From the IMG/VR virus record IMGVR_UViG_3300023094_000028, positions 1-30,046 of that record: DNA of 30,046 bases, one strand, 5' to 3'. Positions 1 through 30,046 of the stretch are shown piece after piece. The stretch comes from a virus. Positions within the stretch are counted from its first letter, which is position 1, and each line of letters opens with the position of its first letter. Both the position numbers and the translations under genes were made by a program. The notes beneath the pieces are model-generated. The model did not search any database, was not told the DNA's origin, and was given only the letters and a program-made list of their open reading frames with translations.

Positions 1-62
1 ATCATTTCGACCGGCGCTAGCTCGACTTCACCGAGATCGATTGGAAGGGAGCCATAGATCAT
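1..62 (-). CDS. Partial unknown phage-operon gene leaving the left edge
   Basis: An ATG at 62-60 overlaps the TGA of the upstream gene (59-61) as ATGA and opens a frame of 20 codons that reaches the window edge without a stop. The visible residues begin MIYGSLPIDLGEVELAPVEM. The same coupling joins nearly every gene of the leftward operon, which is the main support. No family can be named from this fragment. It shows that leftward coding continues past the attachment site. Confidence 0.5.
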   Translation of the reverse strand, partial: MIYGSLPIDLGEVELAPVEM

Positions 63-382
63 GACACGCGCTCGAATATGTAGAGGCCCAATTCCATCTG
101 CACGAACACGGCGCAGAAGCCGACGTAGCGCAGGTTGAGCCCATCGGGGATCTTGGCGCCGGTCTTGAAGGCGTGGAAGTGACGCTCCTCATCGGGCGCT
201 TCGGTGTTGACGACCGCCCACAGCCAGAACATGCCGCCTTGGTCGGTCATGCGGATTATCTCAGCCCCGGCAGGCAGGCTCATCGCGAACTGCTCCAACA
301 CGGGCATCTGGTATTTGAATATCACGCGCCCCGTCGCCTGCGACATACGCGGCCCGCGAAGCGCTTCGTCCCACTGGTCCAT
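59..382 (-). CDS. DUF7352-like small phage protein
   Basis: This 107-residue protein resembles small phage proteins grouped as DUF7352: an N-terminal strand region (VIFKYQMPVLEQFAMSLPAG), a central MFWLWAVV segment and an RHFHAFKTGAKIP stretch. Its function is unknown. The ATG at 382 has GGGAG about eight bases upstream. It lies beyond the attachment core from the integrase but has the same strand and style as the phage early operon, and its stop overlaps the next start. The family assignment is from memory of sequence style. Confidence 0.7.
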   Translation of the reverse strand: MDQWDEALRGPRMSQATGRVIFKYQMPVLEQFAMSLPAGAEIIRMTDQGGMFWLWAVVNTEAPDEERHFHAFKTGAKIPDGLNLRYVGFCAVFVQMELGLYIFERVS

Positions 383-506
383 CGCAAATCTCCCTACTGT
401 GCCAAGGGGCGTGCCGTTTGTTCCAGCGGAACAGGCGGCGAACGCGCCCTACGCGGGGCAGATTTCTGCGGAATTGGCGGTAATCAGGGGTTAGTGGGTG
501 TTCTCT

Positions 507-531
507 GGTAGAGGTTTTCAAGACCGCTGCC
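507..531. other. Putative attP core with 9-bp arms around a 7-bp anticodon-loop overlap
   Basis: GGTAGAGGT (507-515) and ACCGCTGCC (523-531) are imperfect inverted arms (7 of 9 match) around TTTCAAG (516-522). On the minus strand the 7-bp spacer reads CTTGAAA, which is the anticodon loop of tRNA-Ser(UGA). Tyrosine integrases commonly recombine at anticodon-loop symmetry with a 7-bp overlap. The arm toward 531 matches the tRNA and the arm toward 507 does not, as expected where phage sequence begins. Confidence 0.75.
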
Positions 532-554
532 TTAAACCACTCGACCACCTGTCC
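513..554 (-). other. 5' half of tRNA-Ser(UGA) carried in the attachment site
   Basis: The minus strand from 554 reads as a serine tRNA 5' half: acceptor GGACAGG, a D-arm with AGTGGTTTAAGGC, then GCGGT-CTTGAAA-ACC with anticodon TGA. After ACC the sequence departs from any tRNA: no long variable arm, T-arm or 3' acceptor strand follows. It is therefore not a functional tRNA gene. Carrying the 5' half implies the phage would resupply the 5' part, and possibly the promoter, of the target tRNA on integration. Confidence 0.75.
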
Positions 555-607
555 AATTCCGCAGAAATCTGCGGTAAACAACGCATACTATACTCACAAA
601 CCGCTGT

Positions 608-1675
608 CTACTGTGACGCCTTTTGTGCCGCACCATCTTTTGCAAGCGTCGCCTGCTCAGGGGTGAGGTAGCGCAGATAGCCTTCGGTTTGACCGATCGT
701 CGAGTGCCCCAATAGCTTCTGCAGCGTATAAATGTTGCCGCCGCTTTCGAGGTATCGAATAGCATATTCGTGGCGCAGATCGTGGAAGCGCATCCGGACG
801 AAACGCAGCCCTTCCTTCTGTGCCCGGATTTGTGCGCGGAGCACCACCTCGCGCCACATCTCGGTCACCTTCTTGTACGGGCCGCCGTTGCCGGTCACGA
901 AGAGGTGAGGGTCCTTGTGCTGCGGCTGTCGGGCCACGATGTCCCGCGCCTCCGCGTTCAGGCTGATGACCCGGAAATGGTGCTTCGTGTTCCAGAGCTG
1001 CGCGCGATCGGGATGCACATCGGCGCGGAGCAGGGAGGTGATCTCGCTCATCCGCGCGCCGGTCACCAGGGCGAAGCGGCACAGGTCGCCGAACGTGCCC
1101 TTCATCCGATCGAATATCTTCTCGATGTCGCTGGCGGGCGGGCGAATATAGGCGAGCCGCTTTTCCTTCCGGCTCTTGGCAGATAGGAGCTTTACAGGAT
1201 TGATTTCGGGCCATCCTGGGAGATCGCGCACGTGATCGGCAATCCCCGATATGACGGTGTAATAGCGATTGATTGTCGCGGTGCTCGTGCCATTGGGCAC
1301 GCCTCGACGCGGCTGTCGCATCTTCTCAGCGAATAGCATCAATGCCGCCTTATCCACCTGATCCCAATAGAAACTGCCGAAATGCGCCTCCAGCACAGCG
1401 AGTAGCTTTCCGTACCCGGCCAGCGTTTTCGGCTTCCAGTCGCCGGCCGCAACCCACAACAGCGCCGCCTCGGTGAACGTGTGGCGGATCGTGCCCTTGT
1501 ACGGGCTGTTTGATCTCAGCCAGAGTTCGACACGGCGCGCAGCTTCCTCGCGATCGCGAGTTTTAAGAGACTTTCGCCGCTCGCGGCCATCGACGGTGAT
1601 ACGGGCATAGTAAACGCCGTCGCGCTTGTACGTGTGCTCCGGCTCTCTACCGCGGTTTCGCTTGCCGATACCCAT
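608..1675 (-). CDS. int: Tyrosine recombinase (phage integrase)
   Basis: This 355-residue site-specific recombinase would catalyse integration and excision at the adjacent att core. The N-terminus (about 15-60) resembles an arm-binding AP2-like segment (YKRDGVYYARITVDG). A SAM-like core-binding domain follows (about 65-150), then the catalytic domain (about 175-345). Catalytic residues are visible: R208 in TGARMSEI, H298 and R301 in FHDLRH, H324 in LLGHS and nucleophile Y333 in TEGYLRYL. Length is normal for the family. It is the last gene before the attachment site, and its first 160 bases overlap the excisionase-like gene in another frame. Confidence 0.96.
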   Translation of the reverse strand: MGIGKRNRGREPEHTYKRDGVYYARITVDGRERRKSLKTRDREEAARRVELWLRSNSPYKGTIRHTFTEAALLWVAAGDWKPKTLAGYGKLLAVLEAHFGSFYWDQVDKAALMLFAEKMRQPRRGVPNGTSTATINRYYTVISGIADHVRDLPGWPEINPVKLLSAKSRKEKRLAYIRPPASDIEKIFDRMKGTFGDLCRFALVTGARMSEITSLLRADVHPDRAQLWNTKHHFRVISLNAEARDIVARQPQHKDPHLFVTGNGGPYKKVTEMWREVVLRAQIRAQKEGLRFVRMRFHDLRHEYAIRYLESGGNIYTLQKLLGHSTIGQTEGYLRYLTPEQATLAKDGAAQKASQ

Positions 1676-1827
1676 GCCCGAAGTCTCATCCTGTCATATG
1701 TCCACCGCCGGCCCAGTTTGCCGGCGCCCCACACTTCGCCACGCTGTGATAGTTGCTGCAAGGTTCGTTCGGGGAGGCCGGTGATCATCATCGCCTCGTC
1801 GATGAAGCACCGCTCAGCTTGCGCCAT
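1516..1827 (-). CDS. Excisionase-like HTH protein overlapping int
   Basis: This 103-residue frame opens with a MerR/excisionase-type winged-helix segment (FIDEAMMITGLPERTLQQL, then GKLGRRWTYDRMRLRAWV), probably a recombination directionality factor or integrase regulator. The ATG at 1827 follows a G-rich stretch and lies inside the end of the upstream gene, consistent with coupling; ATG 1839 is an alternative. Unusually it runs about 160 bases into int in another frame. The part after residue 55 is low in recognisable content and may simply be read-through of the overlap. Confidence 0.7.
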   Translation of the reverse strand: MAQAERCFIDEAMMITGLPERTLQQLSQRGEVWGAGKLGRRWTYDRMRLRAWVSASETAVESRSTRTSATAFTMPVSPSMAASGESLLKLAIARKLRAVSNSG

Positions 1828-2221
1828 CGCCACCCCCATCCCGAGAGAGGGCTTCGATCCGTGCGTCGATCGCAGCCCGGCATGACGGCAGCTTGGACTT
1901 ACCGCCCTCGCTGTCGTGCAGATCAACCAGCATGTGCCCCAGCATCAGCCGGTTCACATTGTGGTTGAGGATCAGGGACCAGCCGTAGTTCGTGCCATAG
2001 GTGGCGTTCAGGCGCTCGTTGCACCGATCGAGGTAGTCAAGGCGCGCCGTATCTTTACGCGCCTCCACCAGCGCCGCAGCGAGGGTTTCGATGGTGGCGG
2101 CCCATTGGTTGATCTGGTGCGGGTGAGGCATGACGAAGTGGTGGCTTCGCTTCGGGTTCTCAGTGCGCATTTCCTCGGCGACCTTGCGCATGTTCCCAAC
2201 CAGCTCTGCGGTAGCGGTCAT
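1814..2221 (-). CDS. Unknown phage early protein
   Basis: A 135-residue protein of unknown function. It has a helical N-terminus (MTATAELVGNMRKVAEEMR), a central QINQWAATIETLAAALVEARKD helix and a YLDRCNERLNATYGTNYGWSL segment that recalls uncharacterised small phage proteins. The ATG at 2221 overlaps the upstream TGA (ATGA), and AAAGGAA lies upstream, which favours it over the longer frame from 2248. It sits between the HD-domain gene and the excisionase-like gene. No catalytic motif is seen. Confidence 0.8.
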   Translation of the reverse strand: MTATAELVGNMRKVAEEMRTENPKRSHHFVMPHPHQINQWAATIETLAAALVEARKDTARLDYLDRCNERLNATYGTNYGWSLILNHNVNRLMLGHMLVDLHDSEGGKSKLPSCRAAIDARIEALSRDGGGDGAS

Positions 2222-2694
2222 GCCCAATTCCTTTCGAGGCGTTGCCACATTGCTTCCGGAACGTGCGGGCGAATGACGGCGCGGAAATCGGACTGCTCGG
2301 ATTTGTACTGACGCCAGTGGTGCCCGCCGGGCGTCGCAGCTTCGACGTTGGCAATCCGATCCGCCAGCTTCACCAGCGCCGCCGGCGGATGCTCGGCTAT
2401 GCGGCGATAGATGCAGGCGACACGATCGCGGCGTTCCTCACCCTCGCCAGTGCAGGCATAGACGATCCGGAGCACGTCTTCACCGAACAGGTCCAGAATC
2501 TGATCGGACGTGGCGGCGGTATCCTCCAGCACGTCGTGCAGGAAGGCAGCCTTCCACTGCGCGTTCGTGCAGCCGAAATCCCGTGCGACCGAGACAACGG
2601 CAAACAGGTGCACTCCGTAGGGCTCCCCGCCATAAAGCTGGTTTCCGTGCGCCTTGATCGCGAAGTCCCGCGCCTCCCAGATCTCCCCCGCCAT
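2218..2694 (-). CDS. HD-domain (p)ppGpp hydrolase-like protein (MESH1/SpoT type)
   Basis: This 158-residue stand-alone HD-domain protein resembles small alarmone synthetase/hydrolase-family hydrolases. The expected metal and catalytic positions are present: H29 in EPYGVHL, H53 and D54 with E57 and D58 in FLHDVLEDT, and D112 in VKLADRIANVE. Length is close to MESH1-type enzymes. There is no synthetase or regulatory domain. It would remove pyrophosphate from (p)ppGpp or a related nucleotide; substrate is inferred, not shown. The ATG at 2694 overlaps the previous stop as TGATG. Confidence 0.87.
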   Translation of the reverse strand: MAGEIWEARDFAIKAHGNQLYGGEPYGVHLFAVVSVARDFGCTNAQWKAAFLHDVLEDTAATSDQILDLFGEDVLRIVYACTGEGEERRDRVACIYRRIAEHPPAALVKLADRIANVEAATPGGHHWRQYKSEQSDFRAVIRPHVPEAMWQRLERNWA

Positions 2695-3401
2695 CACGCC
2701 TGACCCCCGGCGCGGGCGGCCACCTGATCCTTGGCCCATGCTTCGAACACGGCCTTATCGCCTGTGCAGCACGACCACGCAGGCTTGTGGCGCTTCGAAA
2801 TGGATGGACCACCTCTCGGCCATTCCGTTTTTGTGTCGATCCGCAGGGATGCCGGACCATGAACCTGGCCGGGAAATTCGAACGCGACACTGGCTTGCTC
2901 GATCGCCCGCCGACCATTGCGGTACGCCGAGTAGGCATGGCCCCCATCGAGTAGGACCGCGTCAGGAAACTTGCGCTTGACGAACTTCCGCAGCCGCCGA
3001 ATCCAGCGCGTTTCGATGTGCTTGGCCTCAGCGCGCTCGAGATTGTCACGGGCCTCGCAACGCGGCGTGCAATAGACCATCGTGTGTTGGAAGCCCTTCA
3101 CGTCGGATAGCTCCAGATCGCGCTCCCATAGGAAGTCGCTGTCGATCCGGTGCCCGCAGCCCGAACATTCAAAGTGCCAACCGTGTTCGATCATCAGCGA
3201 TGCGGGCACCATCTTGGTCTCCGCGCAATGATCGGCCCACGCAGCGCGCCGGGCACGGACATAATCGAATTCACCGCCGGCATACTCGTTGGCGCCTTCT
3301 CGACGGGCGACGATGGCATGCTTTGCGAATATGATCCCGCCGGTGCCCTCGTCTTCTTCAGTTACGGCGAACGCTTTTTCCGCCAGTTCAAGCATCTGCA
3401 T
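2694..3401 (-). CDS. Unknown phage protein with zinc-ribbon-like cysteines
   Basis: A 235-residue protein of unknown function. A cysteine cluster near residues 77-112 (CSGCGH, then CTPRCEARDN) suggests a zinc ribbon. A basic helical segment follows (IRRLRKFVKRKFP), and the C-terminus contains SISKRHKPAWSCCTGDKAVFEAW. AGGAA lies six bases before the ATG at 3401, which I prefer to the GTG one codon earlier. It overlaps the upstream gene by 14 bases and is coupled to the HD-domain gene. Confidence 0.8.
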   Translation of the reverse strand: MQMLELAEKAFAVTEEDEGTGGIIFAKHAIVARREGANEYAGGEFDYVRARRAAWADHCAETKMVPASLMIEHGWHFECSGCGHRIDSDFLWERDLELSDVKGFQHTMVYCTPRCEARDNLERAEAKHIETRWIRRLRKFVKRKFPDAVLLDGGHAYSAYRNGRRAIEQASVAFEFPGQVHGPASLRIDTKTEWPRGGPSISKRHKPAWSCCTGDKAVFEAWAKDQVAARAGGQA

Positions 3402-3630
3402 CACCGTTTCCTTTCAGGAGGGCTTTGACCGCGAGGCCAGCCGATGTGGCGCGAATTTCGCGTCCGTTGCGATGGTGGATCCGGCTTTCGACGAGCCCCA
3501 TCTGCTCAAGGTCTCGGCCGACGCTGCGGTGACAAATGCCGGTGCCCTTGATCCAGCGTTCACCGATACGCTCGGCAAGCCGTCGGTGAGCACCCGTCAG
3601 CCCCTCAGCGAGCGCGGTTAGGTCGGTCAT
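3388..3630 (-). CDS. Small winged-helix-like protein
   Basis: An 80-residue protein without a named family. The pattern of helices followed by GLVESRIHHRNGREIRATSAG and a final helix looks like a compact winged-helix fold in which a basic hairpin (ESRIHHRNGREIR) would be the wing. A role in DNA binding is therefore possible but inferred. The start overlaps the preceding stop (ATGA), and it ends 14 bases inside the next gene. Confidence 0.75.
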   Translation of the reverse strand: MTDLTALAEGLTGAHRRLAERIGERWIKGTGICHRSVGRDLEQMGLVESRIHHRNGREIRATSAGLAVKALLKGNGDADA

Positions 3631-4106
3631 GATGAACCTTTCGGCAGGAGGTCAGACCAGCGGATGGGCCGATAGCCCTCCTCGTCTCGACATGGTGCGC
3701 ACATCTCGCCAGATTTGCTGATGCCCCAATCGTCGAAGCGATCACGCTTTAGCGTCGGGAAAAGCAGGCCATATGCAGTCCTGAAGAATCTGCGATAGAT
3801 GCGCTCGCTGGCCTCGTTTCCGCCCCCATCGCCACATTGCTGCACCAGCCATTCCAGCCGCGCCAGAGCTTGGCCGCCGGTTCCTTGCTGCCCCCAGAAC
3901 GGGTGGTCGGCCTGTCCGTGGCTTACCATCTTGAGCGTCGATCGCGCACTGATGGCCGCTGCGTGATACGCCTGCACCAGCCTAAGAAGCTCACCGCGTT
4001 CGAGGCTGTCGAACGGTGTCTCGCCCCATTGCAGATCCTTCGCTCTCTTGAAGCGCGCTTTCCCAGGAACACCATGGGCCGGCGGATATTTCGAACTGTG
4101 TCTCAT
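3627..4106 (-). CDS. Unknown phage early protein
   Basis: A 159-residue protein with no family I can name. It begins with a basic segment and continues with helices (LERGELLRLVQAYHAAAISARSTL), a HPFWGQQGTGGQALARLEWL segment and a C-terminus with CAPCRDEEGYRPIRW. The ATG at 4106 is preceded by GGGGAGGAA, one of the strongest ribosome binding sites in this operon. It starts one base after the upstream stop and ends coupled to the winged-helix-like gene. Confidence 0.8.
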   Translation of the reverse strand: MRHSSKYPPAHGVPGKARFKRAKDLQWGETPFDSLERGELLRLVQAYHAAAISARSTLKMVSHGQADHPFWGQQGTGGQALARLEWLVQQCGDGGGNEASERIYRRFFRTAYGLLFPTLKRDRFDDWGISKSGEMCAPCRDEEGYRPIRWSDLLPKGSS

Positions 4107-4107
4107 T

Positions 4108-4386
4108 CTATTCCTCCCCGGCGTCTATGGGAGGGGTGGCGCGCGCGTCGATCATGGCGCGCGTCTCGAACATCGGATGTCCGTATCTCGGCTGCCAGTT
4201 CCGCTCCCAATCTCGAAGGTTGAAACTGTCGAACTCGATGTCCTTGCGACAATCTGCGCAGTACCAACGATCCGAGCCATGGTTAAACCAATCGGCGGGC
4301 TCGGCTTGGCAGATCTGACGATTGCACGCGCCGCCTTCATGGCCTTTATTCGGCTTATCGGGGCCGCTGTAGTCGCCGTATGCCAT
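4108..4386 (-). CDS. Small cysteine-containing phage protein
   Basis: A 92-residue protein of unknown function. It contains CNRQIC, then WFNHGSDRWYCADCRKDIEFD, so it probably binds one zinc ion through two cysteine pairs. The frame is open further upstream, but the ATG at 4386 overlaps the MazG-like gene's stop as TGATG and is the natural start. The C-terminus repeats the style of other small early proteins (FETRAMIDARATPP). Confidence 0.8.
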   Translation of the reverse strand: MAYGDYSGPDKPNKGHEGGACNRQICQAEPADWFNHGSDRWYCADCRKDIEFDSFNLRDWERNWQPRYGHPMFETRAMIDARATPPIDAGEE

Positions 4387-5600
4387 CACTTCGCCCCGAG
4401 CTTGGAGAGGAAATCCCGGCCCGTGTTGGTCAGCCAGACCATCGAATTGTCGCTGTCGCTGTCGTGCGTTGATCGGGTGTAACCGAGACCGATCGAGCGG
4501 TTGAAAGTGTCCGGATCCGTGCCTTCGTTCCCTTCGCAGAAGGCGTTGATCCAGCTCCATTTGGACTCGCTGCAATCAGACTGGCCACCCATCGCCGACA
4601 GGATTTCGAGGAACATGCGCAACCGTGCATCCTCCCGGCATTCGGCCAGGTCGGCGGGCGGAGAGGAGGCTGCATGCTCGGGCAGCGGCGAATGCTTCGG
4701 CTTGGCCGCTTGCTTGGCCCGGATCTTCTCGACCTTCGTCCAGATGCGCGCCAGTTCTGTTTCGGCGGCCGCGTGCATGTCGAGACCGTGCGCAAGGCAT
4801 AGCGCGGCCAGCGTGACCATGACGCCCCCGACTTCCTGCACTGGCTCGCCCTCGGGCCGTCCAAAGGTGTAATCTACAAGCTGATGTGCCTCACTGGCGG
4901 TGCAGCCGAGGCACTGGACGAGTTCAAGCGCCTCTTCCAGAAAGCGGTGGTTGCGCTCCTGCCCATCGCGCGAAATCTCTTCTCCGAAGCATGTGAGCAT
5001 CCACGGCTGCACGCGCGCCTGAAACGCCTCTTCCCCCGCTTCGGCGGTGGAGCGGAGGGAATTGCGAAGATCCTCGGCTGATACTCCGGCCCATATCTGA
5101 TCGTCGGCGCACCCGGTCAGCGCGTCTACGTCGGGATCCGCGCATTCAGCCGAACAAAAGCATTCGGACGGCGAGACGGCGTTGACCTTCACCGATTTGC
5201 CGCAGCGGTCGCATGGTTGCGTTACCTCCCCCGCCGCAATTGGCAGCGCGCGGAGGCGGTTGGCGATGTGCTTGGCCGTGCGCGCTCGGGCATGCTTTCG
5301 ATCACGGGCGGCGTCGTCATCCCCAAGGCCCACCGTGCTTTCGTGCATAGCCGCCTCTTCGTCGGCGATCAGCGCGCACGCCTCAACCGTCGCCCCATCA
5401 AGCCCGCCATTCTGTGCATTTTTTGCACCGATCTCGCCGGGATGCTGAAGGGCGGCGAGGAAGTCGGCAATCGCGGTAAGCCGGTACTGCTTCCAACGCA
5501 GAGGCCCGTCAGGGGCTTGCGCGACCAAGCCCGCAATCTCGCGCAGTTCGGCGGCATAGCCCGCCTGCTCAACAGCTACGGTGTCAGTCTGCATGGTCAT
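4386..5600 (-). CDS. MazG-like nucleotide pyrophosphohydrolase domain in a multidomain phage protein
   Basis: A 404-residue protein with at least three parts. An N-terminal helical region (to about 120) is followed by a zinc-ribbon-like set at C130, C133, C147/C149 and C153. A MazG-like segment spans about 195-300, with E222, E223 and E226 in RFLEEALELVQ and E256 in VQEVGGVMVTL. The usual ExxD aspartate is replaced by glycine (EVGG), so activity is uncertain although this form recurs in phage relatives. The last 80 residues form a separate domain. GAAAGGA precedes the ATG, which overlaps the upstream stop. Confidence 0.8.
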   Translation of the reverse strand: MTMQTDTVAVEQAGYAAELREIAGLVAQAPDGPLRWKQYRLTAIADFLAALQHPGEIGAKNAQNGGLDGATVEACALIADEEAAMHESTVGLGDDDAARDRKHARARTAKHIANRLRALPIAAGEVTQPCDRCGKSVKVNAVSPSECFCSAECADPDVDALTGCADDQIWAGVSAEDLRNSLRSTAEAGEEAFQARVQPWMLTCFGEEISRDGQERNHRFLEEALELVQCLGCTASEAHQLVDYTFGRPEGEPVQEVGGVMVTLAALCLAHGLDMHAAAETELARIWTKVEKIRAKQAAKPKHSPLPEHAASSPPADLAECREDARLRMFLEILSAMGGQSDCSESKWSWINAFCEGNEGTDPDTFNRSIGLGYTRSTHDSDSDNSMVWLTNTGRDFLSKLGAK

Positions 5601-6091
5601 GCTGCGATCCTTTCGGGGCGTCCGAGAATGCCAAGGCCGGCAGTTGCGGCGCGGCGCAGAGCAACTTCTGCGCGGTGACCGGCGGCCATCAGCGCTGTGC
5701 CGTTCGATGGGGATTTGCCTTCGCTGCCATCGGGGCGAAGGAAGCGGATCTTGCGCGTGAACAGGACGGCATCAGCTTTGCGCCAAGCATCCTGGAACCA
5801 TGGCGCCGACGTGCGATCGGGCGTCAGCGCAATGCCGTTGCCATGTGCGAAGAAGCGATCCAGCCACGGCTCCAGCGAGTTACGGCCGCCGAACGGCGCG
5901 TTCATCCAGATGAAGCCGAACCACGGATGGTTGAGCGCGTCATGGAACAGCCATTCGCTGCACGGGACATGTGTCAGACTGACACACTCTGGGGATGCTA
6001 CATCCAGATCGAACCGCTCGCCCAGCGCCTCAAACACGAAGGCAGGCGTGTACCATTCGTCGGATGCGCCAGCGGTTTCCCAATGGCTCAC
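5597..6091 (-). CDS. Phage Dam-type DNA N6-adenine methyltransferase
   Basis: This 164-residue protein matches the compact phage N6-adenine methyltransferase family: SDEWYTP (10-16), FDLDVASP (27-34, SAM-binding region), the catalytic motif NAPFGGRN at 64-71, and HGNGIALTPDRTSAPWFQ. The motif is NAPF rather than the textbook NPPF/NPPY; I believe this variant is frequent in phage members but cannot check. It would methylate adenine in phage DNA, for protection or regulation. It is coupled by ATGA to genes on both sides. Confidence 0.88.
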   Translation of the reverse strand: MSHWETAGASDEWYTPAFVFEALGERFDLDVASPECVSLTHVPCSEWLFHDALNHPWFGFIWMNAPFGGRNSLEPWLDRFFAHGNGIALTPDRTSAPWFQDAWRKADAVLFTRKIRFLRPDGSEGKSPSNGTALMAAGHRAEVALRRAATAGLGILGRPERIAA

Positions 6092-6432
6092 CGCCCCGTC
6101 TCCGCTTTGGCGAGGGCGGTGGCGATCTCGTGCAGCTTGGCGACGGCTTGCTCTTGCGAGCGGCAGACATCATCGTTCCAGTTAACGATCGCGATAGGCT
6201 CGCCACGCTCATTGGCTGTCAGCCCCAGCGGATCGACGAACTCAACGAGCCATTTCTCACCATCCGGTCCGTCCTGATCGAGAACCTTTGCGACAGCCCC
6301 GGCAATGCAGAAGCACGTGCCAGTCTCGATCGCTATGTCATCACAATAATCGCCCTGCATCCACGCACCTGGCGCGCTCAGGATCTCGGCGGCGCTCAAC
6401 AGCACTTCCCGCCCCTGCGTCTCTGCGGTCAT
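6088..6432 (-). CDS. DUF6197-like small phage protein
   Basis: A 114-residue protein with LLSAAEILSAPGAWMQGDYC near the start, TCFCIAGAVAKVL in the middle and AIVNWNDDVCRSQEQAVAKLHEIA at the end. This order recalls the DUF6197 group of phage and actinobacterial proteins (helix, cysteine-containing GA segment, final WND and helix). Function is unknown. The ATG at 6432 overlaps the RecT stop by ATGA and its own stop overlaps the methyltransferase start. Confidence 0.78.
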   Translation of the reverse strand: MTAETQGREVLLSAAEILSAPGAWMQGDYCDDIAIETGTCFCIAGAVAKVLDQDGPDGEKWLVEFVDPLGLTANERGEPIAIVNWNDDVCRSQEQAVAKLHEIATALAKAETGR

Positions 6433-7430
6433 TGGGGGGTGGCTTTCGTGGTAACGCGCGAGAACGCCTCGTCGTAGGCGAGGTTGACGCGCTCGCGGTC
6501 GTCGTCGGCCAGTGCGCCGATCTCGTCGCGGTTCGACCGGTTCAGCAACTGCAACTCGGACGTGTCCTTGGCGGCGTGGAAGCTGGTGATCAGGGCCTCG
6601 ATGTCGAGGGTGTGGGTTTCGCCGCGTTGGGTGTCGGCGGGGCCTTCTCCGGCGTCACTGATCTCTGCGTCCGTCACGCCGTCGATAGAATGCTCGAGCG
6701 CGTCCAGCCGGTTGCGCGGCATCTCGATCACGGGGGCAGGTTCAGCCGGCCGGTCGTTCGGACTTAGCGTCTCGTCGCGATCGAAAGCGTCATCCAGGTC
6801 GCTCGACATAGGCAGGCGCTTCGACAGGCGGCGCATGACGGTCTTGCGGGCCATCTCCCCCCACCATTGCACCCATGGCCCAGCGCCCTTGCTGCGGCTG
6901 ACCGCGCGCACCTTCTCGATCTCCTCGAAGCTCATCACCTCGAGCAGGCGGGATCCATCTTTCAGGACGGCTGTGGCATAGGCGCCGATCGGCTTGCCGC
7001 GCGGCTGATCGAGCGGCGGCGGCGCGTGCTCCACATCCTCTGCAAAGCCGAGCTTCCAGACGAAATGATCCTTCTCGTGCACGACCTGCGCCGACACGTA
7101 AGCGACTTCCCCGGACTGACGGATCTTCTTCAGGACGCCAGCGATCATCGGCATCGCCTGCGCCTTGTCGCCGAACTTTACGATCGCGGCTTCGCGCCCA
7201 TCCGGCAGCAGTCCATCCTGCGCTAGGCGAACGATGGCGCCAAACAGGCTGCGGCGATCGACCTGGGCCAGATCCGGGTTATTCTGGATCGCGGTCTGCG
7301 CGACGCGGGTGAACTTCTCGACCGAGACGTGCGCCGGCAGTGCCGCTTTGAACTCGGGTGCCATGGCCTGAAGGTTCTGGCGGATGACGGTGAGCGGGTT
7401 TTCCCGGCGCTCAGCAAGTTGGGCGGCCAT
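6429..7430 (-). CDS. recT: RecT-family single-strand annealing protein
   Basis: This 333-residue protein matches the RecT family: FTRVAQTAIQNNPDLAQ, the GLLPDGREAAIVKFG signature, PMIAGVLKKIRQSGEV and EMARKTVMRRLSKRLP. RecT anneals complementary single strands and promotes recombination with its partner exonuclease. That partner is encoded two genes upstream. The acidic C-terminal third after about 220 is variable, as is usual. The start at 7430 lies one codon gap after the preceding TAA, and the longer frame upstream overlaps that gene. Confidence 0.95.
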   Translation of the reverse strand: MAAQLAERRENPLTVIRQNLQAMAPEFKAALPAHVSVEKFTRVAQTAIQNNPDLAQVDRRSLFGAIVRLAQDGLLPDGREAAIVKFGDKAQAMPMIAGVLKKIRQSGEVAYVSAQVVHEKDHFVWKLGFAEDVEHAPPPLDQPRGKPIGAYATAVLKDGSRLLEVMSFEEIEKVRAVSRSKGAGPWVQWWGEMARKTVMRRLSKRLPMSSDLDDAFDRDETLSPNDRPAEPAPVIEMPRNRLDALEHSIDGVTDAEISDAGEGPADTQRGETHTLDIEALITSFHAAKDTSELQLLNRSNRDEIGALADDDRERVNLAYDEAFSRVTTKATPQ

Positions 7431-7431
7431 G

Positions 7432-7836
7432 TTATTTTGCCTCCGGCTTGGGAGCGAGGCGAGCCGCCTCAGTGATTGGAAGGCCTGCATCGGTCGGGAC
7501 GTAGATCAGGCGGGCATTGGTGGTTTCGAGCGCCTGTATCTGCAAATAGCGGAGGTATCCCTCAGGGCCGCCAAGGCTGTTCTGTAGTATCTTGTTGGCC
7601 TTCGATGCTCCCTCGGCGCGCAACACCTCGGCATCGGCCAGAGATTTCGCGCTTTCCAGTTTGGCGCGCGCTTCCAGCACTGCGACCTGGCGGGACGACT
7701 GCGCCTCGGCAAACCGGGCCTTGCCGCTCATCTCCTGCGAATAGACGTTGTAGGATGGGCAACCCCAGAGAAGCCCGCCGGCGATGACTACCAAGGCCAC
7801 GGTTCCGACCATGGCAATTCCTGCACCTTCACTCAT
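7432..7836 (-). CDS. SPFH-tail-like membrane protein with coiled coil
   Basis: A 134-residue protein with one N-terminal membrane helix (about 6-25). A charged coiled coil follows (QSSRQVAVLEARAKLESAKS, ADAEVLRAEGASKANKI), then YLRYLQIQALETTNARLIYVPTDAGLPI. This resembles the C-terminal tail of band-7/SPFH proteins without the SPFH domain and matches a recurrent phage membrane protein of unknown role. It sits between the RecT and exonuclease genes and is coupled to both. A link to recombination is only suggested by position. Confidence 0.82.
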   Translation of the reverse strand: MSEGAGIAMVGTVALVVIAGGLLWGCPSYNVYSQEMSGKARFAEAQSSRQVAVLEARAKLESAKSLADAEVLRAEGASKANKILQNSLGGPEGYLRYLQIQALETTNARLIYVPTDAGLPITEAARLAPKPEAK

Positions 7837-8768
7837 GATACGATCTCCTTCACGTCGAACCGGCGGTAACCGGCGCGCTTGTTGATGATTTGTCCGATGT
7901 GTTCTTCGGTCACGACCGTGCCGGCGTTGCCCTTGGTCATGCCGCAGCCGACCCGGTAACCTTCCAACATCGCTGCGCCGGCGGTCCCGATAATCTCGAG
8001 CAATTCGGCCTTGGCGGTATCAGCCTCGAGTTCGGCGGCTTTCACTCGAGCCTTCGCGTTGAGGAAGTCGGCGGCGAGCAATCCGGCCCGGTTGTTCCGG
8101 CGAAGGTCGATCAGCGTGTCGTCGGGCGCGCCGATGACGGCTGCAATAGTGTCGCCGTCGCGTGAATAGTCCGGCTTGGGCGCCTTGCCGGCTTCGACCG
8201 ACTGCCAGAACTCGGCGACGCGGCGCTCGATTTCGGCGAACACGGTGGGCCTGGCTTCCATCTGGAAGCGGCGCGGATCGTTCCCCCCGACGAGCGTGAT
8301 GATGTCGCACCAGCCGACTTTGGCCAACCCGGCATAGGTTTGCGCCTGCAGCTGATAGTTCAGCGGCGGCTCGTCGCCCCAGCCTTTGGCGACGAGCCAA
8401 TCGGCCGTCTTGACCTCCAGCACGCCCAAGCCTCGGTCAGGGCACAATACGAGTTGGTCGGGGTGGCCGCCAAGGCCGGCGCCATTGTCCAGCCGCTTCG
8501 GCGTGTGAGCGCGCTCGTAGCCCCATATCTTACAGGCGATCTCGATAACAGCGCGCTCGAGCATCACGCCGCAGAACACGCGCATGTCTTCGGGCTTGCC
8601 GTCCATGCCGACAGCATTGAAATCGGGCGTGGCAATCGTGCCCTGCTTACGGTGCCAAAGCTCGAAGCGGGTCAGCCAGGGCGAGGCGTCGAACAACGCC
8701 GCCACCTCGGAAGCCCCGACCACGGACGCGCGAAACGCAGCGTCGGAGAGGTTCGCCGGAGCATTCAT
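7833..8768 (-). CDS. YqaJ-family phage exonuclease, RecT partner
   Basis: This 311-residue nuclease of the YqaJ/lambda-exonuclease type shows GASEVAALFDASPW (18-31), the PD-(D/E)xK core D104 in GHPDQL with E118 and K120 in VLEVKT, and the helix LNYQLQAQTYAG (136-147). It would resect double-stranded ends to load RecT. The C-terminal part after about 215 contains a coiled-coil helix. The start overlaps the upstream stop (ATGA). Together with recT this forms a two-gene annealing recombination system. Confidence 0.94.
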   Translation of the reverse strand: MNAPANLSDAAFRASVVGASEVAALFDASPWLTRFELWHRKQGTIATPDFNAVGMDGKPEDMRVFCGVMLERAVIEIACKIWGYERAHTPKRLDNGAGLGGHPDQLVLCPDRGLGVLEVKTADWLVAKGWGDEPPLNYQLQAQTYAGLAKVGWCDIITLVGGNDPRRFQMEARPTVFAEIERRVAEFWQSVEAGKAPKPDYSRDGDTIAAVIGAPDDTLIDLRRNNRAGLLAADFLNAKARVKAAELEADTAKAELLEIIGTAGAAMLEGYRVGCGMTKGNAGTVVTEEHIGQIINKRAGYRRFDVKEIVS

Positions 8769-9055
8769 CGCCCGCTCTCCAGTTGGCCAGCAGCGCCCTC
8801 GGCTGCGCTAACTGGCTGGGTTGTGGGGATTGCCGAGGCAGTCGCGCCGGGGGAGTGCGCGACAGGGGGAACAAGCCGCGTCTCGTAAGCCCACAGGCTG
8901 ACGGGAAGCAGGATCAGGATTGCGAGACCCGCAGCGACATTCGCCGCGCGTATCAGCCGCCGCAGCCAAAGCGGATCCTCCACCACCATCGGCTCAACCG
9001 GCTGGTAGCGGCGCATCTCGGCGCGGTGGGCGTGGTCAAAAGGGCTACCGAGCAT
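8765..9055 (-). CDS. Small single-pass membrane protein
   Basis: A 96-residue protein with a polar N-terminus, one hydrophobic helix at about residues 36-58 (AANVAAGLAILILLPVSLWAY) and an alanine/proline-rich tail. No signal peptidase site is obvious, so it is probably an anchored inner-membrane protein. The ATG at 9055 overlaps the stop of the 45-residue gene upstream (TGATG), better than the GTG one codon earlier. No function is recognised. Confidence 0.72.
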   Translation of the reverse strand: MLGSPFDHAHRAEMRRYQPVEPMVVEDPLWLRRLIRAANVAAGLAILILLPVSLWAYETRLVPPVAHSPGATASAIPTTQPVSAAEGAAGQLESGR

Positions 9056-9192
9056 CACTGTGTATCCTCACTATTAGCCCACGCCTTCCGCGCGGCAGCA
9101 CGCTTGCGCCGTTGCTCATCGCGACGGGTCAGCGCGGCGGTTAAGTCGTCCGTAAGACTGCGCTCGGTGGTGAGCGGGGCGAGGCCGATCAC
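9055..9192 (-). CDS. Short basic protein with GTG start
   Basis: A 45-residue frame from GTG 9192 to TGA 9055. Its start overlaps the previous stop as GTGA and its stop overlaps the next start as TGATG, filling exactly a gap that would otherwise interrupt the coupled operon. The residues form an amphipathic, strongly basic helix (LTRRDEQRRKRAAARKAW). No family is recognised. Support is the double coupling, not homology. Confidence 0.6.
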   Translation of the reverse strand: MIGLAPLTTERSLTDDLTAALTRRDEQRRKRAAARKAWANSEDTQ

Positions 9193-9383
9193 AGCGCTGC
9201 GGCCTTCTCAACCGTGAGGTCTGCAATCAGCGTTTCGCCGCGCACGATCACGACGCGATCGATTGTGTCCCAATGGGGACCGCATTCAACGCGGTCGTGG
9301 ATGTCTTCCAACTCTTCCAGATCATGCTCGACATCGACCAGACCGGCATCCGTCCGGTAGTAGATGGTTGCGTGCCAGCGCAT
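9189..9383 (-). CDS. Small unknown phage protein
   Basis: A 64-residue protein starting MRWHATIYYRTDAGLVDVEH with alternating strand and acidic helix (DLEELEDIHDRVECGPHW) and ending VVIVRGETLIADLTVEKA. It looks like a compact alpha/beta domain. The ATG at 9383 overlaps the upstream TGA (TGATG). Function is unknown. Confidence 0.75.
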   Translation of the reverse strand: MRWHATIYYRTDAGLVDVEHDLEELEDIHDRVECGPHWDTIDRVVIVRGETLIADLTVEKAAAL

Positions 9384-9712
9384 CACGCCGCCCTCCTAGC
9401 TATCTCGCGGTGCTGTTCAGCCTCCACCACCGACACATCGCACCCGTCGAGCGAGGCACCCGGCGCGCGAATATGCAGGCCCGAATGCGCCAACTGCTCA
9501 GCCGTGAAGCTCAGCGGGCGGATGTTCAGGCTGCCGAAGCTCTCGCCACATGCGGTGATGCGGGCGCGATCGGCGGGCGTGATTTTCGCCAGCAACCGAT
9601 CCCCCTCCATGCGGAACAGGTCCCACATCCCGGATTCCGTGATCTCGTTGAAGATGCGCGGGCGGGCTGCTTCGTTGTTGCGCCATTCGCGGGCTAGGGT
9701 GCGGGGGGTCAT
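9383..9712 (-). CDS. Unknown phage early protein
   Basis: A 109-residue protein of unknown function, starting MTPRTLAREWRNNEAARPRI and ending in acidic and basic helical residues. The ATG at 9712 overlaps the upstream stop as ATGA; the longer frame from 9766 would sit inside the preceding gene and lacks support. No motif of catalysis or DNA binding is clear. Confidence 0.75.
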   Translation of the reverse strand: MTPRTLAREWRNNEAARPRIFNEITESGMWDLFRMEGDRLLAKITPADRARITACGESFGSLNIRPLSFTAEQLAHSGLHIRAPGASLDGCDVSVVEAEQHREIARRAA

Positions 9713-9900
9713 GATTCCACCACCCGGTAGGCAATGGAAAACGGGCCATCCCACATGCTCATCCAAGCCCGTCGCCTGAATAAAATGCGTGGCTCAGTCT
9801 CACCGGGTATGATGACCAGGATCTCCACCAATGCATTTGGATCGACCGGGCACTCCCCGCCAGACCAAGCGATCCAGCCATCTTCCAGCGGCGCACTCAT
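9709..9900 (-). CDS. Small unknown phage protein
   Basis: A 63-residue protein with APLEDGWIAWSGGECPVDPN and SMWDGPFSIAYRVVES. The GWIAWxGGxCPVxPxxxV pattern recurs in small uncharacterised phage proteins. It overlaps genes on both sides by ATGA. It is probably a cytoplasmic early protein; nothing more specific can be said. Confidence 0.78.
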   Translation of the reverse strand: MSAPLEDGWIAWSGGECPVDPNALVEILVIIPGETEPRILFRRRAWMSMWDGPFSIAYRVVES

Positions 9901-10274
9901 GCCTCCCCTCCGGTGGCGCGGGCGATTGCTTGCTCGACCTTCAACATTACGCAGTCGATTTCGGCGTGCGAGGCGCCCATCCTCGCGAAACGCCGGCGAC
10001 TTTCGCCAAGCGTTTCGTGCGCTTCCTGCAGCGCGCTCAGAAGATCAGGCGCGGCGGCGATCAGGCGGGCGTTGGCCCACATCTCCTTGTTGCTCCGGGC
10101 AGATTGCCAATACTCCTGCCAAAAACCGTCCCAGTGAACGATCGCGCAATCCAAATCTTCTGGAGCCTGAATGCTGGGCACTGCGATAGGACGATCGCCG
10201 CTGTCATCTACACATATCCACCAAGGCCCCGGCGTATGCCCCGCCGTAGCCGTTCCTGCTGTGGGGGCGGTCAC
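9897..10274 (-). CDS. TPGPW-type phage protein, GTG start
   Basis: A 125-residue protein with the recurring phage pattern HTPGPWWI near residue 13 and NARLIAAAPDLLSALQEAHETL in the middle, followed by a C-terminal helix. Proteins of this pattern are frequent in temperate phage early regions, and I know of no function. The start is GTG at 10274, overlapping the preceding TGA as GTGA. Confidence 0.8.
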   Translation of the reverse strand: MTAPTAGTATAGHTPGPWWICVDDSGDRPIAVPSIQAPEDLDCAIVHWDGFWQEYWQSARSNKEMWANARLIAAAPDLLSALQEAHETLGESRRRFARMGASHAEIDCVMLKVEQAIARATGGEA

Positions 10275-10528
10275 AGGGACGCCTCACGCATGTGAACACC
10301 TGCGAACACGCGGTGCGAGATCTTCTTTTCGAGATATGCGCGATCGTAGGAGCCGAGCCTGCGCAGACGGTTATAGATCAGGCGGTCTTCAGCAAGGACT
10401 GCACGGCAGCCGTCTTCTAGCGAAAGCGAACTGTCGACCAACTTGATAGCCACACGAGAGAAGAACAGCCTCTCTTGCTCGGTCAGTTCGACCGGGCTGC
10501 ACTCTATCTGGGTTGCGGCTTCCGCCAT
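10271..10528 (-). CDS. First gene of the leftward operon, unknown
   Basis: An 85-residue protein, the first product of the leftward operon and so a candidate for an early regulator such as an antiterminator; this is only positional. It is helical and charged (LTEQERLFFSRVAIKLVDSS, DRLIYNRLRRLGSYDRAYLE). The ATG at 10528 has AAGGAGG five bases upstream, better than the GTG at 10543, which lies in front of that site. The PL promoter described below lies about 35 bases upstream. Confidence 0.78.
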   Translation of the reverse strand: MAEAATQIECSPVELTEQERLFFSRVAIKLVDSSLSLEDGCRAVLAEDRLIYNRLRRLGSYDRAYLEKKISHRVFAGVHMREASL

Positions 10529-10562
10529 TCCTGCCTCCTTCACCGGGTGGTGTGGGGCAGTT

Positions 10563-10590
10563 TATGTACCTAGGCCGGGTACGCTGTCAA
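10563..10590 (-). promoter_or_regulatory. Leftward early promoter PL
   Basis: On the minus strand TTGACA (10590-10585) is followed after 16 bases by TACATA (10568-10563). The -35 box is consensus. The operator at 10566-10582 fills the spacer and touches the -10 box, so bound repressor would block polymerase. Predicted start near 10556, leaving a short leader before the ATG at 10528. Confidence 0.72.
10566..10582. promoter_or_regulatory. Operator OL1 (GTACC-N7-GGTAC)
   Basis: A 17-bp site, GTACCTAGGCCGGGTAC, with perfect five-base inverted arms. The same architecture occurs at 11275-11291 and, with one mismatch each, at 10598 and 11241. It lies in the spacer of PL. The likely ligand is the CI-like repressor and/or the cro-like protein. 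Confidence 0.8.
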
Positions 10591-10597
10591 CAAGAAT

Positions 10598-10614
10598 GTA
10601 CCTAGCAGAGGAAC
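10598..10614. promoter_or_regulatory. Operator OL2, one arm imperfect
   Basis: GTACCTAGCAGAGGAAC has arm GTACC, a 7-base spacer and GGAAC (one mismatch to GGTAC). Its centre is 32 bases from OL1, about three helical turns, which would suit cooperative binding of two repressor dimers on one face of the DNA. Confidence 0.68.
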
Positions 10615-10635
10615 ATTTATTTTGGCCTTAGATCG

Positions 10636-11205
10636 TCACCGAGGGACGATCGCCTTGACCACGGCGGCCCAGCGAAGGCGCACGTCTTCAATCATAGGCG
10701 CGTTGAGCGATGCCAGGTGATAGTGGTATGGCTTCGAGCCACGCAGCACGCGCTTCACAAGCATGCTCTCGTCAGCGTCGAGCTGAACCACGCATACCTT
10801 GTTCATCACGGCGTTCTCATCGACTGTCGCTTCAGCCGTATAGACAATGTGCCAACCCTCTTCCGCGAGAGGTAGCATGCTGTCGCCCTTCACCTCGACG
10901 GCGAGCAAATCCCCTGCTGTCATAGGAGGGCGATCGATCGTATCGCCCGCGTCAAGCATGTCATCGTAGGCATAGACACGCTGCCCGGCGCCAACATAAC
11001 CGACGACAGAAACCTGCGGGCCGCTCCATAATTGCGCGGGCGAAACACCAAGGAACGGAGCGAGCCGCTTAGCCCACGCTTCCGACATCGGGAGCTCGCC
11101 AGTCTCCAGTTTCACAATCGTCGAGCGGCCAGAGCCGGCCTTTTCAGCAAGAGCGGTTTGCGAAAGTCCAGATTTCTTGCGGGCGTCACGAATCGAAATA
11201 GGCAT
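10636..11205 (-). CDS. CI-type phage repressor, HTH plus S24 self-cleavage domain
   Basis: This 189-residue repressor has an XRE helix-turn-helix (about 4-55; SGLSQTALAEKAGSGRSTIVKLE) and a LexA/S24 domain. In the latter, Ser109 in VKGDSMLP and Lys151 in MLVKRVLRG are 42 residues apart, the expected catalytic pair. A73-G74 in GYVGAGQ is a plausible cleavage site, so induction by RecA after DNA damage is expected. The ATG at 11205 starts just before the HTH. Its ribosome site is weak, and an in-frame ATG at 11259 inside the operator region is the alternative. Operators lie on both sides. Confidence 0.94.
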   Translation of the reverse strand: MPISIRDARKKSGLSQTALAEKAGSGRSTIVKLETGELPMSEAWAKRLAPFLGVSPAQLWSGPQVSVVGYVGAGQRVYAYDDMLDAGDTIDRPPMTAGDLLAVEVKGDSMLPLAEEGWHIVYTAEATVDENAVMNKVCVVQLDADESMLVKRVLRGSKPYHYHLASLNAPMIEDVRLRWAAVVKAIVPR

Positions 11206-11240
11206 GCCATCACTTCGCGCCGCCGGCCGGTACAGGTCGA

Positions 11241-11257
11241 GGACCGGGGCTAGGTAC
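11241..11257. promoter_or_regulatory. Operator OR2, one arm imperfect
   Basis: GGACCGGGGCTAGGTAC is a 17-bp site with GGACC (one mismatch) and GGTAC arms. Its centre is 34 bases from OR1. It lies upstream of the PR -35 box and in the leader of the repressor gene, where it could control repressor expression. Confidence 0.65.
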
Positions 11258-11265
11258 ATTTTCGC

Positions 11266-11294
11266 TTGCTGATCGTACCTGTGTTGGGTACATT
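11266..11294 (+). promoter_or_regulatory. Rightward early promoter PR
   Basis: TTGCTG (11266-11271), a 17-base spacer and TACATT (11289-11294). OR1 occupies the spacer, as OL1 does in PL. The predicted transcription start falls at about 11300-11302, on or next to the cro-like ATG at 11302, leaving no room for a ribosome binding site. Confidence 0.68.
11275..11291. promoter_or_regulatory. Operator OR1 (GTACC-N7-GGTAC)
   Basis: GTACCTGTGTTGGGTAC has perfect five-base arms and the same 7-base spacing as OL1. It lies between the -35 and -10 boxes of PR, so binding would silence the rightward operon. Confidence 0.8.
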
Positions 11295-11301
11295 CTGACG
11301 A

Positions 11302-11538
11302 ATGAGCAGCACGCCACTCCGGGTCTACCTCGACGAAACGAGCCAGACCGCCGAAGCCTTCGCCTCCGTTCATGGAATGAGCGCTTGGAGTGTTCGCCAT
11401 TGGGCCAGGGGCGACAAGATGCCGAGCATCCCTGCTCAACGTGCGATGGAAGATGCGAGCGCCGGAAGAATTACGCCGCAAAAGTGGCTCGAATGGAGCC
11501 TTACTCGCGCGCGCCCTGCCCAGCAGGCAGCAGCATAA
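11302..11538 (+). CDS. Cro-like HTH regulator, probably leaderless mRNA
   Basis: A 78-residue protein opposite the repressor, first in the rightward operon. LRVYLDETSQTAEAFASVHG, SAWSVRHWARGDKMPS and ITPQKWLEW form a helix-turn-helix of the YdaS/Cro-like type, in which the second helix carries the WSVRHW recognition segment. It would bind the same operators and favour lytic growth (inferred from position). The ATG follows the PR -10 box by only seven bases, so the transcript probably begins at the start codon. Confidence 0.82.
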   Translation: MSSTPLRVYLDETSQTAEAFASVHGMSAWSVRHWARGDKMPSIPAQRAMEDASAGRITPQKWLEWSLTRARPAQQAAA

Positions 11539-11634
11539 ATGCCCGCCACAGCCCCAATCCGCCGCACCACGCTCGACGAACTGGCTAGGGAAGCGCGCGA
11601 GCGTGACGCCAAGGCGAAGCGGTGGGCCGCATGA
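11539..11634 (+). CDS. 31-residue basic peptide in the rightward operon
   Basis: An ATG directly after the cro-like TAA (TAAATG) opens 31 codons ending at TGA 11632-11634, which overlaps the next ATG. The product (MPATAPIRRTTLDELAREAR, then a basic end) is helical and charged. The evidence is exact fit between two coupled neighbours. No family is known to me. Confidence 0.55.
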   Translation: MPATAPIRRTTLDELAREARERDAKAKRWAA

Positions 11635-11786
11635 CCCTCGCCCTCTGCACCTGCGCCATCATCCTCGGCGGCATCCTCTACGTCGCACCCGACGAGAGCA
11701 TGCGCGTGCTGTTCCGCGAGGCGGCGGAGGAGGGGGCCGATCAAGGTTCCGATAGCAATCATTTCGAAGAGGGAAATGCTGCATGA
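11631..11786 (+). CDS. 51-residue membrane peptide
   Basis: ATG 11631 overlaps the preceding stop and TGA 11786 overlaps the next ATG (both ATGA). The product starts with a hydrophobic segment (LALCTCAIILGGILYVAP, about 3-20) and continues with an acidic tail, so it is probably a single-pass inner-membrane peptide. No known family. A nearby clear ribosome site is missing, consistent with coupled translation. Confidence 0.55.
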   Translation: MTLALCTCAIILGGILYVAPDESMRVLFREAAEEGADQGSDSNHFEEGNAA

Positions 11787-12247
11787 GCGAACGGCAAAGA
11801 TACCTCCGATATCGCACGATTTCCGCAACGGTTATGCTTGAGACGGTCGGCAAGAGCCTCGATCGCATCAAGAAGGCCGACAAGGCGAGCGATGCGGACT
11901 TGGCGGCGACGCTGGGCAAGGAGTCCAAGGACAGCGCAGAGCGCTACCGGAAGGGCATCGGCGACATGGGGCTCGTCTCATTCCTGCGCGGCTGTGCCGC
12001 ATGGGACGGACGCTTCGCAAACGACGTCCTCGCCAAGATCGGGATGAAGCTTGTCCCGCTGGATGCAGCGGAGGTCAGCGACCGCACTGCAGCATCCGCG
12101 CTTACCAAGCTGCTGCTCGAAATGTCGATCGCCCTGGAAGACGGCAAGATCGACGAGCGCGAACTCGCAAGCATGAAGGGCGAGATCGAGGCTGCTGGCC
12201 GCTGCATCGACGGCATGCGACATCGGCTATCGGTGAGGGCGGCATGA
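11783..12247 (+). CDS. CII/CP76-like phage regulatory protein
   Basis: A 154-residue HTH protein. The segment DADLAATLGKESKDSAERYRKGIGDMGLVSFLR resembles the HTH of phage regulatory CII/CP76 proteins, and the C-terminal helix (LTKLLLEMSIALEDGKIDERELASMK) fits their oligomerisation region. Such proteins act early in the lysis-lysogeny choice or activate replication genes. It is in the right place, two small genes after the cro-like gene. The family match is by pattern and could be wrong. Confidence 0.72.
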   Translation: MSERQRYLRYRTISATVMLETVGKSLDRIKKADKASDADLAATLGKESKDSAERYRKGIGDMGLVSFLRGCAAWDGRFANDVLAKIGMKLVPLDAAEVSDRTAASALTKLLLEMSIALEDGKIDERELASMKGEIEAAGRCIDGMRHRLSVRAA

Positions 12248-12438
12248 AGCCCCGCTCCAAAGCCGACCAGGATTACGCCCGCAAGTGCGCCGTGGCGCGC
12301 AGCTGGGCCGCCACCGCTCCGCTGGAAGAACTCCGTCGCGGCAACGCCGAGCGCATCGCGCGATCGTACGGCCTCCAGGTGCCGGACGCCCATCACATCA
12401 TCGTAAATGTCTATCGGGAAAGGATGGCAAATGGATAA
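12244..12438 (+). CDS. Small helical protein, possible HTH
   Basis: A 64-residue protein starting MKPRSKADQDYARKCAVARS. The ERIARSYGLQVPDAHHIIVNVYRER segment looks like a helix-turn-helix, so a regulatory role is possible. The ATG at 12244 overlaps the previous stop (ATGA), and the stop lies eight bases inside the following gene. No known family. Confidence 0.7.
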   Translation: MKPRSKADQDYARKCAVARSWAATAPLEELRRGNAERIARSYGLQVPDAHHIIVNVYRERMANG

Positions 12439-12958
12439 CGTTGGTCGCCTATACTCTCAGGTCGCGGCGCAGGCGGACGTATCGCCGGAGAAGGCGCAGG
12501 TCGCCGTTTACCTCTACAATTTGGCGCAGCAGGGCAAGTCGATCGGCGATGCCTGTCGCATGACGCGAATGGAACGCCCCGACGTGCGCAACGTGGCGCG
12601 CGACTGGGGCTTCCAGTTTACCGATTACGCTCCATCCCTCCCGTTGCCGCTGGAATGGCACAAGGTGAAGCGCGGCATCTGGGAGCTTCGCCTTCCCGAT
12701 GGAACCGCGGTTGCCGACATGAAGAGCAATCACGGTGACTATGTCGCTGAGTGGCGCGGCGGCGGGAATGCTGAGAGCGGATCCAAGCCGGAAGTCGCCG
12801 CCCGTCGGCTGAGCATCGAGATCGAGCGCCAATCGCTGAAGTTGTTCGGCGTCGATGATGTTGCGATCGGTTTTACCGGGCCTGACGGCGTGCGAGAGCG
12901 GCTTGCACCAGAGGTTGCGGCGAACTCGCAGAAATTTGCCGAGGCTCTGGCGGCATGA
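12431..12958 (+). CDS. Unknown phage protein with N-terminal HTH-like region
   Basis: A 175-residue protein. The first 60 residues (YLYNLAQQGKSIGDACRMTRMERPDVRNVARDWGF) read as a helix-turn-helix. The middle (RGIWELRLPDGTAVADMKS) is a beta-rich module, and the end is helical. AAGGATGG precedes the ATG at 12431, which is preferred over an upstream in-frame ATG. It may be a regulator of the replication operon (inference). Confidence 0.72.
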   Translation: MDNVGRLYSQVAAQADVSPEKAQVAVYLYNLAQQGKSIGDACRMTRMERPDVRNVARDWGFQFTDYAPSLPLPLEWHKVKRGIWELRLPDGTAVADMKSNHGDYVAEWRGGGNAESGSKPEVAARRLSIEIERQSLKLFGVDDVAIGFTGPDGVRERLAPEVAANSQKFAEALAA

Positions 12959-13257
12959 CCCCAATCGAATATGCATTCGGCGCCGCTGCCATGTTCGCAT
13001 GTGCAGTCGGCGTCTGGCTCTGGACCCGCATGCGGCGTGCCGAAGCGCGCGCAGAGCAGGCCGCGACCGAGCAGCGGCGTACCCAGGAATGGGGCGCGCG
13101 ATGGCGCAAGGCCGCGTTCGATCTCAGCGATGCGATCGATAACCGTCGGGCGATTGCGTCGGAGCAGGCCCGTCGTGCCGCACTGATCGGTGCCGCCAAG
13201 CGTCGGGCGCCCATTCTCGCCAAGGCTGCGCAGATGCGTGGGGAGGGGAGGGCGTGA
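12955..13257 (+). CDS. Small membrane-anchored helical protein
   Basis: A 100-residue protein with an N-terminal membrane helix (about 3-24; YAFGAAAMFACAVGVWLW) and a long charged, basic helix in the cytoplasm (RRAEARAEQAATEQRRTQEW). No family is recognised. It overlaps both neighbours by ATGA or GTGA. The topology suggests an inner-membrane anchor with a coiled-coil tail. Confidence 0.72.
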   Translation: MTPIEYAFGAAAMFACAVGVWLWTRMRRAEARAEQAATEQRRTQEWGARWRKAAFDLSDAIDNRRAIASEQARRAALIGAAKRRAPILAKAAQMRGEGRA

Positions 13258-13754
13258 GCGAGCGGCCGAACTGCAAATCCCCCAGTGCGTGCGCGGCCCG
13301 TACCGCCGGCAAGCATTGCGCGCCGTGCTCGTTGAGCGCGCTGCATCGTGATCCCGAGTTCCGCGCCAAGCGGGGCGAGGCCTTCCGCAAGAAGATGGCG
13401 GAGGATCCTGAATTCCGAAAGCGCCATGTCGAGGCCAGTGCCGCCCGTCTGATGGCATGGCGCGCGAAGCCCGACACCAAGGTCGGCCAGCACGAAATGT
13501 CGCGCCGCAACCTCGAGAAGGCCAATTCGCCCGAGGTCGTGGCGGCACGGATCCGCGCCAAGAAGGAGCAGGCTTACGCTGGCATCCCGGAAGCGCGCTG
13601 GACCGAATGCCGCAAGCTGGCCGTGCGCTTTGGCGCGACGGAGGCCAAGCGCATCATCCTGGAAGACGAACAGGCCAAGGCCCGACGCGCCGTTGCTCAG
13701 GTGAAGGCCGACATGATCGCCCGCCGCGAGCGCGAGAAAGCGATGGCGTACTGA
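13254..13754 (+). CDS. Basic protein with N-terminal cysteine cluster
   Basis: A 166-residue, strongly basic protein starting at GTG 13254, which overlaps the previous stop. CKSPSACAARTAGKHCAPC (7-25) is a probable zinc-binding cluster. Two repeats of RDPEFRAKR/DPEFRKRH type and a long basic helix follow. The pattern recalls NUMOD-like nuclease-associated DNA-binding modules but without a nuclease core. DNA binding is likely, function unknown. Confidence 0.7.
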   Translation: MSERPNCKSPSACAARTAGKHCAPCSLSALHRDPEFRAKRGEAFRKKMAEDPEFRKRHVEASAARLMAWRAKPDTKVGQHEMSRRNLEKANSPEVVAARIRAKKEQAYAGIPEARWTECRKLAVRFGATEAKRIILEDEQAKARRAVAQVKADMIARREREKAMAY

Positions 13755-13999
13755 TGCGCGCGACCATGACCACCAGCACCGCGATGGAAATCATTCGCTC
13801 GGTATCGGATCGCACCGGGGTAGGAGTTCTGGACATCCTCAGTGATGACCGGAGCCGCCATTTGGTCCGCGCTCGCAACCAAGCGTACCTCGCCTTGATC
13901 GAGGGCGGTGCAAGCTATTCCCATACTGGACGACTGATGCAGCGCCATCACACTACCGTGATGCATGGTGTCCGTGCGGCGCGCGGGGACGCCGCATGA
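13754..13999 (+). CDS. Stand-alone DnaA domain IV (DnaA-box-binding) protein
   Basis: An 81-residue protein that matches the DNA-binding domain IV of DnaA: VSDRTGVGVLDILSDDRSRH, ARNQAYLALIEGGASYSHTG and the signature MQRHHTTVMHG. It has no ATPase domain, so it cannot remodel an origin alone. It could bind DnaA boxes and act in phage replication or interfere with the host origin. The ATG at 13754 overlaps the upstream TGA as TGATG. The first eight residues are not part of the family. Confidence 0.85.
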   Translation: MRATMTTSTAMEIIRSVSDRTGVGVLDILSDDRSRHLVRARNQAYLALIEGGASYSHTGRLMQRHHTTVMHGVRAARGDAA

Positions 14000-14352
14000 A
14001 GCGGGCGCACAAATTCGGTGCGCGCAAGTCGTCGTGCGTCAGCGGTCATATGCACCCAAGTGCCAAAGAGGCGCGACGCTGCAACGAGCTGCATATTTTG
14101 CGTCGTGCCGGTCACATCCGCGATCTGGAGGTCGAGCCTCAGTTCTTCTTCACGATCGACGGCCGCCAGTTGAAGCACCTCAATGGTCGTCGAGCAGGCT
14201 TCAAACCTGATTTCGGATACCGCCTCGCGGATAGCGACCGCCGGATCGTCGAGGATTGCAAGGGCGGCGCCGCCACCAAGACCGAGGCTTACGTGCTTCG
14301 GGTCGCGCTCTTTCGCCACCTGCACCCTGAGATCGAACTGAGGGAAGTCTGA
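13996..14352 (+). CDS. DUF1064 PD-(D/E)XK nuclease-like protein
   Basis: A 118-residue protein with the DUF1064 pattern: PSAKEARRCNELHILRRAGH, LEVEPQFFF, a PDF core (FKPDFGY), IVEDCKGG and a final YVLRVALFRHLHPEIELREV. This is a restriction-endonuclease-fold phage nuclease, with E26-, D72- and E87-x-K89-type active positions. DNA recombination or branched-DNA cleavage is the usual suggestion. It overlaps the DnaA-like gene by ATGA. Confidence 0.85.
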   Translation: MKRAHKFGARKSSCVSGHMHPSAKEARRCNELHILRRAGHIRDLEVEPQFFFTIDGRQLKHLNGRRAGFKPDFGYRLADSDRRIVEDCKGGAATKTEAYVLRVALFRHLHPEIELREV

Positions 14353-15287
14353 TGAAATTCGCCGGAGCGGTTTGGGCCGCGCTCCGAGGAAAGCGAAGCA
14401 CGGCCCGTCAACAAACCGATGGAGATATTACGATGGCTACGCAGCTTTTTCAACCGCCCCACGGCAGCCCGGCATGGTTCCACACCACGGCGCAGAAGGC
14501 GGCAGTTTCGGGTGTGATCTCGGAGCGTATCGTCCTCACGCCAGAATTGGCGAAGGCTATGCTGAACAACAACCCCGACAATCGGCTGATCCGTGTCGGC
14601 AACCTCAAGAAGCTTGAGGACGATATTCGTGCTGGGCGCTGGACGTTCAACGGAGAGCCTATCCTCATTTCGAATGAGGGCATGGTCAACGATGGCCAGC
14701 ATCGGTGCACGGCAGTAATCGAGACTAACATTCCGATCGAGACCATGATCGTGTTCGGTCTCGAGCGGGCGTCGCGCATCACCGTCGATCAGGGCGGCGC
14801 TAAGGCGGCATGCGATTATCTGTCGATGGAGGGGGTCCCCAACTCGACAAATGTCGCCGCGATCGGTCGCTTGTTGATTGCTTACGAGCAGTCCGACGGG
14901 AAGAACTTTTCCGGCTCAAGCTATATTTCCTCCGGCGAGATCGTCGCGCGCTATTACAAGGATCCTGCCCTCGGGCGCAGCGCGCTGTTTGCGGCGAGCC
15001 TGCATGTGCACTCGAAGAAGCTCGGCCCTCCGTCGGTGTTCGGCTTCTGCCATTGCTTGTTCTCGCGGATCGATCCGGCGTCAGCAGACACATTCCTTCG
15101 CCAGGTTGGTGTCGGCGAAAACATCAAAAAGAGCGACCCCGCGTTTGCTGTTCGGGAAGGCCTGTTCCGCGAACGCCTGGCACGTGACGAGAAGGCGCAT
15201 ATCATCATGCGTGGCTGGAACGCGTTCCGCCGCAAGCGCTCGCTGACGCTGACCAAGGTCATCGGCAACCTGCCGGCGCTGATCTAA
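14352..15287 (+). CDS. ParB/Srx-like fold phage protein with DGQHR motif
   Basis: A 311-residue protein whose core contains NLKKLEDDIRAGRW, GEPILISNEGMVNDGQHR (R118) and IVFGLERASRITVDQGGAKA. The DGQHR box and neighbouring segments resemble ParB/sulfiredoxin-fold proteins common in phages. A long helical C-terminal region follows. The ATG at 14352 overlaps the previous stop (TGATG); ATG 14433, with GGAG nine bases upstream, is an equally good start giving 284 residues. It sits directly before a second ParB-like gene. Confidence 0.78.
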   Translation: MKFAGAVWAALRGKRSTARQQTDGDITMATQLFQPPHGSPAWFHTTAQKAAVSGVISERIVLTPELAKAMLNNNPDNRLIRVGNLKKLEDDIRAGRWTFNGEPILISNEGMVNDGQHRCTAVIETNIPIETMIVFGLERASRITVDQGGAKAACDYLSMEGVPNSTNVAAIGRLLIAYEQSDGKNFSGSSYISSGEIVARYYKDPALGRSALFAASLHVHSKKLGPPSVFGFCHCLFSRIDPASADTFLRQVGVGENIKKSDPAFAVREGLFRERLARDEKAHIIMRGWNAFRRKRSLTLTKVIGNLPALI

Positions 15288-15976
15288 TGCAGACGATCAG
15301 TCTCAGGACCGAGATTGTGGAAGTTATCGAGCGCCACCGTGCGCTCGATAATGCTGCATGTGATCGGCTCGCCGCGTCGATGCGGGAGATCGGGCTTTGT
15401 CAGCCCATTTCTATCCGCATCGCCGACATGATGGTTATCGATGGAAAGGAGGTTGAAGGGGTCCCCGTGCTGGTTGCGGGGCGTCATCGGCTTGAGGCTG
15501 CGAAGCGCCTTGGCTGGTCGCATATCGAATGCATCGAGGTCGATGACGATGCAGTGTCTGCCGAGATGTGGGAGATCGCCGAGAACCTGCATCGGCTGGA
15601 TCTGACCAAGGATCAGCGGGACAAGCATATTCGGCGGTATGCTGAATTGTTGGACGGGCGACGCGCCAAAGAAATTCAGGCGCCGCAAGATGCTGCACCT
15701 GAAATCGGCTATCGTAAGCCGCCGCCGCAGACAAAGGGCGTTGCGCGTCAAGTGGCGGAGGAGACAGGTTTGAGCGTCGATACGGTGCGTCGTGCGCTCA
15801 ATCCTAAGCCTGTGCTCATCAAGTCAGTCGTCGAGGCGGAAAGCGACGAAGAGGCCATTCTTCGCGAAGCGAACGCGATAGTCGCCGCGTGGAACCGTGC
15901 GCGCCAAGCCGCGCGTGATCTCGCCCTCGAACAGATCGACGCGCCCGTGTTCGACAGGAGCCGTTCGGCTGCATGA
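15287..15976 (+). CDS. ParB-like protein with N-terminal ParB domain and HTH
   Basis: A 229-residue protein with a ParB N-terminal fold: LDNAACDRLAASMREIGLCQPISIR, the VLVAGRHRLEAAKRLGW box and IAENLHRLDLTKDQR box. A KorB-type HTH follows (GVARQVAEETGLSVDTVRRAL), then a short basic end. No ParA is visible in the window, so plasmid-style partition is not shown; transcription control is equally possible. The start overlaps the preceding TAA (TAATG). It is coupled to the replication gene. Confidence 0.85.
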   Translation: MQTISLRTEIVEVIERHRALDNAACDRLAASMREIGLCQPISIRIADMMVIDGKEVEGVPVLVAGRHRLEAAKRLGWSHIECIEVDDDAVSAEMWEIAENLHRLDLTKDQRDKHIRRYAELLDGRRAKEIQAPQDAAPEIGYRKPPPQTKGVARQVAEETGLSVDTVRRALNPKPVLIKSVVEAESDEEAILREANAIVAAWNRARQAARDLALEQIDAPVFDRSRSAA

Positions 15977-16689
15977 TCCGCCCTGAAGTTCTTGATGCCC
16001 TTCTGGCTGCCGGCGCCACCGCCGAGATGATCGTTGCCGCGGTCAAGGCTGACCTGCGCCAGGAGGACGTTAAGCTTCAGGAGAAGCGCGAGAAGGATGC
16101 CGCAAGGCAACGTAAGTCACGAATGTCACGGAATGTCACAGTGACTCCGCGTGACAAGTGTGACGTCCTTCCCCCCAATGAGTATATATCTAACCCCCCA
16201 TCCCAAACCTCATCCCCTGACGGGGATGATCCCCTTTCGCTGGATTTAGCTGATCGGGTTGTTGAGGCCTGGAACGGCCAGATCACCGGAACGCCCCTGC
16301 CGACAGCCCGGAAGCTGAACCCAGATCGCCGGAAGCACCTGCGCTGCCGTGTCGCCGAGCATGGCGAGGATGCGGTTTTCGTGGCGGTATCGAACATGAT
16401 CCAGTCGGATTTTCACTCCGGGCGGAGCGGGAAATGGACCGAGGGCAATCTTGGTTGGTTGCTGAAAAGCCCGGAGAATTTCCTGAAAATGCTGGAGCGC
16501 AAACCGGTCGATGTCCCGCAGTCGTCGGGGAAGCAGTGGACCGCTGAGGAGCGTGCCGCGCATCTCGCCAAGCTTGAACGGTTCGGCCTCGACAGGCCCG
16601 ATCCGCCCCAGCCGCCGCCCGATCGCAAGACGACGGCTTACGGCGCTGGAATTGGCCAACTGGTTGATCGGATTGGAATTGCACGATGA
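15973..16689 (+). CDS. Phage replication protein with embedded origin-like repeats
   Basis: A 238-residue protein. The N-terminal helix (MIRPEVLDALLAAGATAEMI) and basic segment (AARQRKSRMSRNVTV) precede a proline-rich linker. The C-terminal domain (VVEAWNGQITGTPLP, EHGEDAVFVAVSNMIQSDFHSG, WLLKSPENFLKMLE) is shared by phage replication initiators or helicase loaders. It follows the ParB-like genes and ends the replication module. The GTCAC repeats at 16116-16164 lie inside it, encoding residues 48-64, like lambda ori inside O. The exact role is inferred. Confidence 0.78.
   Translation: MIRPEVLDALLAAGATAEMIVAAVKADLRQEDVKLQEKREKDAARQRKSRMSRNVTVTPRDKCDVLPPNEYISNPPSQTSSPDGDDPLSLDLADRVVEAWNGQITGTPLPTARKLNPDRRKHLRCRVAEHGEDAVFVAVSNMIQSDFHSGRSGKWTEGNLGWLLKSPENFLKMLERKPVDVPQSSGKQWTAEERAAHLAKLERFGLDRPDPPQPPPDRKTTAYGAGIGQLVDRIGIAR
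16116..16164. other. Candidate phage replication origin: six GTCAC pentamers in mirror spacing
   Basis: GTCAC occurs at 16116, 16125 and 16135, and its complement GTGAC at 16141, 16151 and 16160. Start-to-start steps are 9, 10, 6, 10, 9, so the array is an exact dyad centred on base 16140. An AT-rich tract (AGTATATATCTAA, about 16181-16193) follows, as expected of an unwinding element. The location inside the replication gene parallels lambda ori. Confidence 0.72.
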
Positions 16690-16695
16690 CCCATC

Positions 16696-16934
16696 ACCAC
16701 AGCACGGGGAGTTAATTATGAACAAGCAGCAGCATACTTCTAACCAGACCGGCGGCATCGGATTCTTCGGCCTGCTCGCCATCGCCTTCATCGTCTTGAA
16801 GTTGGTCGGCTACATCGGATGGTCGTGGTGGTGGGTTCTATCACCGCTTTGGCTGCCGATTTTGGTCGTTTTCGTGGTGGCAGTACCGACCATCATGTTC
16901 GCTTCTTTCCGCAAGTGAACCACAGCACGGGGAG
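16696..16934 (+). repeat. Duplicated 16-bp ribosome-binding leader
   Basis: ACCACAGCACGGGGAG is found identically at 16696-16711 and 16919-16934, each just before a small gene. The GGGGAG end acts as the ribosome site of both genes. It suggests duplication of the leader or copying of a gene cassette. Confidence 0.8.
16718..16918 (+). CDS. Small two-helix membrane protein
   Basis: A 66-residue protein with a polar N-terminus (MNKQQHTSNQTGG) and two hydrophobic helices (about 15-32 and 40-61) separated by GWSWWWVLSPLW. GGGGAG is seven bases before the ATG at 16718. Similar small WWW-containing membrane proteins are common in phage and bacterial genomes; function unknown. A holin is possible, but no endolysin is adjacent. 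Confidence 0.75.
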   Translation: MNKQQHTSNQTGGIGFFGLLAIAFIVLKLVGYIGWSWWWVLSPLWLPILVVFVVAVPTIMFASFRK

Positions 16935-16942
16935 GGAGTGAG

Positions 16943-17128
16943 ATGAGCAGTGGTTTCCCAAAGTTTACGCCAACCATAGGTCGGCTTCAGGCCGGAATTG
17001 ACCTGTTGCGTGGGGTCATGACTTCCGCAGAGCGTCGGCTCACGCGCAGCGAGCTGGCTGATCTCGATCGCGCGAAGGGCCTGCTTGAATATTTCCGCGA
17101 TGAGTCCTCGCTTGAGGAGCGCCTGTGA
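16943..17128 (+). CDS. Small helical protein before terminase
   Basis: A 61-residue protein starting MSSGFPKFTPTIGRLQAGID and dominated by two helices (LLRGVMTSAERRLTRSEL, DLDRAKGLLEYFRDES). The same ribosome leader as the preceding gene (GGGGAGGGAG) lies upstream. Its stop overlaps the small terminase start as TGATG. No family is known to me; a packaging role is suggested only by position. Confidence 0.72.
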   Translation: MSSGFPKFTPTIGRLQAGIDLLRGVMTSAERRLTRSELADLDRAKGLLEYFRDESSLEERL

Positions 17129-17484
17129 TGAACATTGATGCGATCCTCAGCGGCCTGGAGGAGACTGGAAACCTCACGAAGACCTGTCGCGAGCTAGGCG
17201 AGAGCAGGGGCTATTTCCTGCAATTGTGTGGGCAGGATGCATCGCTTGCTGACCGCTACGCCCGCGCGCGCGAGGTCGGCCTTGATGCGGAGGCTGATCG
17301 TGCCATTCAGGAGGCGCTTGAGGCTTCGGATCCAGGCCTTGGTCGCTTAGCGCTGGACGCCCGCAAATGGTATCTGAGCAAGCTTCTGCCGAAGAAATAT
17401 GGCGACAAGCTCGACCTGACCTCTGGCGGTGAGCGCTTCGACTGGGGCGTGCGTGCCGCCAAGGCTCGGAGTGAGGCGGAGTGA
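17128..17484 (+). CDS. terS: Terminase small subunit
   Basis: A 118-residue protein with an N-terminal helix-turn-helix-like segment (ETGNLTKTCRELGESRGYF) for DNA recognition. The conserved terminase small-subunit end follows (LGRLALDARKWYLSKLLPKKYGDK). It would bind the packaging site and regulate the large subunit. The ATG at 17128 overlaps the preceding stop (the earlier GTG at 17125 is unlikely). It lies two genes before the large terminase. Confidence 0.88.
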   Translation: MNIDAILSGLEETGNLTKTCRELGESRGYFLQLCGQDASLADRYARAREVGLDAEADRAIQEALEASDPGLGRLALDARKWYLSKLLPKKYGDKLDLTSGGERFDWGVRAAKARSEAE

Positions 17485-17597
17485 GTGGCCGCCCAGCATC
17501 TGCGGGAGCTGATCTGGCGGTGATGGCAGGCCTGCTATCGTGCATGGCGATTTCCTGCCTCTGCGGCTTCGTTCTCGGCTGGGCGGTGTTCGCATGA
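17481..17597 (+). CDS. 38-residue membrane peptide between terminase subunits
   Basis: GTG 17481 overlaps the small terminase stop (GTGA), and TGA 17595-17597 overlaps the large terminase ATG (ATGA). The peptide has one hydrophobic helix with several cysteines (LLSCMAISCLCGFVLGWAVF). It fills the gap exactly. Its function is unknown; it might exist mainly to couple translation of the two terminase genes. Confidence 0.55.
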   Translation: MSGRPASAGADLAVMAGLLSCMAISCLCGFVLGWAVFA

Positions 17598-19048
17598 AAA
17601 TCGACCCCGCCCTCGCCGACGAGATCCTGTCGATGTACGACGATCCCTATCGATTCGTGCTGTTCGCGTTCGACTGGGGCGCCGGCGATCTGGCGGATTG
17701 GCCCGGCCCTGACGAGTGGCAGACCGCATTCCTGAAGAAGCTGCGCGACGCCATTCGCAACCGCCAGCCCGGCGACGTGATCAAGATGGCGGTGAAGACG
17801 GGCCGCGGCGTCGGCAAGACGGCGATGGAGGCATGGCTATCGTTGTGGCTCATGTCCACGCGGCCGAACTTCGCTGGCTTCGGTACGGCCAATACCGCCG
17901 ACCAGTTGAGCGACAAGTTCTGGCGTGAGCTGGCGTTGTGGCACCAGCGGGCGATCAACCGCGACTGGTTCACATGGACGGCAACCCGGTTCTATCACAA
18001 CGACGCGAAGGAGACCTGGGGCATCGACGCGCTCCCGTGGCGCGAGAATAACCCCGACGCACTGGGCGGCCTCCACAATGCCGGCCGCGGCCAATGCGCG
18101 ATCGTGGACGAAGGCTCGGGTGTGCCTGGGCCGATCTACGACACGATCGAAGCGACGATGACCGATCCCGACAGCTTCGTGTTCGTGTTCGGCAACCCGC
18201 TGCGCAAGACGGGGCGGTTCTACGAACTGTTCACCCGCTTCGCCCACCGCTGGATCCCGTTCACCATTGACGCGCGGACCAGCCGCGTCGCCAACCAGAG
18301 CACGATCAATCAGGCGATCGAGGATTACGGGCTCTCGTCCGATTACGTGAAGGTCAACGTGCTGGGCGAGTTCCCGGCGGCCGATGCTCAGACGCTTATC
18401 CCGTTGCCGCTGATCGAGGCGGCGCGTGTTCGCAAGGTGGAAGGCGTCGAGCGCTACCGGCCTGTCTGGGGGCTCGATGTGGCGCGCTTCGGCGACGATC
18501 GCACTGCGCTCGCTGTTCGTCGTCACCGCAAGCTCGAGGAGATCGAAAGCTGGCGAGGGCTCGACACGATGCAGACCGCCGGCCGGATCAAGCTGCGATA
18601 CGACGAATGCTCCCATGACGACAAGCCCACGTCCATCGTGGTCGATGTCATCGGCATAGGCGCGGGTGTGGTCGATCGGTTGCGCGAACTCGATCTTCCC
18701 GTCCGGGCGCTGAACGTCTCCGAGATGCCGGCGGTGCGGCAGAAGTTCCACCGCCTGCGCGACGAGATGTACTGGAAGGGCCGCGAGTGGTTCGAGGGCA
18801 TGAACGTCGAATGCGCAGACATGGCTGTTGGCGGTGAACTGGCCGATGTCCTGTATTCCTACACCAGCGCAGGGCAGATCAAGGTCGAGCCGAAAGCCGA
18901 CATCAAGGAGCGGCTGGGGCGCTCGCCGGACGTCGGCGAAGCGCTGCTGCTGAGCCTGATGGAGGATTGCCAGCTGATCGATATCGCCAGCGCCGATCGG
19001 TATCGGCGGGCACGTCAGAGGTCACAAGGGAGCGCATGGGCTGCATGA
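17594..19048 (+). CDS. terL: Terminase large subunit (packaging ATPase/nuclease)
   Basis: This 484-residue packaging motor has an ATPase domain with Walker A KTGRGVGKT (68-76, K75) and Walker B CAIVDE (168-173, D172/E173). A coupling motif region follows (FVFGNPLRKTGRFYE). A C-terminal RNase-H-like nuclease has D295 in WGLDVARFGDDRTA and IVVDVIGIGAGVVDRL. Length is typical. The ATG at 17594 is coupled to the membrane peptide; a longer frame from 17540 is unnecessary. Headful or cos packaging cannot be told from the sequence alone. Confidence 0.96.
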   Translation: MKIDPALADEILSMYDDPYRFVLFAFDWGAGDLADWPGPDEWQTAFLKKLRDAIRNRQPGDVIKMAVKTGRGVGKTAMEAWLSLWLMSTRPNFAGFGTANTADQLSDKFWRELALWHQRAINRDWFTWTATRFYHNDAKETWGIDALPWRENNPDALGGLHNAGRGQCAIVDEGSGVPGPIYDTIEATMTDPDSFVFVFGNPLRKTGRFYELFTRFAHRWIPFTIDARTSRVANQSTINQAIEDYGLSSDYVKVNVLGEFPAADAQTLIPLPLIEAARVRKVEGVERYRPVWGLDVARFGDDRTALAVRRHRKLEEIESWRGLDTMQTAGRIKLRYDECSHDDKPTSIVVDVIGIGAGVVDRLRELDLPVRALNVSEMPAVRQKFHRLRDEMYWKGREWFEGMNVECADMAVGGELADVLYSYTSAGQIKVEPKADIKERLGRSPDVGEALLLSLMEDCQLIDIASADRYRRARQRSQGSAWAA

Positions 19049-19269
19049 CCTACGCAACGGAAATCCAGCAGGCCTTGGGCATCCCCGACGACGGCAAGGA
19101 GCGCGTGCGGTTCGAGATGTTCGATATGGGCCGCACGATCGGTGTGCTGGCGCGCTATCCCGATGATCGCCAATTTGCGCTGAGGTTGCCGTTTGCCGAT
19201 GACTGGCGAGACGAGGCCATCGCTGAGATCGCAGCGCGCCGGAGCGCGTATTTGGCGGAGGCGGCATGA
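19045..19269 (+). CDS. Small unknown protein after terminase
   Basis: A 74-residue protein starting MTYATEIQQALGIPDDGKER and continuing with beta strands (VRFEMFDMGRTIGVLARYPDD) and a C-terminal helix. ATG 19045 overlaps the terminase stop (ATGA), and its stop overlaps the HNH gene. It resembles no family I know. An in-frame ATG at 19036 inside terL is less likely. Confidence 0.7.
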   Translation: MTYATEIQQALGIPDDGKERVRFEMFDMGRTIGVLARYPDDRQFALRLPFADDWRDEAIAEIAARRSAYLAEAA

Positions 19270-19805
19270 CTAACCTCGATGAGGCTTTAATCGAAATGCT
19301 TCGTCGGGCACGACCCATTGAGGCGTCTCCCGAGCTTCCTATGGCTCCCGATGCCTTCCGAATGATGCGTGAGAATGCGGGCTACAACCAAGCCGAGGCC
19401 GGCGCAGCGATGGGCGTTTCCCGCGTTACGATAGTTCGATGGGAAACCGGAAAGATGCCAATCACGCGACGCGCCGCTGCCGGGCTTAATGGTCTCTACA
19501 TGGTGAAAAGTCGTGAAGTGCGTGCCCACGAAAGGTTCGTCTCTCCCGTGGTTGTCACGTCTGCAACTGGCTCGATGCGCAGGAGATCGATCCCAGCCGC
19601 GATAAAGCGAGCGGTTATCGCGAGAGATGGCGGTGTCTGCGTATATTGCGGCGCGAAGCCTGATCGCATCTTTCTCGATCACAGAATGCCCGTCTCACGG
19701 GGTGGGGAGCATAGCGAGGCAAATCTTTGCGTGTCGTGCCACCGCTGCAACAGCGCGAAGCGCACCAGGACAGCAGAGGAGTTCATTCGTTATGCAGCCC
19801 GCTGA
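19266..19805 (+). CDS. XRE helix-turn-helix fused to HNH endonuclease
   Basis: A 179-residue protein. Residues about 26-79 are an XRE HTH (MMRENAGYNQAEAGAAMGVSRVTIVRWETG). After a basic linker, residues 120-172 form an HNH nuclease with zinc pair C125/C128 (CVYCG), D138-H139 (LDHRMPVSRGG), N153 and C158/C161 followed by N162 and K165. HNH proteins near terminase often help packaging, but a DNA-recognising HTH in front would suit a homing or regulatory nuclease. It is placed between terL and the portal gene. Confidence 0.87.
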   Translation: MTNLDEALIEMLRRARPIEASPELPMAPDAFRMMRENAGYNQAEAGAAMGVSRVTIVRWETGKMPITRRAAAGLNGLYMVKSREVRAHERFVSPVVVTSATGSMRRRSIPAAIKRAVIARDGGVCVYCGAKPDRIFLDHRMPVSRGGEHSEANLCVSCHRCNSAKRTRTAEEFIRYAAR

Positions 19806-20004
19806 ACTACGATCTGCACGCAATGCCGCTGGCCTGACGCAGGAGCAGCTGGCTAACAGCCTCGGCGTGTCCCGAGAACTCATAAATCGAATGGAGGCAG
19901 GAAGGGCCAAAATCACCAAGAGAACGGCAAACCAAATACTAGGTGTGACAACACATCACACTTTAGAGAAGCTGTGTCTATTGAGCGCTTTCGTCAGGTC
20001 GTAG
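19792..20004 (+). CDS. Small XRE-type HTH protein
   Basis: A 70-residue protein whose first 50 residues are a standard XRE HTH (RNAAGLTQEQLANSLGVSRELINRMEAG). The last 20 (GVTTHHTLEKLCLLSAFVRS) are short for a regulator and may be a truncated end. ATG 19792 lies 14 bases inside the HNH gene. The DNA from about 19860 to 20010 is visibly AT-richer than its neighbours, suggesting recent arrival. Confidence 0.78.
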   Translation: MQPAELRSARNAAGLTQEQLANSLGVSRELINRMEAGRAKITKRTANQILGVTTHHTLEKLCLLSAFVRS

Positions 20005-20016
20005 TATTATCCATGC

Positions 20017-22230
20017 GTGGCGCTCGATGATCCCCAACCCGTAACGGGCACCGACTTCATCGCGCTTCGGGCTTGGGTCAAGGATAGCCTGTCCAAGCAC
20101 AGTGAATTCTACAAGGAAGCGCCCGAGTGTTATGACTTTGTCGCCGGCCACCCGTGGACCGATGAAGACAAGGATGCACTGAAGGCATCAGGCCAGCCGG
20201 CCGTGTCGTTCAATCTCGTCGGCCCGACCATCGACGCGATCTGCGGCATGGAGGTGAACAACCGGCAGGAGGTCAAATTCCTGCCGCGCACCATGGGCGA
20301 CGCCGCGGTTAACGAGAAGCTGACCAGCCTTGCGGAATGGGCGCGCGACGAGTGCCAGGCTGAGGACGAAGAGAGCTTCGCCTTCCGCGATACCGCGATC
20401 TGCGGGCGTGGCGTCACTGAGACGCGGCTTGATTTCGAGGAAGAGCCCACCGGCAAGATCATCGTCGATCGCCGCGATCCCATGGAATGCTTCGTCGATC
20501 CGGCGGCATCGAAGGCCAACTTCGCCGACGCAAAGTACATGGGCGATTTTCGCGATCTGGATACTGCGGACGCACAGGCAATGTTCCCAGGTATCATGCC
20601 GTCGGCGCTGAATGCCTATTGGGCCGTCACGACCGATCTGCATGACGGTGGCGAGGGCTACAAGCGCGATTATCCCGAGGAGACCCGCGCCGGTCTGCGC
20701 GATGACAAGCGGCCCAAGACGGTGCGCGTCGTGCGCATCCAGTGGTGGGAGCGGGTGCGGGCCTACATGGTCGTCGCGCCGCAAGGTATCGAGGCTCAGC
20801 AGCCTGAACCGAAACAGATCAGCGCCGAAGAATGGGAGCCCAACGCCGAGGCAATGCAGGCGGAGGGTTATCAGGCCGCACCGATCTTCACGCGTGCCTA
20901 CAAGCAGGCGTTTCTCGGCGCCAATTCGATCCTGCCGACCAACGAAGCGGGCGAAGGGGAAGAGCCGACCACGATCGACGATATCGACGGCTTCTCGTTG
21001 TGCTGGATCACCGGCCGCTGGGACCGCAACAAGCGCTATCACTACGGCATCGTGCGCCCGCTCATGGATCCGCAGCGTATCGTCAACAAGTCGCTGATCC
21101 AGACGCTCCAGATCCTGAAGACCAACGCCAAGGGCGGGCTCATGATCGAGAAGGGCGCATTTGCGAACCCTCGTGAGGCCGAACAGGACTGGAGCGACCC
21201 GAGTAAGACCATCGTCGTGTCGGATGGCGCGCTGTCGGGTGGGCGCATTCAGCCGCGCGTTGCGCCACCGCTTCCCGCCGCACTGGGATCGCTGCTCGAG
21301 TTCTCCATGACGAGCATCCGCAACGTCACCGGCGTCAATCTCGAGCTTCTGGGCGCGGCCGATCGCGAACAGGCCGCAAGCCTCGAATATCAGCGCCGTC
21401 AGTCGGCCATGTCGATCCTCGCGCCGCTGTTCGATGCGCTGCGCCGGTATCGCAAGACCGAGGGCTATGTCCTGATCTCCTGCCTGCGCAGGCTACCTCC
21501 CGGTGTGCTGGTGCGCGTCGTGCAGGACGAGGACCAGCAGGCGGGCATGCCGCCGCAGCCTGGTCAGCAGCCGCAACAGCCCGGCGCCGCACCGAAGAAC
21601 GCCTTCGCGCCATTCGATCCCGCCGCGTTCGGGCTCGACAAGCAGGAAGACCGCTTCGACGTCATCGTGGACGAGGCGCCGTCGTCACCGAACCAGAAGG
21701 AACAGACATGGGCGGCGTTGCAGCCGTTCATTGCGGGCCTCGCTGAAAAGCCGGCAGCGCTTGCCGTCGCGCTCAAATATTCGCCACTGCCTCTCGGCGC
21801 TGCGCAGGAGCTGTCGCAGGCCATGACCGGTAGCGGCATTCCGCCCGAGGTCCAGCAGCAGATCCAGGAGGGGCAGCAGCAGATTGCGCAGCTCACCCAG
21901 GAAAACGAGACGCTCAAGGCAGATCGTTCCGTCGATGCGGAAAAGCTCAAGATTGAGGGCTTCAAGGCAGAAACCGAGCGGGCCGACAAGTTGCGCCCGG
22001 AACAAGGCGGCGATGGTGGCGCGTCTGAGCTTGAGTTGCTGAAGCTACAGATCGAGCAGCAGGACGCAGAGCGCCAGCGCCAGTTCGAGGCGTCCGAAAA
22101 TCGCCAAAAAGAGCAGTTCGACCTGCTCATGCAGCATTTGAAGAACGCAGGCCAGATCGCCGCATCCCGCGTGCGCGCTGATGCAGCTGCGGACAGCGGG
22201 ATTGAAACCGGAAGCGAGGTAGGGGTCTAA
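20017..22230 (+). CDS. P22-like portal protein
   Basis: A 737-residue protein that resembles P22-type portal proteins in length and in landmarks: FVAGHPWTDEDKDALK, RPAVSFN-type GQPAVSFNLVGPTIDAI, IVDRRDPMECFVDPAA and MTSIRNVTGVNLELLG. It forms the dodecameric ring through which DNA enters and leaves the head. The last 250 residues hold a proline/glutamine-rich insert and a coiled coil, as in the barrel region of P22-like portals. The start is GTG at 20017, after the XRE gene. Confidence 0.92.
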   Translation: MALDDPQPVTGTDFIALRAWVKDSLSKHSEFYKEAPECYDFVAGHPWTDEDKDALKASGQPAVSFNLVGPTIDAICGMEVNNRQEVKFLPRTMGDAAVNEKLTSLAEWARDECQAEDEESFAFRDTAICGRGVTETRLDFEEEPTGKIIVDRRDPMECFVDPAASKANFADAKYMGDFRDLDTADAQAMFPGIMPSALNAYWAVTTDLHDGGEGYKRDYPEETRAGLRDDKRPKTVRVVRIQWWERVRAYMVVAPQGIEAQQPEPKQISAEEWEPNAEAMQAEGYQAAPIFTRAYKQAFLGANSILPTNEAGEGEEPTTIDDIDGFSLCWITGRWDRNKRYHYGIVRPLMDPQRIVNKSLIQTLQILKTNAKGGLMIEKGAFANPREAEQDWSDPSKTIVVSDGALSGGRIQPRVAPPLPAALGSLLEFSMTSIRNVTGVNLELLGAADREQAASLEYQRRQSAMSILAPLFDALRRYRKTEGYVLISCLRRLPPGVLVRVVQDEDQQAGMPPQPGQQPQQPGAAPKNAFAPFDPAAFGLDKQEDRFDVIVDEAPSSPNQKEQTWAALQPFIAGLAEKPAALAVALKYSPLPLGAAQELSQAMTGSGIPPEVQQQIQEGQQQIAQLTQENETLKADRSVDAEKLKIEGFKAETERADKLRPEQGGDGGASELELLKLQIEQQDAERQRQFEASENRQKEQFDLLMQHLKNAGQIAASRVRADAAADSGIETGSEVGV

Positions 22231-22703
22231 TGGCACGTCAGAAGGTCGTAGCGGCCAACATTCCGGTCAATCAGTTCGACCAGCCGTTGCCGGTCTTGGC
22301 GGCTATCATTTTTGACGGGCAGGCTGGCACTCCGGATGCGTCCAGCGGACCTAACGCCACCGTCACGAACGCATCGGCCACTGTTCCGGCTTTATCGGGC
22401 ACCACGCCGATCACAGGCACTTTCACAGCGACCGGCCAGAGCGCCCCTTTTACGGCCATCCAAGGGCATGCCATCTGGGTCAAGCTGTCGGGCACCTTTG
22501 TCGCGACTGTTGCTGTCCAGCGCTGCTCGGATGGCACGGCTGCAACGCGTCAGAACCTCACTGTCGGCGGCACCAATTACGCCGTGTTCACCACGCCCGT
22601 TCAGGAGGCTGTTTCGGCCGAAGATGACGGCGGGGTTGCCTATCTGTTGAACTGCTCGGCTTACACGAGCGGGACGGTTACCTACCAGCTTGGTCACAAG
22701 TAA
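22230..22703 (+). CDS. Probable structural (decoration or fibre) protein
   Basis: A 157-residue protein rich in Gly, Thr, Ala and Val (GTFTATGQSAPFTAIQGHAIWVKLSG, VAVQRCSDGTA, YQLGHK), indicating a beta-sandwich. Such proteins are common beside head genes; a decoration or fibre-base role is inferred. The ATG at 22230 overlaps the portal stop (TAATG). No signal or membrane segment. Confidence 0.72.
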   Translation: MARQKVVAANIPVNQFDQPLPVLAAIIFDGQAGTPDASSGPNATVTNASATVPALSGTTPITGTFTATGQSAPFTAIQGHAIWVKLSGTFVATVAVQRCSDGTAATRQNLTVGGTNYAVFTTPVQEAVSAEDDGGVAYLLNCSAYTSGTVTYQLGHK

Positions 22704-23909
22704 GTGAGTGCCGCGATTGACTTCATTGCGCGCGGTCTGGCGATCAGCCTTAGGCCGCTTGCCAATGGCGCAACCTCCGCATTGCCCCCTTTTTGGAATA
22801 TGTCCGCGCTTCGCAACTGGAATATGTTCAAGGGGCAGTTTGCCGAAGGACAGAACGTCACGTTTGACATGGCGCTCATTGCCGACAGCTACGGGCAAAG
22901 GCCCGATCGGTATAGCCAGTTTTTGGCTGATCAACTCGCTGCAACGTATACCGACGCCGGGGCCGGCTGGATCGGCTTCGGATACCCCGGCGTGGGGCCG
23001 TCCCAGGTTAACGGTGCAGGACGCTGGCCGACCTATCCTGTGACCTTCAGCGGCGCAGGGTGGACCACGAATTACAACGGTGCGGGTTATGCGGCAGACC
23101 TATGTGGCGTGCTGGCGAGCACTGCTGGCAACCGCATAATGGTAGGCTTTCCGGCCGGCACGGCGTCGATCAAGCTTTATTGTCGTGCCACGACCTCTGC
23201 CCAAGGGGTGATCCGCTATAGCTATGATGGCGGCACGACGTGGACGGATCTCACCCTTACAGGCACTTCTGCGGTCCAGTTCGATCTTGTCTCACCTCCT
23301 TCCTCAGCCTTCACGCTGACGATCGAGACGAATGGTACAACCGTTGCAGGTCTCGGTGGGCTCTATCACAAGAATTCGAATGTGCGAGGCGTGCGCTTCA
23401 GCAAGATCGCCGGCTCTGGGTCGCGTGCGCAATATTATGCCAACGCGGGCCAGCTAGCCCCAAATCAAATCTACCGCAACATCCTCGCGTCGCTCAACTG
23501 CAAGCTTATGATTATCTCGATCGGCACGAACGATCAGGATCATCAGGACGGCTCGTTCGCCAGCAAGGCCGAGTACAAGGGCTATATCGAGACCATCATC
23601 CAGCAACTTCGTGATGCGACGGTTAATCCGTCCATGGATATTCTGCTAGCCCCGCCCATCGAAAACAATCGGGCGGCAAACCCAATTCCAATGGTGCAAT
23701 ATCAGGAAGCATGTTTCGAGCTAGCACAGCAGTACGATACGGCTTTTCTGGATGTTCAGGCTGGGTTTGGTCCTGTAAACAATCCCGCATATTATGCATG
23801 GAACGGAACATTCCGTGTAATGGACCCAGATCTTCTGCATCCATTTCCAGCTACTGGCGGTAAAATCTACGCTAATCGCTTACTTCAGGCGCTAGCGACC
23901 TCTCTATGA
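22704..23909 (+). CDS. SGNH/GDSL-type hydrolase, probable virion esterase
   Basis: A 401-residue protein with SGNH blocks: catalytic Ser62 in LIADSYGQ (block I), N276 in IISIGTNDQ (block III) and D376/H379 in DPDLLHP (block V). An inserted beta-rich domain (about 128-235) sits between blocks I and III. Such enzymes remove acyl groups from capsule or lipopolysaccharide in phage receptor-binding proteins. GTG 22704 follows directly after the preceding TAA. It sits among head genes, which is unusual. Confidence 0.82.
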   Translation: MSAAIDFIARGLAISLRPLANGATSALPPFWNMSALRNWNMFKGQFAEGQNVTFDMALIADSYGQRPDRYSQFLADQLAATYTDAGAGWIGFGYPGVGPSQVNGAGRWPTYPVTFSGAGWTTNYNGAGYAADLCGVLASTAGNRIMVGFPAGTASIKLYCRATTSAQGVIRYSYDGGTTWTDLTLTGTSAVQFDLVSPPSSAFTLTIETNGTTVAGLGGLYHKNSNVRGVRFSKIAGSGSRAQYYANAGQLAPNQIYRNILASLNCKLMIISIGTNDQDHQDGSFASKAEYKGYIETIIQQLRDATVNPSMDILLAPPIENNRAANPIPMVQYQEACFELAQQYDTAFLDVQAGFGPVNNPAYYAWNGTFRVMDPDLLHPFPATGGKIYANRLLQALATSL

Positions 23910-24589
23910 CATTCTCATGGAGCCCATTTCCTCGTGGAGGTGGTGGTAGCGGAGGCGTTCCCGACGCGCCGAACGACGGATATTCGTACATCCGCAAGGC
24001 GATGGCGTGGCTGCGTTCGTGGTTCACGAGCGGCTATGTATCGGGCCGGGTATACCCGTGTGATTACGGTCTATCGGTGGGCACGGGCGGCGGTGTAGCC
24101 GTCAACACGATTTATTGGACGCCGATGATTATCGACGTTGATACGACCATCAGCGCGCTCACGGCAGAGGTAACCACGCCGCAGACCGGGGCGCTGTTTC
24201 GCCTTTCTGTGTTTGCGGAAGATCCAACCAACAAAGGCCCTTTGGGGGCTGCACTGGGTACGACAGGTGACATGACGGCTGCCACTGCTGCGGTGGTTAC
24301 CGGAGCGCTTGGTGCGTCGCTGGCTCTCCCGGCTGGGATTTATTGGGTGTCGAACGTCTGCAATACGGCTTCGGTCATCTTCCGGTGCGTGGCTGCGACG
24401 CAGGGGTGGGTCTCGCGCTATGTGGGATCGACCGATACGGCTGCTATCTTCAGCGCCAACCCCGGCCAGCTGTTCTACCAGCTTGCGAACCCCGGCGCCT
24501 ATGGCACGCTTCCGACGCTCACAGCCGGACAGGCTGTTCTGACGCGGGGCACATCGCGCGCGTTTGTCTCTGGCTTCACGGTGGCCTGA
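23906..24589 (+). CDS. Glycine-rich structural protein, probable fibre or decoration
   Basis: A 227-residue protein with a glycine-rich linker (PRGGGGSGGVPDAPN), an aromatic helix (AMAWLRSWFTSGYVSG) and a beta-rich Thr/Ala body ending RAFVSGFTVA. The style is that of phage tail-fibre or head-fibre proteins. It overlaps the SGNH gene by ATGA. No enzymatic motif. Function is inferred from composition and position. Confidence 0.7.
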   Translation: MTFSWSPFPRGGGGSGGVPDAPNDGYSYIRKAMAWLRSWFTSGYVSGRVYPCDYGLSVGTGGGVAVNTIYWTPMIIDVDTTISALTAEVTTPQTGALFRLSVFAEDPTNKGPLGAALGTTGDMTAATAAVVTGALGASLALPAGIYWVSNVCNTASVIFRCVAATQGWVSRYVGSTDTAAIFSANPGQLFYQLANPGAYGTLPTLTAGQAVLTRGTSRAFVSGFTVA

Positions 24590-24590
24590 T

Positions 24591-25154
24591 ATGCCTGTCG
24601 TCTATAATCTGGCTGGTTCGGCAATCTGCACGGGGAACGCAAACCCGGCGCGAACGGCGACCTATCCGGCTGGCGCTAGTCAGCAGGCGCAGATTGATGC
24701 GTTCTTTGCCGGCGATCCCGATCTGAGTGTGGATACCAGCGGGCCAGCTCTGCTTGCGCGGATACCCACCGCAGGAACGACCATCCCACCGGGCGTGTCC
24801 GACAGTGGCGTGCTCGGCCCGGATGCGACCAAATTCGCGCGCGACATGCACACGCATGCGAGCAAGGCGCGCAAGCAGATCATCACGATGGGCAGCGCGG
24901 CGACCACCTATGCGTGGACCTATCCGACGGCATTCGGCTCCGGCATCGTGCCTGTTTGCGGTGCTATCGTGCAGGTCCCCAACGGCACGACCGACCTTTA
25001 CAATGTTCAGGTCATGGGCGCGCCGACCAACACTGGCTGCGTATTTCAGATCAACCGCGTCTCGTCGGGTCTCCTTGCACTGCTCACCGGCGCGCTTTCA
25101 CTCAACCCGACGCCGATCGCCGCAACCCTCCACATGATAGCACTGGAGCCGTAA
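24591..25154 (+). CDS. Phage structural protein with HTHASKARK motif
   Basis: A 187-residue protein. Residues about 84-94 carry DMHTHASKARKQI, a motif recurrent in phage fibre and decoration proteins. The rest is beta-rich (VCGAIVQVPNGTTDLYNVQV). The ATG at 24591 follows the previous stop by one base; a longer frame from 24564 lies in the preceding gene. It is likely part of the same virion-surface module as the SGNH hydrolase. Confidence 0.75.
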   Translation: MPVVYNLAGSAICTGNANPARTATYPAGASQQAQIDAFFAGDPDLSVDTSGPALLARIPTAGTTIPPGVSDSGVLGPDATKFARDMHTHASKARKQIITMGSAATTYAWTYPTAFGSGIVPVCGAIVQVPNGTTDLYNVQVMGAPTNTGCVFQINRVSSGLLALLTGALSLNPTPIAATLHMIALEP

Positions 25155-25155
25155 A

Positions 25156-26097
25156 ATGGTCGATTTCACGCAAGAAGAGCTCGAAGCCGAAGCCGTCACC
25201 GCGGATGATGCCGCCCCGCCTCCCGCCGCAGATCGCCCCCGCGATGAAGCAGGCCGGTTCGCGCCCACTGCTGACGACATCGATCAGGCTGTCGAGCATG
25301 ACGCGCCCCAGCAGCAACAGCGCCGCACTGTCCCGCACGCCGCCCTTCATGCGGAGCGTGAGGGCCACAAGGCGACGAAGGGCCAGCTTGCCGCAGCACA
25401 GGCGCAGTTGGCGCAGCTTGCCGAGCTGCGTGCGCGGCTGAGTGCCCAGCCAGCCACCCCGGCCGCACTGCAGACCCCGCCACCGCCCGCCGCGTCCCAA
25501 CAGCAGGCAGACGCGCCGGCAGCCCCAGTCGGCGATGACCCGCACGGCATCCGCCACCTGACAGAGCGCATCAACCAATTCGAACAGCGCGATCGGCAGC
25601 AGCAGACGCAGCAGGCCGAACAGGGCATCGCCAGTCAGGAACAGACCGTCCTGCATAACCAGCTCATCCAGAGCGAGCAGGAGTTTCGCGCCGCAACGCC
25701 CGATTACGATCAGGCTGCCCAGCATCTCGCGACGGCCCGATCGCGGCAGCTTGCCATGATGGGCCTTGGTCCGGTTGAGGTGCAGCAGACGCTTGCGAAC
25801 GAGGTGCTGGAAATCACCCGTGCCGCGATTGAGCAGGGCCGCTCGCCGGCCGAGGTCGCTTACGATTGGGCCCAGACCTACGGATACCAGCCGCAGCAGG
25901 CCCAACAGCAACAGCCGAACCCGATGTTGGCGGCGATCGCGCAGGGGCAGCGTCAGAGTCGCACGCTGGCCAATGGCCGTGGCGGCGCCGGCGTGGACCA
26001 GGTCAATGCGGATGCCATCGCGCGCATGACGGAGGCCGAGTTCGATCGGCTTTACGCCACGCCTGAAGGCAAGGCGCTGATCGATGCGATGGGGTGA
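25156..26097 (+). CDS. Probable head scaffolding protein
   Basis: A 313-residue, Ala/Gln-rich helical protein directly before the capsid region. It has an acidic N-terminus (TQEELEAEAVTADDAAPPP), a long coiled coil (ATKGQLAAAQAQLAQLAELRARL), a proline-rich linker and a C-terminal helix-rich domain. This composition matches phage scaffolds, which shape the procapsid and then leave. It ends seven bases before the first gene of the inverted module. Confidence 0.8.
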   Translation: MVDFTQEELEAEAVTADDAAPPPAADRPRDEAGRFAPTADDIDQAVEHDAPQQQQRRTVPHAALHAEREGHKATKGQLAAAQAQLAQLAELRARLSAQPATPAALQTPPPPAASQQQADAPAAPVGDDPHGIRHLTERINQFEQRDRQQQTQQAEQGIASQEQTVLHNQLIQSEQEFRAATPDYDQAAQHLATARSRQLAMMGLGPVEVQQTLANEVLEITRAAIEQGRSPAEVAYDWAQTYGYQPQQAQQQQPNPMLAAIAQGQRQSRTLANGRGGAGVDQVNADAIARMTEAEFDRLYATPEGKALIDAMG

Positions 26098-26103
26098 CGG
26101 CGC

Positions 26104-26250
26104 CTATTTGGCGCCCAACTCCTTCCGCAGCGCGTCGCGCATCAGCTCGGACAGCGACATGCCGCGCTGAGTTGCGACCGTTTCCGCAGAGGCGACTAGG
26201 TTTGCGTTAACCCGGAAACGAACAATTGAATCGTGTACCGTCTTCCGCAT
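26104..26250 (-). CDS. Ribbon-helix-helix DNA-binding protein
   Basis: A 48-residue protein with a strand (SIVRFRVNA) followed by two helices (LVASAETVATQRG, SLSELMRDALRKEL), the Arc/MetJ ribbon-helix-helix fold. Such proteins dimerise to bind operators. It is on the opposite strand to the head genes, third in a small leftward operon. The ATG at 26250 comes one base after the preceding stop; the frame upstream of it lies in the neighbour. Confidence 0.8.
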   Translation of the reverse strand: MRKTVHDSIVRFRVNANLVASAETVATQRGMSLSELMRDALRKELGAK

Positions 26251-26251
26251 C

Positions 26252-26452
26252 TCAAATCCTTCTGTAGTCGCTGGTGGACTGAACCCGCCGGCCATCGATA
26301 TAGCTGGCGATATCTGCCGGGTGATACCGGATCAGCCGGCCGACCTTGATGAATTTCGGGCCTTTCCCCAGCACGCGCCAGTTGGCGAGCGTCTTCGGTG
26401 TCGGTCCGCCCGCGCGGTGAAATTCCTCGGGCGTAAGTAGATGATCGCTCAT
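26252..26452 (-). CDS. AlpA/MerR-like HTH protein (module gene 2)
   Basis: A 66-residue protein with the compact excisionase/AlpA HTH (LLTPEEFHRAGGPTPKTLANW, GKGPKFIKVGRLIRYHPADIASYI). These proteins control prophage-like elements or integrases. It resembles the next gene upstream in the same positions (GTGPKF/GKGPKF), suggesting tandem duplication. It overlaps that gene by ATGA. Confidence 0.82.
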   Translation of the reverse strand: MSDHLLTPEEFHRAGGPTPKTLANWRVLGKGPKFIKVGRLIRYHPADIASYIDGRRVQSTSDYRRI

Positions 26453-26652
26453 TTCGTCACGCGCTCGGAAGTGCTGCTAAGCACTTGCTGATTTGCCCAT
26501 GCGTCGAGATCAGCCACCGAATAGGTAACAATCTTTGCGCCGAGCACCCGGAATTTCGGGCCGGTCCCGTCAACGCGCTTGCGTTCGAGTGTCGATTGAC
26601 CAACGCCGAGGTATTTCGCGGCATCGTTGGTTCTAAGATATGCGGCTTCCAT
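26449..26652 (-). CDS. AlpA/MerR-like HTH protein (module gene 1)
   Basis: A 67-residue HTH protein of the AlpA/excisionase type (YLRTNDAAKYLGVGQSTLERKR, GTGPKFRVLGAKIVTYSVADLDAWAN). It is first in the inverted operon, with AGGAG upstream of the ATG at 26652 and a promoter near 26680-26710. It could regulate its own operon, the nearby palindromes or the integrase. No integrase lies next to it. Confidence 0.82.
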   Translation of the reverse strand: MEAAYLRTNDAAKYLGVGQSTLERKRVDGTGPKFRVLGAKIVTYSVADLDAWANQQVLSSTSERVTK

Positions 26653-26681
26653 TATGTTTCTCCTATGCTTCATTGTTCAAT

Positions 26682-26710
26682 TATATATCACTCTAAGATA
26701 ATGCATGCAA
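26682..26710 (-). promoter_or_regulatory. Promoter of the inverted HTH/RHH module
   Basis: On the minus strand TTGCAT (26710-26705) is followed by a 17-base spacer and TATATA (26687-26682); a TATAAT also occurs two bases further on (26685-26680). It lies about 30 bases before the ATG at 26652 in an AT-rich stretch. It makes the module independent of the rightward transcript. Confidence 0.6.
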
Positions 26711-26783
26711 CTACATACGAGCACAATTGAAGGAATACTAAGCCATTATGACCTATTGGCACTAACGGCAGTATTGGCACAGC

Positions 26784-26839
26784 AGCCCCGATAAAGTCGT
26801 TCTGGGCCCCCGATAAAGCCGATCGGCTTTATCGGGGCT
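26784..26839. repeat. Palindrome cluster with three CCCCGATAAAG copies
   Basis: Bases 26808-26837 form a perfect 30-bp palindrome, half CCCCGATAAAGCCGA, with no central loop. A further direct copy, AGCCCCGATAAAG at 26784-26796, pairs with the right arm (26827-26839) over 13 bases. Two alternative stems are therefore possible. No U-tract follows, so a simple intrinsic terminator is unlikely. It could be an operator, a centromere-like site or an attenuator. Confidence 0.8.
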
Positions 26840-26857
26840 AGCCCAATGGCGGGGTGA

Positions 26858-26886
26858 TTGAACGTCGTTAAATTGTGGTGTAGAGT
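26858..26886 (+). promoter_or_regulatory. Candidate rightward promoter for the capsid genes
   Basis: TTGAAC (26858-26863), a 17-base spacer and TAGAGT (26881-26886). Matches to consensus are four of six in each box. It would restart transcription after the inverted module, leaving a leader of about 130 bases. Strength is unknown. Confidence 0.35.
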
Positions 26887-27022
26887 GACGATCGAACCGA
26901 GGTGCGATCTCGCTTCTACGCCATGAGGCGCGATAGCCTCTCCGTCCCAGCTCCCGACGCGGGGGAGTTTCCGTAGCCACCACGACACGGCGGCGCAGAA
27001 ACCCCTTCCAAGGAGCGCCATC

Positions 27023-28138
27023 ATGGCAACCACGAATTATCCTGTGGGTCACGCTCTAGCCCCGCGCGTCTGGCGCCGGAAGCTGGCAGTCGAAGCCCTC
27101 CGCAAGACCTTCTTCTCTGATCTTATCGGCCGTTCCGCCGACAGCGTCATCCAGCAGATCGACGACCTCGAAAAGGGCGGCGGCGATCGCGTCACCTACG
27201 GCCTGCGCGGCCAGCTGACCGGCCGCGGTGTCACCGGCGACGGCACGCTCGAGGGCAACGAAGAGAAGCTGTCCACCTATTCTGACACGCTGATCATCGA
27301 CCAGCTGCGCCACGCCGTCCGCTCGGCGGGCAAGATGAGCGAGCAGCGCATCCTGTTCAACGTGCGCGACGAGAGCAAGTCGGGTCTCGCCGACTGGTTC
27401 GCAGACCGTTACGACACGTCGATGTTCAACCAGCTCTGCGGCTTCACGGCGCAGACGGATCTGGCGCTGACGGGCAACAATGCAACGATCGCGCCCGACG
27501 CCGCGCACATCTACCGCCCCAACGCGAAAACCGCCGATGAATCGCTCACCACCGGTGACGAATTCACGCTCGGTATCATTGACGTGCTGGTGGCGCGCGC
27601 GGCGCAGTTCACGACCGCGGCGAACACCGGTGTCGCGATCAAGCCGGCATCTTTCGCCGGCCGCAAGCTCTGGATCATGTTCATCCATGATTACCAGGCC
27701 TATCAGCTTCGCACCACGGCCGCCGCCGGCTCCTGGATCGATTACCAGAAGGCGCTCACCACGGGTGGTTATGCCTCGGACACGTCGCTGTTCAAGGGCG
27801 GCCACCTGATCGGTGAATATAACGGCGTCCTGCTCGTCAAGGCACCGCGCATCACCAACGGCGTCAACAGCACGACCGGTGCTGCCGTCACCAATGCCCG
27901 CCGCGCGGTTCTCGTGGGCGGTCAGGCCGGCATGTTCGCCATGGGTCGCGTCAAGGGCGAAACCGACGGCGACAAGTTCTCGTGGGTCGAAGAGGAATTC
28001 GACTACGGCAACCAGCTGGGCGTCTCCGCCGGCAACATCTTCGGCATGAAGAAGACGCGCTTCACGCCAGCCGACAACGCCGGCCCAACGAGCGACTTCG
28101 CGACGTTCGTGGCCTCCACCTACAGCCCCGCACCGTAA
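27023..28138 (+). CDS. Major capsid protein, N4-gp56 family
   Basis: A 371-residue protein matching N4-gp56-type major capsid proteins: ALRKTFFSDLIGRSADSVIQ, GDRVTYGLRGQLTGRGVTGDG, LIIDQLRHAVRSAGKMSEQR and HDYQAYQLRT. It forms the HK97-fold head shell. AAGGAG lies nine bases before the ATG at 27023. It follows a scaffold but is separated from it by the inverted module. Strongly biased codon use fits high expression. Confidence 0.92.
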   Translation: MATTNYPVGHALAPRVWRRKLAVEALRKTFFSDLIGRSADSVIQQIDDLEKGGGDRVTYGLRGQLTGRGVTGDGTLEGNEEKLSTYSDTLIIDQLRHAVRSAGKMSEQRILFNVRDESKSGLADWFADRYDTSMFNQLCGFTAQTDLALTGNNATIAPDAAHIYRPNAKTADESLTTGDEFTLGIIDVLVARAAQFTTAANTGVAIKPASFAGRKLWIMFIHDYQAYQLRTTAAAGSWIDYQKALTTGGYASDTSLFKGGHLIGEYNGVLLVKAPRITNGVNSTTGAAVTNARRAVLVGGQAGMFAMGRVKGETDGDKFSWVEEEFDYGNQLGVSAGNIFGMKKTRFTPADNAGPTSDFATFVASTYSPAP

Positions 28139-28148
28139 GGAGGTCAAG

Positions 28149-28553
28149 ATGGCTGGAATTGCACGCCTTACCCAGTACCAGATGCCGCACTCGCTGCGGA
28201 AGCTGGTCAACTTCAATGATGCCGGTGTCGCAGCCGGTGTGCTCGTCGGCACGATCCCGGCCGGCTCGATCATCACGTCGGTGATCGTGCAGATCGCGAC
28301 CGTGTTCAACGCCGCGACGACCAACGTGCTCACCGTGGGCACGACCGGCACCGGCACCGACCTGATGACCAGCGCGGAGGCAGTTGCCGGCACGCAGGGC
28401 CAGAAGGCGGCCGCCGCGTTCAAGGCAACCACGGCATCGAACCCGCTGGCGGCCGATACCGACGTGTTCGTCGCATATTCGCAGACGGGCACCGCGGCGA
28501 CGACCGGCACGGCTTATGTGCTCGTGTCGTACCATCCGAACAACGATCGCTGA
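28149..28553 (+). CDS. Probable head decoration protein
   Basis: A 134-residue Ala/Thr/Val-rich beta protein (AGVLVGTIPAGSIITSVIVQIATVF, VLTVGTTGTGTDL, YVLVSYHP), directly after the capsid gene. This position and composition suit a capsid decoration or stabilising protein. AAGGAGG is five bases before the ATG, one of the best ribosome sites here, indicating high expression. Confidence 0.75.
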   Translation: MAGIARLTQYQMPHSLRKLVNFNDAGVAAGVLVGTIPAGSIITSVIVQIATVFNAATTNVLTVGTTGTGTDLMTSAEAVAGTQGQKAAAAFKATTASNPLAADTDVFVAYSQTGTAATTGTAYVLVSYHPNNDR

Positions 28554-28563
28554 GGAGGTCGGA

Positions 28564-28962
28564 ATGACTGACATCAAGACGAGCCCCAAGGCGGCCTACA
28601 AGGTCGTTCCCGGCATTACGGCGGAGGAAGCCGCCGACAAGGGTTATGTGGTGGTCGAGAATAACGCAGACGGCACTGCGCCGCTCTACGGCTATTACAC
28701 GGACACCACGACCGGCGCCGCCATGGAAACGCTGAAGGACGAGGACAAGCGCGTTGCCGTCCCCGCCGGAGGCGAGGTGAGCGGCGTTGTTCCGGTCGCC
28801 AGCAAGGGCGCGTTGGTCAACCCGAACGACCCCGTCGTTCACGGTGTGGCCGACAACAACCCGCACCCGGACGGCGCTCTGCCGAACGACAGCCAGAACG
28901 CGGATCTCGAGCTCGACGGCTACACGCCGGGTGATCCGCTGAAGGCGAAGAAGACCAAGTAA
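28564..28962 (+). CDS. Unknown structural-module protein
   Basis: A 132-residue hydrophilic protein of unknown function (TDIKTSPKAAYKVVPGITAE, YGYYTDTTTG, a C-terminal acidic and Asn/Pro-rich region, KAKKTK). GAGGAGGTCGGA precedes the ATG at 28564; a longer frame from 28384 overlaps the preceding gene. It sits between the decoration-like and adaptor genes, so a minor virion role is possible. Confidence 0.7.
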   Translation: MTDIKTSPKAAYKVVPGITAEEAADKGYVVVENNADGTAPLYGYYTDTTTGAAMETLKDEDKRVAVPAGGEVSGVVPVASKGALVNPNDPVVHGVADNNPHPDGALPNDSQNADLELDGYTPGDPLKAKKTK

Positions 28963-29607
28963 ATGACGATCGTCATCAATCTCGGCACGGCGCGGACCTT
29001 GGGGCAAGTCAAGGCCCGCATCGCCGACGAACTGGACAGGGCTGACCTGACCAGCCAGATCGGGCTTGCGATTGATGACGCGATTTCGGAGGCCGCGCAG
29101 AACCGCTTCTGGTTCAACGAAGTGCGCGGCCTTCTCGTCCCGCTCTACGCGGGGCAGGAATATTACGGGTCGGATGAGTTCTCCGCGATGACGGAGATCG
29201 ACGCGGTTTACCTGTCGATCAATGGGCAGCGTCGCAATCTCTATCCGGCCAATGACCTCGAATTGAACCAGTGGCGCGATGGCACTGCGGCGGATGGCGA
29301 GCCCTATCGGTGGGCGCGCTACGGCAGCAGCCTGCGCCTCTACCCGACGCCGCGCATCACCTATTCGCTTTACGTCGATGGCGTTTCGCGTCTGCCCCCC
29401 CTCATCAACGACGCGCAGGCCAATGCCTGGACCAATGAAGGCGAAAAGCTGATCCGCGCAATTGCGAAGCGCGAGCTTTTGGCTAACGTGATCCGCGATT
29501 TCGACGAAGCGCAGGCACAGCAACAGCTTGTTGCAAACGCGCAGAAGGAATTGGTCAACAAGTCATACGATCGGATGGCATCGGGGCAGATGGCCTGCAA
29601 TGGCTGA
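28963..29607 (+). CDS. Head-to-tail adaptor (P22 gp4-like)
   Basis: A 214-residue protein with LGQVKARIADELDRADLTSQI, AIDDAISEAAQNRFWFNE, YYGSDEFSAMTEIDAVYLS and a helical end (LIRAIAKRELLANVIRDFDEAQA). This order matches phage adaptor/tail accessory proteins that dock beneath the portal, such as P22 gp4. The start follows the previous stop at once. It fits the P22-like portal upstream. Confidence 0.82.
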   Translation: MTIVINLGTARTLGQVKARIADELDRADLTSQIGLAIDDAISEAAQNRFWFNEVRGLLVPLYAGQEYYGSDEFSAMTEIDAVYLSINGQRRNLYPANDLELNQWRDGTAADGEPYRWARYGSSLRLYPTPRITYSLYVDGVSRLPPLINDAQANAWTNEGEKLIRAIAKRELLANVIRDFDEAQAQQQLVANAQKELVNKSYDRMASGQMACNG

Positions 29608-30046
29608 CGTCCCGATCCAGTTTGGCCCATGGGAGCCCGATCGCGCGCCACATATGAGCCCGGCCCTGTCGGAGGCCGTGAACGTGCTTCCAGTCGCCGG
29701 AGCCTATGCGCCGTTCGCATCGCATGTTCCACTGTCTGGGACCACGCTGCCGGGGCCAGCGCGCGGCTATTTCTCCATTCCTTTGCCGGATGGCACGCCC
29801 TTGGTTTATGCGGCCACGAATGACGATATTTATGAGGTTGGCAATGGCTTCATCACGCAGCGTTTCGATGGCTCCTCCCTTTCGCCGGGCTATTGGCGCT
29901 TCGCTCAGTTCGATGGCAGAACGATCGCCATAAACCCTGCCGTTAACCCGAAAGGCGCAGTCCCGGGTAGCAGCTTCACCGACCTCGGGGGCACGCCACC
30001 TAAGGCTGTGACATGCGGTGTCGTCAGTAATTTTCTCGTATTGGGC
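29600..30046 (+). CDS. Partial tail/DNA-stabilisation protein, beta-propeller-like (gp10-like)
   Basis: ATG 29600 lies eight bases inside the adaptor gene and the frame runs open to the window end, about 149 residues. PALSEAVNVLPVAGAYAPFA and repeated strands (FDGSSLSPGYWRFAQFDGRTIAINPAVN) resemble phage tail accessory proteins of P22 gp10 type. Position after gp4-like protein supports this. The gene is cut by the window edge. Confidence 0.75.
   Translation, partial: MADVPIQFGPWEPDRAPHMSPALSEAVNVLPVAGAYAPFASHVPLSGTTLPGPARGYFSIPLPDGTPLVYAATNDDIYEVGNGFITQRFDGSSLSPGYWRFAQFDGRTIAINPAVNPKGAVPGSSFTDLGGTPPKAVTCGVVSNFLVLG

Follow-up and report, generated by a model that had tools for sequence, protein, structure and literature searches.

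The window, a 30,046-base viral record analyzed over its whole length, very probably (a probability of about 0.88 by our estimate) contains the immunity region of a temperate podovirus-like phage, with a lambda-type switch whose operator sites are read by a CI-like S24 repressor. It also carries an integrase, an epsilon15-like terminase, and a portal gene, which is why we regard the phage as temperate and podovirus-like. The sites, their fixed positions, the gene order, the cleavage-type residues of the repressor, and the link between its recognition helix and the operator motif are established by comparison with the sequences of related phages.

Probable operator sites and regulatory genes in the window

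The operator consensus is a 17-bp inverted repeat, GTACC-N7-GGTAC. At a cutoff of one mismatch, four sites occur in the 30-kb window, all in the repressor region. None of them has a strand assignment. Two OL sites match those of OR and lie opposite them, across the repressor gene: OL1 (10566-10582, GTACC-TAGGCCG-GGTAC) is perfect, and OL2 (10598-10614, GTACC-TAGCAGA-GGAAC), 32 bp away, has one mismatch. Upstream of the repressor gene, the perfect OR1 (11275-11291, GTACC-TGTGTTG-GGTAC) starts 86 nt ahead of the repressor ATG, and OR2 (11241-11257, GGACC-GGGGCTA-GGTAC), with one mismatch, begins 52 nt before it, giving an OR1-OR2 spacing of 34 bp, or ~3 helical turns. The first-pass annotation had already given these four positions, the division into two perfect and two one-mismatch sites, and the spacings of 32 and 34 bases within the pairs, all of which were reproduced. 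It had also named an equal frequency of the motif elsewhere as evidence against operators; the window has zero further sites, and the 4 sites observed compare with 0.12 ± 0.33 expected from dinucleotide shuffles of the window. Its description of two sites on each side holds on the left, where no third OL site was detected, and falls short on the right, where it had overlooked a degenerate OR3 (11217-11233, no strand, GCGCC-GCCGGCC-GGTAC) with two mismatches, 24 bp from OR2. OR thus contains three related dyads, of which OR1 and OR2 are clear and OR3 is the third-best offset in an alignment of 12 phages, making the right operator more lambda-like than the annotation claimed.

The CI-type repressor gene (10636-11205, minus strand) lies between the two operators. 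The mechanical list of open reading frames extends it to 10636-11481; the ATG at 11205 was taken as the true start because it is kept in every relative and fits the helix-turn-helix domain. The protein matches HTH_31, HTH_3, and Peptidase_S24 in Pfam and phrog_4 in PHROG, and its residues Ala73-Gly74, Ser109, and Lys151 are invariant among repressor relatives, so that it has the XRE helix-turn-helix and the S24 domain with Ala-Gly, Ser, and Lys expected of a CI-like repressor. Its helix-turn-helix is related by sequence to that of P22 C2, and its structural model (pLDDT 83) has lambda CI (3bdn) as the top match among solved structures. Divergently oriented across OR is a gene for a small helix-turn-helix protein of 78 amino acids (11302-11538, plus strand), which has no Pfam or PHROG match of its own. 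Among the 11 members of its family, 6 match Pfam P22_Cro and 7 match HTH_3, all weakly, and YdaS is also matched weakly. The model has five helices (pLDDT 91), and its nearest folds, XRE/HigA-type proteins, all fall short of E < 0.001. Hence, we call this protein Cro-like on the basis of its position, weak profile matches, and fold. Downstream of the putative leftward promoter pL, the first gene (10271-10528, minus strand) is an open reading frame with a Shine-Dalgarno-like GGAGG upstream and no match in Pfam or PHROG.

Conservation and spacing of the sites in related phages

The comparison covers 12 distinct contigs, that is, the window and 11 other viral contigs found by a repressor search, a Cro search, and an OR-pair scan of the viral collection; the contigs are related to one another and hence are not independent trials. 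Repressor identity to the window ranges from 81% down to 38% among the 11 relatives. A repressor protein search that made no use of the motif yielded five contigs at ~80% identity, and all five have OR1 at -86 and OR2 at -52 from the ATG. The OL pair is spaced by 32 bp in four of them; in the fifth (L005/L020), one OL site is perfect and the other is a base shorter, with starts 32 bp apart. Searching with the Cro-like protein alone recovered three further phages with the site set, whose repressors are only 40 to 44% identical. Another three contigs (L021, L025, and L028) were added by the motif scan; their repressors were later found by protein search as well, with a query alignment that already included L021 and L028.

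In all 12 phages, the 86 nt upstream of the repressor ATG align gap free with no change in length, OR1 starts 86 nt and OR2 starts 52 nt before the ATG, and OR1 is perfect. The left half of OR2 is likewise perfect in every phage, and its right half, on the side of the presumed repressor promoter pRM, is imperfect in every phage (GGTTC in 10 of 12). Across the 412 kb of the 12 contigs, the immunity region accounts for 44 sites with at most one mismatch, and 4 are located elsewhere. The OR3 offset, at -28, comes next after those of OR1 and OR2, with 66% consensus match and 63% symmetric pairs, compared to 51% and 22% for the next offset. OR3 is a clean dyad of altered sequence, GTCCC-N7-GGGAC, in three phages (L029, L031, and L026); some of the conservation at this offset may be due to pRM. 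In one contig, L007/L024 (IMGVR_UViG_2630968440_000002), the repressor frame is shifted near codon 81 and the operators are intact.

On the left side, the inner OL site lies 32, 33, 34 or, once, 42 bp from the outer site in 11 phages, corresponding to 3.05 to 4.0 turns, near whole numbers of turns. A scan for the pL pattern returned 14 contigs not met before, 13 of which have no repressor relative and probably represent chance matches; the other, L072, is a partial but genuine relative with an OL pair 42 bp apart. Some phages have OL directly after the repressor gene and others have it beyond small extra genes, and the OL-OR distance varies widely, from ~0.66 to 1.7 kb, so nothing in it supports a phased loop. 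Variable small open reading frames, several in the orientation of the repressor, fill the slot between the repressor stop and OL in L020, L021, L026, L029, and L031; this slot is where rexAB sits in lambda, and the window has no such frames.

Do the paired sites load cooperatively? An appreciable but minor possibility is that the sites bind the repressor as independent dimers, with neither cooperativity between neighbors nor looping between OL and OR, as in phage 933W. At 34 bp, the OR1-OR2 spacing is a full turn above the ~24 bp of lambda, which would suit independent binding, and the lambdoid 933W repressor is reported apparently not to bind adjacent sites cooperatively (PMC3317979). However, on both sides of the repressor gene, the two sites of a pair remain on about the same helix face, at 32 to 34 bp or at 42 bp, and a conserved imperfect OR2 would make most sense if it were filled with the help of OR1. 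We favor a switch in which the second site of each pair contributes to repressor loading.

A recognition segment that tracks the operator sequence

The segment SGRST[IV]xKLE in the recognition helix is invariant among repressors that have the sites, at overall identities down to 38%, and repressors only 38 to 44% identical overall retain both the segment and the operator. The S24-type loci newly found by a search with the combined alignment (L042, L044 to L054, and L056 to L066) have no site with one mismatch or fewer in the stretch examined, and their recognition helices differ from the SGRST type wherever they are readable. GTACC sites are also absent from five named phage loci and one plasmid locus. 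These loci are related, and no weight is placed on a Fisher test of them. The first-pass annotation had proposed to look in relatives for conserved sites with covarying helix-turn-helix residues. Together with the identical site positions in relatives found by protein search, the link between helix and motif supports that annotation's reading of the region as a lambda-like OL/OR. The same search added the independent hit L055, in which an HTH-only protein with the segment SGRSTIVKLE and no S24 domain (2857-3297) is accompanied by one perfect and one one-mismatch GTACC site; no Cro relative was detected there at E ≤ 1e-3. Self-cleavage would be no route to induction for a switch built on this protein, which lacks S24.

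Similar S24 repressors with the segment VSRSQ[FY]IKLE occur in prophages represented by L046 and by Mesorhizobium phage vB_MseS-P1 (L081), but their recognition residues differ, as does the outer base of the operator in L046. In L046, whose helix (VSRSQFIKLE) is intermediate, a TTACC-N7-GGTAA site is followed 24 bp on by a poorer copy, a single case that is suggestive of covariation between helix and operator. The Mesorhizobium phage yielded no matching site.

It is improbable that the Cro-like protein or another early regulator alone binds the sites while the S24 repressor reads something else. The Cro-like protein does co-occur with the sites in all 12 contigs, which would favor this alternative, but in distant repressors, and in the HTH-only L055 with no Cro relative at the above threshold, the motif goes with the repressor recognition segment, and no other repeated inverted motif in the OR of L018, L028, and L029 scores as well as GTACC-N7-GGTAC. 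Still less probable is that the sites belong to a host regulator, such as alphaproteobacterial LexA, whose boxes have the form of a direct repeat, GTTC-N7-GTTC. Some imperfect halves of the phage sites do read GTTC or GAAC, but we rejected the LexA reading since the motif is an inverted repeat, is confined to DNA flanking the repressor gene of these phages, and follows a phage protein. Single perfect matches do occur in other contigs of the viral collection (L067 to L080), but chance palindromes were rejected as an almost negligible explanation given 4 sites against 0.12 expected and identical positions across 12 phages. Recognition of the sites by the CI-like S24 repressor best fits these comparisons.

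A genome scan for repressor relatives found only proteins 27 to 42% identical, none of them close, and the exact OR pattern has no match in 385 genomes of the class to which the Salipiger genome belongs. Named phages have repressor relatives only 30 to 43% identical, and no relative of the Cro-like protein was found in them. In the viral contigs L030 (3558-3721), L032 (6861-7075), and L034 (8141-8230), GTACC-N7-GGTAC palindromes occur in clusters, and their inner bases are different but symmetric, e.g., GTACCGCCTGGCGGTAC; these contigs contain no related repressor, and the clusters were set aside.

Putative promoters, proposed switch, and comparison with known systems

The hexamers of the putative promoters pL and pR were picked out by eye from the window sequence. 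In pL (10563-10590, minus strand), the -35 element TTGACA (10590-10585) is separated from the -10-like TACATA (10568-10563) by a 16-bp spacer with OL1; in pR (11266-11294, plus strand), a 17-bp spacer with OR1 separates the -35-like TTGCTG (11266-11271) from the -10-like TACATT (11289-11294). A generic sigma-70 promoter scan of the window flagged neither, both being weak by consensus, so the assignment rests on conservation among relatives. The proposal of the first-pass annotation that the perfect sites fill the spacers of divergent early promoters is suggested by hexamer-like elements conserved in relatives, none of which the generic scan flagged. TTGAC precedes the outer OL site in 11 of 11 phages, in a TTGAC...OL1...TACA layout with an A/T-rich -10-like stretch after the site, the TTG of the pR -35 is kept in 12 of 12, and GCAAG between OR1 and OR2, which is the pR -35 on the other strand, is nearly invariant in the 12-phage alignment. 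The presumed pRM (11214-11240, minus strand) has a -35-like TCGAC (11240-11236) that OR2 directly abuts, and OR3 fills its spacer in the same TNGAC-NN-site layout as OL1 in pL. In the 12 phages, T-N-GA after OR2 is nearly invariant, as is GG.ACA at -16 to -11; the window has a poor pRM -10, and several relatives have one that is GACAAT- or TACAAT-like. The cro ATG lies only ~7 to 11 nt past the -10-like element of pR in all 12 phages (11289-11304 in the window and equivalents), and the repressor ATG is comparably near the presumed pRM -10, suggesting that the mRNAs of both switch genes are probably leaderless.

Drawing on what is known of these protein families, we infer repressor binding and cooperativity, activation of pRM, induction by the SOS response, and any looping between OL and OR. 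The CI-like S24 repressor would read GTACC-N7-GGTAC as a dimer, and the Cro-like protein presumably reads it too. Repressor on OR1 in the pR spacer would turn off cro and the rightward early genes, and repressor on OL1 in the pL spacer would turn off the leftward early genes, while OL2 and OR2, ~3 helical turns away on the same DNA face, most likely help cooperative loading. From OR2, next to the pRM -35, the repressor could stimulate its own promoter, and at high concentration it, or Cro, would shut pRM off through the weak OR3 in the pRM spacer. DNA damage would lead to RecA-stimulated self-cleavage at Ala73-Gly74 and prophage induction. Any OL-OR loop in the window would span ~0.7 kb.

The region resembles that of lambda in having the repressor gene between OL and OR, 17-bp dyads, a divergent cro, three OR sites with OR1 over the putative pR, OR2 next to the presumed pRM, and a weak OR3, and a predicted cleavable S24-type repressor, with lambda CI as its best fold match. 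It differs in its GTACC half-site, in the two OL sites seen, in the likely leaderless cro mRNA, in the OR1-OR2 spacing (34 versus ~24 bp), and in the shorter OL-OR distance. The latter is ~0.7 kb here, compared to 2.3 kb in lambda (PMC5880393). P22 C2/Cro and 434 CI/Cro are further relatives, in that the repressor helix-turn-helix is related to P22 C2 and Cro relatives weakly match P22_Cro. The P22 and 434 operator sequences differ from the GTACC sites, and those of Sinorhizobium phage 16-3, ACAA-N4/6-TTGT, are unrelated to them. Phage 16-3 offers a parallel as a temperate phage of an alphaproteobacterium with a characterized C repressor/immunity system and OL/OR (PMC10460002).

The layout is therefore a known kind of switch, and the operator sequence it recognizes is one for which we found no earlier description: no paper in the open-access literature searched pairs the GTACC motif with a prophage repressor, and the subscription literature could still hold one. 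The novelty lies in the GTACC half-site, in its link to the recognition segment, and in an OR1-OR2 spacing conserved at 34 bp; the pairing of OR1 and OR2 at ~3 helical turns and the apparently leaderless cro and repressor mRNAs are distinctive. Only tentatively would we propose a separate and widespread switch class, with dimers paired at three (or four) turns rather than about two, a constitutively asymmetric OR2, leaderless repressor and cro mRNAs, and an 86-nt unit conserved across diverged phages. The apparent rule that SGRST[IV]xKLE reads GTACC, in at least 12 phages, would help in annotating immunity regions and in predicting cross-immunity. OR1 and OR2, held at a fixed 34 bp, provide a test of how cooperative repressor binding accommodates an additional helical turn, and genetic work in a GC-rich host would gain a convenient tool in an orthogonal CI-like repressor.

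Multiple dyads are ordinary in S24 phage switches, as the three-site operators upstream of two other repressors illustrate: ATACG-N4-CGTAT in L045, spaced by 32 and 23 bp, and TGTCAA...TTGACA in L051, spaced by 42 and 43 bp. Elsewhere in the window, an XRE helix-turn-helix fused to an HNH endonuclease domain is encoded between the terminase and portal genes (19266-19805), and the rightward early region has a ParB-like gene adjoining one that resembles a replication initiation gene (15287-16689).

Follow-up and report, generated by a model that had tools for sequence, protein, structure and literature searches.

The initiator gene and the repeats within it

The stretch of DNA analysed here (the window) is a virus record of 30,046 bases. 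Its left module contains integrase, RecT-like, RecE-like and repressor genes, and is followed by replication genes and then by the genes for terminase, a P22-like portal and the major head protein. This combination of genes identifies a temperate phage, the hosts of which are probably sphingomonad bacteria. Other genes in the window include one for a 180-residue protein with a helix-turn-helix of the DnaA domain IV type (Bac_DnaA_C; 13457-13999) and, between terminase and portal, one with a helix-turn-helix plus an HNH endonuclease (19266-19805), a possible homing-type insertion. Both are on the plus strand, as are the initiator gene described next and the features mapped in it.

PHROG matches identify the gene at 15973-16689 as an O-like/DnaD-like replication initiator of 238 residues. 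The C-terminal part of the protein matches PHROG 19658, 345 and 10469 at 1e-9 to 1e-11, and PHROG 345 is annotated as "replication initiation O-like". The initiator has no Pfam match at 1e-3 and no NCBIfam match, and neither a fold search nor a search of solved structures in the PDB returned anything significant. A tblastn search of named phages gave two weak hits only, and searching the host order with PHROG 345 yielded N-terminal matches that were mostly weak.

In the AlphaFold2 model, the N-terminal segment of the initiator (15973-16125) consists of a short helix (residues 4-12) and a long helix (residues 17-51) that ends in a basic region, with pLDDT of about 88-94 over residues 1-50. Judging from this model, the segment is the probable iteron-binding part, through which the protein would also dimerise. 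The basic motif DAARQRKSR (residues 42-50, here numbered -7 to +1) is encoded at 16096-16122 and, from the iteron covariation described below, is the predicted iteron-reading face. It is followed by a low-confidence linker (residues 52-86; 16126-16230; pLDDT about 50-55 over residues 51-90), which is predicted to be disordered, and by a C-terminal helical domain (residues 87-175; 16231-16497), delimited by the PHROG matches and the model, which would probably recruit the helicase. Since the next helix begins only at residue 87, with codon 16231, and the hairpin described below ends at 16229, the array, box and hairpin fall almost wholly within the linker.

Six candidate iteron half-sites lie in this coding sequence: GTCAC at 16116-16120, 16125-16129 and 16135-16139, and GTGAC at 16141-16145, 16151-16155 and 16160-16164. 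A preliminary description of the sequence had reported them as two inverted triplets with start steps of 9-10-6-10-9 about a dyad at 16140, and this proved exact. A repeat search also recovered the arrangement, with inverted arms (16116-16139 and 16141-16164, with 1 nt between them) that are 71% complementary overall. The whole window contains 48 GTSAC pentamers in its 30,046 bases, an expectation of 0.08 per 49 bp, and in 60 second-order Markov genomes no 50 bp ever held more than 3. Furthermore, the half-sites are spread over all three codon phases of the reading frame (2,2,0,0,1,1), and six pentamers occurred in only 4.5e-5 of synonymous draws that preserved the peptide and the phage's own codon usage (mean about 2). 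This rarity among both synonymous and simulated sequences argues that the pentamers are kept beyond the need of the peptide.

The same description held that the exact symmetry of a coding array is unlikely by chance. The chance of the step symmetry alone is about 0.015, and that of the orientation pattern (LLLRRR) about 0.016. The mirror symmetry nevertheless carries less weight than was claimed, because relatives vary in the number and arrangement of their sites. Of the seven closest relatives of GTCAC type, four repeat the inner four sites (steps 10-6-10), and the outer pair is variable, so that the perfect six-fold symmetry is partly peculiar to the window phage.

The 29-nt box and the downstream hairpin

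The AT-rich tract that was previously noted behind the array is real (16177-16193), and it forms the core of a longer conserved 29-nt box, CCCCCCAATGAGTATATATCTAACCCCCC (16171-16199). Neither the box as a whole nor the hairpin at 16210-16229 had been noticed before. CCCCCCAATGAGTATATATCTAACCCCCC is unchanged in loci L002, L003 and L005, which are 28-56% identical to the window in their best tblastn segments, and degenerate boxes occur in 53 contigs of viruses and 8 of genomes; by their titles, seven of the latter belong to Sphingobium, Sphingomonas, Novosphingobium or Sphingopyxis, and the eighth is an alphaproteobacterial MAG. There is one box per genome. A collection of named plasmids contained no match, and named phages gave only partial matches of 91% over 23 bases, in Synechococcus phages. 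Variants such as AATGAAAATAATTCTAAC occur in L021, L027, L038, L042, L044-L046 and others; these loci are mostly without a hairpin and have in common, behind the box, a stretch like CCACCCATACCCACCCGGATA and a run of CGCGCG.

All boxes are read in one and the same frame, and the frame alone therefore cannot separate a role of the DNA from a role of the peptide. Because scans for the box presuppose it, we added a search based on an alignment of the C-terminal part only, outside the box. This gave 13 loci identified by their C-terminal domain, 12 of which were checked (the L100 stretch is the same as that of L099). A box of equal length was present in all 12, and so was the rare codon ATA; the rare codon TCT was used in all nine NDIYSN-type loci. 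The joint frequency of ATA plus TCT is 0.0095 per gene, and 9/9 of the NDIYSN-type loci use both. The peptides encoded by the box vary (NEYISN, NDIYSN, NENNSN, KEYISN), while its AT pattern and length are constant. Comparison of these sequences shows the box to be conserved at the DNA level beyond codon need, and it is probably an unwinding element.

Downstream of the box, a repeat search located a perfect 8-bp hairpin, TCATCCCC-TGAC-GGGGATGA (16210-16229), which has counterparts in the relatives. Their stems differ in sequence, with a constant loop length of 4 and similar loops. Of the 31 distinct loci whose box is of the TATATAT type, 23 have a 4-nt loop on a stem of 6 bp or longer, where synonymous shuffling predicts 2.2 (Fisher p 1.7e-10). 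When the box is of another type, the hairpin is mostly missing (a stem this long occurs in 3 of 21 loci), and a different, C-rich continuation takes its place. Across these relatives the predicted stem is shown to covary, its pairing being kept while its sequence changes.

We also read by eye a set of loci outside the box-bearing group that have another C-terminal domain (L118-L190). Their linkers are rich in repeats (for example GTTGAAC, GCAATGC and AACCCA, and AACCAATAACC runs) and are followed by hairpins; from these linkers, intragenic origins may be common.

Iteron type and the basic helix

The arrays upstream of the box are of several types (GTGAC/GTCAC, GTTAC/GTAAC, GGNAC, CGGAA and GGCAGA) and consist of roughly 4-10 five-base half-sites in varied layouts, and in the relatives a basic region stands directly before each of them. 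In L012 and L060 an HNH endonuclease-like segment, recognised by eye, replaces the usual N-terminal segment; behind it, a basic region and an array of GGAC type are still present.

We compared the basic regions in a register of our own choosing, with [R/K]-[Q/K/T/V] at -4/-3 and R/K at +1. In proteins with Q, T or V at -3, the mean share of GTTAC sites depended on the residue at -7: 0.035 with D or E (12 loci), 0.87 with N or T (13 loci) and 0.27 with G or A (18 loci). Similarly, the share of GGNAC sites was 0.75 with K at -3 and 0.05 otherwise. Permutation tests of both associations (-7 against GTTAC, -3 against GGNAC) gave p 5e-6, which is the floor of a test that ignores relatedness. We therefore built disjoint pairs of D/E and N/T proteins by N-terminal similarity, and 12/12 pairs differed in the same direction, including the window and L032, which share 74% N-terminal identity. 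Only in L212 does a pentamer include the -7 codon. Mutual information with iteron type peaks at positions -14, -7, -3 and 0 and is low at -6, -5, -2 and -1; on the predicted helix, the informative positions share one face.

Loci found from the first 39 N-terminal residues alone also had an array right behind the basic region and showed the same relation of residue to iteron, and a genome search with the N-terminal alignment (A3) returned two strong matches only, both known loci. A rule fixed beforehand was applied to three further loci: it held for L216 and L217 and failed for L220 (30% against a threshold of 40% GGNAC); the sites of L220 are AGGAC and fall below the threshold. The exceptions are L207 and L212, which have N at -7 and mixed sites, and L010 and L053, which have K at -3 yet only GTGAC sites.

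The covariation of iteron type with one face of the basic helix suggests that the initiator probably binds the iterons of its own gene, through a helix resembling that of bZIP proteins. Linked inheritance of helix and array, which are 20-60 nt apart, could account for part of the covariation; the association between residue and iteron is, however, seen repeatedly, in several N-terminal classes whose arrays are laid out differently. We give about even odds to the stronger proposal that a bZIP-like helix of reverse order reads own-gene iterons in phage initiators by a residue-to-base code, in which -7 would specify G by D and T by N or T, and -3 would specify T by Q and G by K. Origin specificity would then diversify among related phages, with a shared and fixed melting box and hairpin.

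A probable origin inside its initiator gene

We interpret the segment as the site where a temperate phage starts its replication, placed inside the phage's own initiator gene and working by the mechanism given below, with a probability of about 80%. The preliminary description had already placed an iteron origin in this gene, and comparison with some 60 relatives supports it through the box, the covariation of the hairpin and the covariation of helix and iterons. That description took relatives which keep the protein and lose the repeat spacing as evidence against an origin; we found the opposite, with much of the protein lost and iterons, box and hairpin kept. The GC skew turns near 10.5-11.5 kb, where gene orientation also flips, and not at 16.1 kb.

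In the proposed mechanism, two initiator molecules would pair by their N-terminal helices, and the long helix would place its basic end (DAARQRKSR) in the GTGAC/GTCAC half-sites, which lie only a few codons further on in the same gene. With several dimers bound, the array would strain the adjacent AT-rich box until it melts. The C-terminal domain would then bring in the helicase, and the downstream hairpin may help, either by offering a single strand to land on or by marking a boundary. The peptide of the linker would be only loosely constrained, which would leave the DNA to dictate its sequence.

The segment could also be an origin whose iterons are bound by another phage protein, since the window encodes, just upstream of the initiator, both the DnaA-domain-IV-like protein (13457-13999) and a ParB-like protein (15287-15976). 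We consider this unlikely: neither gene accounts for the covariation with the initiator's own helix, and the Bac_DnaA_C domain is found in only 8 of 25 records, the window included, although the records may be incomplete. On account of that count, the DnaA-domain protein was set aside as a general iteron binder. Clustered short repeats serve in autoregulation, partition and packaging as well, and a ParB-like gene adjoins, but an operator, partition or packaging site in place of an origin is improbable here. The array lies far inside the coding sequence, some 900 bp downstream of the closest promoter-like match, it is joined to the AT-rich box and the hairpin, and in the relatives examined it occurs in genes of the same architecture. 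It is very improbable that repeats and box are conserved for the peptide, with no role for the DNA. The invariant frame of the box fits such an explanation; against it, rare codons are fixed, box peptides differ under a constant AT pattern and length, hairpin stems change with pairing retained, and the pentamers occupy all codon phases.

If the origin reading is correct, protein and site co-evolve within one gene. Related phages would then offer a ready-made set of initiators paired with their origins, from which a code of DNA recognition could be deduced and then probed one substitution at a time. bZIP-like recognition would gain a place in phage replication, the disordered linker would illustrate how a gene can accommodate an origin, and origins in uncultivated phages could be located by a sequence signature. 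We found no description of this class of origin in the open-access literature.

Origins of iteron plasmids likewise place an iteron array beside an AT-rich unwinding region. In contrast to these, the array described here is coding, and the box has no match in the plasmid collection.

The basic helix of bZIP factors such as Pap1/Yap1 and AP-1/CREB reads TGAC- or TTAC-type half-sites (PMC3865217, PMC8450079), and a preference for TT in the half-site goes with the motif NxxAQxxFR (PMC8450079). Here, L023 has NNERQRRFR together with GTTAC sites, and the informative positions -7, -3 and 0 coincide with bZIP contact positions, binding by the initiator being predicted from sequence. Unlike in bZIP proteins, the helical segment of the initiator precedes the basic region, and in the AlphaFold2 model a low-confidence linker comes after that region, where bZIP proteins have their leucine zipper. 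The -4 residue is R, not A, and -7 is D in many GTGAC types. A dimer of this reverse order would favour the observed layout, with all left sites GTCAC and all right sites GTGAC. Pfam bZIP models matched neither the window protein nor its aligned relatives, and we claim no homology. The bZIP-like proteins that have been proposed outside eukaryotes, RptR and TodS (PMC12255303) and ORF80 of plasmid pRN1 (PMC4234260), resemble the initiator in reading DNA with a helix. However, RptR acts as a repressor, replication can do without ORF80, and no phage initiator that carries its site in its own gene is among them; our literature search found no bZIP-like protein described among phage initiators.

A close parallel is the origin of lambda and its Stx phage relatives, located in the middle of gene O, where iterons bound by O are followed by an AT-rich tract (PMC7466680). 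Lambda has 4-6 iterons of about 19 bp, each an inverted repeat, and extra iterons add residues to the protein (PMC7466680). The window shares with it a repeat array and an AT-rich tract within the initiator gene, but differs in its roughly 4-10 five-base half-sites across relatives, its fixed, C-flanked 29-nt box and its covarying hairpin. In addition, its initiator carries a long basic helix without a Pfam match at the N-terminus, and the N-terminal domain of the lambda O family gave no Pfam match at 0.1 in 15 aligned relatives. By analogy, the origin would work like that of lambda, yet with an initiator that lacks a recognisable lambda O N-terminal domain and with an iteron sequence that shifts between close relatives together with the helix.
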